Below are positions 1 to 64,000 of a DNA stretch of 64,000 nt, piece after piece. Origin of the DNA: Acidimicrobiales bacterium (lineage in GTDB: Bacteria > Actinomycetota > Acidimicrobiia > Acidimicrobiales > Acidimicrobilacustridaceae); NCBI GenBank assembly GCA_025455885.1, contig JALOLR010000005.1, forward strand, positions 124,001 through 188,000. The letters run 5' to 3'. The position numbers and the translations under genes were made by a program. Each line of letters opens with the position of its first letter. Position 1 is the first letter of the stretch. Below the pieces are notes generated by a model. It ran no database searches, was not told where the DNA came from, and saw only the letters and a list, made by a program, of their open reading frames with translations.

Positions 1-28
1 GCCACGCACCGGGATCCCGGTGCGTGGC
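1..28. repeat. Perfect 28-bp palindrome at the window edge
   Basis: The first 14 bases (GCCACGCACCGGGA) are the exact reverse complement of the next 14, so the DNA can form a hairpin or cruciform. It ends 2 nt before the ribosome-binding site of the small gene at 43. It could be the terminator of a gene left of the window, although no T-run follows, or an operator. Its left context is not visible. Confidence 0.6.
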
Positions 29-42
29 GAGAGGAGGACAGG

Positions 43-267
43 ATGGCGATCCACGAGGTCACGATGCGCGACCAGTCGGTGGAGCGCATCGCGGGTGCCG
101 ATGCCTACGCCCAGGAGGGTCCGCTGACGACCTTCTTCCGCACCGATCCCGACCGGCGCCTGATCGACCGCTGGAGTATCCGACTGGCCAGCTTCCGCAC
201 GACCGACGTGACCGCCGTCCGCCGCCTCGACGAACCCGGTCCGGCTGCCCCGGTCGGCCCGGTCTGA
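43..267 (+). CDS. Small hypothetical protein, 74 aa
   Basis: I do not recognise a characterised family. The start is chosen because GAGGAGG at 31-37 lies 5 nt before the ATG. The protein is soluble-looking and charged, with a TTFFRTD segment near residue 30 and a WSIRLASFRTTDV stretch near residue 45. It ends in a Pro/Gly tail and has no signal peptide or membrane helix. It converges on the mannosyltransferase at 419-1528, and the space between the two holds a duplicated 33-bp sequence. The strong ribosome-binding site and codon use argue that it is real; its function is unknown. Confidence 0.6.
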   Translation: MAIHEVTMRDQSVERIAGADAYAQEGPLTTFFRTDPDRRLIDRWSIRLASFRTTDVTAVRRLDEPGPAAPVGPV

Positions 268-279
268 CCGGCCGACCGT

Positions 280-312
280 GAGGCCTCGGCCGAGGAGGGC
301 GCCATCATCACG
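280..312. repeat. 33-bp direct repeat, copy 1
   Basis: The sequence beginning GAGGCCTCGGCCGAGGAGGG and ending CATCATCACG is identical to 391-423. It contains the 12-bp palindrome CCTCGGCCGAGG. The copies start 111 bp apart and have unrelated flanks, so this is not a simple tandem duplication. Confidence 0.85.
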
Positions 313-343
313 CCCCGCAGCCACGTCCGAAGGCCCGTCCCAG

Positions 344-377
344 GCGAGGCGGGGAAAGCGCCAGCGACCCGCCTCGC
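344..377. repeat. Hairpin between the two direct repeats
   Basis: GCGAGGCGGG at 344-353 is the exact reverse complement of CCCGCCTCGC at 368-377, giving a 10-bp stem and a 14-nt loop. It lies midway between the 33-bp direct repeats in the convergent gap, so it may act as a terminator in either direction or as part of a small repeat element. Confidence 0.55.
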
Positions 378-390
378 ACCGCGCCCCGAC

Positions 391-423
391 GAGGCCTCGG
401 CCGAGGAGGGCGCCATCATCACG
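391..423. repeat. 33-bp direct repeat, copy 2
   Basis: Exact copy of 280-312. On the minus strand this copy contains the TGA stop (419-421) of the mannosyltransferase gene, so the repeat begins inside the last codons of a real gene. That suggests the other copy was duplicated from here, or that both belong to an inserted element. Confidence 0.85.
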
Positions 424-1528
424 GCACGTAGACGCCGAGCCAGGCGAGCCCGCTGAGGGCCACCACCCCGCCGGAGAGGACCGCGAGCGCGACCCGTTCG
501 ACCCGGGGGTCCCGGGTGAGGCCGGCGAGGGCGAGGGCCAGCGGGAAGGCGCTGAGGGCGTAGCGCTCGAGGGAGTTGAGGTTGTCGGCGCCGAGGGCGA
601 CGACCAGCACCGCGGTGGCGAAGAGGCCGTACGAGGCGGGCCACCACCGCCACACCAGCACCACCAGGACCACGAAGGCCAAGGCGAAGGGGATGTGGAG
701 GCCGTCACCCATGGCCTCCGGGCCGACCATCTGCCCGAGGCCCTCCCACAGTCGGCTCAACGGGTTGATCGAGTCGCCCCGCAGCGGTCCCTGGGTGCGG
801 ACGGGCAGCCACCAGTCGTCGAAGGACACCTGCACCCAGGCCAGATACGCGCCGACGCCGAGCACCGGGGCGACCAGGGCCGCCACACCGGCGAGGCGCT
901 CGTCGTTGCGCGCCGGTCGCCAGATCCGGATCAGCTCGACCAGCACCGGCAGGACGAGCAGGACGCCGAGCGGTCGGGTGGCGCCGGCGAGGAACCCGGC
1001 CAGCACGGCCCAACCCCACCGCCGGGACCTGATGGCCCAGAAGACGACCACCGCACCCAGCATCCAGAGCGCCTCGGCGTAGGCCCAGCTCAACACGAAG
1101 GCGCCGGGGAAGAGCACGGTCACCCACACCGCACGATCGGCGAGCTGCGTGCTTCCCCGCTCGAAGATCACCAGCCGCCGCACCGCGACGGCGAGGGCCA
1201 GCGAGCAGAGGTTCGCCACCACGATCAGGGCGATGTCGGCTCGTCCCGCGAAGAGCGGGGAGAGGATGCGCCCGAGGAGCGGGAAGGCGGGGAAGAACCG
1301 CAGGCTCTCGAGGGGCAGGGCGCCGTAGCCCATCTCGGCGATGTCGCGGTACCAGGTGCCGTCCCAGGCGACGAGGCCTTCGGTCAGCGCGGTGGGGCGG
1401 GCGCCCGGGACGAGCTGGTCGGCGGCCGCGTAGGCCATCACGAACCCGGCCGCGACGAGGAGGCGGGCAGTCAGCCAGGGGACGATGACGACCCGGAGGT
1501 CCGCCCCGAGCACCCGGAGCCGACTCAT
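419..1528 (-). CDS. PIG-V-like membrane mannosyltransferase, 369 aa
   Basis: A polytopic membrane protein resembling the PIG-V/Gpi18 (GT76) group, which transfers mannose from a polyprenyl-phosphate donor on the outer face of the membrane. The WDGTWY motif at residues 55-60 and FFPAFPLL at 78-85 match the loops that follow the first helix in this family; about nine hydrophobic helices follow. The ATG is chosen because it overlaps the TGA of the upstream GT39 gene (ATGA), which implies translational coupling. The open frame continues upstream only as an out-of-frame shadow of that gene. The natural acceptor is unknown; the neighbours suggest envelope glycan or glycoprotein mannosylation. Confidence 0.8.
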   Translation of the reverse strand: MSRLRVLGADLRVVIVPWLTARLLVAAGFVMAYAAADQLVPGARPTALTEGLVAWDGTWYRDIAEMGYGALPLESLRFFPAFPLLGRILSPLFAGRADIALIVVANLCSLALAVAVRRLVIFERGSTQLADRAVWVTVLFPGAFVLSWAYAEALWMLGAVVVFWAIRSRRWGWAVLAGFLAGATRPLGVLLVLPVLVELIRIWRPARNDERLAGVAALVAPVLGVGAYLAWVQVSFDDWWLPVRTQGPLRGDSINPLSRLWEGLGQMVGPEAMGDGLHIPFALAFVVLVVLVWRWWPASYGLFATAVLVVALGADNLNSLERYALSAFPLALALAGLTRDPRVERVALAVLSGGVVALSGLAWLGVYVP

Positions 1529-3126
1529 CCCCCGGGGGCCTGGGTCACCGTGCCGTGCTCGAAGAACCGGCCGCCGCCGTCGGGGACCAGCTCGCGGGCG
1601 GGTCGGGCGGCGGCGATGGCGTTCACCAGGGCCTCGCACTGCCCGTCGAAGGTGCGGTAGCTGCCGTTCCAGACGACGAAGATGCCCCGGTCCCCTGCCC
1701 GATCGAGCGCCTGCGCGGCGAAGGCCTCGGGGTCGGCGGCCGCGTTGCGGGCCGCGTAGTCGACCCAGTCGACCCGCTCGGGGGAACCGAACGTCGGATA
1801 GACGACCTGGTCGAACCCGTCGGGCAGCTCGCGGCTCCCGGCGGGCCCGAGTTGGTCGGGGCAGTAGACGACGAGGTCGCCGGGCCGGCCCTCGGCGACG
1901 ATCGCCGCCGCCCACTCCTCGGACTGGGTGCGCTCGTCCGTGACGTTGAAGACCGCCCCGACGGCGAACAGCGCGAGCACCACGGCGAGGCCGCCGAGGC
2001 GCACCCAGGCGTGCAGGAAGCGGGTGAGGCCGGCGGCGACGAGGACGGCGAAGAGGGGGAACACCACCGCGGCGTAGCGGGTCGCGAACGCGCTCCACGT
2101 GAGGTAGGTGAAGGCCGTGCCGAGGCCGAGGGTCGACACGAACAGCAGCGCCTCGGGTCGGTAGGCCCGCTCGCTGCGCAGATCGAGCAGGATCGACCTG
2201 GCATCGACGCCCCGGCCGAACACGGCGAGCAGCGCCACCGTGGTCACCACGAGGGCGATGAACCCGGCGTCGGCGAACGGGCCGGCGGTGAAGTCGGCCA
2301 AGGTGATCCCGACCACGGTGGTGGGTCGGGAGGGCGACGCCCACGGCGTCCCGGTGTTGGCCGACTGGTAGAGCAGGGTCGGGAGCCACGGGAGGAAGGC
2401 AACGCCGGCGACGACGAGCGCACCGACGGTCCGCCACGCCGAGCGGTTCGAGCCCGAGCCCCGATTGCGCCAGAGCCGCCACACCAGCCAGAGCCCGACC
2501 GCACCCAGCAGCCAGATCGCCCAGTAGTGCGTGTAGAGGAGCGCGGCCCCCACCAGCGCCACTCCGACGATGCGGCCCCACCCGTCGTGGCCGCGGGCCA
2601 GGACGTCGTCGAGCAGCACCGCGCCGACGAACACCAAGAGGACGACGAGGGCGTACATCCGGGTCTCGGTGGCGTAGCGCAGGGAGTAGGGGGCGAGCGC
2701 GACCACGGCGAGGACGAGCCAGCCGAGCGCGGGTCCACCCCGGCGGCGGCCGTACCACCAGGCGACGGGGAGGGTGAGCACGGCGACGACGCCGGAGAGG
2801 GCGCGCACCGCGGCGTCGCCGTCGCCGAAGAGCTCGATCCACCCGTGGAGCGCCACGTAGTAGAGGGGCGGGTGGCCGTCCTGGCGGAGGGCGTCGAGGA
2901 GCTCGCCGATCGGCAGCTCGGCGATGTTGACGCTCAGCGCCTCGTCGAGCCACAGCGCCGACCCGGTGGCGAACCGCAGCGCGATGCCCAGCGCCGCCGC
3001 CCCCACCGCGACCACGATCGTCAGGGTCGCCGCGAGATCGGCCCGACGTCCCACGACCGGCGCGGGAGCGCCCGCCGAAGGGGTCGGCGCACCCCCGTCG
3101 GGCGCCTCTGGCGATGCGTCGTGCAT
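1525..3126 (-). CDS. GT39/ArnT-like polyprenyl-phosphate mannosyltransferase, 533 aa
   Basis: An integral membrane glycosyltransferase of the GT-C fold (dolichyl-phosphate-mannose-protein mannosyltransferase-like). The catalytic-loop acidic pair sits at D61-E62 in LWLDEA, and HPPLYY at 85-90 is the second family motif; ETRMYAL follows at 154-160. Roughly 10-12 hydrophobic helices and a soluble C-terminal part of about 130 residues are visible. The ATG at 3124-3126 is preferred over a longer frame: the extra 27 residues look like untranslated sequence, and TAGTGT lies 8 nt upstream. First gene of a two-gene operon with the PIG-V-like enzyme, which starts inside its stop codon. Confidence 0.82.
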   Translation of the reverse strand: MHDASPEAPDGGAPTPSAGAPAPVVGRRADLAATLTIVVAVGAAALGIALRFATGSALWLDEALSVNIAELPIGELLDALRQDGHPPLYYVALHGWIELFGDGDAAVRALSGVVAVLTLPVAWWYGRRRGGPALGWLVLAVVALAPYSLRYATETRMYALVVLLVFVGAVLLDDVLARGHDGWGRIVGVALVGAALLYTHYWAIWLLGAVGLWLVWRLWRNRGSGSNRSAWRTVGALVVAGVAFLPWLPTLLYQSANTGTPWASPSRPTTVVGITLADFTAGPFADAGFIALVVTTVALLAVFGRGVDARSILLDLRSERAYRPEALLFVSTLGLGTAFTYLTWSAFATRYAAVVFPLFAVLVAAGLTRFLHAWVRLGGLAVVLALFAVGAVFNVTDERTQSEEWAAAIVAEGRPGDLVVYCPDQLGPAGSRELPDGFDQVVYPTFGSPERVDWVDYAARNAAADPEAFAAQALDRAGDRGIFVVWNGSYRTFDGQCEALVNAIAAARPARELVPDGGGRFFEHGTVTQAPGG

Positions 3127-3134
3127 GGCGGCCG

Positions 3135-3140
3135 ACACTA
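3135..3140 (-). promoter_or_regulatory. -10 element of the mannosyltransferase operon
   Basis: TAGTGT read on the minus strand, 8 nt before the ATG of the GT39 gene. The spacing puts transcription start at or next to the start codon. Confidence 0.45.
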
Positions 3141-3207
3141 CCCTCGGCCCCCGTTCGGCCCGGGTACCGCCCCGCCCACGATGCCCGGGCCGGAACGACC
3201 CGTTCAC

Positions 3208-3213
3208 TACACT
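3208..3213 (+). promoter_or_regulatory. -10 element of the FAD protein / GT4 / AftD operon
   Basis: TACACT lies 27 nt before the ATG at 3241, predicting a leader of about 20 nt. No convincing -35 box was seen. Confidence 0.4.
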
Positions 3214-3240
3214 GCCGAGCGTTCTCCATCCCTGAAAGCG

Positions 3241-4827
3241 ATGTCCTCAATGCCATCAACCGACGCCTCCGGTGCCGAGACCCGCACCGATCCCAAGGTC
3301 GTCATCATCGGGGCCGGTCCCGCCGGGCTCACCGCTGCCTACCAACTCACCAAGCACGACCTCTCGAGCACCGTGCTCGAGTCCGACGGCATCGTGGGCG
3401 GCATCTCGCGCACGGTCGAGCGGGACGGCTGGCGTTTCGACATCGGCGGGCACCGGTTCTTCACCAAGGTCGTGCCGGTCCAGGAGCTCTGGCACGAGAT
3501 CCTGCCCGCCGAGGAGTTCCTCCTGCGCCCGCGGATGAGCCGCATCTACTACGACGGCAAGTACTTCGACTACCCGTTGAAGGCCTCGAACGCGCTGAAG
3601 AACCTGGGCATCTGGGAAGCGGTCCTCTGCGTGCTCTCGTACGTCTGGGCGCGCATCAAGCCGCCGAAGGACCAGAGCACGCTCGAGGGGTGGATCGCCG
3701 CCCGCTTCGGATGGCGGCTGTACCGCCACTTCTTCAAGACCTACAACGAGAAGGTCTGGGGGGTTCCGGCCAGCAAGCTGCAGGCCGACTGGGCGGCGCA
3801 GCGCATCAAGAACCTCTCGTTGCTGAACGCCGGCACGAACGCGGTGATCGACGAGCTCTCGAAGCGCTTCCCCGCGCTGTCGAAGCGCAAGGCCACCGAC
3901 ATCACGAGCCTCATCGAGGAGTTCGAGTACCCGAAGTACGGACCGGGCCAGATGTGGGAGGTCTGCCAGGAGAAGGTCGAGGCGGCGGGCACCAAGGTCC
4001 ACATGCGCACCCGGGCCACGAAGGTCCGCCACGACAACGGCCGGGCGGTCGCCGTCGTCGCCACCTCCCGTGACGGCGTCGAGACCGAGTACGAGTGCGA
4101 CGAGGTCATCTCCTCGATGCCGATGTCGCAGCTGCTGCGGGCGATGGACCCGCCCGTGCCGCCCGACGTCCTCGCCGCGGCCGACAACCTCGCCTACCGG
4201 GACTTCCTCACCGTGGCCCTCGTCGTCCCCGAGTCGGCGAGCTTCCCCGACAACTGGATCTACATCCACTCCCCCGAGGTCGAGGTCGGTCGCATCCAGA
4301 ACTTCGCCTCCTGGTCGCCGTACATGGTGAAGGAGGGCCGCACCTGCCTGGGGCTCGAGTACTTCGTCTTCGAGGGCGACCACCTCTGGAACGCGACCGA
4401 CGAGGACCTCATCGCCCGCGCCAAGCGGGAGCTCGAGACGATCGGCCTGGTCAAGGCCGACGCCGTCGAGGCCGGGTACGTGGTGCGGATGCCCAAGGCG
4501 TATCCGTTCTACGACGAGCACTACAAGGCCAACGTGCAACGCCTCCGGGACTGGCTCACCGACTGCGCGCCGAACGTGCATCCCGTCGGCCGCAACGGGA
4601 TGCACCGCTACAACAACCAGGACCACTCGATGTACACCGCCATGCTCACCGTCGACAACATCGTGAGCGGCACCGCCTACGACGTCTGGGAGGTCAACGT
4701 CGAGGAGGAGTACCACGAGGAGAAGGCCGCCGACGCGACCTCGTCGGGCGGGACGGGCCGTGACGCTCCGGTGATCCCCCGCGAAGCCCTCGGGGCCGAC
4801 CACCCCGTCAACCGGCCGCCGACCTGA
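3241..4827 (+). CDS. FAD-dependent oxidoreductase, UDP-galactopyranose-mutase-like, 528 aa
   Basis: A flavoprotein with an N-terminal Rossmann dinucleotide site (GAGPAG at 24-29) followed by an ESDG..GG..RT segment, typical of the amine oxidase/protoporphyrinogen oxidase/UDP-galactopyranose mutase superfamily. Further family-like stretches are GGHRFF near residue 75 and a late HRYNNQDHSM segment near the second FAD-binding region. It sits directly before a GT4 transferase and AftD, so a role in making or modifying a sugar nucleotide or lipid-linked sugar for arabinogalactan-like glycan is plausible, though not shown. ATG at 3241 was chosen; an in-frame ATG at 3250 is an alternative. Confidence 0.75.
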   Translation: MSSMPSTDASGAETRTDPKVVIIGAGPAGLTAAYQLTKHDLSSTVLESDGIVGGISRTVERDGWRFDIGGHRFFTKVVPVQELWHEILPAEEFLLRPRMSRIYYDGKYFDYPLKASNALKNLGIWEAVLCVLSYVWARIKPPKDQSTLEGWIAARFGWRLYRHFFKTYNEKVWGVPASKLQADWAAQRIKNLSLLNAGTNAVIDELSKRFPALSKRKATDITSLIEEFEYPKYGPGQMWEVCQEKVEAAGTKVHMRTRATKVRHDNGRAVAVVATSRDGVETEYECDEVISSMPMSQLLRAMDPPVPPDVLAAADNLAYRDFLTVALVVPESASFPDNWIYIHSPEVEVGRIQNFASWSPYMVKEGRTCLGLEYFVFEGDHLWNATDEDLIARAKRELETIGLVKADAVEAGYVVRMPKAYPFYDEHYKANVQRLRDWLTDCAPNVHPVGRNGMHRYNNQDHSMYTAMLTVDNIVSGTAYDVWEVNVEEEYHEEKAADATSSGGTGRDAPVIPREALGADHPVNRPPT

Positions 4828-4838
4828 TCGACGCCCAC

Positions 4839-6080
4839 GTGCCCGCACACGAGGACGGTCCGGGGAGCCCGCCCACCCCGGCGACGCACGCGTCCGGGGT
4901 GCTGGCCATCTCCGACCTCGCCACGCAGGCAGGTCTGCGTCGCGTGCACGTGCTGGCCTGGCGCGACCTCGTCGACATCGAGGCCGGAGGCTCCGAGGTC
5001 CACGCCGCGAAGATCCTGGCCATCTGGGCCGAGGCGGGCCTCGACATCACGATGCGGACGTCGTACGCGCAGGGCCACCCCTACGAGGGCACTCGCGACG
5101 GCTACCGGATCGTGCGCAAGCACGGGCGCTTCATGGTCTTCCCTACCGCGGTGCTCGCCGAGCTGAGCGGGGCCCACGGACCGCGGGACGGGCTCGTCGA
5201 GATCTGGAACGGCGTGCCGTTCCTCACCCCGCTGTGGGCCACCGGCCCGAAGATCGCGTTCGTGCACCACGTGCACCGCGACATGTGGGACATGGTCCTC
5301 GAGGACAAGCTGGCCCGAGCCGGGAAGTTCTTCGAGCACCGCATCGCCCCACCCCTCTACCGCCGCACCCCCGTCGTCACGCTCTCGCACTCCTCACGCC
5401 ACGAGCTCGTCGACTACCTGGGGCTGCGGCCCCAGCAGGTCACGGTCGTCCCCCCGGGGATCGACGAGCGCTTCAGCCCCGGCGGGACCAGGAGCGAACG
5501 GCCCCTCGTCGTGGCGGTCGGGCGGCTGATGCCGTCGAAGCGGTTCGACGAGCTGATCCGCGTCGCCGACGAGGTACGGCGCACCGTGCCGGACCTGCAG
5601 CTCGTCATCGTGGGGGACGGCTACGAACGACCCGACCTCGAGGCCCAGGTGGCCGCCCTCGACGCCGAGGACTGGGTTCGGCTGGCCGGCAAGGTCTCCG
5701 ACGAGGAGCTGTTGTCGCTCTACCGGCGGGCATGGGCGGTGGCGAGCGCCTCGATCGCCGAGGGCTGGGGGATGACGCTCACCGAGGCCGCGGCGTGTGG
5801 CACGCCGGCGGTGGCGAGCGACATCGCCGGTCACCGCGATTCCGTCGCCGCGGGGCGCTCCGGCCTGCTGGCCCCCGATTCGCGGGGCCTCGTCCGTGAC
5901 CTCACCGCCGTGCTGACCGACGCGTCGCTGCGCGAGGCGCTCAGCACGGGCGCCCTCGCCCACGCCGCGACGCTCACCTGGGAGGCCACGGCTCTCGGGG
6001 CCTTCACGCCCCTGGCCGACGACGCGATCCGTCGGTCGGGCGGGTCCGGGCCCGCCTCCCGCCGCTCCGACGCGACGTGA
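4839..6080 (+). CDS. GT4 family glycosyltransferase, 413 aa
   Basis: A retaining GT-B glycosyltransferase. The N-terminal domain has the GGSEVHA motif (residues 50-56). The C-terminal domain has VGRLMPSKRFD near residue 225, a VGDG loop, and the donor-binding EGWGMTLTEAAACGTPAVAS segment starting near residue 306, whose glutamates bind the nucleotide sugar. It is cytoplasmic and has no membrane helix. GTG start at 4839, 11 nt after the flavoprotein stop. Its stop overlaps the GTG start of aftD (GTGA), so the three genes are probably one operon. Likely adds a sugar to a lipid-linked or cell-wall intermediate. Confidence 0.85.
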   Translation: MPAHEDGPGSPPTPATHASGVLAISDLATQAGLRRVHVLAWRDLVDIEAGGSEVHAAKILAIWAEAGLDITMRTSYAQGHPYEGTRDGYRIVRKHGRFMVFPTAVLAELSGAHGPRDGLVEIWNGVPFLTPLWATGPKIAFVHHVHRDMWDMVLEDKLARAGKFFEHRIAPPLYRRTPVVTLSHSSRHELVDYLGLRPQQVTVVPPGIDERFSPGGTRSERPLVVAVGRLMPSKRFDELIRVADEVRRTVPDLQLVIVGDGYERPDLEAQVAALDAEDWVRLAGKVSDEELLSLYRRAWAVASASIAEGWGMTLTEAAACGTPAVASDIAGHRDSVAAGRSGLLAPDSRGLVRDLTAVLTDASLREALSTGALAHAATLTWEATALGAFTPLADDAIRRSGGSGPASRRSDAT

Positions 6081-9000
6081 CCGCCACGGCCACCGGCACC
6101 CCGCCCCGAACCCGGCGAAGGTTCGACTGGCTGGGCATCGGGCTCCCGGCGCTCATCGCCTACGTGCCACTGCTGCTCACCCAGCCCGGGATCGTCGGCG
6201 CCGACACCAAGACCTACCTCTACCTCGACCCCGGCAAGCTGCTCTCCGAGGCGCCCTACCTCTGGAACACCGATGTCGGCCTCGGGTCGGTGACCCACCA
6301 GAACATCGGCTACCTCTGGCCGATGGGGCCCTTCTACCTCTTCTTCGAGACCATCGGTGTGCCCGACTGGGTCGCGCAGCGGCTCTGGATGGGAACGCTC
6401 ATCTTCGCGGCCGGCATGGGCGTCCGCTTCCTCCTGCGGACCATCGGATGGGGCTCGATCCCTCTCCGCCGCGGCGGGGTCCTCGTCGCCACGCTCGCCT
6501 ACATGCTGAGCCCCTACCTGCTCAACTACTCCGCTCGCATCAGCGTCATCCTGCTGCCCTGGACGGCCCTGCCCTGGCTCATCGCCTTCACCGCCAGGGC
6601 GCTGCGGCGAGGTGGGTGGCGCGACCCCGCGCTGTTCGCGCTCGTCGTGCTCACCGTCGGCGGTGTCAACGCCACCGCCCTGTTGCTCATCGGCCTCGGC
6701 CCCCTGCTGTGGCTGGTCCACGCAGTGGTCGTCGACCGGGAGGCCAAGGCGCGGGCCGCGCTCGCCGCGGCGGCCCGCATCGGCGTGCTCACGATCGCCG
6801 CGTCGCTGTGGTGGATCGCCGGCCTCTGGGCGCAAGGTCGTTACGGACTGCCGGTGGTGCGCTACACCGAGACCTACGAGGTGATCGCCGACGCCTCGAG
6901 CGCGCCCGAGGTGCTCCGTGGCCTCGGCTACTGGCTGTTCTACGGCACCGACAAGCTCGGTCCCTGGATCGAGCCGAGCATCACCTACACCCGCAACCTG
7001 TTCTTCCTCGGCCTCAGCTACCTGGTCCCGCTCCTCGCCATGCTCTCGGCGTCGCTGCTGCGGTGGCGCTACCGGGCGTTCTTCCTCACCCTCGTCGTCG
7101 TCGGCACCCTCGCCGCCGTCGCCGGGCACCCGTGGGACGGCTCGTCGTTCCTGGGGTCGCTCTTCACCGACTTCACCCGCACCGACGCCGGCCTGTCGCT
7201 GCGGTCGACGCCTCGTGCCGTGCCGCTCATCGCCCTCGGGCTCTCGGTGTGCCTCGGTGCCGGCGTGGCGGCGCTGTCGCGACGGGTACCCCGCCTCACC
7301 GTCCCGGTGACCGCCGTCGTCGTCCTCCTCGTCGCCGCGAACCTGCCCACGCTGTGGAACGGCGAGATGGTGGCCGCGAACCTCCAGCGACCCGAGAACA
7401 TCCCCTCCTACTGGGTCGATGCGGCGAAGTACCTCACCGAGACCGACGACGGCACGCGCGTGCTCGAGGTCCCCGGGGCCGACTTCGCCAGCTATCGGTG
7501 GGGCAACACCATCGATCCGGTCACCCCCGGCCTGACCGAGCGCGAGTACGCGGCACGCGAGCTGTTCCTCTACGGCTCCGAGCAGGCGGCCGACCTGCAG
7601 CTGGCCGTCGACCAGCGCTACCAGGAGAACACCCTCGAGCCCGAGGCGATCGCCCCGCTGGCCCGGCTGGTCGGCGGAGGGCAGATCCTCCTGCGCAACG
7701 ATCTCAAGTACGAGCGGTACCGGTTGGCCCGCCCGCGGTACATGTGGGACCTGTTGCGCCGTGCCCCCGGCCTCACCGAGCCGGTGACCTTCGGTCCCAG
7801 CACGCCGAACCGCGCCGGGCCCGAGCTGCCCGTCATCGACGAGATCGAGCTCGACGCCCCCGACACCTGGGAGGACCCGCCGGCCATCGCCGTGTTCGGC
7901 GTCGAGGACCCGCTCGCCACCATCCGCACGAGCCCGAGTGAGCGGCCCCTCCTCCTCTCGGGCAGCGGTGACGGGCTGGTCGACCTCGCCGGCGTCGGGG
8001 CGCTGCACCCCGAGCAGTCCATCTTCTACAGCGGCACCTTCGCCGGTGACGCCGGGACCATCGACGAGATGGTGGCCGACGGCGCCGACCTGGTGGTCAC
8101 CGACACGAACCGCAAGCGCGCCCGGTCGTGGAACACGCTGCGCGAGAACGCCGGCTACACCGAGCAGGCCGGCGAGGAACCCCTCACGTATCGGCCCGGC
8201 GACCAGCGCCTCCCGCTCTTCCCGGACGCCGACGACGACGCCTACACGGTCACCGAGCAGGAGGGCAACGCCACGGTCCTCGCCACCGGCTACGGCAACA
8301 TCGGCACGCTCACCGCCAACGACCGGGCCGCAGGGGCCCTCGACGGCGATCCCCTGACCGCCTGGCGGGTCGCCGACGGCGGGGACCCGAAGGGCGAGCG
8401 GCTCGTGATCGTCGCCGACGAGCCGGTCACCACCGGTGAGGTGCGCCTGCTCCAGCCGATCAACGGGGTCCGCACGAGATCGATCACACAGGCCCGGCTG
8501 TGGTTCGACGGTGCCGACCCGGTGACCGTCGACCTCGGTGACGCCAGCCTCGCCGAGCCCGGGCAGGTCGTGACCTTCCCCGAGCGGACCTTCTCCCGCC
8601 TCGAGGTCGAGATCCTGGCCGACACCTCCGGGCGGCGCTCGCTCTACTTCGGCCAGGCCGGTGTCGGTTTCGCCGAGGTGGGGGTCGGCGACCTGCGGAT
8701 CAGGGAGCTCATCCGACCCCCGGTCGACCTCCTCGAGGCAGCCGGACCGGCGTCGGCCGCCAACCGGCTGAGCTACGTGTTCACCCGCCTGCGCAGCAAC
8801 CCGAGCGAGCCGGTGCGCACCGACACCGAGGTCGACATGACCCGGATCGTCGACGTGCCGACGCCGCGGGCCTTCGGGCTCACCGCCCAGGCCAGGCTGA
8901 ACCCGCTCGCCCCGGACCAGCGGCTCGACGCCCTCCTCCAGATCCCGGGAGCTGCCGACGGCGGGGTGAGCGCGGTCGCCTCCGACTCCATGCCGGGTGC

Positions 9001-10561
9001 CATCTCGGCGAGGGCATTCGCGGCGGTCGACGGCGACCCTGGGACCGCGTGGACCACGCCGTTCGGCGCGCTGCTCGGGCAGTGGGTGGAGGCCACCGGT
9101 CCCACCCCGCTGACGATCGACCGGCTCGACCTGCGGATCGTCAACGACGGCCGTCACTCCGTCCCCACCGTGGTGACCCTCCGGGCCGACGGCGATCCCG
9201 CCCTCGTGCGCACCATCGAGCTGCCCACGATCGACGACCAGGCCGACCCGGATGCCTCGGTGGTGGTCCCGGTGTCGTTCGAACCCCTCACCGGCACCAC
9301 CTACCGCCTGACCGTGGACGCCGTCCGGCCGGTCACGACGACCGACTGGTACACGAAGCAACCGATCGACATGCCGGTCGGGGTGGCCGAGCTGGGTATC
9401 CCCGGGCTCACGGCGCCGGCCGGGCCCGCGGCCATCGACACGGGCTGTCGTAGCGACCTGCTGGCCGTCGACGGCGTGCCCGTCCCCGTCCGGGTCACCG
9501 GGACCACTGCCGACGCCGTGCGGCGGGAGCCGCTGACCGTCGAGACGTGCGACCCCCAGGGTGCCCCCATCGTGCTGGACGCCGGCCGCCACGAGCTCAC
9601 GACCGCCATCGGTCGCGACGTCGGCATCGATCTCGACCGTGTGGTGCTGGCCTCGGATCGCGACGGAGGACCCCTCTCGTCCGCCGGGTTGCAGGTACCG
9701 GTGGTCGAGGCCGACGTCGCCCTCGACGTGACCCGGGACCGCGGCGTCGGCTACGAGATCGAGGTGCCGGAGGCCGACGAGGTGCGGTGGCTCTCGTTCG
9801 GTCAGTCGTGGAGCCCCGGCTGGACGGCCGAGGTGGCGGGCCGGGACCTCGGGCCCTCCGTCGTGATCGACGGGTACGCGAACGGATGGGTGCTCGACCC
9901 GGAGGTGCTCGGACCGGGGCCCTACACGGTCAGTGTCACCTGGGCCCCGCAGCGGACCATCTGGATCGCCATCGCCGTCTCCGCACTCGCCATCCTGCTC
10001 TGCCTCGGCATCATCCTCGCCTCGTTGCGGCGCTCGTCCTCCGCCGGGCGGACCTCGCGCGACGCCGACCCCGTCGAGGAGGACGCCGAGGCCTCACTGC
10101 GCACGGGGCACCGGGCCCTGCCCCTCGACCCCGATCTCTCCCCGCCCCCGTGGGCCCTGCCGCAGCGTCCCGGCGTCGTCGAACAGGCCTCCCCCCGTGC
10201 TGCGCTCGTCGCGGCGGTGGCCCTCTTCGTCGTCATCGTCCCCAACGTGCCCCTGACGGCCCGCGAGCTGGTCATCGCCCCGGTGGTGGCCGCGCTGTCG
10301 TGGTTCGCCTTCCGGTCCCCCCGGGGACGGGGTGTGCTGGGTCTCGCCGGCACCGCCAGCTACGCCCTGGCCGTCCTCTACACGATGGCCGCCGAGTGGC
10401 GCAGGGGCGAGACCGCGGACTTCATCCAGCTCGTCGCCCCCGTCAACGGACTGGGGCTCGCCGCCGCCTTCCTCCTCTTCGCCGAGGGGGTCCGCGACGT
10501 CATCGTCCGCCGCCGTCGGTCCGAGGACCGGGCCCCGTCCAGCCAGGAGACCGCCCCGTGA
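6077..10561 (+). CDS. aftD: AftD-like alpha-(1->3)-arabinofuranosyltransferase, 1494 aa
   Basis: A very large membrane glycosyltransferase close in size and layout to mycobacterial AftD (about 1400 aa), which adds arabinofuranose from decaprenyl-phosphoryl-arabinose to cell-wall arabinan. The N-terminal ~430 residues hold about ten helices with the GADTKTYLYLDP segment (near 41) that contains the GT-C acidic residues. A long extracellular part of about 850 residues with beta-rich, discoidin/F5-8-like modules follows, then a membrane helix near 1295 and a final hydrophobic cluster near 1380-1470. The GTG start overlaps the GT4 stop, and its own stop overlaps the next GTG. Presence outside mycolate-bearing actinobacteria suggests a distinct arabinan or related glycan. 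Confidence 0.85.
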   Translation: MTATATGTPPRTRRRFDWLGIGLPALIAYVPLLLTQPGIVGADTKTYLYLDPGKLLSEAPYLWNTDVGLGSVTHQNIGYLWPMGPFYLFFETIGVPDWVAQRLWMGTLIFAAGMGVRFLLRTIGWGSIPLRRGGVLVATLAYMLSPYLLNYSARISVILLPWTALPWLIAFTARALRRGGWRDPALFALVVLTVGGVNATALLLIGLGPLLWLVHAVVVDREAKARAALAAAARIGVLTIAASLWWIAGLWAQGRYGLPVVRYTETYEVIADASSAPEVLRGLGYWLFYGTDKLGPWIEPSITYTRNLFFLGLSYLVPLLAMLSASLLRWRYRAFFLTLVVVGTLAAVAGHPWDGSSFLGSLFTDFTRTDAGLSLRSTPRAVPLIALGLSVCLGAGVAALSRRVPRLTVPVTAVVVLLVAANLPTLWNGEMVAANLQRPENIPSYWVDAAKYLTETDDGTRVLEVPGADFASYRWGNTIDPVTPGLTEREYAARELFLYGSEQAADLQLAVDQRYQENTLEPEAIAPLARLVGGGQILLRNDLKYERYRLARPRYMWDLLRRAPGLTEPVTFGPSTPNRAGPELPVIDEIELDAPDTWEDPPAIAVFGVEDPLATIRTSPSERPLLLSGSGDGLVDLAGVGALHPEQSIFYSGTFAGDAGTIDEMVADGADLVVTDTNRKRARSWNTLRENAGYTEQAGEEPLTYRPGDQRLPLFPDADDDAYTVTEQEGNATVLATGYGNIGTLTANDRAAGALDGDPLTAWRVADGGDPKGERLVIVADEPVTTGEVRLLQPINGVRTRSITQARLWFDGADPVTVDLGDASLAEPGQVVTFPERTFSRLEVEILADTSGRRSLYFGQAGVGFAEVGVGDLRIRELIRPPVDLLEAAGPASAANRLSYVFTRLRSNPSEPVRTDTEVDMTRIVDVPTPRAFGLTAQARLNPLAPDQRLDALLQIPGAADGGVSAVASDSMPGAISARAFAAVDGDPGTAWTTPFGALLGQWVEATGPTPLTIDRLDLRIVNDGRHSVPTVVTLRADGDPALVRTIELPTIDDQADPDASVVVPVSFEPLTGTTYRLTVDAVRPVTTTDWYTKQPIDMPVGVAELGIPGLTAPAGPAAIDTGCRSDLLAVDGVPVPVRVTGTTADAVRREPLTVETCDPQGAPIVLDAGRHELTTAIGRDVGIDLDRVVLASDRDGGPLSSAGLQVPVVEADVALDVTRDRGVGYEIEVPEADEVRWLSFGQSWSPGWTAEVAGRDLGPSVVIDGYANGWVLDPEVLGPGPYTVSVTWAPQRTIWIAIAVSALAILLCLGIILASLRRSSSAGRTSRDADPVEEDAEASLRTGHRALPLDPDLSPPPWALPQRPGVVEQASPRAALVAAVALFVVIVPNVPLTARELVIAPVVAALSWFAFRSPRGRGVLGLAGTASYALAVLYTMAAEWRRGETADFIQLVAPVNGLGLAAAFLLFAEGVRDVIVRRRRSEDRAPSSQETAP

Positions 10562-11238
10562 CCCCACCCGTCGTGCTGCTCCACGGGTTCGCCACCTCCG
10601 CCGCCCGCACGTGGGGCGACAACGGTTGGTTCGACATCCTCGCCGACACCGGCCGTGAGGTGCACGCTCCCGACCTCCTGGGCCACGGCACCGCCGAGCG
10701 GCCGACCGAACCACGAGCCTACGACCGCCTCGAGGAGGAGATCCTCTCCCGGCTCCCCACCGAGCCCGTCGACGCGGTCGGCTTCTCGCTGGGCGCCCGC
10801 ACCCTCCTGGTCTGCGCCGGGGCACACCCCGAACGCTTCCACAGCCTGGTCGTCGCCGGGGTCGGGGCGAACCTCTTCACCCAGGACGGCTCGTCGGCGG
10901 CGATCGCCGACGCCATCGAGGGACGGGGTGACCTCGACGACCCCACTCTGCGCTACTTCGCCACCTTGGCCGAGTCCCCCGACCAGGACCCGGCCGCGCT
11001 CGCTGCGCTCATGCGTCGCCCCGAACCGGCCACCCTCACCGACGAGGCGCTGGCCCGGATCACCTGCCCCGTCCTCGTCGTCCTCGGCGACGCCGACTTC
11101 GCGGGACCCGCCGATCCCCTCCTCGAACGACTCCCCGATGCCCGTCTGGTCACGCTGCGCGGGGTCGACCACTTCGCCACCCCGAAGAACTTCGGCTTCA
11201 TCGACGCCGTGCTCGACTTCCTCGAGCGCGGGTCCTGA
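10558..11238 (+). CDS. Alpha/beta hydrolase, 226 aa
   Basis: A compact alpha/beta hydrolase. It has the oxyanion HGF motif near residue 8, the nucleophile elbow GFSLG with S77, an acid candidate in LGDADF near residue 178 and the histidine in GVDHF near residue 204. No signal peptide is seen, so it should be cytoplasmic. The GTG start overlaps the aftD stop by 4 nt, which argues for co-translation with the glycan cluster. The substrate is unknown; esterase or lactonase activity is possible. Confidence 0.8.
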   Translation: MTPPVVLLHGFATSAARTWGDNGWFDILADTGREVHAPDLLGHGTAERPTEPRAYDRLEEEILSRLPTEPVDAVGFSLGARTLLVCAGAHPERFHSLVVAGVGANLFTQDGSSAAIADAIEGRGDLDDPTLRYFATLAESPDQDPAALAALMRRPEPATLTDEALARITCPVLVVLGDADFAGPADPLLERLPDARLVTLRGVDHFATPKNFGFIDAVLDFLERGS

Positions 11239-11253
11239 CGGCTCGGGCCGGAC

Positions 11254-11907
11254 GTGGCCGACGAGTTCGTCCTCGGCGTCGACCTCGACGGGGTGTGCGG
11301 CGACCACGGTGAGGCGTTCCGACGGGTGGTGGCCATGGAGCGCGGCGTGGACCCGGGGCAGCTGACCCCGCAGACGAGCTGGGACTTCGGCGAGTGGGGC
11401 CTCGATCGGGACGCCTTCGAGGCCCTCCACAAGCGGGCGGTCCTCGAGCACCGCATCTTCCGGACGATGCCGGTGGTCGGGGGGGCGGCGGCGGCGCTGT
11501 GGCGGCTGTCCGACGCCGGGGTGTGGATCCGGCTCATCACCCACCGGCTCTACACGAACTGGGGTCACGCCGTGGCGGTCGCCGACACGGTGGCCTGGCT
11601 CGACGAGCACGCCATCCCCTACCGGGATCTCTGCTTCCTCGGCGACAAACCCCAGGTGGAGGCGGACGCCTACGTGGACGACGCCCCCCACAACATCGCG
11701 GCGCTGCGGGCCTCGGGCGCAGCCGCAGCGGTGTTCGACCAGCCCTACAACCGCGACGTGGCCGGTCCCCGGGTCACCGGGTGGAGCGAGGTCGAGCAGT
11801 GGGTCCTGGCCGAGATGGCCCGGCGAGGCCGGTCCGTACAGCCCGCGTTGGCCCTCGGCGAGGACCCAGCCGCCCGTCTTCGGCCCCCGTCGACGGACGG
11901 TACCTGA
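11254..11907 (+). CDS. 5'(3')-deoxyribonucleotidase-like HAD phosphatase, 217 aa
   Basis: A HAD-superfamily phosphatase. The nucleophile motif is D10-L-D12-G-V, followed by a cap region with WDFGEWGL. Motif II is ITHR near residue 97, and the acidic motif YVDDAPHN lies near residue 147. The FDQPYNRD segment near residue 170 is characteristic of the NT5C-type 5'-nucleotidases that dephosphorylate deoxynucleoside monophosphates. GTG start at 11254, 15 nt after the hydrolase stop. The last ~25 residues are low-complexity. Role: nucleotide pool balance, inferred from family. Confidence 0.78.
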   Translation: MADEFVLGVDLDGVCGDHGEAFRRVVAMERGVDPGQLTPQTSWDFGEWGLDRDAFEALHKRAVLEHRIFRTMPVVGGAAAALWRLSDAGVWIRLITHRLYTNWGHAVAVADTVAWLDEHAIPYRDLCFLGDKPQVEADAYVDDAPHNIAALRASGAAAAVFDQPYNRDVAGPRVTGWSEVEQWVLAEMARRGRSVQPALALGEDPAARLRPPSTDGT

Positions 11908-11967
11908 GCCCCGGGGGCACCGGGCACCGTGCCCACGCCCGGCCCGTCGAGCGGGGGCCCCACTCGG

Positions 11968-11973
11968 TACCGT
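11968..11973 (+). promoter_or_regulatory. Leaderless -10 element (TACCGT)
   Basis: TACCGT is followed by exactly 6 nt and then the ATG at 11980, which fixes the start of the small membrane protein and predicts a leaderless mRNA. Confidence 0.6.
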
Positions 11974-11979
11974 GGCCGG

Positions 11980-12243
11980 ATGGACGACGTGGGAGAGCTC
12001 TTCGGTGCCATCGCCTGGACGGCACTCCTGTGCGTCCCGCTCGGCATCTCGCTGTGGGCCCTGCTCGACTGCGCGAAGCGGCCCGGCTGGGCGTGGGCGC
12101 TCGCGGGGCGCCGTCAGGTGATCTGGATGGCGGTCATCCTCGTCGGGTTCATCTCGGTCGTCGGCGGGCTCGCCGTCTCGATCTGGTACCTGGCGAAGGT
12201 GCGACCGGTGATCGCCCGGGCGGAGGCCGGCGTCGGGTCCTGA
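11980..12243 (+). CDS. Small two-helix membrane protein, DUF2516-like, 87 aa
   Basis: Two transmembrane helices (about residues 8-26 and 43-66) separated by a basic loop ALLDCAKRPGWAWALAGRRQ, then YLAKVRPVI at the C-terminus. This pattern resembles the actinobacterial DUF2516 family of unknown function. The ATG at 11980 is preferred to an earlier GTG because a TACCGT hexamer lies 6 nt upstream. It converges with the conservon operon with only 3 bp between the stop codons. Confidence 0.65.
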   Translation: MDDVGELFGAIAWTALLCVPLGISLWALLDCAKRPGWAWALAGRRQVIWMAVILVGFISVVGGLAVSIWYLAKVRPVIARAEAGVGS

Positions 12244-12246
12244 CGG

Positions 12247-12885
12247 TCAGGCCTGCTGGCTGACACTGGCCCGCAGGAGGGCGTGCTGCACCAGCTCGAG
12301 GAGGGCGGCCTTGGTCTGGGTTCGGTCCCGGGCGTCGGTGGTGATGAGGGGCACGTCCTCGGGCACCGCGAGCGCCTCCCGGACGTCCTCGAGGCGATGG
12401 TCGAGCTGACCGTGGAACTTGTTGACCCCGACGATGAAGGGAACGCCGTGGCTCTCCATGTAGTCGACGGCCGGGAAGCAGTCGGCCAACCGCCCGGTGT
12501 CGACCAGGACCACCGCCCCGATCGCCCCCCGGACGAGGTCGTCCCACATGAACTGGAACCGGTCCTGGCCCGGCGTGCCGAACAGGTAGAGGATCAGGTC
12601 CTCGCCCAGCGTGATGCGCCCGAAGTCCATGGCGACGGTCGTGGAGGTCTTGCCGGTGTTCGTACCGCCCGTCTCGTCGATGCCCTCGGCGGCGCTGGTC
12701 ATCGCCGCTTCGGTCGTGAGCGGCGGGATCTCCGAGATCGACCCCACGAAGGTGGTCTTGCCGACGGCGAAGCCGCCGGCGACGATGATCTTGACGGGCA
12801 GCGGGGTGTGCTCGTCGGCACCCCCGGCGCGGCGACCGTCGGCGATCGGGGCGGACGTGGTGGCGTCAGAGTGCTTGGAGGCCAT
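12247..12885 (-). CDS. cvnD: Conservon small GTPase (CvnD-like), 212 aa
   Basis: Ras-like ATP/GTP-binding protein of the conservon type. The P-loop is GGFAVGKTT at residues 37-45, the switch II region contains GTPGQDRF, and VNKF near residue 155 replaces the classical NKxD base-recognition motif. The N-terminal 28 residues are a disordered Ser/Ala/Gly tail. It is the last gene of the operon kinase-roadblock-DUF742-GTPase, and its ATG lies 20 bp inside the DUF742 gene. In Streptomyces such proteins work with their cognate roadblock partner at the membrane as a G-protein-like switch controlling development or metabolism. Confidence 0.88.
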   Translation of the reverse strand: MASKHSDATTSAPIADGRRAGGADEHTPLPVKIIVAGGFAVGKTTFVGSISEIPPLTTEAAMTSAAEGIDETGGTNTGKTSTTVAMDFGRITLGEDLILYLFGTPGQDRFQFMWDDLVRGAIGAVVLVDTGRLADCFPAVDYMESHGVPFIVGVNKFHGQLDHRLEDVREALAVPEDVPLITTDARDRTQTKAALLELVQHALLRASVSQQA

Positions 12886-13246
12886 CGAGGACCCTTTCGA
12901 GCAGGCTCAGGTCGGGCCGGTCGTCGGCGCCGATGTGCTGGGGGGTGGATGCGGTCAGGAGGCCCTCGGCGGTCATGTCGCCGACGATGACCCGGCAGAC
13001 GCCGAGCGGCATGTGGAGGTGGGCGGAGAGCTCGGCGATCGAGAGGGTCTCCTCGGCACGCCCGACGATCTCCTTGCGCTCGAGCGTCAGGCGGGGCCCG
13101 AGGAGGCGACCCCGCTCGGTCACCTTCACCAACGTCTCGAAGGGGAGGTCGGTGGCGGAACGGGTTCGGCCGCCGGTCAGGACGTAGGACCGGACTCGCA
13201 TCGCCGGGGTGGCGTCAGGGCCTTCGGGGGCACCCGCCGGGGTCAT
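12866..13246 (-). CDS. cvnC: DUF742 conservon protein (CvnC-like), 126 aa
   Basis: DUF742 family protein. A typical MRVRSYVLTGGRT opening lies near residue 17, and a winged-helix-like part containing LSIAELSAHLHMPLGVCRVIVGDM spans about residues 64-90; the family end DLSLLERVLDGLQAL closes the protein. The ATG overlaps the TGA of the roadblock gene (ATGA), and its end overlaps the GTPase start by 20 bp, so all three are translationally coupled. Function: conservon partner, possibly DNA-binding or scaffolding; not settled. Confidence 0.88.
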   Translation of the reverse strand: MTPAGAPEGPDATPAMRVRSYVLTGGRTRSATDLPFETLVKVTERGRLLGPRLTLERKEIVGRAEETLSIAELSAHLHMPLGVCRVIVGDMTAEGLLTASTPQHIGADDRPDLSLLERVLDGLQAL

Positions 13247-13665
13247 CGCGGAAGCGACGCCTGGAGCTCTGCGCGGATCTCGGGCGTCAGGACGGCGCCG
13301 GCCTTGTCGACCAGCACCGCCATCTCGTAGCCGACGAGGCCGACGTCGCACTGGGCGTCGGCCACGCAGGCGAGACAGGACCCGTCGCTGATCCCCGTGA
13401 CGAAGAGGAAGGCGTACTCCATCTCGACGATCACCTCGTTGACGGCCCCGCCGCCGAAACGGCCCGCCGCGCCGTAGGCCAGGCCGATGAGACCCGACGA
13501 CACGGCCGCGAAGCGGTCGGCCGCGTCACGGTCGAGTCCCGACGAGGCGGCGATGGGGAGCCCGTCGGAGGAGACCACGACGGCCTCGTTCACCCCGGCC
13601 ACCTTCTCGGCGAAGCTCTGGACCAGCCAGTTCAGATTGCGGGCTCCTGCGGACAGTTCGATCAT
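13243..13665 (-). CDS. cvnB: Roadblock/LC7 protein (CvnB-like), 140 aa
   Basis: Roadblock/LC7 (MglB-like) domain over nearly the whole length, opening with LNWLVQSFAEKVAGVNEAVVVSSDG and SSGLD. Members dimerise and act as regulators, often GAP-like, of the neighbouring small GTPase. It lies 29 bp after the sensor kinase gene, has a purine-rich GAGAGAGA just before the ATG, and overlaps the DUF742 gene by 4 nt. Confidence 0.9.
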   Translation of the reverse strand: MIELSAGARNLNWLVQSFAEKVAGVNEAVVVSSDGLPIAASSGLDRDAADRFAAVSSGLIGLAYGAAGRFGGGAVNEVIVEMEYAFLFVTGISDGSCLACVADAQCDVGLVGYEMAVLVDKAGAVLTPEIRAELQASLPR

Positions 13666-13694
13666 GTCTCTCTCGATCCTTCGTTGCGGCCGAA

Positions 13695-16166
13695 TCAGGC
13701 CTGGTCGTCGCTGCTGGTGCTGGTGGTGTCGTCACCCTGGCGTCCCCGGTCGAGACCGGAGCGGTACCGCGAGAGCATGCGCCGGACCTCCTCGGGTGAG
13801 CGGCTGCTGCGGGCCACGGGTCGGGCGGCCGTCGCCGCGGACTCCACGGGACTGGTCGGCGTGGCGGTGGCCGCCTTCGGCGTGCGGCGCACGAGCCCTG
13901 CGGCGGTGAGCGCCGGTGCCGCCGAGTCCGGCGCCGACACGCTCGGGGCGCTGTCGGTGACCGGGCTGGGGGCCGGCGCGCCGACCGAGGCGCGACGAGC
14001 CGGGAGACCGGAGGCCCCGACCGTGGCCGGCTCGGGAACGGCGGCTGGCGAGGGGGCGGGCACGGGCGACGTCGGCGCCGCCGGTGCGGAGCGCCGCACG
14101 AGCGGTCCGGCCGACCGGGCCGCGCCGTCGGTCCCGCCGGGACGCTCGACACGACCGGCAGGGAGCAGCTTCGTCGGGGTCGCCCCCCGAGTGGTCGACC
14201 GACCGGTCGACGGGGTCGTCTCGCCGTCCTCGGGGTACTCCACCAGAGAGAACGGGAGGGTGACGGTCGCCGTCGTCCCGCCGTTCGGCGTGGGCTCGAG
14301 CGTCACCGTCAGCCCGAACCGGTTCGCCAGCCGGCCGATCACGATGAACCCGAGGGAGCGGGACAGGGCAAGGCCCACGAGCGGCGGCCGGGCGAGCTGC
14401 GCGTTCGCCTCGGCGAGTTGCTGGGCGTTCATCCCGATGCCACGGTCGGCGACGGTCAGCACGTAGCCGTTGCGGTCCCCGCGGCGTCCGAGCACCTCGA
14501 CACTGCTCTCGGGCGGCGAGAAGTGGGTGGCGTTCTCCATGAGCTCGGAGAGCAGGTGGGCGAGGTCGACCGCCACGTTGCCGGCGATGGTGGCGTCGTC
14601 GAGGGCGATGAGGTGCACGCGGCTGAAGTCCTCGACCTCCCCGATGGCCACCCGCACCACGTCGACCACGGGCACGGGACGACCGCGGCGCCGAGGCGGT
14701 TCGGCGCCGGCGAGCACCAGGAGCGACTCGGCGTTGCGGCGCATCCGGGTGGCGAGGTGGTCGAGCTTGAAGAGGTTGTCGAGCTGGTCGGGGTCCTGCT
14801 CGTGGGTCTCGAGGTGGTCGATGAACTCGATCTGGCGGTCGAGCAGGCTCTGGTTGCGGCGGGCGAGGTGGACGAAGATGTCTCCGATGCCCTTGCGCAG
14901 CAGGCGGCTCTGCTCCTCGGCCACGTCGACGGTCACCGTCTGGATCGAGTTGAAGGCCTCGGCGAGCTGGCCGATCTCGTCGGTGGAGTCGACCGGGATG
15001 GCCTCGAGGGACTCGGTGACCGACTCGCTGGCTTCGTCGTCGGGGTTCCGGAGCTGCTCGACGAGCGACGGGAGCTGCTCGGTGGAGAGGCGGTACGCCG
15101 CCCCGGTGAGCCGGTTCAGCGGGCGGGTCACGGACCGGGCGACCACGACGGCCAGGCCGAAGGCCAGCACCAGTGCACCGATCCCGGCGACCAGGTAGAG
15201 CAGCGCGCCCCGGAAGGCGTTCGAGGCGAGGTCGGAGGCGGTGCTGGCGACGTTGGCGGTGAGCACCTCGCTCACGCCCGACAGCCCGTCGACCGCGGCG
15301 AGGGATGCGGCGGTGAGCTCGTCGGCCGGCACGGTGATGACGTTGCCCCCCACGCCCTCGTCGAGGGTCCGCTGGGCGAGCTCCTCGAACTGGTTGGCCG
15401 CCTGCGCGTTCTGGACGAGCTGCTTCTCGGCCGGGGTGGCCCGGCCCTGCGAGAAGGCGTCGGTGGTCTGCTGCAGGTCGCCGTTGGCCTCCTCGGCCCG
15501 GACGAACGAGTCGCACTCGGTGCCGAAGGTGGCGCAGACCTGGCCGGTCCGGTCGGTGAACTGCCCGACCCGGGCGGCGCCCACGGTCTGGACGGCGAGC
15601 GCGCCCTGGGCGACGCTGATCCGGTCGAGCGCCGCCACCGTCTCGAGGCCCCGCAGCAGTTCGGCGTCGTTCGCCGTCTGGACGAGTGCGGACGTCACCG
15701 CACCGAGGGCGTCGACGCTGTCGCTGTAGCTCTGGCCGATGGCGTACGGGAGCACCTGGCCGGTGTCGACCGAGGTGCGCAGGGTGCCGAGGGTGCCGAG
15801 TCGGGCCTCGGCGAAGCGCAGCGAATCGGAGACCGCACCACCGAGGTCGGCCGCGCCGCTGCGCTCGGCGGCATCCTCGAACTCGGCGAGAGCGGTGTCG
15901 GTCGCAGCCCGCTGGGCGGCCAGCTCGGGGGCTCCGACGGCCCCCTGGGAACCGCTGACGTTCACCGACCGGACCGCCTCGATCTGGAGCTGGTCGGCCA
16001 GGGTCGACGTGGCCGCCGCGAAGCCGGCCACCTCCTCGACGCTGTTGGCGCTGCGAGCCACATCGAGTCGGTCACGGACCCCGATGGTCACCAGGACGAC
16101 GATGACCAGCGCCGGCGCCACCAGGGTCGCCATCAGCTTGGTCCCGACCTTCAAGTTTCGCAGCAT
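13695..16166 (-). CDS. cvnA: Conservon sensor histidine kinase with NIT-type sensor (CvnA-like), 823 aa
   Basis: Membrane sensor kinase heading the conservon. TM1 is near residues 12-33, followed by an extracytoplasmic helical region (about 34-315) resembling the nitrate/nitrite-sensing NIT domain. TM2 is near 318-340, then HAMP, a dimerisation segment with LDHLATRMRRN, and an HATPase_c domain with N-box ELMENATHFS at 540-549 and DRGIGM after it. The last ~210 residues are a Pro/Ala/Ser-rich tail. ATG at 16166 is preferred because GAGAGG lies 8 nt upstream and the next 20 residues form a basic start followed by a helix. It probably signals through the roadblock/GTPase module rather than a response regulator; none is encoded nearby. 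Confidence 0.85.
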   Translation of the reverse strand: MLRNLKVGTKLMATLVAPALVIVVLVTIGVRDRLDVARSANSVEEVAGFAAATSTLADQLQIEAVRSVNVSGSQGAVGAPELAAQRAATDTALAEFEDAAERSGAADLGGAVSDSLRFAEARLGTLGTLRTSVDTGQVLPYAIGQSYSDSVDALGAVTSALVQTANDAELLRGLETVAALDRISVAQGALAVQTVGAARVGQFTDRTGQVCATFGTECDSFVRAEEANGDLQQTTDAFSQGRATPAEKQLVQNAQAANQFEELAQRTLDEGVGGNVITVPADELTAASLAAVDGLSGVSEVLTANVASTASDLASNAFRGALLYLVAGIGALVLAFGLAVVVARSVTRPLNRLTGAAYRLSTEQLPSLVEQLRNPDDEASESVTESLEAIPVDSTDEIGQLAEAFNSIQTVTVDVAEEQSRLLRKGIGDIFVHLARRNQSLLDRQIEFIDHLETHEQDPDQLDNLFKLDHLATRMRRNAESLLVLAGAEPPRRRGRPVPVVDVVRVAIGEVEDFSRVHLIALDDATIAGNVAVDLAHLLSELMENATHFSPPESSVEVLGRRGDRNGYVLTVADRGIGMNAQQLAEANAQLARPPLVGLALSRSLGFIVIGRLANRFGLTVTLEPTPNGGTTATVTLPFSLVEYPEDGETTPSTGRSTTRGATPTKLLPAGRVERPGGTDGAARSAGPLVRRSAPAAPTSPVPAPSPAAVPEPATVGASGLPARRASVGAPAPSPVTDSAPSVSAPDSAAPALTAAGLVRRTPKAATATPTSPVESAATAARPVARSSRSPEEVRRMLSRYRSGLDRGRQGDDTTSTSSDDQA

Positions 16167-16384
16167 CCTCGGCCTCTCAGCTCTCCGCCCGATCCGGCTC
16201 GGCGTGGTCACGGGGAGGTCTCCACTCCTCGTCTGAGGTTGATCGGGCGGTTCCGGCCGTGACTTGAGAGCGGAGGTCCCGACGGCCCAACGGCGCCGGG
16301 CGAACGCTGTCCCCGCCCGCGGCCCTCGCAGCACCGCCACGATCGCCTCACACCGAAGAGCCGCGCCGGAGCACGCGACCTGAC

Positions 16385-16390
16385 TAAGTT
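16385..16390 (+). promoter_or_regulatory. Possible -10 (TAAGTT) in the 283-bp divergent gap 16167-16449
   Basis: The gap between the conservon and the membrane-protein gene holds TAAGTT here, giving a leader of about 50 nt with AGGAGAC close to the ATG at 16450. I see no clear promoter for the conservon in the gap and no coding sequence. Confidence 0.25.
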
Positions 16391-16449
16391 GACGGAGGAT
16401 TCTCGGGCCCGACTCCTGGTCGGGTCCGTCTGCTCGACAAGGAGACGGA

Positions 16450-17193
16450 ATGAGCGACACCTCGCAGGGCCCGGGCTGGTGGCAGGCCTCCGACGGCAAG
16501 TGGTACCCGCCGGAGCAGGCGCCGGGCGGACCTCCCCCCGGCGCGCCCACGGCCCGACCCGCCGGCGCCGGCGGCGGCGTCGACATCGGCGGCTCGATCT
16601 CCTACGGGTGGAACAAGTTCACCGCCAACGCCGGTCCGTTGATCGTCGGGATCCTGTTCGTGTGGGGCGTCAGCGTCGTCCTCAACGTCGTCGGCATCCC
16701 GATCTCCCGTTCCGGCTTCTTCGTCCAGCTCCTCTGGAACGTGGTGGTGATCTGCGTGTCGGCCGTCGTCTCGTTCGGCATCGTGCGCATGGCCCTCGCC
16801 CTCACGAAGGGCGAGCCGATCGACATGGGGATGGCCATCCCCAGCGGCCCGCAGGTCGTCGCCTACGGGATCACCGGGGTGCTGGTCGGCCTGGCCGTCG
16901 GCATCGGGATCATCCTGTGCGTGATCCCCGGTCTCATCGCCGCCACCTTCTTGTTGTTCTCGTCGTTCGCGGTCCTCGACGAGAACCTCCAGCCGGGGGA
17001 CGCGATCAAGCGCAGCATCGACCTCGTCAAGACCAACTTCGGCGGCGTGCTGGGCTTCATGATCGTGGCGTTCCTCGTGAACCTGCTCGGCGCGCTGCTG
17101 TGCTTCGTGGGGCTGCTCGTCTCGTGGCCGGTCACCATCGTGGCCGGGGCCTACGTGTACCGAGGCCTGAAGGGCGAGCCGGTCGCCGCCTGA
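16450..17193 (+). CDS. Polytopic membrane protein with DGKWYPPE N-terminus, 247 aa
   Basis: The N-terminus GWWQASDGKWYPPE (about residues 9-22) is the DUF2510-like tag common on actinobacterial membrane proteins. A Pro/Gly-rich linker to residue 46 follows, then about five or six transmembrane helices. The segment LDENLQPGDAIKRSIDLVKTNF near residue 177 resembles the membrane domain of glycerophosphodiester-phosphodiesterase-type and DUF975-type integral proteins, which carry an amphipathic repeat of this sort. AGGAGAC precedes the ATG. A strong hairpin follows the stop. Function unknown. Confidence 0.75.
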   Translation: MSDTSQGPGWWQASDGKWYPPEQAPGGPPPGAPTARPAGAGGGVDIGGSISYGWNKFTANAGPLIVGILFVWGVSVVLNVVGIPISRSGFFVQLLWNVVVICVSAVVSFGIVRMALALTKGEPIDMGMAIPSGPQVVAYGITGVLVGLAVGIGIILCVIPGLIAATFLLFSSFAVLDENLQPGDAIKRSIDLVKTNFGGVLGFMIVAFLVNLLGALLCFVGLLVSWPVTIVAGAYVYRGLKGEPVAA

Positions 17194-17222
17194 CGCCGCC
17201 CCGGCGGTCACCGAGGACGACG

Positions 17223-17251
17223 AGAGCCCCGGGCCACGGGCCCGGGGCTCT
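17223..17251. terminator. Hairpin terminator, 13-bp stem
   Basis: AGAGCCCCGGGCC at 17223-17235 pairs perfectly with 17239-17251 around a 3-nt loop, and CTCTT follows on the plus strand. It sits between the convergent ends of the membrane-protein gene and gltD and may serve both. Confidence 0.7.
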
Positions 17252-17306
17252 TCGCGTGGCGGCGGGCACGACCGACGGTGCCCCGCCGACCGCACACCGA
17301 CCGGGG

Positions 17307-18770
<1,464 letters not shown>

Positions 18771-18778
18771 CGTCGTCC

Positions 18779-21700
18779 TCAGATCCGGGCGGCGGCCATG
18801 ACCGCCTCCACGGGGTCGGCGCCGGTGGCCAGCGCGTCGCGCTCGGCGAGCAGCACCCGGCGGTAGTCCTTCGGCATGACCTTCACGAACCGCTCCGCGG
18901 AGTGGGTCCACTCGTGGAGGAGCCGTCGTGCGACGGCCGAGTCGGTCTCGGCGAGGTGGCGCTCGACGCGGTGGTGCAGCCACACCAGGTCGTCGTCGTC
19001 GAGCGGGTCGAGGTCGACCATCTCGGGGTTCACCCGGGACGGGAACGTCCCGTCGACGTCGAGGACGAAGGCGGTTCCGCCGCTCATGCCCGCCCCGAAG
19101 TTGCGACCGGTCGGCCCCAGCACCACGATGCGGCCGCCGGTCATGTATTCACAGCCGTGGTCGCCGACACCTTCGACGACGGCGATCGCGCCGCTGTTGC
19201 GGACCCCGAAGCGCTCGCCGACGACGCCGCGGAGGAACACCTCGCCGGCGGTGGCGCCGTAGAGGATGACGTTGCCGGCGATGATGTTCTCCTCGGCCAC
19301 GAAGGTCGAACCCGCGGGGGGTCGCACGACGAGCCGACCACCGGAGAGGCCCTTGCCGACGTAGTCGTTGGCGTCGCCGGAGAGGCGCAGGGTGATCCCC
19401 CGCGGCAGGAACGCCCCGAGGCTCTGGCCGGCCGAGCCGGTGAGGTTCACGACGATCGTGTCGTCGGGCAGCCCGTCCGCGCCGTGGCGGCGGGTCAGCT
19501 CGGCGCCGAGCATGGTCCCCACGGTGCGGTTCACGTTGCGCACGGGAAGGTCGATGCTGACCGGCTCACCCGCCGTGAGGGCCGGGCCCGCCCGGGCGAT
19601 GAGCTCGTTGTCGAGCGCCCGGTCGAGGCCGTGGTCCTGGCCCACGACCTGGTGGCGATGGGCCCCTTCGGGGAGGTCGGGGACGTGGAGCACCGGCGAG
19701 AGGTCGAGCCCGGAAGCCTTCCAGTGGTCGACGGCGGCGGTCGCGTCGATCATCTCGACCCGTCCGATGGCCTCGTCGAGGGTGCGGAAGCCGAGCTCGG
19801 CGAGCAGCTCGCGCACCTCCTCGGCGATGTACTCGAAGAAGGTCACCACGAACTCGGGCTTCCCGGTGAAGCGCTTGCGCAGCTCGGGGTTCTGCGTCGC
19901 GACCCCGACCGGGCACGTGTCGAGGTGGCAGACCCGCATCATCACGCAGCCCGACACGACCAGCGGGGCGGTGGCGAAACCGAACTCCTCGGCGCCGAGC
20001 AGGGCCCCGATGACCACGTCGCGGCCGGTCTTGAGCTGCCCGTCGACCTGCACCACGATGCGGTCGCGCAGGTCGTTGAGCAGCAGGGTCTGCTGCGTCT
20101 CGGCGAGCCCGAGCTCCCAGGGGCCGCCGGCGTGCTTGAGCGACGTCAACGGGGAGGCACCGGTCCCGCCGTCGTTCCCCGAGATCAACACCACGTCGGC
20201 GTGGGCCTTCGAGACACCGGCGGCGACGGTGCCCACACCGATCTCGGCCACCAGCTTGACGTGGATGCGAGCCTGGTCGTTGGCGTTCTTCAGGTCGTGG
20301 ATGAGCTGGGCGAGGTCCTCGATCGAGTAGATGTCGTGGTGGGGCGGCGGGGAGATGAGCCCCACCCCGGGCGTCGAGTGCCGGGTCTTGGCGATCCAGG
20401 GGTACACCTTGCTGCCGGGCAGCTGGCCGCCCTCCCCCGGCTTCGCGCCCTGGGCCATCTTGATCTGGATGTCGTCGGCGTTCACGAGGTAGTCGCTCGT
20501 CACCCCGAAGCGGCCCGACGCCACCTGCTTGATGGCCGAGCGCTTCGAGTCGCCGTCGGGCATGGTGACGAACCGCTCGGGGTCCTCGCCGCCCTCGCCG
20601 GTGTTGGACTTGCCGCCGAGACGGTTCATGGCGACGGCGAGGGTCTCGTGGGCCTCCGCGGAGATCGAGCCGTAGGACATGGCGCCGGTGGAGAACCGCT
20701 TCACGATCTCCGAGACGGGTTCCACCTCCTCGATCGGGACGGGAGGACGCTCACCGGTGCGGAGGCGGAACATGCCGCGCAAGGTGGCGAGCTGGGCCGA
20801 CTGCTCGTCGACCCGGCGCGTGTACTCCTTGAAGATCTCGTAACGGCGCGAGCGGGTGGCGTGCTGGAGCTTGTAGACGGTCTCGGGGTTGAAGAGGTGG
20901 AACTCCCCCTCCCGACGCCACTGGTACTCGCCGCCGACCGCGAGGCTGCGATGGGCCCGCTCGGTCGGGTTGGCGGGGTAGGCCATCGCGTGGCGGCGGC
21001 GGACCTCCTCGGCCACCTCGTCGATCCCGATCCCGCCGAGCCGGCTCACGGTGCCGCTGAAGTACTCCTCGACCAGGTCCTCGCCGAGGCCGACGGCCTC
21101 GAAGATCTGCGCTCCGGTGTAGGAGGCGACGGTGGAGATGCCCATCTTGGACATGACCTTCAGCACGCCCTTGCTGGCCGCCTTGATGTAGTTGGCGACC
21201 GCCTTGTTGGGGTCGTGCATGTCGGTCAGGCCCTCGGCGATGCGGTCCTCGATCGTCTCGAAGGCGAGGTAGGGGTTCACCGCGGCCGCGCCGTACCCGA
21301 TCAGGAGGCACATGTGGTGCACCTCCCGGGCCTCCCCCGTCTCGACGACGAGCCCCACCTTGGTCCGGGTCTTCTCGCGGATCAGGTGGTGGTGCACGGC
21401 GGAGGTGTAGAGCAGGGACGGGATGGGGGCGAGCTCCTCGTCGGCACCGCGGTCGGAGAGCACGAGCATCGTGGCCCCGGCGGCGATGGCCTCGCTGGCC
21501 TGGCGCCGAACGTCCTCGATCGCCCGGCGGAGCCCCTCGCCGCCCTCCGCCACGGGATACAGGCAGCGCAGGACGGTCGTCGAGAAGCCGGGGATCACCT
21601 CGGCGATGTGGACGATCTTGGCGAGCTCGTCGTTGTCGATGACCGGTCGGGGGATGTGCAGCTGTCGACACGACCCGGGTTGGGGGTTCAACAGGTTCTG

Positions 21701-23335
21701 CTCCGGGCCGAGGTTGCGACCCAGGGCGGTGACGAGCTCTTCGCGGATCGCGTCGAGCGGCGGGTTCGTGACCTGGGCGAAGAGCTGGTTGAAGTAGTCG
21801 AACAGCAGGCGGGGCCGGTCGGAGAGCACGGCGAGGGGCGTGTCGGTGCCCATCGACCCGATGGGCTCGGCCCCGGTGCGGGCCATGGGGTCGAGGAGGA
21901 TCCGCAGCTCCTCGGACGTGTAGCCGAACACCTGCTGGCGGTTGACGACCGTCCCGTGCAGGCGCAGCTCGTGGCTTCGCGCCGGGAGTCCCTCCAGCGC
22001 GATCAGGTTCTGGGCCAGCCACTGGCCGTAGGGGTGGCGGTCGGCGAGGTGTCCCTTGATCTCCTCGTCGCCGATGATGCGACCGGCGGTGGTGTCGACC
22101 AGGAACATGCGCCCCGGCTGCAGCCGTCCCTTCTGGACGACCCGGGCGGGATCGACGTCGACGACGCCGACCTCGGACGCCATGACGACGATGTCGTCGG
22201 CGGTGACCCAGTAGCGCGACGGGCGCAGCCCGTTGCGGTCGAGCACCGCGCCGATCACCGCACCGTCGGTGAACGCGATCGACGCCGGGCCGTCCCAGGG
22301 CTCCATCAGCGAGGAGTGGTAGCGGTAGAAGTCACGCTTCGCGACGGGCATCGAGGGCTGGTGCTCCCAGGCCTCGGGGATCATCATCAACACGGCGTGG
22401 GGCAGCTCGTAGCCCCCCATGTGCAGGAGCTCCAGCACCTCGTCGAAGGTGGCCGAGTCGCTCGCCTCGGGGGTGCAGATGGGGAAGATCCGCTCGAGGT
22501 CGCCGGGCAGCAGGTCGGAGTGCAGGAGGGCCTCGCGGGCCTGCATCCAGTTCCGGTTGCCCTGGACGGTGTTGATCTCGCCGTTGTGGGCGACGTAGCG
22601 GAACGGATGGGCGAGCGGCCACGACGGGAACGTGTTCGTCGAGAACCGGGAGTGCACGAGGGCCAGGGCGGACTCGACCCGCTCGTCGACCAGGTCCGGG
22701 AAGAACTCGGGGAGCTGGTTGGTGGTGAGCATGCCCTTGTAGACGAAGGTGCGACACGACAGCGACGGGAAGTACGCCCCTCCCTCGCCGTTCAGCGGCC
22801 CCAGCTCGTGCTCGATGCGCTTGCGCACGATGTAGGCCCGTCGCTCGAGCGACATGTCGGCGAGCCCGTCGCCGGCCAGGAAGGGCTGACGGAACGAGGG
22901 CTCGACCGAGCGGGCCTGTGAACCGATCATCGAGTCGTCGTGGGGGACGTCGCGCCAGCCGAGGACCCGGAGGCCCTCGCTGGTGGCGATCTTCTCGACG
23001 GCGTCGACGACCTCGGCCGCCGCGTCCGGGTCCTTCGGGAGGAACCCCAGGCCGGTGGCGTACTGGCCCTCGGCGGGGAGCGGGAACTCCACGACGTCAC
23101 GCAGGAACCGGTCCGGGATCTGGATGAGGATGCCGGCGCCGTCGCCGGTGTTCGTCTCGGCCCCGGCCGCGCCCCGGTGCTCGAGGTTGCACAGGGCCCC
23201 GACGCCCTGGACCACGATGTCGTGGCTCCTGAGGCCCTTCATGTGGACGACGAAGCTCACCCCGCAGGCATCGTGCTCGAAGCGCGGGTCGTAGAGCCCT
23301 TGGCGGGGTGGGGACAGGGGGGAATGCGAGGCCAT
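18779..23335 (-). CDS. gltB: Glutamate synthase (NADPH) large subunit, 1518 aa
   Basis: Alpha subunit of glutamate synthase with all expected regions. A 23-residue propeptide precedes the N-terminal amidotransferase nucleophile C24 ([11 protein letters not shown]). A central domain follows, then the FMN domain with [10 protein letters not shown] and the [10 protein letters not shown] loop, the [3Fe-4S] cysteines in [15 protein letters not shown] near residue 1130, and a C-terminal beta-helix. The ATG at 23335 is chosen for AGGAAG just upstream and for the propeptide length; an upstream in-frame start would add 15 residues. It is central to nitrogen assimilation. gltD follows on the same strand. 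Confidence 0.96.
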
Positions 23336-23424
23336 ACGTCTTCCTGGGAGCGTGGGGTGGCCCGGGCGGGCGCTGGACACGACACGCGTGGCGGGGACGA
23401 CGTTGGCCCCTCAGCGGAGGTTGC

Positions 23425-23430
23425 ACCGTA
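23425..23430 (-). promoter_or_regulatory. Possible -10 of gltBD (TACGGT)
   Basis: TACGGT read on the minus strand, about 90 nt before the gltB ATG, gives a leader of roughly 80 nt. No -35 box is obvious. Confidence 0.3.
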
Positions 23431-23502
23431 GCCGTCCGCGACGGGTACGGGCCACTCCGGGAGCGAGGGTTCGTGGCTCACGTCGGGACGGATCGAGGGC
23501 GT

Positions 23503-23508
23503 TAGGGT
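23503..23508 (+). promoter_or_regulatory. Leaderless -10 element (TAGGGT)
   Basis: TAGGGT followed by 6 nt and the GTG at 23515; it supports that start codon for the M18 aminopeptidase. Confidence 0.6.
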
Positions 23509-23514
23509 GCCCGG

Positions 23515-24882
23515 GTGGCTGCACCCGACCGGTCCGACCGCACCACCCCCCCGGCCGGCGACGGCGCGGCGTCGTTCACGACCCAGGCCGCCGACTTGTG
23601 CGCCTTCCTCGACGCCGCCCCGTCGCCGTACCACGCCGTGCAGGAGTGCGCCCGCCGGCTCGACGGGGCCGGCTTCCAGCAGGTGCTCGAGGCCGACGAG
23701 TGGCCGGTCGGTCCGGGGCGGCGCTACGTGGCCCGGGGCGGCGCCCTCGTCGCATGGGTGGTGGGTGACGACCGCCACCCTGCGCAGGGGTTCCACCTGG
23801 TCGGCGCCCACACGGACTCACCGAACCTGCGCGTCAAGCCGCACGCCGACACGGGGGGCCACGGTTGGCGACAGGTCGGCGTGGAGGTCTACGGCGGTGC
23901 GCTGCTGAACTCCTGGCTGGACCGAGACCTCGGGCTGTCCGGACGCGTGACGGTCCGGGGTCGCCACGGTCCCGAGGTCCGCCTCGTCCGCGATGACCGG
24001 CCGCTCCTGCGCGTCGCCCAGCTCGCCATCCACCTCGACCGGGGCGTGAACGACAAGGGCCTGGTGCTCGACCCACAGCGCCACATGGTGCCGCTGTGGG
24101 GCACGGGCCCGGTGGGCGTCGGCGACCTGGTCGCCCTGTTGGCCGAGCGGGCGGACGTGGCCCCTGCCGACGTCCTGGCCCACGACGTGATGCTCCACGA
24201 CCTCACCCCGGCGACCGTGCTCGGTGTCGACCGCTCACTGCTCGCCGGCGCCCGCATCGACAACCTACTGTCCTGCCATGCCGCGGTGGACGCCATGCTC
24301 CGGACCGTGGCCACGCGGGAGGAGGGCCCTCGACCGGTGCCGGTGATCTGCCTGTTCGACCACGAGGAGGTGGGCAGCGCCACCACCACCGGCGCCGCCG
24401 GCCCGATGCTCGCCACCACGCTCGAGCGGATCGCCTCGGCGGCGGGGCTCGGGCGCGACGAGTGGTTCCGGGCACTCGCCGCGTCGATCTGCGTCTCCGC
24501 CGACGGAGCGCACGCCACGCACCCCAACTACGCCGAACGCCACGAGCCCGAGCACCACGTCGCCCCGAACGCCGGTCCGGTGCTGAAAGCCAACGCCAAC
24601 GCCCGCTACGCGACGGATGCGATCGGGGCGGCGAGGGTGCGGGCGGCGGCCGAGTCCGTCGGCGTGCCCCTCCAGGACTTCGTGTCCCGCACCGACATGC
24701 CGTGCGGCTCGACGATCGGGCCGGTCACCGCCACCCGTCTGGGGATCGACACGGTCGACGTCGGCGTCGCCCAGCTCTCCATGCACTCCGCTCGTGAGCT
24801 GTGCGGTGTCGACGACCCGGAGTGGTTCGCCCGGTTGCTGTCGGCCGTCCTCCACGACGGCCCCGTCGCGCCCACCACCTGA
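23515..24882 (+). CDS. apeB: M18 family metalloaminopeptidase, 455 aa
   Basis: Cytosolic zinc aminopeptidase of family M18, which releases N-terminal, often acidic, residues. The metal-binding motifs are in family order: AHTDSPNLR with H99, ARIDNLLSC near residue 250, FDHEEVGS near 280, the SADGAHATHPNY stretch near 330, and the terminal MHSARE with the last histidine ligand near 424. The length is typical. GTG start is supported by the leaderless -10 element. It converges on the acyl-CoA ligase gene with 16 bp between stops. Confidence 0.92.
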   Translation: MAAPDRSDRTTPPAGDGAASFTTQAADLCAFLDAAPSPYHAVQECARRLDGAGFQQVLEADEWPVGPGRRYVARGGALVAWVVGDDRHPAQGFHLVGAHTDSPNLRVKPHADTGGHGWRQVGVEVYGGALLNSWLDRDLGLSGRVTVRGRHGPEVRLVRDDRPLLRVAQLAIHLDRGVNDKGLVLDPQRHMVPLWGTGPVGVGDLVALLAERADVAPADVLAHDVMLHDLTPATVLGVDRSLLAGARIDNLLSCHAAVDAMLRTVATREEGPRPVPVICLFDHEEVGSATTTGAAGPMLATTLERIASAAGLGRDEWFRALAASICVSADGAHATHPNYAERHEPEHHVAPNAGPVLKANANARYATDAIGAARVRAAAESVGVPLQDFVSRTDMPCGSTIGPVTATRLGIDTVDVGVAQLSMHSARELCGVDDPEWFARLLSAVLHDGPVAPTT

Positions 24883-24898
24883 ACGTCCGGACCTCTGC

Positions 24899-26410
24899 TC
24901 AGATGCGGCGCCCACCTTCGGGCCAGTAGCGGTCCCGCAGCACGCGGGTGTGCAGCTTGCCCGTCGTGAAACGGGGCAGGGCCTCCTCGAAGTCGACGGA
25001 GCGGGGCACCTTGTAGCCGGCCAGGCGTTCACGGGCGAAGGCCAGGATCTCCTCGGCCAGCTCCTCGGAGGGACGACGGTCGCCGAGCAGCTCCACCGCC
25101 GCCTTGACCTGCTCCCCCCACTCCTCGTCGGGGACGCCGAACACGGCCACGTCAGCCACCGCGGGGTGGTCGGCGAGCACCTGGGCCACCTCAGTGGGGT
25201 AGACGTTCATCCCCCCGGTGATGATCATGTCGGCAGCCCGGTCCGAGAGGTGCACGAACCCGTCGTCGTCGACCCGTCCGATGTCGCCGAGCGTGTACAC
25301 CCCGGGGGAGGCGAACGCCGCCGCGGTCTTCTCCGGGGCGTTGTGGTACTCGAAGACGCGGTCCGAGAGGACGTTGCGACACCAGAGCAGGCCCTCGTCA
25401 CCGGTGGGGAGCGGTGCGCCCGCGGTGTCCCCGGCGTAGACCTCGTAGGTGGACACCGGCCGCCCGACGGTGCCGGGGTGGTCGAGCCACTCCTGCGTGG
25501 TGGCCACGGTGACGTAGCCCCCCTCGCTCCCCCCCCAGTACTCGACGAGGATCGGGCCCCACCAGTCGATCATGCGGTGCTTGACACCGGGCGCGACGGG
25601 CGCCGCCCCGTGCAGCACCGTGCGCAGCGAGGAGCCGTCGAACCGGGCGCGCTCCTCGTCGGGCAGCCGCAGCAGGCGGACGAACATCGTCGGGACGAGG
25701 TGCGTCGTCGTCACGTGGTGCCGGTCGACCAGCTCGAGGAAGGTGCGCTCGTCCCAGCGGGGCATGAGCACGAGCGGCGCACCGTTGTGGAGGTCGAACA
25801 GCGCGAAGCCCAACGGTGCGGCGTGGTGCAGCGGGCCGGTGACCAGATGGGGGCCTGCGCCGGTCAGCCCGAGGGGACGACCCGAGGCGGCCAGTGCCCG
25901 CAGCTGGGCCCCCAGGTCCGAGGCGACCCACCGACGCACGCCCTTCGGACGCCCGGTGGTGCCGCTCGTGTAGAACATCGTCCCGCCGGCCGGCCCGCTG
26001 AGCGGGTACGGCGTGGTCGTGGTCGCGGCGAGCCGGTCGTCCAGGTCGTCGCCGGCGACCACCACGTTCCTGTTCCCGGCGGCCCGACGGGCGAGCTCCT
26101 CGTGCTCGGGATCGGCGAGCACCACGGTCGCCCCCGAGTCGTCGAGCACGTAGCGGACCTCGTCGAGGGTGAGGTGGCGGTTGACCGGCGTGAGCCACGC
26201 GCCCGAGAGGGTGGCCGCCAGGACCGCCTCGACCACCTCGACCCGGTTGCCCCAGAGGGCGGCGACATGTCCGCCCGTCCCGACGCCGAGGAACTCGAGG
26301 AGCCGTCCCAGCCGGGTGGCCCGGTCGAGGAGCTCACCGCGGGTGCGACGTCGCGTCCCGTCGTCGAGCGCCGCCGCGTCGGGATCTCGGGCGACGAGGT
26401 CGGTGAACAC
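24899..26410 (-). CDS. Acyl-CoA synthetase (AMP-forming), FadD-like, 503 aa
   Basis: ANL-superfamily adenylating enzyme that activates a carboxylic acid with ATP and CoA. The phosphate-binding loop is FYTSGTTGRPKG at 146-157. An A5-like EYWGGSEGG motif lies near residue 290, and GDIGRVDDDGF plus LSDRAADMIITGG near 380-400 form the hinge. The C-terminal catalytic lysine lies in TTGKLHTRVLR near 489. GTG start. The gene stands alone on its strand, divergent from the lipoprotein gene. The substrate cannot be told from sequence; FadD relatives use fatty or aromatic acids. Confidence 0.88.
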   Translation of the reverse strand: MFTDLVARDPDAAALDDGTRRRTRGELLDRATRLGRLLEFLGVGTGGHVAALWGNRVEVVEAVLAATLSGAWLTPVNRHLTLDEVRYVLDDSGATVVLADPEHEELARRAAGNRNVVVAGDDLDDRLAATTTTPYPLSGPAGGTMFYTSGTTGRPKGVRRWVASDLGAQLRALAASGRPLGLTGAGPHLVTGPLHHAAPLGFALFDLHNGAPLVLMPRWDERTFLELVDRHHVTTTHLVPTMFVRLLRLPDEERARFDGSSLRTVLHGAAPVAPGVKHRMIDWWGPILVEYWGGSEGGYVTVATTQEWLDHPGTVGRPVSTYEVYAGDTAGAPLPTGDEGLLWCRNVLSDRVFEYHNAPEKTAAAFASPGVYTLGDIGRVDDDGFVHLSDRAADMIITGGMNVYPTEVAQVLADHPAVADVAVFGVPDEEWGEQVKAAVELLGDRRPSEELAEEILAFARERLAGYKVPRSVDFEEALPRFTTGKLHTRVLRDRYWPEGGRRI

Positions 26411-26481
26411 CGGCCGATGCTCGCACGCCGGGAGCAGCCGGGTGCACGGGCGACGGTTGTGACCCCTCGGGGAGGTCGCCG

Positions 26482-26487
26482 TACCCT
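26482..26487 (+). promoter_or_regulatory. Leaderless -10 element (TACCCT)
   Basis: TACCCT, then exactly 6 nt, then the GTG at 26494. It sets the lipoprotein start and places transcription start at the codon itself. Confidence 0.65.
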
Positions 26488-26493
26488 TCGTGC

Positions 26494-26973
26494 GTGCGTC
26501 GCCGCGGACCCATGACCCTGCTCGTCGCCGCCGCGGCCGTCGCGTTCCTCGCAGGGTGCAGCGGTGACCCCGGCGCCGAGCCGCCGGCCGTCACCTCGCC
26601 GGTGACCCTGCCCACCGAGCTCGACCCGACGGCGCCCACCAGCGCACCCGGTTCGACGCCGACGCCCTCCGCCCCCGCCCCCTCCGCGGCACCTGCGGAG
26701 GGTCTGCGCATCGAGAGCTTCGCGGTGCGGGCTCCCCTCACCTGCGACGGGACGGAGTTCACCGCCCGCGCCGAGTGGACGGCGTCCGGGGCGGTCGGCG
26801 CCACGATCGTCGTCGACGGGGCGACGCTCGACGCCCCGGTGCCCGTCGCCGGCCCGGTGGACCTCACCCTCCCGTGCGACGGGTCGGCCCACCCGGTGCT
26901 GCTGGTCCTGGCCGCGGCCGACGGTTCGACCGTCGTGGGTTCCCAGGCCGTCCTGGCCAGCCCGGCCCGCTGA
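26494..26973 (+). CDS. Secreted lipoprotein with Pro/Thr-rich linker, 159 aa
   Basis: An N-terminal lipoprotein signal: MRRRGP, a hydrophobic core, then the lipobox LAGC with lipid-modified C22. Residues 25-70 form a Pro/Ser/Thr-rich spacer. The remaining 90 residues look like a small beta-sandwich with two cysteines (near 84 and 129) in TCDG and PCDG contexts. The domain is not recognised. The GTG start follows a TACCCT leaderless promoter. Its TGA shares one base with the ATG of the next gene, so the two are co-translated. Confidence 0.75.
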   Translation: MRRRGPMTLLVAAAAVAFLAGCSGDPGAEPPAVTSPVTLPTELDPTAPTSAPGSTPTPSAPAPSAAPAEGLRIESFAVRAPLTCDGTEFTARAEWTASGAVGATIVVDGATLDAPVPVAGPVDLTLPCDGSAHPVLLVLAAADGSTVVGSQAVLASPAR

Positions 26974-27566
26974 TGGCGGAGATGACGCTCACCGAGGCGC
27001 TCACGGTCCTCGGGGTCGCACCGGGGACCCCCATGGCGGAGGTGCGCACGGCGTACCGGGCCCTGGTGCGGTCCAACCACCCCGATGTCGTGGACCGACC
27101 CCTCGCCACCGAGCGCACCGCCCGGGTGACGACGGCGTTCGCCACGGTCCGCTCGGCGGTCCTGGCCGGTGGCGCCGGGGTCGTCCCCGAGGTGACGCCG
27201 ACCGCCACCGACCTCCCCGAGCCGCCGGCCCGCCCGGCGCCACGGTGGTCGTCGGACCAGGTCGCCGCGGACGCCGTGGACGGGGACACGATCGCCATCG
27301 AGGCGCCCGCCGCCGAAGCCTTCGCGCTGCTGCTCGACGCCGCCGCGACGGTGGGCAGCGTCGGCTACGTCGACCGCCACCTCGGGATCCTCGAGGTGCT
27401 CGTCCGCTTCGAGGGCGGCCCGACGTGCTCGGTGCTGATCACGCTGCAGGGCCGAGCCTTCGGCACCGACGCCTTCTGCACCATCGACTCCATCGAGGCG
27501 ACGCCCGCTCCCCCGATCAGACCGGTCGTCGAGGCGCTCGTGGGAGCGTTGACCGCGCCCGGCTGA
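26973..27566 (+). CDS. J-domain protein with unrecognised C-terminal domain, 197 aa
   Basis: The N-terminal 60 residues form a DnaJ-type J-domain: LTVLGVAPGTPMAEVRTAYRALV and the diagnostic HPD at 36-38, which stimulates Hsp70 ATPase. There is no Gly/Phe region or zinc finger, so this is a type III (DnaJC-like) cochaperone. A Pro-rich linker leads to a C-terminal domain of about 110 residues (from about residue 88) of unknown family. The ATG overlaps the lipoprotein stop (TGATG). The domain pairing suggests client-specific chaperone delivery, which is inference. Confidence 0.75.
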   Translation: MAEMTLTEALTVLGVAPGTPMAEVRTAYRALVRSNHPDVVDRPLATERTARVTTAFATVRSAVLAGGAGVVPEVTPTATDLPEPPARPAPRWSSDQVAADAVDGDTIAIEAPAAEAFALLLDAAATVGSVGYVDRHLGILEVLVRFEGGPTCSVLITLQGRAFGTDAFCTIDSIEATPAPPIRPVVEALVGALTAPG

Positions 27567-27634
27567 CCATCCACCTCCGAGCGAGCCGACCGCGTCAGCA
27601 TTGGTGAGGCGTCGAACATCGGGGAGGTGTCCGG

Positions 27635-28234
27635 ATGACCATGGTCAGTCGAGCCTGGATGTTGGACCCGGTCGAGTTCCACCTCGACCTGGAGGCCCGG
27701 CGCCGACGCGGCGACGGCACCCTGGCCTGGCGGGACGAGGCCGTGCTCGTCTGGGAGCAACCCGATCCCGTCGTGCGCTCCTACCTCGAGCTGCTCCCCC
27801 TGTCGGATCCCGAGGACTGGCTGCTGGCCCCCGAGCCCGGTCACCTCGTCGAGTGGTACCGGGTGTTGATGGCGCCGTACCTCATCCCCACCCGGGCGTT
27901 CCGCTCGCCCGACCTGATGCGCCGGCGCTTCCCCGATCTGGGCTGGCCGCCGAGCGAGGCCCGCCGCCTGGCGCGGGGCCGTGAGCTGCTCGACCTCGCC
28001 GCGTCGTTCGCGCCCGACGCCGTGGTCGCCGAGCTCTCGCCGCTCATGCGCCTGGGCAACAAGGGGTGGCTCCACGACGACGACATCGCCGCCGGGCTCG
28101 AGCGGATGCGCCGGCTCGAGCGTGGGGCGTTCCGCCACCACCAGGACCTGGTGCCGGTGGTCGAGAACGCCTTCGAGGTGCTCGAGGCTGCGGCCACGAA
28201 GCCCGATCACATCTTCTTGAGCATCACCGACTGA
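27635..28234 (+). CDS. Hypothetical protein, 199 aa
   Basis: I do not recognise a family. The protein is soluble and rich in Arg, Glu and Leu, probably mostly helical. It has a Trp-rich central stretch (EDWLLAPEPGHLVEWYRVL near residue 50-70) and helical arginine-rich segments near 95-120 and 150-165. GGGGAGG lies about 6 nt before the ATG at 27635; a second in-frame ATG at 27641 is possible. It converges with the DUF2085-like gene, 4 bp between stops. It may be co-transcribed with the J-domain gene 68 bp upstream. Confidence 0.6.
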   Translation: MTMVSRAWMLDPVEFHLDLEARRRRGDGTLAWRDEAVLVWEQPDPVVRSYLELLPLSDPEDWLLAPEPGHLVEWYRVLMAPYLIPTRAFRSPDLMRRRFPDLGWPPSEARRLARGRELLDLAASFAPDAVVAELSPLMRLGNKGWLHDDDIAAGLERMRRLERGAFRHHQDLVPVVENAFEVLEAAATKPDHIFLSITD

Positions 28235-28238
28235 GCAC

Positions 28239-28700
28239 TCAGGGGTGCCCGCTGCGGCGCCGACCGGTGAGGGCGGCCAGGAGGGCGATCGCCGCGTAGC
28301 ACACCACCACGCCCCAGAACCACGGATCCGCAGGGTTCTCGAGGTAACGGGCGAACCCGACCCCGAGGCCCACGCCGAGCGGCACCGTGACCGCCACGAG
28401 ACGACGGGGCGACGGTGCCCACCATCCCAGGTGCTCCGCCACGAAGTCGACCAGCGCCGGGAGCGGCAGCACGACGAGCGCGACGATCCCGAACGCCTCG
28501 GGGAAGCGGGCGCCCAGCAGGGCGAGGGCCAGGACCGCGAAGGCGAGCGGGTAGAGCACCGTGCACCGCCGACACACGTGGGCGCGCCCGACGCGCACGC
28601 AGCGGTCGTAGTCCTCGGGCCAGTGGTGCGACAGCCAGAGCGGGGTGGTGCGCCCCTCGTCGCGGTTCACCGTGGGTCTCGGCGCATCGCGCCCCGCCAC
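28239..28700 (-). CDS. DUF2085-like membrane protein with CxxC pair, 153 aa
   Basis: The N-terminal soluble stretch carries C34 and the pair C43/C46 (VCRRCTVLYP), a pattern seen in the DUF2085 family of small membrane proteins, where cysteines precede a membrane helix. Four hydrophobic helices follow (about residues 50-68, 72-90, 104-120 and 127-145). The GTG start lies 1 nt after the stop of the LCP gene, so translation is coupled. Function unknown. Confidence 0.65.
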   Translation of the reverse strand: MAGRDAPRPTVNRDEGRTTPLWLSHHWPEDYDRCVRVGRAHVCRRCTVLYPLAFAVLALALLGARFPEAFGIVALVVLPLPALVDFVAEHLGWWAPSPRRLVAVTVPLGVGLGVGFARYLENPADPWFWGVVVCYAAIALLAALTGRRRSGHP

Positions 28701-28701
28701 C

Positions 28702-30000
28702 TCACCGGGAGAACCCGGCGAACACCTCGTCGGCGCCGGGGCCCAGCTCGAGGACGGCGGCGCCGCCGGTCGTGGTCCGTGGGGTGACCGGGAGGGTCAC
28801 CGCCACCGGCGACGCGCCTCTCAGCGCCCAGCCCAGACGCAGCGCGCCGAAGTAGGTGAGGTCGTCGTCGATGCGCATCCCGCCGCCCACCGCGCCGGGG
28901 ATGCGGGCGAGGGCGAGCGGGTTGCGGGTGTCGGCCACGGATCCGAGCAGGGTGGTGAGGAACGCCCGCTGGCGCTCGGTCCGGCCGATGTCGCCGGTCG
29001 GGTCGGCCTGCCAACGACCGTCGACGAGCTGTTCGTAGTAGCGGCTGCGCACGTAGGCCAGCGCCTGGTCCCCGTCGAGGGTGACGGGGCCGGCCTCGTC
29101 GACCTGGAGCCCCGAGTTGGCGTCCCGGGCCGGTGCGGGGAACTCGACGGTGATCCCCCCGATGGCGTCGACGAGCCCCGCGAAGCTCACGAAGTCGATC
29201 TCCATGTAGTGGTTGACGGGGATGCCGAGCTGCTCGACCGCCGTGATCAGGTTCGCCGGGCCGGCGGCGAAGGTGGAGTTGATGCGTCCCTTGTCGCCCG
29301 TGGCCGGGTCGGTCACCCAGAGGTCGCGGGGGATCGACAGCAGTGTCGTCGGCCCACCGCCGACGCGCAGCACCATGATCGTGTCGGTGCGGGACCCGGC
29401 GACGCCTTCGTCGAGGAACGCCCCGGCGTTGGGGGACGAGGGATCGATGCCCTCCCGCGAGTCGGTGCCGACGATGAGGTAGTTCGTCCCCGCGCCCGCC
29501 TGCGGGGCGAGCGCCGCGGACACGTCCACGGTCGCGATCCGTGAGAACTGCCACCAGCCGAACAGGAGAGCGAGCACAGGGACGAGGACGACGAACCCGA
29601 GGGCCAGGGCGACGATCCTGCGCCACGGGGGTCTCGAGCGCGGGGCGCTCGGGGTGGGTGCCGGTCGCGGCGGCCGAGGGGCCCGACCCCCCGGCGGCGA
29701 CGCCGGCGGCGCCGGTGGCGGTGGTGCGACCGCTGCCGCTCGGACGGGCGCCGGCAGGGCGCCGCTCCCCGAGCTGCGGCCCAGCACGGTGACCCGCCGT
29801 GCGGCCCGCCCCGGGTCCGCCACGTTCCATGGCGCCGGACCGGGAGGCGCCGGGGGCGACGGCTCAGGCGACGGCGGCGGCGGAGCGGCCCCGGCCGGAG
29901 CCGCCGAACCGCCCACCACCACCTTGCGGGACTCGGCGTCCGCCGACCGACCGATCACACGACGACCCGGTGGCACCGGCGCGTCGTCGGTGTCGCTCAC
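28702..30000 (-). CDS. LytR-CpsA-Psr family cell-wall glycopolymer ligase, 432 aa
   Basis: LCP proteins attach teichoic acid or arabinogalactan-type polymers from a polyprenyl carrier to peptidoglycan. A cytoplasmic Pro/Ala-rich tail of about 125 residues precedes the single membrane helix (129-149). The catalytic LCP domain begins near 172 with NYLIVGTDSREG and continues with RTDTIMVLRV, LLSIPRDLWV, an INSTFAAGP segment and the LDGDQALAYVRSRY block near 310, all hallmarks of the family. GTG start. TACGCT on the minus strand at 30031-30036 is a possible -10. A DUF2085-like gene follows immediately. Confidence 0.92.
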   Translation of the reverse strand: MSDTDDAPVPPGRRVIGRSADAESRKVVVGGSAAPAGAAPPPPSPEPSPPAPPGPAPWNVADPGRAARRVTVLGRSSGSGALPAPVRAAAVAPPPPAPPASPPGGRAPRPPRPAPTPSAPRSRPPWRRIVALALGFVVLVPVLALLFGWWQFSRIATVDVSAALAPQAGAGTNYLIVGTDSREGIDPSSPNAGAFLDEGVAGSRTDTIMVLRVGGGPTTLLSIPRDLWVTDPATGDKGRINSTFAAGPANLITAVEQLGIPVNHYMEIDFVSFAGLVDAIGGITVEFPAPARDANSGLQVDEAGPVTLDGDQALAYVRSRYYEQLVDGRWQADPTGDIGRTERQRAFLTTLLGSVADTRNPLALARIPGAVGGGMRIDDDLTYFGALRLGWALRGASPVAVTLPVTPRTTTGGAAVLELGPGADEVFAGFSR

Positions 30001-30030
30001 GGTGTGGTCCGACAGGGCACGGCGACCGAG

Positions 30031-30036
30031 CGTAGG
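30031..30036 (-). promoter_or_regulatory. Possible -10 of the LCP gene (TACGCT)
   Basis: TACGCT read on the minus strand, 30 nt before the GTG of the LCP gene. This gives a short leader. No -35 was identified. Confidence 0.3.
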
Positions 30037-30058
30037 GCGCCGCCCACCATGGTCGGGG

Positions 30059-30754
30059 TCACAGCTGACCCCACACGACGAGATGGCGATCGGGGACCGC
30101 CGTCACGTGGAGCGCTCCCAGCAGGCCGGCACGACGGAGCTGGTCCTCGACCTCGGCGGGTCGGTACGCAGCTCGCAGGGAACGCCGGAAGTCCTCCCGG
30201 AGGACCTCGGGCTCGCCGGCCGCCTCGCGGGCCACGAGGTCGTCCACCTCGGCGGACGTGACCGGGCGGGACAGGTCGGCGACGTGGACGAGCGTGCCGG
30301 GGACGGCGAGCGCCGCCACGGCCGCCCAAAGGTCGCCAGGGTCACGGAGGTGGTGGAGGAGGCTGTTCGAGACCACGAGGTCGGCGGGGCCGATGCTCGC
30401 GCCGAGCGCCGCGTCCACCCGTGCGAGGTGCAGCACGACGCGCTCGGCGAGGTGCGCGTCGCGCACCCGGTCCCGGCCGTGGCCGAGCATCGCCGGCCCG
30501 GCGTCCACGCCTGCGATCGTCGCGCCCGGCAGCGCCCGGGCGAGCCGCACCGTCACGTCGGCGGGCCCGCACCCGAGGTCGACGACGCGTAGGCGACGGT
30601 CCCGCACGCCCGGGTGCCGGTCGAGGAGGTCTCGGACGAGGGCGTCGTGCGCGGCCGCGAAGTCGGCGGCGGCGTACGCGGCGGCCTGGGCCGGGTCCTC
30701 CATCAGCTCGGGCTCGGGGATCCGCTGATCGAGTCGCTCGCCGTCCTCGCCCAC
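30059..30754 (-). CDS. Class I SAM-dependent methyltransferase, 231 aa
   Basis: Rossmann-fold methyltransferase. The SAM site VVDLGCG is at 57-63, an acidic residue follows in AGVDAGP near 82-88, and the post-IV region NSLLHHL lies near 130. The substrate is unknown; small-molecule methyltransferases of this size are common. The GTG start has TACCCT 8 nt upstream on its strand. It is divergent from the FAD oxidoreductase, both apparently with leaderless-type promoters in an 86-bp gap. Confidence 0.82.
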   Translation of the reverse strand: MGEDGERLDQRIPEPELMEDPAQAAAYAAADFAAAHDALVRDLLDRHPGVRDRRLRVVDLGCGPADVTVRLARALPGATIAGVDAGPAMLGHGRDRVRDAHLAERVVLHLARVDAALGASIGPADLVVSNSLLHHLRDPGDLWAAVAALAVPGTLVHVADLSRPVTSAEVDDLVAREAAGEPEVLREDFRRSLRAAYRPAEVEDQLRRAGLLGALHVTAVPDRHLVVWGQL

Positions 30755-30762
30755 CTCCGTCG

Positions 30763-30768
30763 AGGGTA
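30763..30768 (-). promoter_or_regulatory. -10 element of the methyltransferase gene (TACCCT)
   Basis: Read on the minus strand, 8 nt before the GTG at 30754. Transcription would start at or within a base or two of the start codon. Confidence 0.45.
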
Positions 30769-30826
30769 CCGAACGACGGCCTGGCAGGGGTCGATCCGGA
30801 CCGACCCGGAGCCCGGCCCCGCTGGG

Positions 30827-30832
30827 TAGCGT
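30827..30832 (+). promoter_or_regulatory. -10 element of the FAD oxidoreductase gene (TAGCGT)
   Basis: TAGCGT lies 8 nt before the ATG at 30841, in the same divergent gap as the methyltransferase promoter. Confidence 0.45.
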
Positions 30833-30840
30833 CGGGCGTC

Positions 30841-32082
30841 ATGGACCACGACGTCGTCGTCATCGGGGCGGGACTCGCCGGCCTGGTGGCCGCGCGCACC
30901 CTCGCCGCGGCCGGGCTCGACGTGGTCGTGCTCGAGGCGTCGGACGGGGTGGGCGGTCGGGTTCGCACGGACCGGGTGGACGGCTTCCGGCTGGACAGGG
31001 GGTTCCAGGTCCTGCTCACCGCGTACCCGGAGCTCGAGCGCTGGATCGACGTCCCCGCCCTCGACCTCCGCCCCTTCGAGCCGGGGGCCGTGGTGCGCGT
31101 GGACGGGGTGTTCCATCGGGTGGGCGACCCCCGGCGCGCCCCGTGGCAGGCGCTCACCACGGTGCGGGCGCCGATCGGGACGCTGGCCGACAAGGTCAGG
31201 GTGCTGGCCCTGGTGGCGTCCGTGGTCCGCGGCCCGGCCCGCGACCTGTTGCGCCGTCCCGACCGGACCACCCTCGAACGCCTCGACGACGCCGGGTTCA
31301 GCCCCGTGATCGTCGAGCGGTTCTTCCGACCCCTCTTCGCCGGCATCCAGCTCGACCCCGCACTGGAGGTGTCCTCGCGGCGCTTCGAGATGATCCTGCG
31401 GATGCTCGCCGTGGGCGCCACGGGCGTCCCCGCGCAGGGCATGGGCGCCCTCCCCGCCCAGATCGCCGGCGGGCTGGCCGACGGCGTCGTCCGGCTCGAC
31501 CACCCGGTCGAGCGGATCGAGGGCCGTGCTGCGGTCCTGCCCGACGGACGGCGGGTGGAGGGCCGTGCCCTCGTGGTGGCGACCGCCGGTCCGGTGGCCT
31601 CCCGCCTGCTCGGGCTCCCCGATCCGGGCTCCCGCCCGGTGGCGGCGCTCTGGTACGCCACGCCGGAACCACCCCGACGGGGCACGGCACTCCTCCTCGA
31701 CGGCGATCGGTCCGGTCCGGCCCGCAACGTGGCCGTCATGAGCGAGGTCGCCCCGGGGTACGCCCCGCCGGGCCGACACCTCGTCGTCGCCGCCGTCCCC
31801 GGCCCCGCCGCCCTCGGGCCGGGCCTCGAGGAGACCACGACCGCCCAGATGCGCACCTGGTTCGGGGGGGCCGTCGAGGAGTGGGAGACGGTGCGGATGG
31901 ACGTGATCCCCCACGGCCAGCCCGACCAGCGGCCTCCTCTCCTGCCCCGCCGCCGCGTGGCGCTCGGCGACGGGCGCTACGTGTGCGGCGACCATCGCGA
32001 CACCGCGTCCATCCAGGGGGCGATGTTCTCCGGGAGGCGCACCGGCGAGCGGATCATCGCCGACCTGGGCACGGCGCGCTGA
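30841..32082 (+). CDS. FAD-dependent amine oxidase/phytoene-desaturase-like protein, 413 aa
   Basis: Flavoprotein of the NAD(P)/FAD amine-oxidase superfamily. The dinucleotide-binding GAGLAG is at residues 9-14 and VVVLEASDGVGGRVRTDRV follows. The C-terminal FAD-contact segment YVCGDHRDTASIQGAMFSGRR lies near residue 380-400. The length suits phytoene-desaturase or protoporphyrinogen-oxidase relatives; the true substrate is not readable. The ATG is fixed by the promoter spacing. The frame open further upstream is a shadow of the methyltransferase region. Confidence 0.82.
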   Translation: MDHDVVVIGAGLAGLVAARTLAAAGLDVVVLEASDGVGGRVRTDRVDGFRLDRGFQVLLTAYPELERWIDVPALDLRPFEPGAVVRVDGVFHRVGDPRRAPWQALTTVRAPIGTLADKVRVLALVASVVRGPARDLLRRPDRTTLERLDDAGFSPVIVERFFRPLFAGIQLDPALEVSSRRFEMILRMLAVGATGVPAQGMGALPAQIAGGLADGVVRLDHPVERIEGRAAVLPDGRRVEGRALVVATAGPVASRLLGLPDPGSRPVAALWYATPEPPRRGTALLLDGDRSGPARNVAVMSEVAPGYAPPGRHLVVAAVPGPAALGPGLEETTTAQMRTWFGGAVEEWETVRMDVIPHGQPDQRPPLLPRRRVALGDGRYVCGDHRDTASIQGAMFSGRRTGERIIADLGTAR

Positions 32083-32116
32083 CGCGGAGGGCGTCACCGG
32101 GATCGCCGCCCGCTCC

Positions 32117-32130
32117 GGGGGGGGGGGGGG
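32117..32130. repeat. Homopolymer run of 14 G
   Basis: Fourteen consecutive G bases between the FAD oxidoreductase stop (32082) and the HTH gene promoter. Such a tract is prone to slippage in replication and in sequencing. It does not fall in a coding region. Confidence 0.9.
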
Positions 32131-32162
32131 ACCGGTCTGCGTCAGCAGGGCTTGTCGATCGC

Positions 32163-32192
32163 TTGCGACCCTTGCGAGAGCTGTAGTAGCAA
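32163..32192 (+). promoter_or_regulatory. Predicted promoter with CTTGCGA repeats upstream of the HTH gene
   Basis: Two copies of CTTGCGA (32162-32168 and 32171-32177), preceded by a related CTTGTCGA at 32151-32158, are spaced 9-11 bp apart, about one helical turn. TTGCGA at 32163-32168 could be a -35, with TAGCAA at 32187-32192 as -10 (18-nt spacer). The repeats may bind the HTH protein itself. Confidence 0.4.
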
Positions 32193-32257
32193 CACCACGG
32201 CGAGCGGTGGAGTGGAACCGCCGGGGTCCCGCACGACGGCGGCGGGCGGGGAGCAGG

Positions 32258-32635
32258 ATGGACACGACCGAGGAACAACGACAGGCCTTCGGTCGAGCGG
32301 TACGCCAACGTCTCGAGGACCAGGGCCGCAGCCGGGCCTGGCTCGGGAGCGAGGTGGCGCGCTGCGAGATGGGGGACGGCAGCCGGCCCTACACCGCCTC
32401 CGCGGTCACGATGTGGGTGAACGGCGACACCGAGCCGACGCGCCCCAAGGTCTGGGCGATCGAGGAGGCGCTCGGGACGAAGCCCGGCACCCTGTCGCGC
32501 CTGCTCGGCTACCTGCCGCTCGACGCACGGGCGGTCACGAGCGTCCCCGGCGCCATCGAGCAGGACCCCCGCCTCGACGAGGACGGTCGACGCATCCTGT
32601 TGTCCGTCTACCGGGTGCTCACCGAGCCGGGTTGA
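32258..32635 (+). CDS. Cro/C1-type helix-turn-helix regulator, 125 aa
   Basis: Small DNA-binding protein. The helix-turn-helix covers about residues 8-68: FGRAVRQRLEDQGRSRAWLGSEVAR, then SAVTMWVNGDTEPTRPKVWAIEEAL, as in XRE-family repressors where the WxNGxxxP part follows the recognition helix. The C-terminal 55 residues are helical and unfamiliar. The ATG at 32258 is preferred since GGGGAGCAGG precedes it; the frame is open 17 codons further up without a good start. It has its own promoter region, with repeats, and may be autoregulated. Confidence 0.78.
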   Translation: MDTTEEQRQAFGRAVRQRLEDQGRSRAWLGSEVARCEMGDGSRPYTASAVTMWVNGDTEPTRPKVWAIEEALGTKPGTLSRLLGYLPLDARAVTSVPGAIEQDPRLDEDGRRILLSVYRVLTEPG

Positions 32636-32671
32636 TCCGACCGGCGCAGGGGGCGGACCGGCCGATGGCGC

Positions 32672-33100
32672 TCACGAGGCGGCGCTGACCACCCCGAGGA
32701 TGCGCTCGACGAACTCGCGGCTGCCCTCCTCGAGGCGGTTCCGTTTGATCGCCATCCCGCCGATCACGTCACCGCCCCGGTCTGCGACGATGGCGCTGAG
32801 CTTGTCGAGCGTGGGTCCGGTGTCGAGGGCGTAGGTGCAGAACACCGCGGCGGTCTTACCGGTGATGAACGGCATCTGGCCGAGTCGGGCCGCCTTGGCG
32901 GGGCGCTGGCCGAAGAAGAACAGCCCGTCGGTCCAGCTGCCCACGATGACGAGGTCCGCGTCGGCCAGCGCCTGGTAGTCGATGGCGGCGACGGGGCACA
33001 CGACGGAGCTCACCCCCTCGGCCCGCAACCCGGCGGCGATGTGACCGGCGGCCTTGGCCGTGTTGCCGGTGAGGCTCTCGTAGATGACGACGGCACGCAT
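32672..33100 (-). CDS. Flavodoxin-domain protein, 142 aa
   Basis: Single flavodoxin fold. The FMN phosphate loop is at residues 8-13 in YESLTGNTAKAA (the usual S/T-x-T-G-x-T form), and the second loop is VGSWTDGLFFFGQRP near 52-66. It is shorter than classical flavodoxins by a few strands and resembles the flavodoxin/menaquinone-dependent-oxidase-like proteins used for electron transfer. It is divergent from the fumarase gene. Confidence 0.82.
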   Translation of the reverse strand: MRAVVIYESLTGNTAKAAGHIAAGLRAEGVSSVVCPVAAIDYQALADADLVIVGSWTDGLFFFGQRPAKAARLGQMPFITGKTAAVFCTYALDTGPTLDKLSAIVADRGGDVIGGMAIKRNRLEEGSREFVERILGVVSAAS

Positions 33101-33213
33101 GGGCTCGATCCTCCCGGGACCGGTGACGAACCGCCAGAGACTAACGACCCGTCGGCGACCCGCTCACGATGCGCGGACCCCGCTCGAGGGTTCGGGCGTC
33201 CGCGGCACGGCGG

Positions 33214-33219
33214 TACCTT
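33214..33219 (+). promoter_or_regulatory. Leaderless -10 element (TACCTT)
   Basis: TACCTT then exactly 6 nt then the ATG at 33226; it selects this start over an earlier in-frame ATG at 33169. Confidence 0.65.
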
Positions 33220-33225
33220 GGCGCC

Positions 33226-34866
<1,641 letters not shown>

Positions 34867-34990
34867 TCCCGGCTCGTCGCACCGGCACCTTCGACGGGAT
34901 CCCTGGCACGCCGTCGCCAACCGGGCCAAGATGGTCCGACAGCGGGTCACCGCCGTCCCGGCGGGGCCCCCGTCCCCAGGAGGTCCGCCC

Positions 34991-35296
34991 ATGGGAGCAC
35001 GGCATCGTGGAGGTCGCCGAGACCGACGGGTCCTGCCCGGCCGGACGATGCGCAGGGTCGAGCACCGGAAGGTGCGCCACCTCGCCCACGTCCAACTCCA
35101 CCAGGCGGCCCACGGGCTCGACCTCGACGAGCTGGTGGTCGCCGAAGCGATCCGTCGCCACGGCTACGACGACGCGGTGAGCGAGCCCGAGGCCATCGGG
35201 CCGAAGCGGATCAAGCACTGGAAGACACCGTTCTGGAAGCGCCGCAACGTGCTGCGCGCCCAGCGCTGGCAGCTCGCGCTGGCCGACCTGGACTGA
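34991..35296 (+). CDS. Small basic hypothetical protein, 101 aa
   Basis: Highly basic at both ends. The N-terminal 30 residues are Arg/Gly-rich, the middle (RKVRHLAHVQLHQAAHGLDLDELVVAEAIRRHGYDD) looks helical and includes several histidines, and the C-terminus is KRIKHWKTPFWKRRN-like. No membrane helix. AGGAGG at 34978-34983 is 7 nt before the ATG at 34991, which selects this start from a longer open frame; the ATG at 35048 is a later alternative. I do not recognise a family; nucleic-acid binding is possible from charge only. Confidence 0.5.
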   Translation: MGARHRGGRRDRRVLPGRTMRRVEHRKVRHLAHVQLHQAAHGLDLDELVVAEAIRRHGYDDAVSEPEAIGPKRIKHWKTPFWKRRNVLRAQRWQLALADLD

Positions 35297-35311
35297 CCGA
35301 CCGATCGGGCC

Positions 35312-35602
35312 TCAGTCGACCTGGAGGCGTTCGAGCAGCTCGATCTTGCGCTCCTCGAACTCGTCGAACTCGATCTCCTTGGCCTCGTACTGGCGGTGCA
35401 ACTCCTCGACCAGAGCCAACAGCTCGCCGGCGGTCAGCTCGTGACCGTCATCGGCGAGCAGCGCGGCGGTGTCGGGGGCCTCGATGGGCGTGCCGTCCTC
35501 GGCCTCGCCCCGCCCCTGGCGCTTCTCCCGCTTGCTCGCGGCCTTGGCCTTCTTGGCCCGATCCCTCTGCAACTTCTCGAAACTCGTGCGCTGTGCCCCC
35601 AT
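35312..35602 (-). CDS. Small protein with Lys/Arg-rich head and SHOCT-like tail, 96 aa
   Basis: Residues 1-33 are strongly basic and helical (FEKLQRDRAKKAKAASKREKRQ). A short acidic spacer follows, and residues 56-96 (LTAGELLALVEELHRQYEAKEIEFDEFEERKIELLERL) form two helices like the short SHOCT motif. Proteins of this shape recur in actinobacteria without known function. ATG start with AGGAAAGG upstream. It lies just after the cold-shock gene on the same strand, separated by a strong hairpin. Confidence 0.65.
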   Translation of the reverse strand: MGAQRTSFEKLQRDRAKKAKAASKREKRQGRGEAEDGTPIEAPDTAALLADDGHELTAGELLALVEELHRQYEAKEIEFDEFEERKIELLERLQVD

Positions 35603-35640
35603 CGGACACCGCCTTTCCTCTACCCGGGCAGAAACTGCAT

Positions 35641-35671
35641 GGAGCTGCCGGCCCGGAGGGCCGGCAGCTCC
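35641..35671. terminator. Hairpin terminator after the cold-shock gene, 14-bp stem
   Basis: GGAGCTGCCGGCCC (35641-35654) pairs perfectly with 35658-35671 around a 3-nt loop. It lies between the cold-shock stop and the next minus-strand gene. A short TTT follows about 6 nt beyond on the minus strand. Confidence 0.7.
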
Positions 35672-35685
35672 GGTCGACCCGAAGG

Positions 35686-35886
35686 TCAGATGGGGCGGAC
35701 GTTCTGGGCTTCCTCGCCCTTCCGGCCGGGCGCCACGTCGAACTCGACCTGCTGACCCTCTTCGAGGGTCTTGTAGCCGGAGCCCTGGATGTTGGAGAAG
35801 TGCACGAACACATCGTCGCCCTGCTCCCTGGAGATGAAGCCGAAGCCCTTCTCGTTGTTGAAGAACTTCACGGTTCCAGTAGTCAA
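35686..35886 (-). CDS. cspA: Cold-shock protein, 66 aa
   Basis: Single cold-shock (OB-fold) domain that binds single-stranded RNA and DNA. RNP1-like KGFGFI lies at residues 13-18 and RNP2-like DVFVHF at 25-30; the sequence covers the whole family length. The start is a TTG, since [10 protein letters not shown] lines up with the usual beginning and no ATG is available; GAGAGAGA lies upstream. The leader contains a 9-bp hairpin close to the predicted transcription start, which may matter for cold induction. Confidence 0.93.
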
Positions 35887-35909
35887 CTGATTTCTCTCTC
35901 TACGTGTAC

Positions 35910-35946
35910 GAGGCGGTCGGATGTGACCGCCTCACCGACCACGGTA
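35910..35946 (-). promoter_or_regulatory. cspA promoter and leader hairpin
   Basis: TACCGT on the minus strand (35941-35946) is a likely -10. Immediately after the predicted start, GAGGCGGTC and GACCGCCTC (35910-35918 and 35925-35933) form a perfect 9-bp stem with a 6-nt loop. The leader is about 48 nt long. Confidence 0.45.
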
Positions 35947-36062
35947 GAGGACAACCCCCCCGTTCCCCACATCGGCCCTCCTCCCGGGCGCACGCCGTTC
36001 ACGCGGCCGTCGGTGTCCGTCCACCCGCGCGCCTCAATTGCTCCACCTTGCCTGCCGACACT

Positions 36063-37553
36063 ATGGACGTGATGTTCGGTCTGTTCCCGCGCGCCCGCTC
36101 GGGTCGGGCGCGCCCGTGGTCGATCGGGGTCGCCGTCGCGTCGGCGGCGGTGCTCGTGGCCACCCTGCTGCCGACTCCCCCGGTCGGGGCCGACGATCCG
36201 GCCGATGCCGTGGCCCCGGCGATGGAGCGCCTCACGGCTTCGGTCGACCGGGTCGTGGCCGCCGAGGCGGTGTCGGCGACGGCGCTGGCGGGCCGCCAGG
36301 ACGCCGCCGAGCTCGAAGCCCGCACCGCCGCGGAGCGCAACCGGACCAGTGCCGCCCACGACGACCAGCGCGCCCGTTACGGACAGCTCGGAGCGGCCAG
36401 CTACGTCCGACACGGCGTGGCCTCGGCCCGCGACCACCAGGTCATGGTGGCCGCGCTCACCGCCCGCAAGGCCCTCCTCGCCGAGGCCGCCGAGGCCGCC
36501 GAGGCCGCCGAGGAGGCGCACCGGTCTGCTGCCGCCGCCCTCGTCGCCGCGGAGCGGGCGGCCGACGCCGCCGAGACCGAGCGTGTCGCCGCGGAGGCCC
36601 AGCGCGGCGCCGACGAGGTGGCCGCCGACCAGACCCTCGCCGCCGTCGGGGCCACCGACCTGCCGGCCGTGGCCTACCTCGCCTACAAGCGGGCCGCCGA
36701 GACGGCCAACTCGACCGACCCCGGTTGTCGCCTCTCCGGCGCGGTGCTCGCCGGCCTGGGTCGGGTGGCCTGGCGCCACGGCCGACCGACCGGCCCGACC
36801 GCCGAGCTGGGCTTCGTCGAGCCGGGTCCCGGCGAACCTCGTGGCCCCTACGACCTCGAACGGGCGTCGGCCCCGGTCGCCGAACGCCTCTGTGCGGGCG
36901 ACAGCGCCCTCGACTCCTTCGCTCCGCTGCAGCGGGCGGTGTGGGAGATCGAGCAGGACTCGGCGCGGGTGCGCATCATCCTCGCCGCCGCCCGCCGGTA
37001 CTCCCGGATCCCCGGCGTCGATCTCGGGGCGGTGCCCGACGATCCGTACCAGGCGGCCGACGGCGTCCCGCAGTTCGACGACGGCTCACCTCCGCTGTTC
37101 CCGGGTGACGTGGCCGGGATGATCGACTGGGCGATGAGCCGTCTTGGTACCCCCTACTCCCAGTGCCTCGGACCGGAGGCCCGCCCCCAGGACCCGATCT
37201 GCCCGCCCGGCACCAACCGCTACGGCGCAGGGTTCTTCGACTGCTCCGGATTCGTGTGGAGTGCGTACCGCAAGATCGGGATCGCGGTGCCGGCCACGAC
37301 CTACGCCATGGAGGCCGACCCCGCGTTCATGGCGCTGAAGGTGGCGGATCGGCTCGATCCGAGGCTGCTCCTGCCCGGCGACGTGTTCCTCATGGACGGC
37401 CACACCGGCATGTACGTGGGCGGCGGGATGATCATCCACGCATCGGGCGGGGGGCTCGGCATGGAGCCGATCCCGAGCTGGGTGGCCCACGCCACCTTCG
37501 CGGTGCTGCGCCCGACCATCCCCTTCGGCGCCCCCGGTCCCCTCCCGGGCTGA
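36063..37553 (+). CDS. Secreted NlpC/P60 peptidase with coiled coil and transglycosylase-like module, 496 aa
   Basis: Cell-wall hydrolase. A basic start and hydrophobic segment (about residues 17-36, ending in GADDPADA) make a signal peptide. Residues 45-205 form an Ala/Glu-rich coiled coil. A module from C222 (CRLSGAVLAGLGRV) resembles lytic transglycosylases, but position 236 is Ala in RVAWRHGR, where active homologues have Glu. The C-terminal NlpC/P60 domain (from about 348) has C394 in FDCSGF and H447 in GHTGMYVG, the catalytic Cys-His pair cleaving peptide cross-bridges. ATG at 36063 chosen; ATG at 36072 is an alternative. Confidence 0.85.
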   Translation: MDVMFGLFPRARSGRARPWSIGVAVASAAVLVATLLPTPPVGADDPADAVAPAMERLTASVDRVVAAEAVSATALAGRQDAAELEARTAAERNRTSAAHDDQRARYGQLGAASYVRHGVASARDHQVMVAALTARKALLAEAAEAAEAAEEAHRSAAAALVAAERAADAAETERVAAEAQRGADEVAADQTLAAVGATDLPAVAYLAYKRAAETANSTDPGCRLSGAVLAGLGRVAWRHGRPTGPTAELGFVEPGPGEPRGPYDLERASAPVAERLCAGDSALDSFAPLQRAVWEIEQDSARVRIILAAARRYSRIPGVDLGAVPDDPYQAADGVPQFDDGSPPLFPGDVAGMIDWAMSRLGTPYSQCLGPEARPQDPICPPGTNRYGAGFFDCSGFVWSAYRKIGIAVPATTYAMEADPAFMALKVADRLDPRLLLPGDVFLMDGHTGMYVGGGMIIHASGGGLGMEPIPSWVAHATFAVLRPTIPFGAPGPLPG

Positions 37554-37598
37554 CACTCGCGCACCACGGGGTCACCTCGACGAGAGCACGAACCGCGG

Positions 37599-39161
37599 CT
37601 ACGGCCAGGGCTTCTCGCGATAGGTGTCACGGAGGTCCTGCTTGAGGACCTTGCGCAGCGTCTGGTTCCGGGGCAGCTCGTCGACGACTTCCAGCTGCTC
37701 GGGGATCTTCTGGCGCATCAGATCCGCGGCCTTCAGGTGCTCGACCATCTCGTCGAAGGTGAGGTCGTCGGCGCCCTCGGCCCGCTCGACCACGGCGCAG
37801 ACCCGTTCGCCCCGCTCCGGATCGGGCAGGCCGATGACCGCGACGTCACCGACCTTCGGGTGCTGGTAGAGGAGGTCCTCGACCTCCTTGGCCGAGATGT
37901 TCTCGCCCTTGCGGATGATCACGTCCTTGAGGCGACCGGTGAGCACGACGTGGCCGGACTCGTCGAGGTGGCCGAGGTCGCCCGTGCGGAAGTACCCGTC
38001 CACGTCGAAGGCGTCGGCGTCGAGCGAGGAGTCGGTGTAGCCCTTGAACACCATGGGCCCCTTGACCCTCACCTCGCCGTCGACCCCTGCCGCGGCGACG
38101 ACGCCCTCGCTGGTGACGATGCGCACGTCGCAGGCGGTGACGGGGTGGCCGTCGGTGTAGGTGAGCTGGTCGTCGGTGTCCGACGGCCCGCCCTGGGCGA
38201 TCATCGGGCACTCGGTCATGCCGTAGCCGTGGCAGATCGGGATGCCCATCTCCCGTTTCACCTCGAAGAACATCTCCGGGGGCTTGGGTGCGCCGCCCCC
38301 CGACAGCAGGCGCAGCGACGGGATGATCGGCGTGCCCGGTTGCGTGCGCTGCTTGGCGAGGTACATCTGGTAGAACGCGGGGCCGCCGCCGGCCATGGTG
38401 GCACCCTTCCGGGCGAAGAGCTCGACGGCGGCGTCGAGCGCGAAGTCCTCGACGAGCACGGCCCCGCACCCGCGGTAGAGCAACATGATCAGGTAGTCGG
38501 GGCCGGCGATGTGGGCGAAGGGGAACGCCACCGAACCCACGTCGTCGGGAGTGAGCTCGACGGCGTCGGCCAGACCGAGCCCACCGGCGAGGAGCGTGCC
38601 GTCGGTGTGCTTCACGCCCTTGGGCGCGGACGTCGTCCCGGACGTGTAGTAGATCCAGCGCACCTCGTCGCCGCTGTCGGGCGGGGCGGGCAGGGAGGCG
38701 GGGTCGCCCTCGGGGAGCTCGTCGTAGGTGACGACGACGGTCGGGGCGACCCCGGTGTCGGCGGCGATCCGCCCGGCCATCTCGACGAAGTCGAAGCCCT
38801 TCCAGGTACCGGGGACCAGGAAGAACTCGGCCTCGGTCTGGGCGATCACGAACCCGACCTCCCGATCGCGGTAGATGGGAATGATCGGGTTCTGCACCGC
38901 GCCCAGTCGGGCGAGGGCGAGGCACGTGAGCACGGTCTCGATGCGGGTCGGCAGCTGCCACGTGACCCGGGTGCCGCGGCCGATGCCGAGACCGGCCAGG
39001 CCGGCGGCCACCCGCTCGGCGCGATCGCGCAGCTCGGCGAAGGTGACCTCCCGGTCGTCGCCGTCGAGCAGCACGGCGACGTCGGGCGTGAGCGCGGCCC
39101 GGGCCTCCACCAGCTCCCACATCGTCTCGGCCTGCTCGATCGCCTGGTCCTGCGTGGCCAC
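37599..39161 (-). CDS. AMP-dependent acyl-CoA synthetase, 520 aa
   Basis: ANL-family ligase activating a carboxylate to its CoA ester. The P-loop is YYTSGTTSAPKGVK near 172-185, a GYGMTECP motif lies near residue 320, GYFRTGDLG near 400, and LTGRLKDVIIRKGENISAKEVE near 418-439 is the hinge and CoA region. The C-terminal lysine lies in LRKVLKQDLR near residue 508. Related to cyclohexanecarboxylate or fatty acyl-CoA ligases. GTG start with AGGAGG 8 nt upstream. It is divergent from the alcohol dehydrogenase and may start the breakdown of a carboxylic acid. Confidence 0.88.
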   Translation of the reverse strand: MATQDQAIEQAETMWELVEARAALTPDVAVLLDGDDREVTFAELRDRAERVAAGLAGLGIGRGTRVTWQLPTRIETVLTCLALARLGAVQNPIIPIYRDREVGFVIAQTEAEFFLVPGTWKGFDFVEMAGRIAADTGVAPTVVVTYDELPEGDPASLPAPPDSGDEVRWIYYTSGTTSAPKGVKHTDGTLLAGGLGLADAVELTPDDVGSVAFPFAHIAGPDYLIMLLYRGCGAVLVEDFALDAAVELFARKGATMAGGGPAFYQMYLAKQRTQPGTPIIPSLRLLSGGGAPKPPEMFFEVKREMGIPICHGYGMTECPMIAQGGPSDTDDQLTYTDGHPVTACDVRIVTSEGVVAAAGVDGEVRVKGPMVFKGYTDSSLDADAFDVDGYFRTGDLGHLDESGHVVLTGRLKDVIIRKGENISAKEVEDLLYQHPKVGDVAVIGLPDPERGERVCAVVERAEGADDLTFDEMVEHLKAADLMRQKIPEQLEVVDELPRNQTLRKVLKQDLRDTYREKPWP

Positions 39162-39291
39162 GCCGTACCTCCTGGGTCGTCTCGCCGGTCATCATGCCCC
39201 ACCTCGACGATGGCGGGCCGCACCGACCGGCCCGCCGGGCGGGCCGACGGGCGGCCCGACGGGTCGCTCCCCGCCGTGCCAGGCTGCCCCC

Positions 39292-40338
39292 ATGAGCGAC
39301 ACCATGACCGCCTACCGGATCCTCGGCTGGGAGCGGGCACCCGAGCTCGTCGAGGTGGCTGTTCCCGAGCCGGGACCCGGGCAGGTGCTCGTCGAGGTCG
39401 CCGGCAACGGGCTGTGCCACTCCGACGTGGGCATGTGGCAGATGCCGGCCGCCATCGGTGAGGCGATCGGCTGGCAGGTCCCGTTCACGCTCGGCCACGA
39501 GGTGGGCGGACGCGTGGCCGCGGTGGGCGCCGGGGTCGACGCCATCGCCGAGGGCACCGCGGTGGCCGTCATCTCTCCGAGCTCGTGCGGCGCCTGCGAC
39601 GCGTGCGTGGCCGGCCGGCAGAACATCTGCCCGCACGGCCTGGCCGGGCGGGGGTACGGCCGCGACGGCGGCCTCGCCCGCTACGTCCTGGTCGCCGATC
39701 CCCGCGAGCTCGTGACGCTCGACACCCTCGACCCGGTCCTCGCCGGGCCCCTCACCGACGCCGGAGCGACGTCGTATCACGCCGTGCGCCGGGTCCTCCC
39801 CCACCTCCGACCCGGCTCCACGGCCGTCGTGCTGGGCGCCGGAGGCCTCGGCGCCTACGCCATCCAGCTCCTGGGGGCGCTGTCGCCGGCCACGGTGGTG
39901 GCCGTGGACCCGGTGGCCGGACGGCGCGCCTACGCCGCCGAGCTCGGCGCGGCGACCACCCTCGACGGCGTCGACGACACGACCGCGTCGTCGTTGCGCG
40001 ACCTCGGTGGCGCCGACGTCGTGCTGGACTTCGTCGGCATCGACGCCACCGTCGCCGCCGGGCTCGCCGCCCTGCGCCCCGGCGGGGCGTTCGGGCTCGT
40101 CGGCGCGGGGCACGGGGCCCTCGACCGCCGGCCCCTCATGAGCGTGCTCCCGAAGGACGGCCAGCTCTTCACCTTCCAGGGCTCCGACATCGCCGACGCC
40201 CGCGACGTCATCGCCCTGGCCGAACAGGGCCGCCTGCGCGTCGACGTCGACCGCTATCCCCTCGAGCGGGTGGCCGAGGCGTACGGGGACATGGACGAGG
40301 GTCGACTCCGCGGCCGGGCGGTGGTCACCCCCGACTGA
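39292..40338 (+). CDS. Zinc-dependent alcohol dehydrogenase, 348 aa
   Basis: Medium-chain dehydrogenase. The catalytic zinc ligands are C42 (GLCHSD), H69-E70 (GHEVGG) and D156 (LTDAGAT). The structural zinc cysteines are C99, C102, C105 and C113. The cofactor-binding GAGGLG loop lies near residue 185 in a Rossmann domain, and D-like acid near 207 suggests NAD. ATG at 39292 was chosen; CAGGCT 6 nt upstream is a weak version of the leaderless -10. It oxidises an alcohol of unknown identity. Confidence 0.87.
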   Translation: MSDTMTAYRILGWERAPELVEVAVPEPGPGQVLVEVAGNGLCHSDVGMWQMPAAIGEAIGWQVPFTLGHEVGGRVAAVGAGVDAIAEGTAVAVISPSSCGACDACVAGRQNICPHGLAGRGYGRDGGLARYVLVADPRELVTLDTLDPVLAGPLTDAGATSYHAVRRVLPHLRPGSTAVVLGAGGLGAYAIQLLGALSPATVVAVDPVAGRRAYAAELGAATTLDGVDDTTASSLRDLGGADVVLDFVGIDATVAAGLAALRPGGAFGLVGAGHGALDRRPLMSVLPKDGQLFTFQGSDIADARDVIALAEQGRLRVDVDRYPLERVAEAYGDMDEGRLRGRAVVTPD

Positions 40339-40360
40339 GCTCCGGCGCCCGAACCGTGGA

Positions 40361-40897
40361 CTACGGCGCCTCGGGGTCGAGGTAGGGGGTCGCCTGGAGG
40401 TCGTCGACGAGGCGGACGAGGAGGCGCCCGAGCTCGTGGCGCTCCTCGGGCGTCCAGTCCGCCAGCGCTCGACCCAGGTGGCCGCCGCGCACCAGCTCGT
40501 AGCGCCGGTTGACCCGACGCCCCTCGGCGGTGGCCTCGACGAGCACGATGCTGCCGTGGGCCGGGCTGGTTCGGCGCCGGACCAGACCCTCGTCCTCGAG
40601 CACCTTGAGCTGGCGGCTGACCGCGCCGTTGTCCATCCGTGCCGCCCGGGCCACGTCGCTGACCGCCTGGGGAGGCTGGTCGCCCAACGCACGCAGGACC
40701 TGCAGCGCCTGTTGCGGGAGCGACACCCCGGCGGCGGCGGCCATCCCCCCGTGCACCCGACGGCTGGACAGGAGCCGCTGGAGCCGGGTGATGCCCAACC
40801 GCACCGCCGCCAGGTCCTCGTCGCCGGCGGCCGATCCTGCGACCGTGCCGTCGGTGGACGCCGGGGTCGGGAGCGGGGCGGCGGTGCGGGGGCTCAC
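40361..40897 (-). CDS. MarR-family transcriptional regulator, 178 aa
   Basis: Winged-helix regulator. A helical N-terminal part is followed by LPQQALQVLRALGDQPPQAVSDVARAARMDNGAVSRQLKVLEDEGLVRRRTSPAHG (about residues 58-115), with the recognition helix and the wing, and then a dimerisation helix. GTG start, 4 bp after the stop of the amidohydrolase gene, so it is the second gene of that operon. A 15-bp inverted repeat overlaps the -35 of the promoter upstream of the amidohydrolase (42149-42163), a likely site of its own binding and hence autoregulation in response to a substrate. Confidence 0.85.
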   Translation of the reverse strand: MSPRTAAPLPTPASTDGTVAGSAAGDEDLAAVRLGITRLQRLLSSRRVHGGMAAAAGVSLPQQALQVLRALGDQPPQAVSDVARAARMDNGAVSRQLKVLEDEGLVRRRTSPAHGSIVLVEATAEGRRVNRRYELVRGGHLGRALADWTPEERHELGRLLVRLVDDLQATPYLDPEAP

Positions 40898-40901
40898 GGC
40901 G

Positions 40902-42092
40902 TCAGGCCCGCTGGAAGGCCGGGCTCTGGTGGTCGGGCACCTCGGCGAGGGGGGTGGCCAGCTCGTCGACGGTGGGGCCGATGCGGTCGGCGATCACCTG
41001 GAGCTTGTCGAGGTCGAAGCCGTAGACCGCGGCCTGGTTCTCGCTCAGGACCTTGCGCAGGTCCTCCTCGGCCCATCCGGCGAAGCTGTGGCGCAGCGAC
41101 TCACGGCTCAGCGGCGAGCACGCCTCGTTGTGGGGGTAGTCGCTCCCCCACATGACCTTGTCGAGCCCGATGTCGCGGAAGGTGGCGACCTCGCCGGGCG
41201 AGGGGAAGCTGGCGCCGAGGAAGCAGTTGCGCTTGAAGTAGTCGCTGGGGCGGTGGGGCAGCACGGCGTTGGCGGGCAGCTCACCGATGCGCCCCCGCAC
41301 CATGGAGTCGTGGATGTCGTCCATGCGGGCGAGCGTGGGCGGGAGCCAGGAGGCGCCCTGCTCCGTCATCACGAACTTCAGCCCGGGGAAGCGCTCGAAG
41401 ACGCCCGACATGGTGAGGTGCCAGAGCGCCCGGTTGGCGAAGAACCCGGTCTCGAGCACGAAGATGGTGATGGTGGACGGGTGGTTCCCGTAGTTGGGGA
41501 TGCCGCTGCCGCCCGCGTGGTGGGTGATCGACATGTCCAGCTCCTGGCACACCGCCCACAGCGGGTCGTAGGCCGCCGAGAACAGCGGCTCGATCCAGGG
41601 GGTGTCGGGCGAGACGCCGGGGAGCAGGATGCCCCGCAGGCCCTGCTCGTGGGCCCAACGGACGTCGGCCACGGCTTCGTCCACGTCGTTGAGCGCGATC
41701 TGCGCGAGCCCGGCTCGACGCTCCGGGGACTCGGCCACGAAGTCGACGAGCCAACGGTTGTGGGCCCGGAGCCCGGCGAGGCGCTTCGGGAAGTCCTCCG
41801 GCGACGGGGCGGGGGCGATCACCACCCCGGTCGGGAAGAACGGCGGCACCGTGTTGGGGAAGAGCACTTCGGCCGCCACGCCCTCCGCGTCGAGGTCGGC
41901 GTTGCGGCGGGCGGTGTCCCAGTTGCGGCTCCGGCCGTCGTCCTGCAGGTCGCGGAACGGGTTCTTGTAGCGCCCGCGCCAGGCGTCGAACTCGTCGCGC
42001 CACGCGGGGTCGAGGTACTCGCGGTACTGGGCGTGGTTCCCGCCGGCGTGGCCGTCGGCGGAGATGATCGTGTAGTGGTCCGAACCGGGCAT
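40902..42092 (-). CDS. Amidohydrolase_2 family TIM-barrel metal enzyme, 396 aa
   Basis: Amidohydrolase_2 (ACMSD-like) hydrolase or decarboxylase. The first motif is modified: SADGHAGG around residues 11-18, with H15, rather than the DxHxH form. Other family motifs are SITHHAGGSG near residue 205, FVMTEQGASWLPP near 257-270 and the end-of-barrel WGSDYPHNE near 320. The substrate cannot be read; relatives act on aromatic acids and on amide-bearing ring compounds. ATG chosen for AGGAG upstream. Co-operonic with marR. Confidence 0.83.
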   Translation of the reverse strand: MPGSDHYTIISADGHAGGNHAQYREYLDPAWRDEFDAWRGRYKNPFRDLQDDGRSRNWDTARRNADLDAEGVAAEVLFPNTVPPFFPTGVVIAPAPSPEDFPKRLAGLRAHNRWLVDFVAESPERRAGLAQIALNDVDEAVADVRWAHEQGLRGILLPGVSPDTPWIEPLFSAAYDPLWAVCQELDMSITHHAGGSGIPNYGNHPSTITIFVLETGFFANRALWHLTMSGVFERFPGLKFVMTEQGASWLPPTLARMDDIHDSMVRGRIGELPANAVLPHRPSDYFKRNCFLGASFPSPGEVATFRDIGLDKVMWGSDYPHNEACSPLSRESLRHSFAGWAEEDLRKVLSENQAAVYGFDLDKLQVIADRIGPTVDELATPLAEVPDHQSPAFQRA

Positions 42093-42132
42093 GGGAGGCT
42101 CCTGGGTGGATGGCGGCACCGATGACCGGCCC

Positions 42133-42162
42133 AGCATACTGACAGAGTCTTGACCAAGTCAA
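42133..42162 (-). promoter_or_regulatory. Sigma-A-like promoter of the amidohydrolase-marR operon
   Basis: On the minus strand TTGACT (42157-42162) and TATGCT (42133-42138) are separated by 18 nt, a near-consensus housekeeping promoter and the best -35/-10 pair found in the window. The predicted leader is about 33 nt. Confidence 0.6.
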
Positions 42163-42163
42163 G
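42149..42163. promoter_or_regulatory. Inverted-repeat operator, likely MarR site
   Basis: CTTGAC-CAA-GTCAAG is a perfect 6-3-6 inverted repeat that overlaps the -35 element of the minus-strand promoter. A dimeric regulator bound here would block the polymerase; the MarR protein encoded by the operon is the obvious candidate. Confidence 0.5.
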
Positions 42164-42228
42164 GCCTAACCAGAGGTCCGGCGGTGACGCCCGCACACCT
42201 ACGATCGGCGCGGGGCGAGGAGGCACCC

Positions 42229-43152
42229 ATGACGCAGGCACCGACCGGGAGCGAGCGGATCGACGTGGCGTTCCCCACCGACGACGGGGTGACGCTGGCC
42301 GGCTGGCTCTACCGCCCGGATCCGTTCCCCGGCGAGGTCGGCCCGGGCGTGGTGATGAACCACGGCTTCTCGGCGACCAGGCACATGGGCCTGCCGGGCT
42401 TCGCGGAGGCCATCGCCGCCCGGGGCGTCACGGTGCTCGTCTACGACCACCGCAACCTCGGCGACAGTGGCGGCGAGCCGCGCCAGGAGATCGATCCCTG
42501 GGCCCAGATGCTCGACGCCCGGACCGCGTTGACCTGGCTCGGCGGTCGACCCGAGGTCGACCCCGATCGCCTGGGGCTCTGGGGGTCGAGCTTCAGCGGC
42601 GGCGAGGCGATCTGCCTCGCCGCGGTCGACCGGCGGATCAGAGCGGTCGTGGCCAACGTGCCCTTCGCAGGCTCCGGTCGGGTCGACGACGGCGACCTGG
42701 CCGCCACCGCCGAGCGCTTCGCGGCCATCGCCGCCGTACTGGACCGCCGGTCGCCGCGGCCCGATGATCCCGTCCTCGGGCCGATGCCGGTGGTGCGGGC
42801 CCCCGGCTCCGACGTCGCCGGCTTCCTCGACCAACCCGAGAGCGCCGAGTGGTTCCTCTCCAACGGGGGTCCCGAGAGCGGTTGGCACAACTCCGTCACG
42901 GTGCGCTTCAGCGCCGATCCACCGTTCGATCCCGGGGCGTGCATCGCCCGGATCAGCCCGACGCCGCTCCTCGTCCTCGTGGCCCGCGACGATCGTGTGG
43001 CCGATGCCGAGGTCGCCCTCCGGGCCTTCGACGCCGCTCGCGAACCCAAGCAGCTCGTGATGCTCGCGGGCCATCACTTCGCCGACTACCAGGGCCCGGG
43101 CTTCGAGCAGGCGGCCGTGGCGACGGCGGAGTTCTTCGCCCGCCACCTCTGA
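42229..43152 (+). CDS. Alpha/beta hydrolase, dienelactone-hydrolase-like, 307 aa
   Basis: Cytoplasmic alpha/beta hydrolase. An N-terminal substrate-facing strand leads to VMNHGFSATR near residue 42 (oxyanion), the nucleophile elbow GSSFSGG near residue 125, the acid in ARDDRV near 255 and the histidine in AGHHFADY near 285. The related Mycobacterium and Rhodococcus proteins are annotated as dienelactone-hydrolase-like esterases. GAGGAGG precedes the ATG and TACGAT at 42200-42205 is its -10. It is divergent from the MarR operon. Confidence 0.83.
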   Translation: MTQAPTGSERIDVAFPTDDGVTLAGWLYRPDPFPGEVGPGVVMNHGFSATRHMGLPGFAEAIAARGVTVLVYDHRNLGDSGGEPRQEIDPWAQMLDARTALTWLGGRPEVDPDRLGLWGSSFSGGEAICLAAVDRRIRAVVANVPFAGSGRVDDGDLAATAERFAAIAAVLDRRSPRPDDPVLGPMPVVRAPGSDVAGFLDQPESAEWFLSNGGPESGWHNSVTVRFSADPPFDPGACIARISPTPLLVLVARDDRVADAEVALRAFDAAREPKQLVMLAGHHFADYQGPGFEQAAVATAEFFARHL

Positions 43153-43167
43153 CCGCCGGGCGGGCGT

Positions 43168-44238
43168 CTACTCGAGCCCGTACCTCGGCATCGCGCCGGC
43201 GAACGCGTGCTCGTAGAGCCCGTAGCCGACGTGGCCGGCGTACTCGAACCGCGCCGCGTGGTCGACCACCGCGTACGAGCCGAGCAGCGCGATGTCGGGG
43301 ACCTGGTAGGTGATGCCTTGCACCACCGTCTCGGGGCCCTGGTACATGCCGTGGCGCCAGTCCGGCTCCAGGCCGTAGCCCGTGCCGACGGCGATGAAGT
43401 TGGCGATGAGCGGTGTGCAGCGGACTTCGATGCCGGCGTCCGGGAACGAGACGGTGGACCCGGAGAGCAGGCGCATGCCGTCGACGAACTCGTGGGCGTG
43501 CTCGGTCCGACCGAGCTGCTCGATCCGACCGTCGAGCCAGACCCGCTCGGCCTGCTCGAGACTTCGGGTCCCGTCGGCGCCCTCTGAGCAGATGTAGAAG
43601 ATCGAGTGGTCCTCGAAGCGCATCGGGAAGTAGCTCCACATGCCCCCGGGACGCACGGTGTCGGCGTAGATGCCCTCGGGCTCCTTCTCGCCCACGGGCC
43701 GCACACCCCACGACCGGTCCCGTGATCCCCAGGTCGCGTCCGGACCGACGGGCAGGGCCTCCCCCGCCACCTCCAGCGTGCCGGACCACGAGCCCATCTG
43801 GGCGAGTCGCTGGGTGTCGAAGGTGACGCGGGTGCCCTGACGGATGAACTGGTTGGGCTCGGGGATCGCCGGGCCGAAGCCCTCCCAGGTGAGATCGGCG
43901 GCCACGGCGTGCTCGGTGGGCTCGCACACCACCCGGAGGCGCTTCAGCGGCTCGAGGACCTCGATGCGCAGCGGGCCGACGCTGATGTCGGCCCGGTCCG
44001 TGAGCGGCTTCGACGCCCGCACGACGTGTTGCTCGTCGCCGGTGCGCACCGTGATGAACGCATCGGTCGTCCCGAGGTTCGGGTACTGCCCGAGGCCCAT
44101 CACGCACATGTAGCGCCCCCCGGTGTCGAGGGCGTTGAAGTAGTAGCGGTCGTAGAAGTTCCGGTCGCTCGTGGCGACGTGGGCGATCCAGTCGGCCGAC
44201 TGGTGCACCGGGTAGTCGTCCCAGCTCGTGACGGTCAT
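43168..44238 (-). CDS. CrtC/AttH-like beta-barrel protein, paralogue 1, 356 aa
   Basis: A large beta-rich protein. Shared motifs with the paralogue at 50956-52050 are TSDRNFYDRY near residue 23, ADLTWEGFGPAIPEPNQF near 114, RDRSWGVRPVG near 173 and GYGLYEH near 340. The two-lobed lipocalin-like layout and the RDRSWG stretch recall CrtC/AttH-type (hydroxyneurosporene-synthase-like) proteins, which bind hydrophobic ligands. No signal peptide. Its function in actinobacteria is not established. It lies upstream of a cupin and an amidohydrolase. Confidence 0.6.
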   Translation of the reverse strand: MTVTSWDDYPVHQSADWIAHVATSDRNFYDRYYFNALDTGGRYMCVMGLGQYPNLGTTDAFITVRTGDEQHVVRASKPLTDRADISVGPLRIEVLEPLKRLRVVCEPTEHAVAADLTWEGFGPAIPEPNQFIRQGTRVTFDTQRLAQMGSWSGTLEVAGEALPVGPDATWGSRDRSWGVRPVGEKEPEGIYADTVRPGGMWSYFPMRFEDHSIFYICSEGADGTRSLEQAERVWLDGRIEQLGRTEHAHEFVDGMRLLSGSTVSFPDAGIEVRCTPLIANFIAVGTGYGLEPDWRHGMYQGPETVVQGITYQVPDIALLGSYAVVDHAARFEYAGHVGYGLYEHAFAGAMPRYGLE

Positions 44239-44323
44239 GTCGCAGTCCCCCTGCCTGCCCCTGCCGGTCGCGTTCGAACGACGCCGGCGGCGCCCCCGGT
44301 CGATCGGTCGGCCAGCCGGTCGG

Positions 44324-44785
44324 TCAGCCGATGACGACGGCCGGTCGACCCAGGCCCTGCTGCTCGCACATGGCCAGGTAGAAGGCCAGGCTCCCGGCGC
44401 CGTCGGCCACCGACTCGACGTTGCCCTCGGCGTCGAGGTTGAGGTTCACGCCGTACATGTGGAACCACACCCGGGTGTCGTCCTCGATGCACTCCAGCGT
44501 GTGCACCGACCCGGCGGGCTCGTAGAGGAACGACCCGGCCCGGTTGACGTAGTCGTACTCCTTGTACTTCCAGCCCCCCGAGACGGTGTAGCCCCAGACC
44601 GGACCGGTGTGGCGGTGGGTCTGCACGGAGAAGCCCTTCTGGAAGATGTTCTCGATGATCCAGAGGCCCTCCTTCTCGTCGACCTGCAGGACGCGCAGCA
44701 TGTTGCCGCCGCCGATCTCGACGAAGGGCAGGTCGTCGACACCGATGTGGACGGCTTCGGGGACGTTGATCTCGGTGATGGCCAT
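44324..44785 (-). CDS. Cupin, 2,4'-dihydroxyacetophenone-dioxygenase-like, 153 aa
   Basis: Single-domain cupin. The metal-binding block is HRHTGPVWGYTVSGGW near residue 58, with further motif GSFLYEPAGSVHTL near 84, the order typical of the 2,4'-dihydroxyacetophenone dioxygenase family, which cleaves a C-C bond with O2 and a mononuclear iron. The two histidines HxH and the later His are present. ATG with GGAGGAAG upstream. Probably an oxygenase or binding protein for a catabolic intermediate; it could act with the CrtC-like neighbour. Confidence 0.75.
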   Translation of the reverse strand: MAITEINVPEAVHIGVDDLPFVEIGGGNMLRVLQVDEKEGLWIIENIFQKGFSVQTHRHTGPVWGYTVSGGWKYKEYDYVNRAGSFLYEPAGSVHTLECIEDDTRVWFHMYGVNLNLDAEGNVESVADGAGSLAFYLAMCEQQGLGRPAVVIG

Positions 44786-44875
44786 CGGTGCTTCCTCCAG
44801 GGGGTCGACGCCGGTTCGTCCGGTCGTCGGAAGGCTACTTCGGATGTGCGGTCGTCGCGCCGGTCGGCGCGTGCT

Positions 44876-46621
44876 TCAGCGAGCGCCCCGGACGAGGCGG
44901 CCGGGGCGGGCGCCGGTGTCGGCGTCGTGGCGTCGGGTGACGGTGCCGGCCACGATCGTGGCGTCGTAGCCGCGTGCCTGCTGCACGAGACGACGGCCCC
45001 CGGCGGGAAGGTCGTGGACGACCTCCGGCGGGAGCAGGTGCAGCGAATCGAGGTCGATCACGTTCACGTCGGCGCGCCGGCCCGCCTCCAGGACGCCCCG
45101 GTCGCCCAACCCGTAGAGGGCGGCCGTCTCGGAGGTCTGCATCCTCACGGCCGCCTCGAGGGTGATGCGCGGCCCCCGGGTCCGGTCGCGCACCCAGTGG
45201 GTGAGCAGCATCGTGGGCATCGACGCGTCGACGAGCATCCCGCAGTGGGCGCCGGCGTCGCTGAGGCCGAGCACCGACGCCGGGTGGGTGAGCATGTCGT
45301 GCACCCCGTCGAGGCCGGCGTCGGCGTAGTTGTTGATCCCGGCCTGGAAGAGGATCCTCCCGCCGCGCTCGAGCATGAGGTCGTAGCTGTACTCGAGGGG
45401 GTCCCGTCCGGCCGCGGAGGCGAGGCCGGCCACCGATCGGTCGGCGGTGGGCTCCTGGTCGACGGTGTCGTCGATCGGGTACAGCAGCGCGGTGGCGTGC
45501 TGCGCGAACGCCGCGACGCCCTCGAAGAGCTCCCCGGTGAGCGGCAGGTCGTCCTCGGCGAGGATGGCCGACTTCACCTCGGGGCGGCGCAGCTCGGCGA
45601 CGAGGGCGTCGAGGTCGGCGCCGGTGCGCTCGGCCAGCGCCACGAACGTGGGCCGGCGCTGGAAGGCGTGGGAGGTCGTGAGCCCCACCAGCAGTCCCTG
45701 GCTCTTCGCCGACACCTGCGGCACCACCATCGCGCCGTCCGCCCGGGCGGCCAGGCAGGCGTCGAGGACCTCGCGGTAGAGGCCGGGGTTCGTGGGGATC
45801 TGGGCCAGGACCGGGGAGACGGTGAGCCCGAACTCGAGGGAGAGACGCCGCATCCAGTCGAGCTCCTTCAACACCTCCTCGGGGTCCTGGCTGGTGGTTC
45901 CCTGGGGAGCGAGCTGGAAGACCCCGGGCCCGGCCTCGGCCACCGCCGCGGCGATCGGCCACAGCTCGTCGGCGTCGGCGTAGGTGCCCGGCACGTAGTT
46001 GCCGTCGGGGGCCTTGTGGCTGAAGGTGCGGGAGGTGGAGAAGCCGAGGGCGCCGAGCTCGATGGCCTCGGCGACGAGCGCGGCCATCTGCGCCACCTCG
46101 TCGGCGGTGGCGTCGACGTCGCCGATGGCCCGGTCCCCCATGACCCAGACCCGCAGGGCGCCGTGGGTGATCTGGGTCCCGACGTCCATCGACCACCGGC
46201 GGGTGGACAGGACGTCGAGGTAGTCCGGGAAGGTGGTCCAGTCCCAGGTCATCCCCTCGGTGAGCGCCGTCCCGGGGATGTCCTCGACGCCCTCCATGAG
46301 CTGGACGAGCTGATCCCGCCGTTCGGGGGAGCACGGTGCGAAGCCCACCCCGCAGTTCCCCGCCACCACGGTGGTGACACCGTGGGAGGCCGAGGGCTCG
46401 AGCAGGTCGTCCCATGTCACCTGGCCGTCGAAGTGGGTGTGGACGTCCACGAAGCCCGGGGTCACGATGCGGTCGGTGGCGTCGATGGTCTCCGTGGCCT
46501 CGCCGGTGACGGTGCCGCCGACCTGGACGAGCCGCCCGTCGCGGATCGCGACGTCGCCGACGAAGCGGCCCCGGCCCGTGCCGTCGACGACGGTGCCGTT
46601 CCTGATCACGAGGTCGTACAC
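44876..46621 (-). CDS. D-aminoacylase/N-acyl-D-amino-acid-deacylase-like amidohydrolase, 581 aa
   Basis: Zinc amidohydrolase of the D-aminoacylase type. After a short beta N-terminus (DLVIRNGTVVDG) come H61 and H63 (VHTHFDGQ), C90 in AGNCGVGF (the metal-bridging cysteine in D-aminoacylases), a downstream GLSDAGAHCG with an aspartate near residue 457, and a C-terminal beta part with DRGVLEAGRRADVNV. GTG at 46619-46621 chosen because GGGGAG precedes it and the alignment begins with MYDLVI. Similar to, but not a copy of, the enzyme at 47900-49573. Removes acyl groups from amides in relatives; the substrate here is unknown. Confidence 0.85.
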   Translation of the reverse strand: MYDLVIRNGTVVDGTGRGRFVGDVAIRDGRLVQVGGTVTGEATETIDATDRIVTPGFVDVHTHFDGQVTWDDLLEPSASHGVTTVVAGNCGVGFAPCSPERRDQLVQLMEGVEDIPGTALTEGMTWDWTTFPDYLDVLSTRRWSMDVGTQITHGALRVWVMGDRAIGDVDATADEVAQMAALVAEAIELGALGFSTSRTFSHKAPDGNYVPGTYADADELWPIAAAVAEAGPGVFQLAPQGTTSQDPEEVLKELDWMRRLSLEFGLTVSPVLAQIPTNPGLYREVLDACLAARADGAMVVPQVSAKSQGLLVGLTTSHAFQRRPTFVALAERTGADLDALVAELRRPEVKSAILAEDDLPLTGELFEGVAAFAQHATALLYPIDDTVDQEPTADRSVAGLASAAGRDPLEYSYDLMLERGGRILFQAGINNYADAGLDGVHDMLTHPASVLGLSDAGAHCGMLVDASMPTMLLTHWVRDRTRGPRITLEAAVRMQTSETAALYGLGDRGVLEAGRRADVNVIDLDSLHLLPPEVVHDLPAGGRRLVQQARGYDATIVAGTVTRRHDADTGARPGRLVRGAR

Positions 46622-46720
46622 GACGCTCCCCCTGCGGGCGGCGCCCTCGGCCGGACCGCCGGCCAATCGTGTCACAGCCACCGCGGCTCCGGCACCTCGC
46701 GGGAGATCGCCGTCGTGCAT

Positions 46721-46729
46721 CCCCCCCCC
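46721..46729. repeat. C9 homopolymer in a divergent gap
   Basis: Nine C bases followed by GGGG, within the 164-bp gap between the amidohydrolase (minus) and the HSL-type hydrolase (plus). Prone to slippage; no function is evident. Confidence 0.5.
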
Positions 46730-46785
46730 GGGGTGGCCCGGTCGCCGTTCCGGGGGCCACACTGGCGACCGGAGGTGGCGGCGTC

Positions 46786-47886
46786 ATGGTGATGGGAGCA
46801 AGGCCGGCGGTCGCCACGGCGGGCCCCGCGATCACGGCCGTGGACGCCATGGGCCTCGCCCAGCAGATGGCCAACGCCCTCTTGCGGGTGCCGTTCCGGC
46901 GCCCGTGGGAGGGGCCCGGCGGCCTGCCCACCAACGTTGCGGCGGCGATCACGCGCGAAGCGGTGCGGGCCTTCATGGGGTACTCGTCGTCATTGCCGAT
47001 CGAGGAGTTCCGCAGCATCGAACGCCTCCTCGACGACCTGTGCCGGGTGGTCATGCCTCCGATCGTGGCCGCCCTCGACGTCGACGCCCGCCCGGCGACC
47101 CTCGGTGGCGTCCGGGGCACCTGGTACCGGCCGCGCGGGGTCGACCCGGTCGGTGCGGTGCTCTACCTCCACGGCGGCGGCTACATCGGGACGTCGCCGT
47201 CGATGTACGCCTTCTTCACGGCGGCCCTCGCCGCCGAGACCCGCTGTGAGGTCTTCGTGGCCGACTACCGGCTGGCGCCGGAGTACCCCTTCCCGGCCGA
47301 TGTCGAGGACGCCGTCAGCGTGGTGAACACCCTCCACGAGGTCGGCGTCCCGCACGGCCGGCTGTTGGTGGCCGGCGACTCCGGGGGAGGCGGGCTGGCC
47401 AACACGCTCGTGCTGTCGCTGCCCTACACCGACCTCCCCAACCCGGCCGGGCTGTTGCTGTTCTCCCCGGAGGTCGACCTACGCCTCGACGAGCCGTCGG
47501 TGACCGACAACGCCCGGTCCGACATCCTGCCGTGGAACATCCCCACGTCGTCGTACCTGCACGGGTTCGATCCGGCCTCCGGGTTCGTGTCGCCCGTCAA
47601 CGCCGACCTCACGGGCCACCCGCCCACGTTCGTGGCGTGGGGTGACCGCGAGATGTTCCGCGACCCGATCCGGCGCTTCGTCGTCCGGCTCCGCGAGGCC
47701 GACGTGGACCACACCGCCCTCGAGGAGCCCGGGATGTTCCACGTGTTCCCGATCCTCATGCCCTGGGCCGACCAGAGCCGCCGGGTGTACCGGTCGGTGG
47801 CCGCCTTCGTGGACGCGTTGGTGGCCGACCACCCCACCTACGACAGCGCGGCCGACCGGACGGCGCCGACCAGCGACGACGGCTGA
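46786..47886 (+). CDS. HSL-family alpha/beta hydrolase (esterase/lipase), 366 aa
   Basis: Hormone-sensitive-lipase-type esterase. The HGGG oxyanion motif is in LYLHGGGYIGTSP near residue 127, the nucleophile elbow GDSGGGG near residue 203 has the serine, the acid is near 287 in AWGDREMFRDP, and the histidine is in FHVFP near 322. The helical cap is typical. GGAGGT at 46771-46776 is 9 nt before the ATG at 46786; ATG at 46792 is an alternative. It probably hydrolyses a short or bulky ester in this catabolic region. Confidence 0.85.
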   Translation: MVMGARPAVATAGPAITAVDAMGLAQQMANALLRVPFRRPWEGPGGLPTNVAAAITREAVRAFMGYSSSLPIEEFRSIERLLDDLCRVVMPPIVAALDVDARPATLGGVRGTWYRPRGVDPVGAVLYLHGGGYIGTSPSMYAFFTAALAAETRCEVFVADYRLAPEYPFPADVEDAVSVVNTLHEVGVPHGRLLVAGDSGGGGLANTLVLSLPYTDLPNPAGLLLFSPEVDLRLDEPSVTDNARSDILPWNIPTSSYLHGFDPASGFVSPVNADLTGHPPTFVAWGDREMFRDPIRRFVVRLREADVDHTALEEPGMFHVFPILMPWADQSRRVYRSVAAFVDALVADHPTYDSAADRTAPTSDDG

Positions 47887-47899
47887 CGCCGGAGGGACG

Positions 47900-49573
47900 T
47901 CACCCCGGTCGGGGCACGGATCGCACGACGTGTCCGGGACGGGGCCCGGTCGTCGACTCCCCTGCGACCCGGATGGGGACGCCGTTCACCACCACGTGGT
48001 GCACGCCGACCGGCTGGTCGGCGGTGAGGCGCTCGGCGTCGGCCGGGAAGTCCCGGACGCGACGCACGGGACCGGGGGCCACGGTGTCGGGGTCGAAGAC
48101 GACGATGTCGGCCCACATGCCCTCGGCCACGACACCGCGATCGACGATGCCGTAGATGTCGGCCTGCACCTTGGTGAGCTTGCGCACCGCCTCCTCCAGC
48201 GACACCACACCCCGGTCGCGCACCCAGTTGCCCAGGAAGTCGGTGGCCTGCGGCGCGTCGCAGAGCTGACCCACGTGGGCCCCGGCGTCGGAGAGGCCGA
48301 GGGTGCAGCGCTCGTCGGCGAGGAGCCCGGCCACCGCATCGGTGTCGTCGTTGGCCAGGATCGATCGCACCCGCAACAGCAGGTCGGGCTCGTCGAGGGC
48401 GAGGTCGAGCAACAGGTCGAAGGGGTCCGTCCCCGAGTCGGCGGCGAGCCCGGCGAGCCGCCGGCCCTCCGTCTCGGGGCGGGCGGCGCTCTCCCCGATC
48501 TCGAAGGTCTCCCAGCGGGGCACGAACACCTCGGCCTCGGTCCAGGCGTGCCGCGCCGCCTGCCGCCACGCCGGGTCGGCGTAGGCGGCGCGACGCTCCT
48601 CGAGGGTGCCGCCCATCAGCGAGCCGAACTCCGGGTTCACGTTGAGGGTGAAGGGCTCGGCCATGGTCATGACGAAGGCCAGGGGCCGGGGTGACACCTG
48701 CGGCCACACCTCGGCACCCCGTTCCCAGCCGGCCGCGTTGAGCGCCTGGAGCTTCTCGTGGCCGCCGCCGGGGAAGCTCAGCAGCGCCGTGTAGGTGAAG
48801 GGCACCCCGTAGCGGGGCTGCAGGTCGTACATGTCGGGGATGGGGCAGGGGTCGCCGGCCGCCACGGCCACCGCGCCGCGGCGCTCGTCGGCCATGACCT
48901 GCAGGAGGGCCTCCCACTCGGTGCGGTCGGCGAGGCGGGACGGGACCGGCTTGCCGTCGACGCCGCGATGGGTGACGGCGAAGCTCGTGGCCAGGCCGAT
49001 GGCGCCAGCCCGCAGCGCCTCGCGCAGCACGGCCTGCATCGCGGTGATCTCCTCGCCGGTGGCGGCGCGCTCGTAGGCGTCGTCGCCCATCACGAAGAGC
49101 CGCAGGGCGGTGTGGCCGATGTACGCCGCGAAGTTGAGCCCGGGACGGTGGCGTTCGACGGAGGCCAGGTACTCGGCGAAGGTGGAGAAGTCCCACGGCA
49201 CACCGGCCCCGAGCGTCTCGACGTCCATGTCCTCCACGTTCTGGAGGGTGCGGGCGACGAGCTCGCGGTGCTCGGGGCGGGTCGGGGCGATGGAGAAGCC
49301 GCAGTTGCCGGCGATCACCGTGGTCACGCCGTGGAAGCACGACGGCGTGAGCGCCGGGTCCCAGAAGACCTGAGCGTCGTAGTGCGTGTGGATGTCGATG
49401 AAGCCGGGAGCGACGACGAGCCCCTCGGCGTCGAGGACGCGGGCGCCCCCTCGGTCCAGATCGGGTCCGACGGCCACGATCCGACCGTCGGCCACGGCGA
49501 CGTCGGCCACCACACCGGGCCGGCCGGTGCCGTCGATGACGGTGCCGCCGGCGACGACGAGGTCGGGGCTCAC
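47900..49573 (-). CDS. D-aminoacylase-like amidohydrolase, paralogue 2, 557 aa
   Basis: Zinc amidohydrolase paralogous to 44876-46621, with H62 and H64 (IHTHYDAQ), C91 in AGNCGFS, and GLSDAGAHVGQL near residue 430 followed by DRGVVAEGMWADIVV. The GTG start overlaps the TGA of the P450 gene (GTGA), so the two are co-translated: P450 first, amidohydrolase second. The pairing with an oxygenase suggests oxidation followed by hydrolysis of an acylated amine. Confidence 0.85.
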   Translation of the reverse strand: MSPDLVVAGGTVIDGTGRPGVVADVAVADGRIVAVGPDLDRGGARVLDAEGLVVAPGFIDIHTHYDAQVFWDPALTPSCFHGVTTVIAGNCGFSIAPTRPEHRELVARTLQNVEDMDVETLGAGVPWDFSTFAEYLASVERHRPGLNFAAYIGHTALRLFVMGDDAYERAATGEEITAMQAVLREALRAGAIGLATSFAVTHRGVDGKPVPSRLADRTEWEALLQVMADERRGAVAVAAGDPCPIPDMYDLQPRYGVPFTYTALLSFPGGGHEKLQALNAAGWERGAEVWPQVSPRPLAFVMTMAEPFTLNVNPEFGSLMGGTLEERRAAYADPAWRQAARHAWTEAEVFVPRWETFEIGESAARPETEGRRLAGLAADSGTDPFDLLLDLALDEPDLLLRVRSILANDDTDAVAGLLADERCTLGLSDAGAHVGQLCDAPQATDFLGNWVRDRGVVSLEEAVRKLTKVQADIYGIVDRGVVAEGMWADIVVFDPDTVAPGPVRRVRDFPADAERLTADQPVGVHHVVVNGVPIRVAGESTTGPRPGHVVRSVPRPG

Positions 49574-50784
49574 GCCGCCAACCGCATCGGGATGTACCGG
49601 AAGGCGTTGTTGAGGTTCGACCGGGTCCGGATCGGTTCGCCGGCCAGCTCGATCGACGGGAAGCGCCGGAGCACCTCTTCGAAGAAGACCTTCCCCTCGA
49701 GGCGGGCGAGATGGACACCCAGGCAGAAGTGTTGGCCGATCCCGAACGACAGCTGCGGGTTGGGGTCGCGGTGGATGTCGAAGGTGTGCGGGTCGGCGAA
49801 GACGTCCTCGTCGCGGTTGGCCGACGTGTAGTACATCGCCACCTTGTCCCCCTGCGCGATCGCGGTTCCCGCGAGCTCGGTGTCGGCGGTGGCGGTGCGC
49901 CGGAAGTAGTGCAGCGGGTTGTCGTAACGGAGGATCTCCTCCACCGCCCCCGGGATGAGCGAGGGGTCGGCCCGCAGCTCGGCCAGCTGCTCGGGGTGGC
50001 GGACCAGGGTGAGCAGGCCCGACGAGAGCATCGTGACCGTCGTGTCGTTCCCGGCGATCACGATCTGGGGGAACAAGCCCCCGACGTCCAGGTCGGTGAG
50101 CAGGTGCCCGTCGAACTCGGATCCGAGGATGACGTCCATCAGGTCGCCCTGAGGGTCCATCGCGCGGCGATGTGCGGCGAACTCGATGGCGTACATCGCC
50201 AGCTCCATCGAAGCGTCGTTCCCGCCGTCGGCGGCGCCGGCCCCTTCCGGGTTGACCTCCGGGTCCTGGCCGTGGGTGACCCGCTCCGCAAGGACGTGGA
50301 TGCGCTCCCAGTCCGCCCGGGGCAGCCCGAAGAGCTCGCCGATCACCTGGGTGGGCAGCGGGCCGCAGACGTCGTGGCAGATGTCGACCACCGAACCCGG
50401 CTCGACGTCGTCGAGGATGGCGGTGGTGATGTCGCGGATGCGCTGCTCGAGCCCGGCGATGATGCGGGCGCGGAACTCCGGCGCCAGCGGCTTGCGGAAC
50501 GCGGTGTGCCGCGGCGGGTCCATGGCCAGCAGCATGTTCTTCATGGATGCCAACCGCTCCGGGTCGAGCGTCTCGAGCACCACGCCCCCGGTGTTGGCGC
50601 TGAAGAGCAGCGGGTTGCGGGCCACCTCGACGACATCGGCGTGGCGCAGCACCGCCCAGTAGCCGGCCTGACCGGGGATGTCCTGCCAGAACACCGGTTG
50701 GGTTCGGCGGAGCTCGGCGAAGAGCTCGTGGGGCGGCCCATCGACGTAGAGGTCGGGGTCGTAGAAGTCGACTGCGGCGCGCAT
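49570..50784 (-). CDS. Cytochrome P450, 404 aa
   Basis: Soluble bacterial P450 that inserts one oxygen atom into a hydrophobic substrate. It has I-helix oxygen-activation AGNDTT near residue 241, K-helix ExxR in EEILR near 285, and the haem-binding FGIGQHFCLG with C354, in the family positions. The ATG is chosen for GGAGGGG upstream and the normal length. No ferredoxin or reductase gene is close by. Its stop overlaps the amidohydrolase start. Confidence 0.93.
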   Translation of the reverse strand: MRAAVDFYDPDLYVDGPPHELFAELRRTQPVFWQDIPGQAGYWAVLRHADVVEVARNPLLFSANTGGVVLETLDPERLASMKNMLLAMDPPRHTAFRKPLAPEFRARIIAGLEQRIRDITTAILDDVEPGSVVDICHDVCGPLPTQVIGELFGLPRADWERIHVLAERVTHGQDPEVNPEGAGAADGGNDASMELAMYAIEFAAHRRAMDPQGDLMDVILGSEFDGHLLTDLDVGGLFPQIVIAGNDTTVTMLSSGLLTLVRHPEQLAELRADPSLIPGAVEEILRYDNPLHYFRRTATADTELAGTAIAQGDKVAMYYTSANRDEDVFADPHTFDIHRDPNPQLSFGIGQHFCLGVHLARLEGKVFFEEVLRRFPSIELAGEPIRTRSNLNNAFRYIPMRLAA

Positions 50785-50955
50785 CGGGTTCCCCTCCGTC
50801 GCCACCCCCCGGCGACGAACACCCGAATTCTGCCACGGGGGTGAGGGGCGCGCGCCGCGCCGGAGCCGACGGCGACGCACCGGGGCGCCCCTCGCCGGCC
50901 GGGCACCTAGGGTCTCGGGTCGTTCGCCCCCGCCCCCGCCCCAAGGAGAGCCAGC

Positions 50956-52050
50956 ATGCCGGTTCCGCTCGACGAGCACCCGATCCACCAGGGCCCCCAG
51001 TCGCTGAAGTACTTCGTGACCTCGGACCGCAACGTCTACGACCGCTGCATCATGCACGCCCTGTCACGCGACGGCGAGCGGCAGGTGGCCGTGGGGCTCG
51101 GCGTGTACCCGCACGTCGGGGTGATCGACGGCTACGTGGCCATCCGCGACGGTCGGACGCTCTCGTCACTGCGCACGTCGGCCGCCCTCGGCGACGACCA
51201 GATGCAGCAGGTGGTCGGACCGATGACCATCGAGGTGGTCGAGGGGCTCAAGACCGTCCGGTTCACCTGCGCCGACGACCACGGCGTGAGCGCCGACCTC
51301 GTCTGGGAGGGCTCGTTCCCGGCCATCGACGAGCCGCGCCACATTCGCCGCCAGGGCGACGACGTCATCCTCGACGCGTTCCGCTTCGTGCAGACGGCGT
51401 CGGTGACCGGCTCGCTGAAGCTCGACGGCGGGGAGCTCCTCGGCGACGGCGTCGAGTGGGTCGGGGCCCGGGACCGGTCGTGGGGCATCCGTCCCGTCGG
51501 CGCCGGCGCGCCGGCGGGCAAGCCCCACGAACCCGCCATGTGGTGGTGCTGGATCCCGCTGCGCTTCGACGACTTCGCCCTCATGTTCGTCCTGGAAGAA
51601 GGACCCGACGGGTACCGCACCATCAACGAGGCGGTGCGCTACTGGCCCGACGGTCGCATCGAGCAGCTCGGGTGGGCCGAACCCCACATCGAGTACCGCC
51701 CCGGCACCCGCTACCCGGTGCGGGCCACGATCGGCGTGAAGGAACGGGGTGGCAGGGAGCTCACGCTCGAGATCGAGCCGATGGGGCCGATGCCGTTGAG
51801 TGTCGGACTGGGCTACGGGCCGGACGACGACGGGTGGAACCACGGCCGCTGGATGGGTGAGTCGTGGACGCAGCGGGTCGACCACGACCTCGACAGTGAG
51901 CCGGTCGAGCAACGGGTGGCGTGGAGCATGATCGACCATGCCGCCAAGGCGACCCTCGACGGCCAGGTCGGCTACGGCATCTTCGAGCACATGGCCCTCG
52001 GGCGTCACGACCCGAGCGGCTTCACCGACCTCTTCTCGGTGGCCCCGTGA
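50956..52050 (+). CDS. CrtC/AttH-like beta-barrel protein, paralogue 2, 364 aa
   Basis: Paralogue of 43168-44238, sharing TSDRNVYDR, ADLVWEGSFPAIDEPRHI, GARDRSWGIRPVG and GYGIFEH in the same order. AAGGAGAG is the ribosome-binding site before the ATG, with TAGGGT at 50909-50914 as possible -10 giving a leader of about 35 nt. It is divergent from the P450-amidohydrolase operon and is followed by the F420-type enzyme. Ligand and function unknown; the two paralogues appear alongside the two amidohydrolase paralogues. Confidence 0.6.
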   Translation: MPVPLDEHPIHQGPQSLKYFVTSDRNVYDRCIMHALSRDGERQVAVGLGVYPHVGVIDGYVAIRDGRTLSSLRTSAALGDDQMQQVVGPMTIEVVEGLKTVRFTCADDHGVSADLVWEGSFPAIDEPRHIRRQGDDVILDAFRFVQTASVTGSLKLDGGELLGDGVEWVGARDRSWGIRPVGAGAPAGKPHEPAMWWCWIPLRFDDFALMFVLEEGPDGYRTINEAVRYWPDGRIEQLGWAEPHIEYRPGTRYPVRATIGVKERGGRELTLEIEPMGPMPLSVGLGYGPDDDGWNHGRWMGESWTQRVDHDLDSEPVEQRVAWSMIDHAAKATLDGQVGYGIFEHMALGRHDPSGFTDLFSVAP

Positions 52051-52063
52051 TGCTGTGTCCATC

Positions 52064-52148
52064 TGCCGCCGGTCGGCAAGCCTCCCGCCGGCGGTGCGAG
52101 GTCGACGCTGGCGCTTCCCGACCTCGCGTGTCTCCGGCCCGGGAGGCT
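52064..52148 (+). promoter_or_regulatory. Nested RNA hairpins that bury the next ribosome-binding site
   Basis: Three stems are seen: TGCCG/CGGCA (52064-52068, 52074-52078); the outer AGCCTCCCG/CGGGAGGCT (52079-52087 with 52140-52148, 9 bp); and the inner GCGAGGTCG/CGACCTCGC (52096-52104 with 52119-52127, 9 bp). The outer 3' strand contains GGGAGG (52141-52146), the ribosome-binding site of the gene starting at 52156. Folding would hide it. Confidence 0.45.
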
Positions 52149-52155
52149 CGCTGAC

Positions 52156-53037
52156 GTGCAGATCTCCATGACGCTGCCGACGATGCTCCCGCACGGGCGC
52201 GACGAGGTGCTGGCCTGGTGCCGGGCCGTCGACGAGGGGCCCTACGCCAGCCTGGCCGTGCCCGAGCGGGTCACCTACACGAGCCACTCGTGGGTGGTGC
52301 AGCTCGCCGCGGCCGCGGCACTCACGGAACGGGTGCGGCTCTGGACGACGATCGTCATCCTCCCGGCCCACAGCGCCGTGGAGACGGCCAAGCACCTGGC
52401 GTCGGTCGACCAGCTGTCGGCCGGGCGCCTCACCGTCGGCATCGGGGTGGGTGGTCGCGAGCACGACTACCGCGCCATCGACGGTGACTTCACCCGCCGC
52501 TGGGCCCGCATGGACGAGCAGGTCGCCACGATGCGCTCGGTGTGGGCGCAGGAGCCGCCGTTCGAGGGCGCCGACCCGGTGGGCCCTCCCCCGGTGCAGG
52601 CGGGTGGGCCGCCGCTGGTGGCGGGGGTGATGGGGCCCAAGGCGATGGCCCGCGCCGCCAGGTGGGCCATCGGGGTGGACGAGGCGTCGACCGTGTTCGG
52701 TGTCGACCCGACGGCGACGGCGGCGGCGTTCGACCGGATCCGGGCGGCGTGGCGGGACGAGGGGCGCACCGACGCTCCGCACATCTCGGCCAGCCTCTGG
52801 TACGCGCTCGGCGACGGGGCCGCTGATCGTCTGTCGGGGTACTGCTTCGACTACATGCGCATCTTCGACGAGGGCCTCGCCAGGTCGATGGCCGAGACCG
52901 TCACCTGCAACTCGGCCGAGGCGCTGCGCGCCGCCGTCGCCGCGTGCGCCGACCTGGGCTGCGACGAGCTCTTCCTCGTACCCACCACCGTCGACGTCAC
53001 CGAGCTCGACCGCACGCGCGACGCCCTCGGGATCTGA
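52156..53037 (+). CDS. F420-dependent LLM-class oxidoreductase, 293 aa
   Basis: Luciferase-like monooxygenase fold (F420- or FMN-dependent). It shows AVPERVTYTSHSWVVQLAAAAALTERVRLWTTIVI near residues 34-70, the SAGRLTVGIGVGGREHDY block (about 92-110, cofactor-binding GxGxGxR) and the helical insert typical of mycobacterial F420 enzymes. GTG start at 52156 with GGGAGG 9 nt upstream, itself in a predicted stem. It reduces or oxidises an unknown substrate using coenzyme F420. Together with the CrtC-like gene and the reductase after it, it may form a three-gene unit. Confidence 0.78.
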   Translation: MQISMTLPTMLPHGRDEVLAWCRAVDEGPYASLAVPERVTYTSHSWVVQLAAAAALTERVRLWTTIVILPAHSAVETAKHLASVDQLSAGRLTVGIGVGGREHDYRAIDGDFTRRWARMDEQVATMRSVWAQEPPFEGADPVGPPPVQAGGPPLVAGVMGPKAMARAARWAIGVDEASTVFGVDPTATAAAFDRIRAAWRDEGRTDAPHISASLWYALGDGAADRLSGYCFDYMRIFDEGLARSMAETVTCNSAEALRAAVAACADLGCDELFLVPTTVDVTELDRTRDALGI

Positions 53038-53070
53038 GCCCACCCGCGGGGAAGGCCCGACGCGGCCATC

Positions 53071-54045
53071 ATGGGCACACCACGAACGGGGGCGCACGTG
53101 CCGGACATGACCTATCGACCGCTCGGGGACTCGGGGCTCATGGTCTCGACCGTGGGACTGGGGTGCAACAACTTCGGGATGCGCATCGACGCCGACGCCA
53201 CCGCGGCGGTGGTCGACGCCGCCCTCGACGTCGGCATCACCCTGTTCGACACCGCCGACTCCTACGGCACCTCCGAGGAGCTGCTCGCCCCGCTGCTGAA
53301 GGGGCGACGCGACCGGGTGGTGCTGGCCACCAAGTTCGGCTCGGACCTGCGCGGGGCCGGGGGTCCCGACTGGGGGGCGCGTGCCTCGCGCCGCTACGTC
53401 CGCCAGGCCGTGGAGCGCTCCCTGCGGCGCCTCGACACCGACTGGATCGACCTGTACCAGCTCCACAAGCCCGACGGCATCACGCCGATCGAGGAGACGC
53501 TGTCGGTGCTCACCGACCTCGTCCACGAGGGCAAGGTCCGCTACCTCGGCAGCTCCAACCTCACGGCCTGGCAGGTCGCCGACGCCGACTGGACCGCCAC
53601 CACCGCCGGGCTGGAGCGCTTCGTCAGCGCCCAGAACGAGTACAGCCTGCTCCGCACCGAGGCGGAGGCCGAGCTCGTGCCGGCCTGCGAGCGGTTCGGG
53701 ATCGGCATCCTCCCCTACTTCCCGCTGGCCAGCGGCCTGCTGACCGGGAAGTACCGGCGGGGCGACGCACCCCCCGAGGGAGGCCGGATCGCGGCCTGGA
53801 GCATGACCGGCTTGTTGAGCGACACCAACTTCGACCTCGTCGAGGCCCTCGAATCCTTCGCCGCCGAACGAGATCTCACCCTGCTCGACGTGGCCATGGG
53901 CGGCCTGGCCGCCCGACCCGCGGTGGCGTCGGTCATCGCCGGTGCCACGACACCGGAGCAGGTCCGGGCCAACGCGGCCGCCGGGCTGTGGGAGCCGACC
54001 GACGACGACGACGAGGCTCTGGGCGTCCTGACCGGCCGGGGGTGA
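53071..54045 (+). CDS. Aldo/keto reductase, 324 aa
   Basis: NADPH-dependent aldo/keto reductase. The catalytic tetrad is complete: D60 and Y65 (LFDTADSYG), K88 (LATKFG) and H132 (LYQLHKPD). The phosphate-binding part near the C-terminus (PAVASVIAGATTPEQVRAN) is as expected. ATG at 53071 used; a GTG at 53098 and an ATG at 53107 are in-frame alternatives, and the GGGGG before 53098 may favour the GTG. It reduces an aldehyde or ketone that P450 or dehydrogenase action might yield. Confidence 0.86.
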   Translation: MGTPRTGAHVPDMTYRPLGDSGLMVSTVGLGCNNFGMRIDADATAAVVDAALDVGITLFDTADSYGTSEELLAPLLKGRRDRVVLATKFGSDLRGAGGPDWGARASRRYVRQAVERSLRRLDTDWIDLYQLHKPDGITPIEETLSVLTDLVHEGKVRYLGSSNLTAWQVADADWTATTAGLERFVSAQNEYSLLRTEAEAELVPACERFGIGILPYFPLASGLLTGKYRRGDAPPEGGRIAAWSMTGLLSDTNFDLVEALESFAAERDLTLLDVAMGGLAARPAVASVIAGATTPEQVRANAAAGLWEPTDDDDEALGVLTGRG

Positions 54046-54064
54046 GGGCGCCGCGGCGAACCCG

Positions 54065-54469
54065 TCAGGACCCGAGGGGACCGACGTCGGTCACCTCGAT
54101 CACGTTCCCGTCGGGGTCGGTCACGAACGCCGCGGTGACCGCCGTCCCGAAGTCGTCCCGGGTCCGGGGCCCCGACAACAAGGTCGCCCCGGCCGCGACC
54201 AACGCCTCGACGGTGCCGGCGATGTCAGGGGTGTCGACGTGCAGTGCGAGGTGCGGGAGCCCCGGTCCCACCGGCGCCACCTCCGGGACCTCGAGGACGT
54301 GGAGTTGCAGGTCGCCGAGGCGGAACCAGGCCCCAGGTACGCCGAAGTCGGGGCGGGCCAGCTCCTCGAGCCCCATCGCATCGCCGTAGAAGCGTCGCGT
54401 GGCGGCCAGGTCGGTGACCGAGATGGCCAGGTGGCTGATCCCGACGACGCGGGCCCGTGGTGCGGTCAT
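54065..54469 (-). CDS. VOC-superfamily protein (glyoxalase/bleomycin-resistance fold), 134 aa
   Basis: Single vicinal-oxygen-chelate domain with two paired beta-alpha-beta units. Residues for metal binding are probably H13 (ISHLAIS), H73 (LPHLALHVD) and E124 (NVIEVTD). The family covers glyoxalases, ring-cleavage dioxygenases and epimerases, so the function cannot be called. The ATG overlaps the stop of the SDR gene (ATGA), showing co-translation. Confidence 0.8.
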   Translation of the reverse strand: MTAPRARVVGISHLAISVTDLAATRRFYGDAMGLEELARPDFGVPGAWFRLGDLQLHVLEVPEVAPVGPGLPHLALHVDTPDIAGTVEALVAAGATLLSGPRTRDDFGTAVTAAFVTDPDGNVIEVTDVGPLGS

Positions 54470-55575
54470 GCGTCGAAGGTCGGCTGGGAGCGCGGGCGTC
54501 CCCCCGGCCCGCTGTAGGCGTGGCCGAAGCCGGGGGCGGTGGCGAAGAGGTCGCCGGGGAGGCCGGCCACCGCCGTGGACCAGGCGTCGATCAGCCGGTC
54601 CTCGGCGTCGTAGTCGAACGGGTCCATGAGGATCATCTCCTCCGTCCCGCCGCGTTCGGGCGGGTTGTCGCGGAGCCAGCGGGCGGTGCGAGCCACGGCC
54701 TCCCGCGCCGGGACCACGTCGCGGTAGCCGAGGTCGTCACGGAGCCGGGAGAGATCGAGCACCCGGTGGGTGGGGAGGGGCTGCATGAGCAGCGGACGGG
54801 CCGGGACGGCGATCTCGTGAGGCATCGACACGATCTCGACCTCGTGGTCGAGCGCGTCGGCGCACAGCTCGATCACCTGGCGAACCGTGAGCACCTCGGT
54901 GTCGCCGCAGTTGAAGACCTTGCCGGCGGCGGCATCGGGTCGGTCGACGCCGAGCAGGACGGCGTGAGCGAGGTTCTCGGTGTACCCGTGGTGGTGGAGC
55001 GTGAGTCCGTCGTCGGCGACCACCATACGGCGGCGGCCGTCGAGGACGCGTCGCACGACCATCCACTCGCGCGGGACGACCTGGTACGGCCCGTAGGCGT
55101 AGGGGTAGCGGAAGTGGGCGGCATCGGGGTGGTGCTCGAACACCATCTCCTCGGTGCGCGCCACCCGGTACCCCTTCTCGTCCTCGTCCGGCGTCCGAAC
55201 CGTCGGCGCCGACTCGTCGACCGGGACGGGCAGCCCGTTGGGCGTCTCGAGGAACGGGTTCATCCAGCCCCGCACGGCGGGCACACCGCCGACGGAGACG
55301 AAGCGACCCACCCGGCCGGCGGTCTCCTCGGCGATGCGCCGGAGCCGCCCGTACATCGCGACCACCACGTCGAACGTCCGGCCGTCGAGCCCCGCGCGGA
55401 GGGAGTCGACGTCGTAGGGGTCGTGGTGGAGGTGCTCGACGGAGGCCGGGGTCTCGTCGCGTTCGTGGGTCCCACGATGCAGGATGGTGACGTCGTGGCC
55501 CCGCTCGACCAGGCCGGCCACGATCGGGATGCCCGTCGGCCCCGTCCCCCCGATGACCAGCACGCGCTCCCCCAT
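54466..55575 (-). CDS. NAD-dependent epimerase/dehydratase-like SDR, 369 aa
   Basis: Extended-type SDR. The N-terminal nucleotide site is GGTGPTG at residues 9-15. The usual catalytic YxxxK near residue 138 is not clear (there is a YRVAR), so this may be an atypical SDR that lacks the normal tyrosine triad. Later segments FRYPYAYGPYQVVP near 155 and NCGDTEVLTVRQVIEL near 222 are like isoflavone-reductase or epimerase members. ATG at 55575 with TAGGGT 9 nt upstream. First gene of a two-gene unit with the VOC protein. Confidence 0.75.
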   Translation of the reverse strand: MGERVLVIGGTGPTGIPIVAGLVERGHDVTILHRGTHERDETPASVEHLHHDPYDVDSLRAGLDGRTFDVVVAMYGRLRRIAEETAGRVGRFVSVGGVPAVRGWMNPFLETPNGLPVPVDESAPTVRTPDEDEKGYRVARTEEMVFEHHPDAAHFRYPYAYGPYQVVPREWMVVRRVLDGRRRMVVADDGLTLHHHGYTENLAHAVLLGVDRPDAAAGKVFNCGDTEVLTVRQVIELCADALDHEVEIVSMPHEIAVPARPLLMQPLPTHRVLDLSRLRDDLGYRDVVPAREAVARTARWLRDNPPERGGTEEMILMDPFDYDAEDRLIDAWSTAVAGLPGDLFATAPGFGHAYSGPGGRPRSQPTFDA

Positions 55576-55584
55576 CGCCCGTCA

Positions 55585-55590
55585 ACCCTA
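55585..55590 (-). promoter_or_regulatory. -10 element of the SDR-VOC operon (TAGGGT)
   Basis: TAGGGT read on the minus strand, 9 nt before the ATG at 55575, giving a leader of at most a few nucleotides. Confidence 0.4.
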
Positions 55591-55610
55591 GGTCGGCCAC
55601 CGACGCCACC

Positions 55611-55655
55611 GGCCACGGCGCGGGCGGCCACGGCGCGGGCGACCACGGCGCGAAC
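55611..55655. repeat. 15-bp tandem repeat, three units
   Basis: GGCCACGGCGCGGGC occurs twice exactly (55611-55625, 55626-55640) and once with three changes (55641-55655). It lies between the two divergent promoters of the SDR and HD genes. It could bind a regulator or be replication slippage. Confidence 0.7.
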
Positions 55656-55676
55656 GGCCTTCCGGCTCGGCAGACC

Positions 55677-55682
55677 TAGCAT
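55677..55682 (+). promoter_or_regulatory. Leaderless -10 element (TAGCAT)
   Basis: TAGCAT, 6 nt, then the ATG at 55689, defining the start of the HD-domain gene. Confidence 0.6.
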
Positions 55683-55688
55683 CGCCGG

Positions 55689-56288
55689 ATGAGCGACGAG
55701 CCTGCGTCAGGGAGCGAACCGGACGGGAAGATGCACTTCCGGCGCATGGACGAGGGCACCGACGCCGACTTCGCCGTCCTGGCCCGGGTGCACGAGCGCA
55801 ACATGGTGAACCTGCCCGACCTGCTGATGGGCATGCTCAGCGACCTCCGGGCCGACGCCGACTACCCGGTGGACCGTCTCACCCACAGCCTGCAGACCGC
55901 CACGCGAGCCCTCCGCGACGGCGCCGACGACGAGCTCGTCGTCGTGGCCCTCTTCCACGACGTGGGGGAGTCGCTCGGCCCGATGAACCACGGTGAGGTG
56001 GCGGCGGCGATCCTCCACCCCTTCATCTCCGAGGCCAACCACTGGTTGCTGGCGCACCACGGGATCTTCCAGACCTACTTCTACGGCGAACACCTCGGCC
56101 TCGACCCCGACGCCCGCGATGCCTTCCGGGGCAGCCCGTACTACGACGCCACCGCGGCGTTCTGCGCCGACTGGGACGAGGTGTCGTTCGACCCCGACTA
56201 CGACGACGAGCCGATGTCGACCTTCGAGCCGATCGTGCGTCGCGTGCTGCCCAGCCACTGGACGCCACCTTCGGTGGAGCACCCCTGA
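55689..56288 (+). CDS. HD-domain protein, PhnZ-like candidate iron oxygenase, 199 aa
   Basis: HD fold with the metal ligands in order: H66, H90-D91 (LFHDVGE), H101 (NHGEVA), H123 or H124 (LAHHG) and an acid near 161-163 (ADWDEVSFDPDY). This set matches the pattern in PhnZ/TmpB-type diiron oxygenases (H..HD..H..H..D), which cleave C-P bonds, rather than only phosphohydrolases. The substrate is unknown, and no phosphonate genes are near. The start is fixed by a TAGCAT promoter. It is convergent with the SnoaL-like gene. Confidence 0.7.
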   Translation: MSDEPASGSEPDGKMHFRRMDEGTDADFAVLARVHERNMVNLPDLLMGMLSDLRADADYPVDRLTHSLQTATRALRDGADDELVVVALFHDVGESLGPMNHGEVAAAILHPFISEANHWLLAHHGIFQTYFYGEHLGLDPDARDAFRGSPYYDATAAFCADWDEVSFDPDYDDEPMSTFEPIVRRVLPSHWTPPSVEHP

Positions 56289-56301
56289 GCGACGAGGACC
56301 C

Positions 56302-56748
56302 TCAGCCGAACGTGATGTCGCGACGGGCCACCCGCCAGCCGTCGGACGTCCGGACGAGGTGGTCCACGTAGCCGCCGCACAGCTTCACGGTGGGAGCGGT
56401 GTCGGTGTCGACGAGGAACAGCCAGGACGACGACGCCGTCGCGACGTCCGAGCCGTCGGCGCGCACGGCGATGGTGGTGACCATGTGGCGGGTGTTGCTC
56501 CCCGGCCCGGTGTCGCCCGCCCCCCGCCGCGCCTCGGCGCCCGCCCGGATGTCGGCACGCCCGGTGCGCGGCGCCCCGGGCATCGCCCAGTGGGCGTCCT
56601 CGGTGAAGAGCCCGACGTAGTCGTCCAGGTCGGCCTCGTCGGCGTAGCGGGACAGGTTCGCGACCAGCGACCGGATCTCGAGCTCGTCGGCCACGCGTCG
56701 CAGCAGGGCGTCATCGGGGGCGGGAGGGGCACCGGGGTCGTCGGCCAT
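56302..56748 (-). CDS. SnoaL-like (NTF2-fold) protein, 148 aa
   Basis: NTF2-like cone fold. The first helix has LLRRVADELEIRSLVANLSRYADEADLDDYVGLF, followed by the DAHWAMPGAPRTGRADIR stretch and RHMVTTIAV near residue 88, all typical of SnoaL/limonene-epoxide-hydrolase-type proteins and ring-hydroxylating dioxygenase beta-like domains. The length is right for a single fold. The ATG at 56748 is fixed by TACGGT 6 nt upstream; an ATG 33 nt further upstream is less likely. Function unknown. Confidence 0.76.
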   Translation of the reverse strand: MADDPGAPPAPDDALLRRVADELEIRSLVANLSRYADEADLDDYVGLFTEDAHWAMPGAPRTGRADIRAGAEARRGAGDTGPGSNTRHMVTTIAVRADGSDVATASSSWLFLVDTDTAPTVKLCGGYVDHLVRTSDGWRVARRDITFG

Positions 56749-56754
56749 GCCGCG

Positions 56755-56760
56755 ACCGTA
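56755..56760 (-). promoter_or_regulatory. Leaderless -10 element (TACGGT)
   Basis: Read on the minus strand; TACGGT followed by exactly 6 nt and the ATG at 56748 of the SnoaL-like gene. Confidence 0.6.
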
Positions 56761-56805
56761 ACCGGCCCTCCGGAGCCACACCCACGGGTGCCGGGCCGGA
56801 GGCGG

Positions 56806-56811
56806 TAGCCT
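56806..56811 (+). promoter_or_regulatory. -10 element of the selenoprotein gene (TAGCCT)
   Basis: TAGCCT ends 8 nt before the ATG at 56820, so the message would have virtually no leader. Confidence 0.45.
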
Positions 56812-56819
56812 CGCCGGCC

Positions 56820-57905
56820 ATGACGAACGTCGAGTTGACGGTGCTCACCCCCGAGGGAACGGTGACGGTGCCCGCCGTGGTCGACGACGACCGGGTGCTC
56901 CTGACCGCCGACGCCGTGCACACGGCGATCGGGTGGGAGCCCAAGCCCGAGGGGCTGTGCCGCGGCGACGTCTGCGTGCCGGTGCGCGACCCCGCCGCCC
57001 GCGACACCGAGGGGCGCTACGACCTCGCCCGGGTCGCCGCCGCGCTCCGTCGGCCCTTCGTGGCCGATCACCTCGACGGCGAGGCGGCCGCCGTGGCGGC
57101 GGTCGGCGAGGCCGCCCACGAGCGGGCCACCGCGTTGGCCGAAGGTCGGGCCCCGCGCCTCGAGCTGACCGGCCTCGACGGGGGCCGCGTCGCCATCCCG
57201 GGTGAGGACCGGCGCAAGCGCCTGCTGCTCGCCTGGTCCTCGTGGTGAGGGTGCCGCTACGAGCTGCCGGTCTGGCAGACGCTGCAGGACGAGCTCGCCG
57301 ACACGGGCCTCGAGATCATCGCCGTCGCCCTCGACGACTCGATCGACGCCATCCGCCCGTGGGTCGACGCCGCTGACCCACCGCTCACCAGCGTGACGGT
57401 GGCGCTGGACGCCGACCACCAGGTGGCCGAGGCCTACGGGATCACCAACGTCCCCTCCACGGTCTGGCTCGACGAGGATGCCCGGGTGGTGAAGCCCCCC
57501 ACCATCACCCCGGGCAACAACATGTTCCAGGAGTTCACCCAGATCGACGCCGAGGGCCACCACCGGGCGCTGCGGCGATGGGTCCGTGACGGTGTGCTGC
57601 CGACCCTGCCCGACCGCGGCGACGGCGGCGACCCCGCCCGGGCCCGACCGCCCACCCCGGAGGAGCAGGAGGCCCGCACCGAGCGACGCCTGGCCTCGTG
57701 GCTGCACCGCAACGGCCACCCCGAGGCGGCCGAGGAGCACTACCGGCGGGCGGTCGAGCTCGCGCCGATGGACTGGACGATCAGCCGGGGGTCGATGCCG
57801 GCCCGGGGCCAGGACCCCTTCGGGGACGACTTCTTCGGCATCTGGCAGACCTGGGACGATGCCGGCCGGCCGGACTACCAGGGCATGCCCGGCGGCGACG
57901 ACTAG
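56820..57905 (+). CDS. Thioredoxin-fold selenoprotein, UGA read as selenocysteine, 361 aa
   Basis: Read through the in-frame TGA at 57246-57248 as selenocysteine (Sec143). The downstream frame is open to 57905 and gives a thioredoxin-like domain: [25 protein letters not shown], then IIAVALDDS near residue 165 and the NVPSTVWLDED cis-Pro loop near residue 211. In redoxins the position of U143, before G-C145, is the active-site cysteine. Residues 1-142 are a separate domain with C47/C52. The C-terminus has a TPR-like stretch (HPEAAEEHYRRAVELAP near 301). A GGTCT hairpin just after the TGA supports recoding. The start is a few bases after TAGCCT. It is probably a cytoplasmic redox enzyme or peroxiredoxin-like; the partner is unknown. 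Confidence 0.85.
57246..57278 (+). promoter_or_regulatory. Bacterial SECIS-type element
   Basis: After the TGA at 57246-57248, CTGCC-GGTCT-GGCAG (57264-57278) forms a perfect 5-bp stem with a 5-nt loop starting 20 nt after the TGA. The loop GGTCT is the one known in the E. coli fdhF SECIS bound by SelB, and the distance falls in the range required in bacteria. Outer pairing is weak. Confidence 0.75.
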
Positions 57906-57992
57906 ACACCCGCTCGACGACATCTCGCCGACGCGAACCTCGGCCGGCCGCCGGGCGACGCCCCACGGAGTGCGGGACCAGGCAGTGCCGGA

Positions 57993-58244
57993 TCAGGCGG
58001 AGGTGATGGCCGCGACGAGCTCGACGGCCTCGCTCACCGGGAGGATCTGACGGTGGGCGCAGGCGACGAGGGCGGCGTCGACGGCGTGCTCGGCGTCGCC
58101 GGACACCTCGGCTCGCGCGTCGAGGAGGGCGTCGACCATGCGGTTGGTCGAGAGGAGCTCGTCGCCCCCGGCCACCGCGCCGGACACCAGGGCGAGGAGC
58201 GCATCGACGCTCGGGCGGATCGACGGGGAGACCGTTTCGACCAT
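57993..58244 (-). CDS. Small acidic hypothetical protein, 83 aa
   Basis: Mostly helical and rich in Ala, Val and acidic residues, with no membrane segment. The middle reads MVDALLDARAEVSGDAEHAVDAALVACAHR and the end VSEAVELVAAITS. AGGAAGG precedes the ATG. I recognise no family. It is convergent with the selenoprotein gene. Confidence 0.5.
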   Translation of the reverse strand: MVETVSPSIRPSVDALLALVSGAVAGGDELLSTNRMVDALLDARAEVSGDAEHAVDAALVACAHRQILPVSEAVELVAAITSA

Positions 58245-58379
58245 CGTGGGAGCCTTCCTCGGGGGGACGTGTCGCAGAAGCTACAGCTGGGTCAACCGGG
58301 GGCCCGGGATGGTTTCTTCCCGTGCGCTCCGGTCACCCGTCACCGGCGCGACGCCGGGGGACGGACGGCGGGACGCGCG

Positions 58380-58413
58380 GAGAGGGCGGGCCTCCGGGGA
58401 GGCCCGCCCTCTC
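58380..58413. terminator. Long GC-rich hairpin, 16-bp stem, after the fasciclin gene
   Basis: GAGAGGGCGGGCCTCC (58380-58395) pairs perfectly with 58398-58413 around a 2-nt gap. It follows the fasciclin stop on the minus strand, in the 225-bp gap 58245-58469, so it is the likely terminator of that gene. No long T-run is present. Confidence 0.65.
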
Positions 58414-58469
58414 GTGTCAGGTCCGGCGGCGACCGCAGGGGGTCGGGCGCCAGGGAGACGTTCGCCGGA

Positions 58470-59030
58470 TCAGGCCGGAGTCGGCGACAGCACCGTGTCG
58501 ATGACGTGGATGACGCCGTTCGAGCAGGTGATGTCCGTGGCGGTGACCGTGGCGGTCCCACCGGCGGCGTCGGTGATGGTCACCGTGCTGCCGTCGACGG
58601 CGATGGTGAAGTCGCCACCCTGGACGGTGGTGACCGCGCCGGGCTCGACGTCGGCGGCCAGGATCTCACCCTCCACCACGTGGTAGGTGAGGATGTCGGT
58701 CAGGGTCTCGACGTTGGCGGGCTGGGTCAGGGTCTCGACCGTGCCGGCGGGGAGCTTCTCGAACGCCTCGTTGGTCGGGGCGAAGATGGTGAAGGGGCCC
58801 TCACCCGACAGGGTGTCGACGAGGTCGGCGGCGGTCACGGCGGCGACCAGGGTCGAGAAGTCGGGGTTGGAGACGGCGATGTCGACGCAGGTCTCGCCCG
58901 AGGCCATCTCGGTGGTGGCGGGGGCAGCGGTCGTCGCGGTGCTGGTCTCCTCGTCGTCGCTCGCACAGGAGGCGAGGAGCAGGCCGACGGAGAACACGGC
59001 GGCGATCACGAAGGGGGTCTTGCGCTTCAT
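58470..59030 (-). CDS. Fasciclin-domain lipoprotein, 186 aa
   Basis: Secreted lipoprotein: MKRKTP, a hydrophobic core and the lipobox LASC with C22. After a Thr-rich spacer, one fasciclin (FAS1) domain follows, with SNPDFSTLVAAVTAADLVDTLSGEGPFTIFAPTNEAF (H1 motif) near residue 60-95, YHVVEG near 115 and the end motif NGVIHVIDTVL (H2) near 167. FAS1 domains mediate adhesion. GGAGG lies 12 nt before the ATG. A sequence 70-100 bp upstream is close to the promoter of mycobacterial SigK-controlled fasciclin genes. Confidence 0.9.
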   Translation of the reverse strand: MKRKTPFVIAAVFSVGLLLASCASDDEETSTATTAAPATTEMASGETCVDIAVSNPDFSTLVAAVTAADLVDTLSGEGPFTIFAPTNEAFEKLPAGTVETLTQPANVETLTDILTYHVVEGEILAADVEPGAVTTVQGGDFTIAVDGSTVTITDAAGGTATVTATDITCSNGVIHVIDTVLSPTPA

Positions 59031-59107
59031 TGGGGGGTTCCTCCCGGATGTGGTGGACGAGGCGGACCGCACCGATCTGGCGCTCACGTGTTTCCGACTC
59101 GGGGGGT

Positions 59108-59135
59108 GTTCGGCGCCGGAGGCCCGAGCGGATGA
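59108..59135 (-). promoter_or_regulatory. SigK-like promoter of the fasciclin gene
   Basis: On the minus strand TCATCC (59130-59135) and CCGAAC (59108-59113) are separated by 16 nt. This resembles the mycobacterial SigK pair CCATCC/CCGAAT that drives the fasciclin genes mpt70/mpt83. The predicted leader is about 70 nt. Confidence 0.4.
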
Positions 59136-59198
59136 CGGCGGACCGAACTTTTTCCTCCCCGGACGCCTCGCCCCGGGCCCGGTCCCCCGTCGAACCGG

Positions 59199-61466
59199 TC
59201 AGCGGAAGCGGCGCAGGCGCAGCGAGTTCGTCACGACGAAGACGCTCGAGAACGCCATGGCCGCGCCGGCGATGAGGGGGTTCAGCAGGCCGGCGGCGGC
59301 AAGTGGCAGGGCGGCGACGTTGTAGGCGAAGGCCCAGAACAGGTTGCCCTTGATCGTTCCGAGCGTGCGTCGCGAGAGGCGGATCGCGTCGCCGACCGCC
59401 CGCAGGTCGCCGCGCACCAGGGTGATGTCCGATGCCTCGATCGCGACGTCGGTGCCGCTGCCCATGGCCAGTCCGAGGTCGGCCTGGGCCAGCGCGGCGG
59501 CGTCGTTGACGCCGTCGCCGACCATCGCCACGACCCGGCCCTCCCGCTGGAGCCGGCGGACGAGGTCGACCTTGTCCTCGGGGAGCACCTCGGCGATCAC
59601 GTCGTCCACCCCGACGGCCTCGGCGGTCGCACGGGCGGCCCGCTCGTTGTCCCCCGTGAGCAGGATCGGGTGGAGCCCCAGGCGCCGCAGCTCGGCGACG
59701 GCCTCCACCGAGGTGTCCTTCAGGGTGTCGGCGACCACGAGCACGGCGGCGGCCCGGCCGTCCCATCCGACCAGGACGGGGGTGCGCCCCTGGTCCTCGG
59801 CGTGCTCCTTCGCGGCCGCCAGCTCGGGCGGCAGGTGGAGGGACCAGTCGGCGAGGAAGCGCTCGCGTCCGGCCACCACGGCATGGCCGTCGACGACGCC
59901 CTGCACGCCGAGGCCCCGGGTGGCGACGAAGCCCTCGACGGGCGCCAGGTCGAGGCCCCGCGCCCTGGCGCCGGCAGCGATGGCCCGGGCGATCGGGTGC
60001 TCGCTGGCGTCCTCCACGGCACCGGCCAGGCGGAGGGCGTCGAGCTCGTCCATCCCGTCGGCGACGGTGACCTCGATGAGGCTCATGGCCCCGGTGGTCA
60101 CGGTGCCGGTCTTGTCGAGCACCACCGTGTCGATCCGCCGCGTGGACTCGAGCACCTCGGGGCCCTTGATGAGGACGCCCATCTGCGCGCCCCTGCCGGT
60201 CCCGACGAGCAACGCGGTGGGCGTCGCCAGCCCGAGGGCACAGGGGCAGGCGATGATCAGCACCGCCACCGCGGCGGTGAAGGCGGCGGTCGCCCCGACC
60301 GAAGCCCCCAGCCAGAATCCGAGCGTGGCCGCCGCGAGGCCGATGACGACCGGCACGAACACCGCCGACACGCGGTCGGCGAGGCGCTGCACCGGGGCCT
60401 TGCCGCTCTGGGCCTCGGTGACCAGGCGGGCGATCTGGGCCAGGGCCGTGTCGGCCCCGACCCGGGTGGCCCGGACGAGGAGCCGCCCCCCGGCGTTGAC
60501 GGTGGCGCCGGCCACGGCGTCGCCCGGACCGACCTCCACCGGCACGCTCTCCCCCGTGAGCAGGGAGGTGTCGACCGCCGACGTGCCGTCCTCCACCGTG
60601 CCGTCGGTGGCGATCTTCTCGCCGGGACGAACCACGAAGACGTCGCCCACGACGAGGTCGGCCACCGGGACCCGCTCCTCGACGCCGCCGCGCACCACGG
60701 CGACGTCCTTGGCGCCGAGCTCGAGCAGGGCCTTCAGCGCGGCTCCCGAACGGTGCTTGGCGCGGGCCTCGAAGTAGCGCCCGGCGAGGATGAACACCGT
60801 CACCCCGGCGGCCACCTCGAGGTAGATGTGGTCGGCCCCGGATGCCCGGTCGATGGTGAGCTCGAAGGGCATCCGCATGGACGCCGTCCCGGCGTCGCCG
60901 AAGAAGAGGGCGTAGAGCGACCATCCGAACGCGGCCAGGGTGCCCACCGAGATGAGGGTGTCCATGGTGGCGGCACCGTGGCGCAGGTTCACCCATGCCG
61001 CCCGATGGAACGGCCAGGCGCCCCACACCACGACGGGGGCGGCGAGGGTGAGCGACAGCCACTGCCAGTTGTCGAACTGGAGGGCGGGGACCATCGCCAT
61101 GGCCACGACGGGGACCGACAGGACGGCGGAGATGACCAACCGGTCCCGCAGGGCCCGGGTCGGGTCGGGTCGTGATGGGAGCTCGTCGTCGCCGGACGGG
61201 GGCTCGGACCCCGGGCCGGGAGGCAGGTGGGCGTGGTAGCCGGCCGCCTCGACCTCGGCGACGAGCGTCGCGACGTCGACGCCCTCGGGCGCGACGACGC
61301 GGGCCGTCTCGGTGGCGTAGTTCACCGAGGCCTCGACGCCGTCGAGGCGGTTCAGGCGCCGTTCGATGCGGCTCGCGCACGACGCACAGGTCATGCCCTC
61401 GATGTCGAGGGCGACCCGTGTGGGAGGTCCGTCGGCCGGCTGCGGTCGGGTGGGTGCGGCGCTCAC
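59199..61466 (-). CDS. copA: Copper-exporting P1B-type ATPase, 755 aa
   Basis: Pumps Cu(I) out of the cytoplasm. It has one N-terminal heavy-metal domain with GMTCASC (C27, C30), eight transmembrane helices with the CPC motif in IIACPCALG near residue 400, the phosphorylation motif DKTGT near 450, the HP locus SEHPIA near 490 and GDGVND near 645. Full family length. GTG start overlaps the stop of the small Met/His-rich gene upstream (GTGA). The two form a copper operon with a leaderless promoter. Confidence 0.95.
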
Positions 61467-61657
61467 GGCATCCCCTCGTCCCCGCCCGTGTCCCCGACCG
61501 TGTCCCCGCCCGTGTCCCCGGAGGCCATCGACCCGTGGTCCATCGGCATCGGCTCGGGCTCGTCGAGCGGACCGATCGCCCTCCCGAGACCCCAGCCCGC
61601 CCCGAACAGCACGACCAGCCCCACGGCGAAGGCGGCGAGTCGACGGCGGACGTCCAT
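61463..61657 (-). CDS. Small membrane-anchored Met/His-rich protein, 64 aa
   Basis: A basic start, one helix (about residues 6-27), and an exposed tail with PMPMDHGSM, a Met/His group that could bind copper, then a Gly/Asp repeat. It is the first gene of the copA operon; its stop overlaps copA's GTG. A role in handing copper to or from the pump is inferred. The ATG is fixed by TATAGT 6 nt upstream. Confidence 0.72.
61478..61521. repeat. 12-bp tandem repeat inside the small copper-operon gene
   Basis: Units of GTCCCCGCCCGT (one with A in place of C) occur three times at 61478-61513 plus a partial copy to 61521. On the minus strand they encode the acidic Gly/Asp/Thr repeat of the tail, so tail length may vary between strains. 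Confidence 0.75.
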
Positions 61658-61663
61658 GTGCCG

Positions 61664-61669
61664 ACTATA
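61664..61669 (-). promoter_or_regulatory. Leaderless -10 element of the copper operon (TATAGT)
   Basis: TATAGT, 6 nt, then the ATG at 61657, the nearest to consensus of the window's promoters. A C-rich tract (CCCCCCACCCC on the plus strand) lies just upstream and could be contacted by a copper regulator. Confidence 0.65.
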
Positions 61670-61679
61670 CCCCCCACCC

Positions 61680-64000
61680 CTATCCGGAGGCAACCCCTGC
61701 CGTCCGGTCGAGGCGATCGAGGGCCCGGAGCAGCCGGACCTCGGAGACCGCCGACGGAGTCCCGACGGACTGGGCGAAGAGGCTCACCCGCAGCTCCTCG
61801 ATGTCCCAACCGAGTCGTTCGAGCTCGCGATCGACACCCGACCCCGGCGGGAACCGGTCGAGCGCCTCCTGGTACCTCGCCCGAACCCGGCCGACGACCT
61901 CCATCCGCCGCCGATCCCGCCCGGGCGACTCGCCGAGCGTGTCGAGCCGCACGCCCACGGCCTTGAGGTAGCGCTCGACGTCGCTCATCCGGTCCCGCCC
62001 GTTGGCCGACACGAAGCCGTCGAACACCAGGCCCTGGCGCTGCTCGGCCACGTCGTCGAGCGACGGCCGCAACGTCGGCACCGAACCCATCGCCTCGAGC
62101 CGCCGACCGATCACCCGATCGGCGGCCAGCACCCTGGCCGTCGCCCCGAGGAGGGAGCGGACCTGGTCGGCACCGGCCGAGGCCACGTCGGCGGCGAGGT
62201 CCGCGAAGGCGTCGGCATCCCGGACGGGGCCGCCTCGGTCACGCATGATGCCGTCGAGCACCGCCGCCACGACGTCGTCGACGAGTGCCGCGAACCCGCC
62301 CTCGTAGGGACTCCACCCGAGCGCCCGGCGCTGGCCGTCGCTGAGCCCTCCCACGATCCCCTTCTCGGGGAGGGAGACCGCGAGGCGCAGGAGGCGGCGC
62401 GTTCCCGCCCACATGGCGACGCCCTGGGAGCGCCGGTCGGCGTGGATCCGCACGCCCACCGTCGAGCCCTCGTCGACGAGCGCCGGGTACCCGCGCACCA
62501 CGAGCGCGCCGGCCGGGGCCTCGACGACCGCGGGGAGCTCGCCCCCGGGCCACGCGTCGAGACCCGACCGCTCGAGGTGGCCGAGCACGGAGGACAGCGA
62601 CCGTCGCACCTCGTCGCCGAGCGCCGACCGGAGCGCCGCCAGGTCGCGTCCCTGGCCGAGGACCCGCCCGCCGGGTGCCTCGACGCGGAAGATCATCCGG
62701 AGGTGGTCCGGGAGCCCGGCGGCGGCGAGGGTCCTCGGGTCCACGTCGATCCCGGTCCGCGACGCCACGTGGTCGGCCAACCTGCGGGCCAGCGGTGCGG
62801 CGCCCGGCGGGGGCCCGTCGGGCTCGTCGGCGGCGAGGCTGCGGACCACCTCGTCCACGTGGTCGGCGAGAGGGTGCAGCGCCCGCCGGGCCTCGGACGA
62901 GAGGGAGCGCAGCAGCGTCGCGACGAGCTCGCCGCGCAGGCCGGGCACCAGGCGGTCGAAGCCCTCGTCGGTCACCTGGTTGAGCACCTCGACCGGGATG
63001 TGGACGGCCACGCCGTCGTCGGGCGTCCCCGGCTCGAAGTGGTACGAGAGCGGGAGCACGAGGTCGCCCTGGACCCACTCGGTCGGGAAGTCCCGCTCGC
63101 GCAGGGCGCCCGTCGGCCCTGTGAGGAGATCGTCGAGGCGCAGGTCGAGCAGACCCGGATCGTGGCGTCGGGCGTCACGCCACCAGGATTCGAAGTGGCG
63201 GGCCGACACCACCGAGGCAGGGACCCGGGCGTCGTAGGCCGCGAAGAGCGCCTCGTCGTCGGCGGCGAGGTCGGAGCGTCGGAACCGGTGCTCGAGGTCC
63301 TCGCCCTCGGCGAGCAGCGCCCGGTTCGCGGCCACGAAGGGATGGCGCCCCTCCCACTCGTCGAGCACCAACGCATGGCGGAGGAAGATCTCCCGGGCGT
63401 GCTCGGGGTCGATGCGCTCGTAGGGCACGACCCGGTCGACGACGATCGGGAGGCCGAACAGGGTGACGCGCTCCTTGGTCATCGCCGCCCCCCGCCGTCG
63501 CGACCAGTGCGGCTCGTCGTGGTGGCGCTTCACGAGGTGCCCGGCCGCCTCCTCGACCCAACCCGGGTCGATGCGGGCGACCGTGCGGGCGAAGAGCCGC
63601 GACGTCTCCACCAGCTCGGCGGCCATCAGCCAGGACGGGGGCCTGCGGGCCAGGGCCGATCCCGGGAAGATCACGAAGCGCGATCCGCGGGCACCCGTGT
63701 ACTCCCGACCCTCCTCGGCCCGGTGGCCGATGTGGGACAGGAGCCCCGGGAGCAGGGCCCGGTGGACCTGGTCGGGAGAGGCGGCCGTGCCCGACGAACG
63801 CAGCCCGATGCTGTGGGCCACCTGGCGGAGCTGGCTGTGCACGTCCTGCCACTCACGGATGCGCACGAAGTTGAGGTGCTCCCGACGGCACAGGCGACGG
63901 AAGGCCCCCGACCCCATGGCCTTCTGCTGTTCGCCGAGATGACGCCACAGGGAGAGCAGGGACGTGAAGTCCGACGACGGGTCGGCGAAGCGGGCGTGGA
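61680..64000 (-). CDS. hrpA: ATP-dependent RNA helicase HrpA, C-terminal part, runs off the right edge
   Basis: About 773 residues are visible, and the frame is open through the window edge; the true start, with the DExH helicase core, is outside. The last segment before the first in-frame Met reads DPSSDFTSLLSLWRHLGEQQ and then FVRIREWQDVHSQLRQV, as in HrpA. The long C-terminal region is the DUF3418-type tail with LSYHFEPGTPDDGVAVHIPV and HLRMIFRVEAPGGRVLGQGRDLAALR. HrpA rescues stalled ribosomes by acting on mRNA. It ends 22 bp before the copper operon start. Confidence 0.9.
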   Translation of the reverse strand, partial: HARFADPSSDFTSLLSLWRHLGEQQKAMGSGAFRRLCRREHLNFVRIREWQDVHSQLRQVAHSIGLRSSGTAASPDQVHRALLPGLLSHIGHRAEEGREYTGARGSRFVIFPGSALARRPPSWLMAAELVETSRLFARTVARIDPGWVEEAAGHLVKRHHDEPHWSRRRGAAMTKERVTLFGLPIVVDRVVPYERIDPEHAREIFLRHALVLDEWEGRHPFVAANRALLAEGEDLEHRFRRSDLAADDEALFAAYDARVPASVVSARHFESWWRDARRHDPGLLDLRLDDLLTGPTGALRERDFPTEWVQGDLVLPLSYHFEPGTPDDGVAVHIPVEVLNQVTDEGFDRLVPGLRGELVATLLRSLSSEARRALHPLADHVDEVVRSLAADEPDGPPPGAAPLARRLADHVASRTGIDVDPRTLAAAGLPDHLRMIFRVEAPGGRVLGQGRDLAALRSALGDEVRRSLSSVLGHLERSGLDAWPGGELPAVVEAPAGALVVRGYPALVDEGSTVGVRIHADRRSQGVAMWAGTRRLLRLAVSLPEKGIVGGLSDGQRRALGWSPYEGGFAALVDDVVAAVLDGIMRDRGGPVRDADAFADLAADVASAGADQVRSLLGATARVLAADRVIGRRLEAMGSVPTLRPSLDDVAEQRQGLVFDGFVSANGRDRMSDVERYLKAVGVRLDTLGESPGRDRRRMEVVGRVRARYQEALDRFPPGSGVDRELERLGWDIEELRVSLFAQSVGTPSAVSEVRLLRALDRLDRTAGVASG

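Follow-up and report, generated by a model that had tools for sequence, protein, structure and literature searches.

The window analysed here, a stretch of 64,000 nt from the genome of an Acidimicrobiales bacterium, carries at 56820–57905 on the forward strand a gene for 361 residues, provided that one internal TGA is read as selenocysteine (Sec). The gene is delineated by its frame, by a match to the NCBIfam model NF041054 and by relatives which align over the whole length in alignments of 28 and 45 rows. It starts with an ATG at 56820 and contains a single in-frame TGA, codon 143 at 57246–57248, which is followed by 218 sense codons and a TAG at 57903–57905. In the context WSSW-U-GC, this TGA falls within the active site of a thioredoxin fold of the ResA/TlpA type. 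Further downstream, a hairpin is found at 57264–57278, with the arms CTGCC (57264–57268) and GGCAG (57274–57278) and the loop GGTCT (57269–57273). The frame, the stop and the hairpin, all three claimed by an earlier, sequence-only reading of this DNA, are indeed there. An open frame of 512 aa on the opposite strand (56385–57923, complement) spans the whole gene, and related antisense frames cluster in 72 out of 82 loci, counting the window and using the best 80 of 382 named relatives; most likely it is a by-product of high G+C coding.

The predicted protein consists of several parts. The N-terminal domain (residues 1–106, 56820–57137) is beta-rich and carries the motif GWxxKPEGLCRGxxCxP, in which Cys47 (codon at 56958–56960) and Cys52 (56973–56975) form a CX4C pair. 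The thioredoxin-fold domain covers about residues 107–260 (57138–57599), and within it residues 110–225 match the Pfam families AhpC-TSA (41.3 bits, cut-off 26) and Redoxin above cut-off. The C-terminal part (about residues 280–347, 57657–57860) is helical in the structure model and weakly TPR-like (TPR_2, E 4.8e-4, below cut-off). Cys or Sec occurs in the window protein only at residues 47, 52, 143 and 145, the last one (codon at 57252–57254) completing the U-G-C motif. All 180 proteins aligned have Cys or Sec at each of these positions, and at 47, 52 and 145 it is Cys throughout; for this set, rows shorter than 280 residues were removed, as were rows repeating a segment that was already included.

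AlphaFold2, run with the 45-row alignment, gave a model with a pLDDT of 93.4 and a pTM of 0.91 for the whole protein, and a pLDDT of 92.6 for the N-terminal domain. Residues 105–257 of this model superimpose on ResA (1st9, Z 13.9, 136 residues aligned, rmsd 2.3) and on DsbE (3gl3, Z 14.8, 140 aligned, rmsd 2.1). For the N-terminal domain no Pfam family was matched, the comparison with PDB sequences gave nothing better than E 1.1, Foldseek returned nothing at E<=0.001 (best 0.072), and the best Z in structure comparison was 5.9; judged from the model, this domain appears to be without a clear known fold. The architecture had been called unusual, which has to be softened insofar as the N-terminal motif is common to the 180 aligned relatives and not peculiar to this gene. 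The active site of ResA/TlpA-type proteins is CxxC. The window domain shares the fold of the ResA, TlpA and DsbE thiol-disulfide oxidoreductases but has U-G-C instead of CxxC in the Sec forms and C-G-C in the Cys forms, and the protein differs from them also by its extra N- and C-terminal parts and by the lack of a hydrophobic N-terminus. As the protein begins with a stretch (MTNVELTVLTPEG) that lacks hydrophobic character and shows no visible export signal, export is unlikely and a location in the cytosol probable. Thus, the product probably is a cytosolic thioredoxin-fold oxidoreductase.

Relatives were read at 131 loci, comprising the window, 30 loci and 100 stretches from 395 genomes of one class, presumably the Acidimicrobiia; listed matches including G238:C42, G212:C110 and G374:C48 were left out. 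An aligned residue at position 143 is available for 129 of these loci, L068 and L137 being omitted as their match lies only beyond the site, at or near contig ends. Counting the window, codon 143 is TGA in 112 and Cys in 17 of the 129. Homologues with Cys at position 143, which the sequence-only reading had proposed to look for, therefore exist, and both the frame and the homology run on beyond this site. A locus from the same genus (L107), whose protein is 68% identical, has the TGA at the same codon. A scan of named genomes, of which the best 80 of 382 relatives were kept, added Cys forms in Nocardioides and Aquihabitans and Sec forms in metagenome-assembled genomes (MAGs) named Chloroflexi, Dehalococcoidia, Deltaproteobacteria and Myxococcales. 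No relative was found in plasmid records at E 1e-20. One contig titled Bifidobacterium breve (CAMBEL010000076.1, L151) has a Sec gene close to that found in a MAG of the Acidimicrobiia; its copy L095 adjoins L092 in the 180-row tree, and the label is probably wrong.

As a single base separates TGA from TGC and TGT, the two codons for Cys, one could imagine a pseudogene or a sequencing error, by which a gene that formerly coded for Cys would have acquired a nonsense codon. However, L107 and more than 110 further loci, including those from the best 80 of 382, have the TGA at the same codon with homology on both flanks. Conservation of the TGA in independent assemblies refutes this explanation, and we give it practically no credit. 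Also highly improbable is termination at the UGA, by which a functional piece of 142 N-terminal residues would be made, the downstream part being either translated from an internal GTG (57393) or a relic. It is true that 56820–57248 and 57393–57905 are listed as separate open frames, but the stretch between these two frames holds C145 and W152 (180/180) as well as L149 (178/180), the Cys homologues cross the site in one frame, and the Sec form goes together with selA.

This last association was seen by comparing the 97 genomes with a Sec form to the 17 with a Cys form: selA (E<=1e-50) was detected in 93 of the former versus only one of the latter (Fisher p 6e-15, genomes treated as unrelated). 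The four Sec-form genomes without detected selA are G174 (70% complete), G188 (79%), G292 (96%) and G363 (75%). The one Cys-form genome with selA is G162. Its Cys-form locus (L070, G162:C34) lies on a different contig from the selA, which scores 603 bits, and the listed contamination is 5%; either a recent change to Cys or a foreign contig would account for it.

The genome from which the window comes has the complete Sec-decoding trait. The sequence-only reading had linked its claim to selA, selB, selD and the tRNA-Sec, and all four are present. The tRNA-Sec (selC) scores 70.6 bits and is called by ARAGORN as tRNA-SeC(tca), anticodon UCA; a second place is weakly above the tRNA-Sec cut-off (48.9 bits). 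The selA (418 bits) and selB (273 bits) genes adjoin each other on contig C2, the latter being a frame of 627 aa with an extra match to positions 540–578 in the same frame, and selD scores 364 bits. In 256 of the 395 genomes of the class selA is above cut-off, hence the use of Sec is common there. Among ten genomes searched from the window's own family, selA and a strong relative of the gene occur only in the two of the window's genus and neither of them in the other eight. Two limited searches for further selenoproteins in this genome found none. A candidate at C13:44683–45162, peroxiredoxin-like and by eye of the Bcp type, was rejected as its TGA is an ordinary stop; the formate dehydrogenase-like matches include none with an internal stop and none at the family cut-off.

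The distance between the TGA and the hairpin is 15 nt to the stem and 20 nt (57249–57268) to the loop, so that the earlier statement of twenty nucleotides holds for the loop and not for the stem. Within the loop, whose positions we number L1 to L5, covariation suggests a G-C pair between 57269 (L1) and 57272 (L4) around GU, with the U at 57273 unpaired; the folding program leaves all five bases 57269–57273 unpaired. A search of the 3.29-Mb genome for TGA-N15-STGCC-N5-GGCAS gave one match, at the site of this gene, and a backwards control gave none. Two Rfam matches were obtained, both far below cut-offs and outside the hairpin. The folding energy of 57262–57280 is -8.0 kcal/mol (z -1.99), and with flanks the z values are 0.85 and -0.47. 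Taken alone, this energy is weak evidence, as the hairpin is not singled out once its flanks are included; what makes the hairpin convincing is its conservation.

Such conservation might merely reflect the protein. The P, W and Q codons of the encoded LPVWQ force part of the stem, and the hairpin could then be a by-product of coding, with Sec insertion, if any, depending on another signal. Indeed, the 5-bp stem is kept in 9 of the 17 Cys relatives of the first set and in 15 of 51 Cys genes of the combined sets (including the best 80 of 382), which shows that part of the hairpin stems from the conserved LPxWQ protein motif. But L1 and L4 are both third codon positions, L1 in the Pro codon and L4 in the codon after it, and it is here that Sec and Cys genes part. 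In the first set, the 112 Sec loci have an intact stem in 111 cases, a Watson-Crick pair L1–L4 in 111 and both in 110, versus 9, 6 and 4, respectively, of the 17 Cys loci. When L1 was shuffled within classes of the next amino acid (5000 rounds, loci treated as unrelated), the tip pair was formed on average in 62.6 and at most in 78 of the distinct Sec segments, compared to 103 out of 104 observed. Pro-Gly/Val dicodons further down in the same Sec genes, which served as a control, pair at the equivalent sites in only 35 of 107 cases.

In a second set, drawn from the best 80 of 382 named loci, 23 segments (18 Sec, 5 Cys) were known from the first set and 57 were new. Among the latter, stem and tip pair are present in 23/23 Sec segments, whereas in the Cys segments the stem is found in 6/34 and the pair in 13/34. 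Both sets combined, again with the named part limited to the best 80 of 382, amount to 135 Sec rows (116 distinct segments) and 51 Cys rows. The tip pair covaries in 134/135 Sec versus 19/51 Cys genes, and the stem, the L1–L4 pair and a G at L2 occur together in 133/135 Sec rows versus 3/51 Cys rows (L070, L103 and L111). The Sec loops in these 135 rows are CGGGT (51), GGTCT (40), CGTGT (22), AGGTT (12), GGACT (6), AGTTT (3) and AGTGT (1); apart from one exception, the tip pairs are C-G, G-C or A-U. The exceptional Sec rows are L029, with A-G at the tip, and L081, with one mismatch in the stem. Moreover, stems were rebuilt by two-sided changes in L047 (TTG..CAA), L084 (CTT..AAG), L176 (GTC..GAC) and L199 (CTC..GAG), and in the last three of them the protein motif is altered too with the stem kept. 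By sequence comparison, stem, loop G and tip pair are thus commoner in Sec genes than protein coding would give. Like the pseudogene and the termination readings, the explanation as a coding by-product was tested and rejected, and we regard it as very remote. The claim of a SECIS element, in turn, gains strong support from this covariation at synonymous sites.

Taken together, the relatives with Cys or TGA at the site, the Sec machinery in the genome and an RNA signal which is kept in the Sec relatives and mostly lost in the Cys ones support the claim of Sec insertion at 57246. From the frame, the machinery, the Sec/Cys exchange and the covariation we infer that UGA 143 is decoded as Sec in a thioredoxin-fold redox protein, with a probability of about 0.96.

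The hairpin had been described as fdhF-like. This is right for the tip, the loop of E. coli fdhF being, as we take it, GGUCU as well, and it does not hold for the stem. The key bases described for the fdhF SECIS are U17, G23 and U24, of which U17 bulges out of the 5' arm of the stem (PMC8659212), and no such bulge is present in the window stem. With regard to the general bacterial model (bSECIS), a 2026 review (PMC13188914) gives a loop of 3–9 nt, a stem of 4–16 bp, a G within the first two bases of the loop, in most cases a pair N1–N2, a distance of 16–37 nt between UGA and apical loop and a minimum free energy of at most -7.5 kcal/mol. The window element agrees with all of these (20 nt spacing, 5-bp stem, 5-nt loop GGUCU with its G, tip pair, -8.0 kcal/mol), and the spacing is as the sequence-only reading had assumed for bacterial SECIS elements. 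One difference remains: the window tip has two nucleotides between N1 and N2, followed 3' of the pair by a U, and in the model as printed there the pair surrounds one more.

The distribution of the two forms over the phylogeny requires 8 Sec/Cys changes, both in a quick tree of 180 rows (with long-branch warnings) and in a careful tree of 72 selected rows. The pattern is explained most simply by repeated loss of Sec, which goes together with a lack of selA. A variant of the Sec reading would be a recent gain of Sec from Cys in the window's genus, inside a mostly Cys clade. As such a gain would have it, the quick tree joins the window protein and L107 to 28 Cys rows (support 94), and the careful tree joins them to four (99/90). 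But when a two-state likelihood model was fitted to the careful tree, the rate from Cys to Sec came out as zero, and a model allowing only Sec loss reached the same fit (lnL -26.765 in either case). Hence, a gain appears unlikely. Two Sec relatives, L176:6001–6984 (stem GTCCC/GGGAC) and L199:5995–6996 (stem CTCCC/GGGAG), stand beside Cys rows in the careful tree.

The locus from the same genus (L107) has several clusters of open frames in common with the window, and the best 80 of 382 named loci share with it scattered single frames only: a luciferase-like monooxygenase (52156–53037; L181, L207 and L216), an aldo/keto reductase (L212) and one large frame of antisense size (L220). Next to the Cys form of Nocardioides (L177, L187, L203, L227 and nine more loci among the best 80 of 382) lies an antiporter gene; in L227 the downstream gene matches Na_H_Exchanger and TrkA_C, and its relatives are 57–219 nt off in 12 of 13 Nocardioides loci and 913 nt in L189. 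In the window this arrangement is not seen. In an Acidimicrobiaceae MAG (L221:1814–3610) an acyl-CoA dehydrogenase gene ends about 3 nt before the chosen start of the selenoprotein.

Of the NCBIfam models, only NF041054 (WAxxUGC_long, "ResA-like WAxxUGC motif-containing protein") was found to describe the window protein, which matches it with 206.4 bits over residues 29–324. This is below the equivalog cut-off of 300 bits, and the protein is thus not a member. Common to both are the motif W-[AS]-x-x-U-G-C, a similar length and the in-frame TGA; in the 180-row tree, however, the window protein is found in a separate branch of 120 rows, apart from NF041054. All 28 proteins of alignment A1 match this model (best E 4.6e-77) and no other NCBIfam model better; judged by their E-values, none of them would reach 300 bits. 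Matches above cut-off occur in 39 of the 395 class genomes, most with one in-frame TGA, and among the matches listed there are about ninety more at 130–264 bits, again mostly with one TGA. On sequence grounds, the window gene is part of a sister group to NF041054 that lies below its cut-off.

In a broader sense, the window protein has the features of the UGC-containing TlpA/Prx-like kind, namely an AhpC-TSA/TlpA-type fold and an in-frame TGA within U-G-C, aligned with the Cys of homologues. From the entries concerned, this kind is already known by prediction: one table row of the GOS survey gives "Prx-like (UGC-containing)" with the values 46, 15 and 855 (PMC2398784), of which we take the first to be the number of Sec sequences; a "UGC-containing Prx-like protein" is named in PMC9312934; and a "UGC-containing TlpA disulfide reductase family protein" is listed as "predicted with high confidence" (PMC13188914). 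As far as these table rows and descriptions go, Sec in U-G-C and an AhpC-TSA/TlpA-like thioredoxin fold are shared with the window protein, and a CX4C domain is not stated in them. At the level of titles and abstracts, our literature search found nothing on WAxxUGC selenoproteins nor, in papers on selenoproteins of Acidimicrobi-, on a gene of this type; an earlier treatment is possible. What is new here is the subfamily below the NF041054 cut-off, the contrast between Sec and Cys genes in the SECIS with its synonymous covariation, and the invariant CX4C domain.

For the decoding we propose that SelB together with the Sec-tRNA (UCA) would read UGA 143, with the hairpin 16–30 nt downstream positioning SelB. 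SelB would recognise the tip N1-G-N-N2, N1 being paired with N2, and then the unpaired U. In the protein, the centre Sec143-Gly-Cys145 may form and resolve a selenylsulfide: Sec143 would attack a disulfide or peroxide, and Cys145 or the pair Cys47/Cys52 would resolve the product. Invariance of the Cys47/Cys52 pair goes along with that of the Sec centre, in the Cys forms as well, which suggests that they share one reaction. We propose that this Cys pair might pass electrons to or from the Sec centre in a relay of two redox pairs; its role may also be structural or in metal binding. Going further, one might think of a self-contained selenoenzyme with two centres, in which the CX4C dithiol of an N-terminal domain of unrecognised fold recharges, or is recharged by, the Sec-Gly-Cys of the same chain without a separate thioredoxin partner. 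Such an enzyme would be spread from what are presumably Acidimicrobiia to MAGs named Chloroflexi and Myxococcales, and its SECIS would be read mainly via the tip, variable in sequence yet nearly always paired and enclosing two nucleotides, together with the U 3' of it. We offer this as a tentative picture, with the odds somewhat against it.

The standard code splits the window gene at its TGA, and ordinary annotation cuts genes of this type; in addition, the 300-bit cut-off of NF041054 omits whole branches of such Sec genes. Pairs of Sec and Cys genes allow the bacterial SECIS to be tested cleanly by a natural experiment, since features required for Sec are kept in the Sec genes and mostly lost in the Cys genes. 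Finally, the invariant set of CX4C and U-G-C points to a redox mechanism that is concrete and testable.
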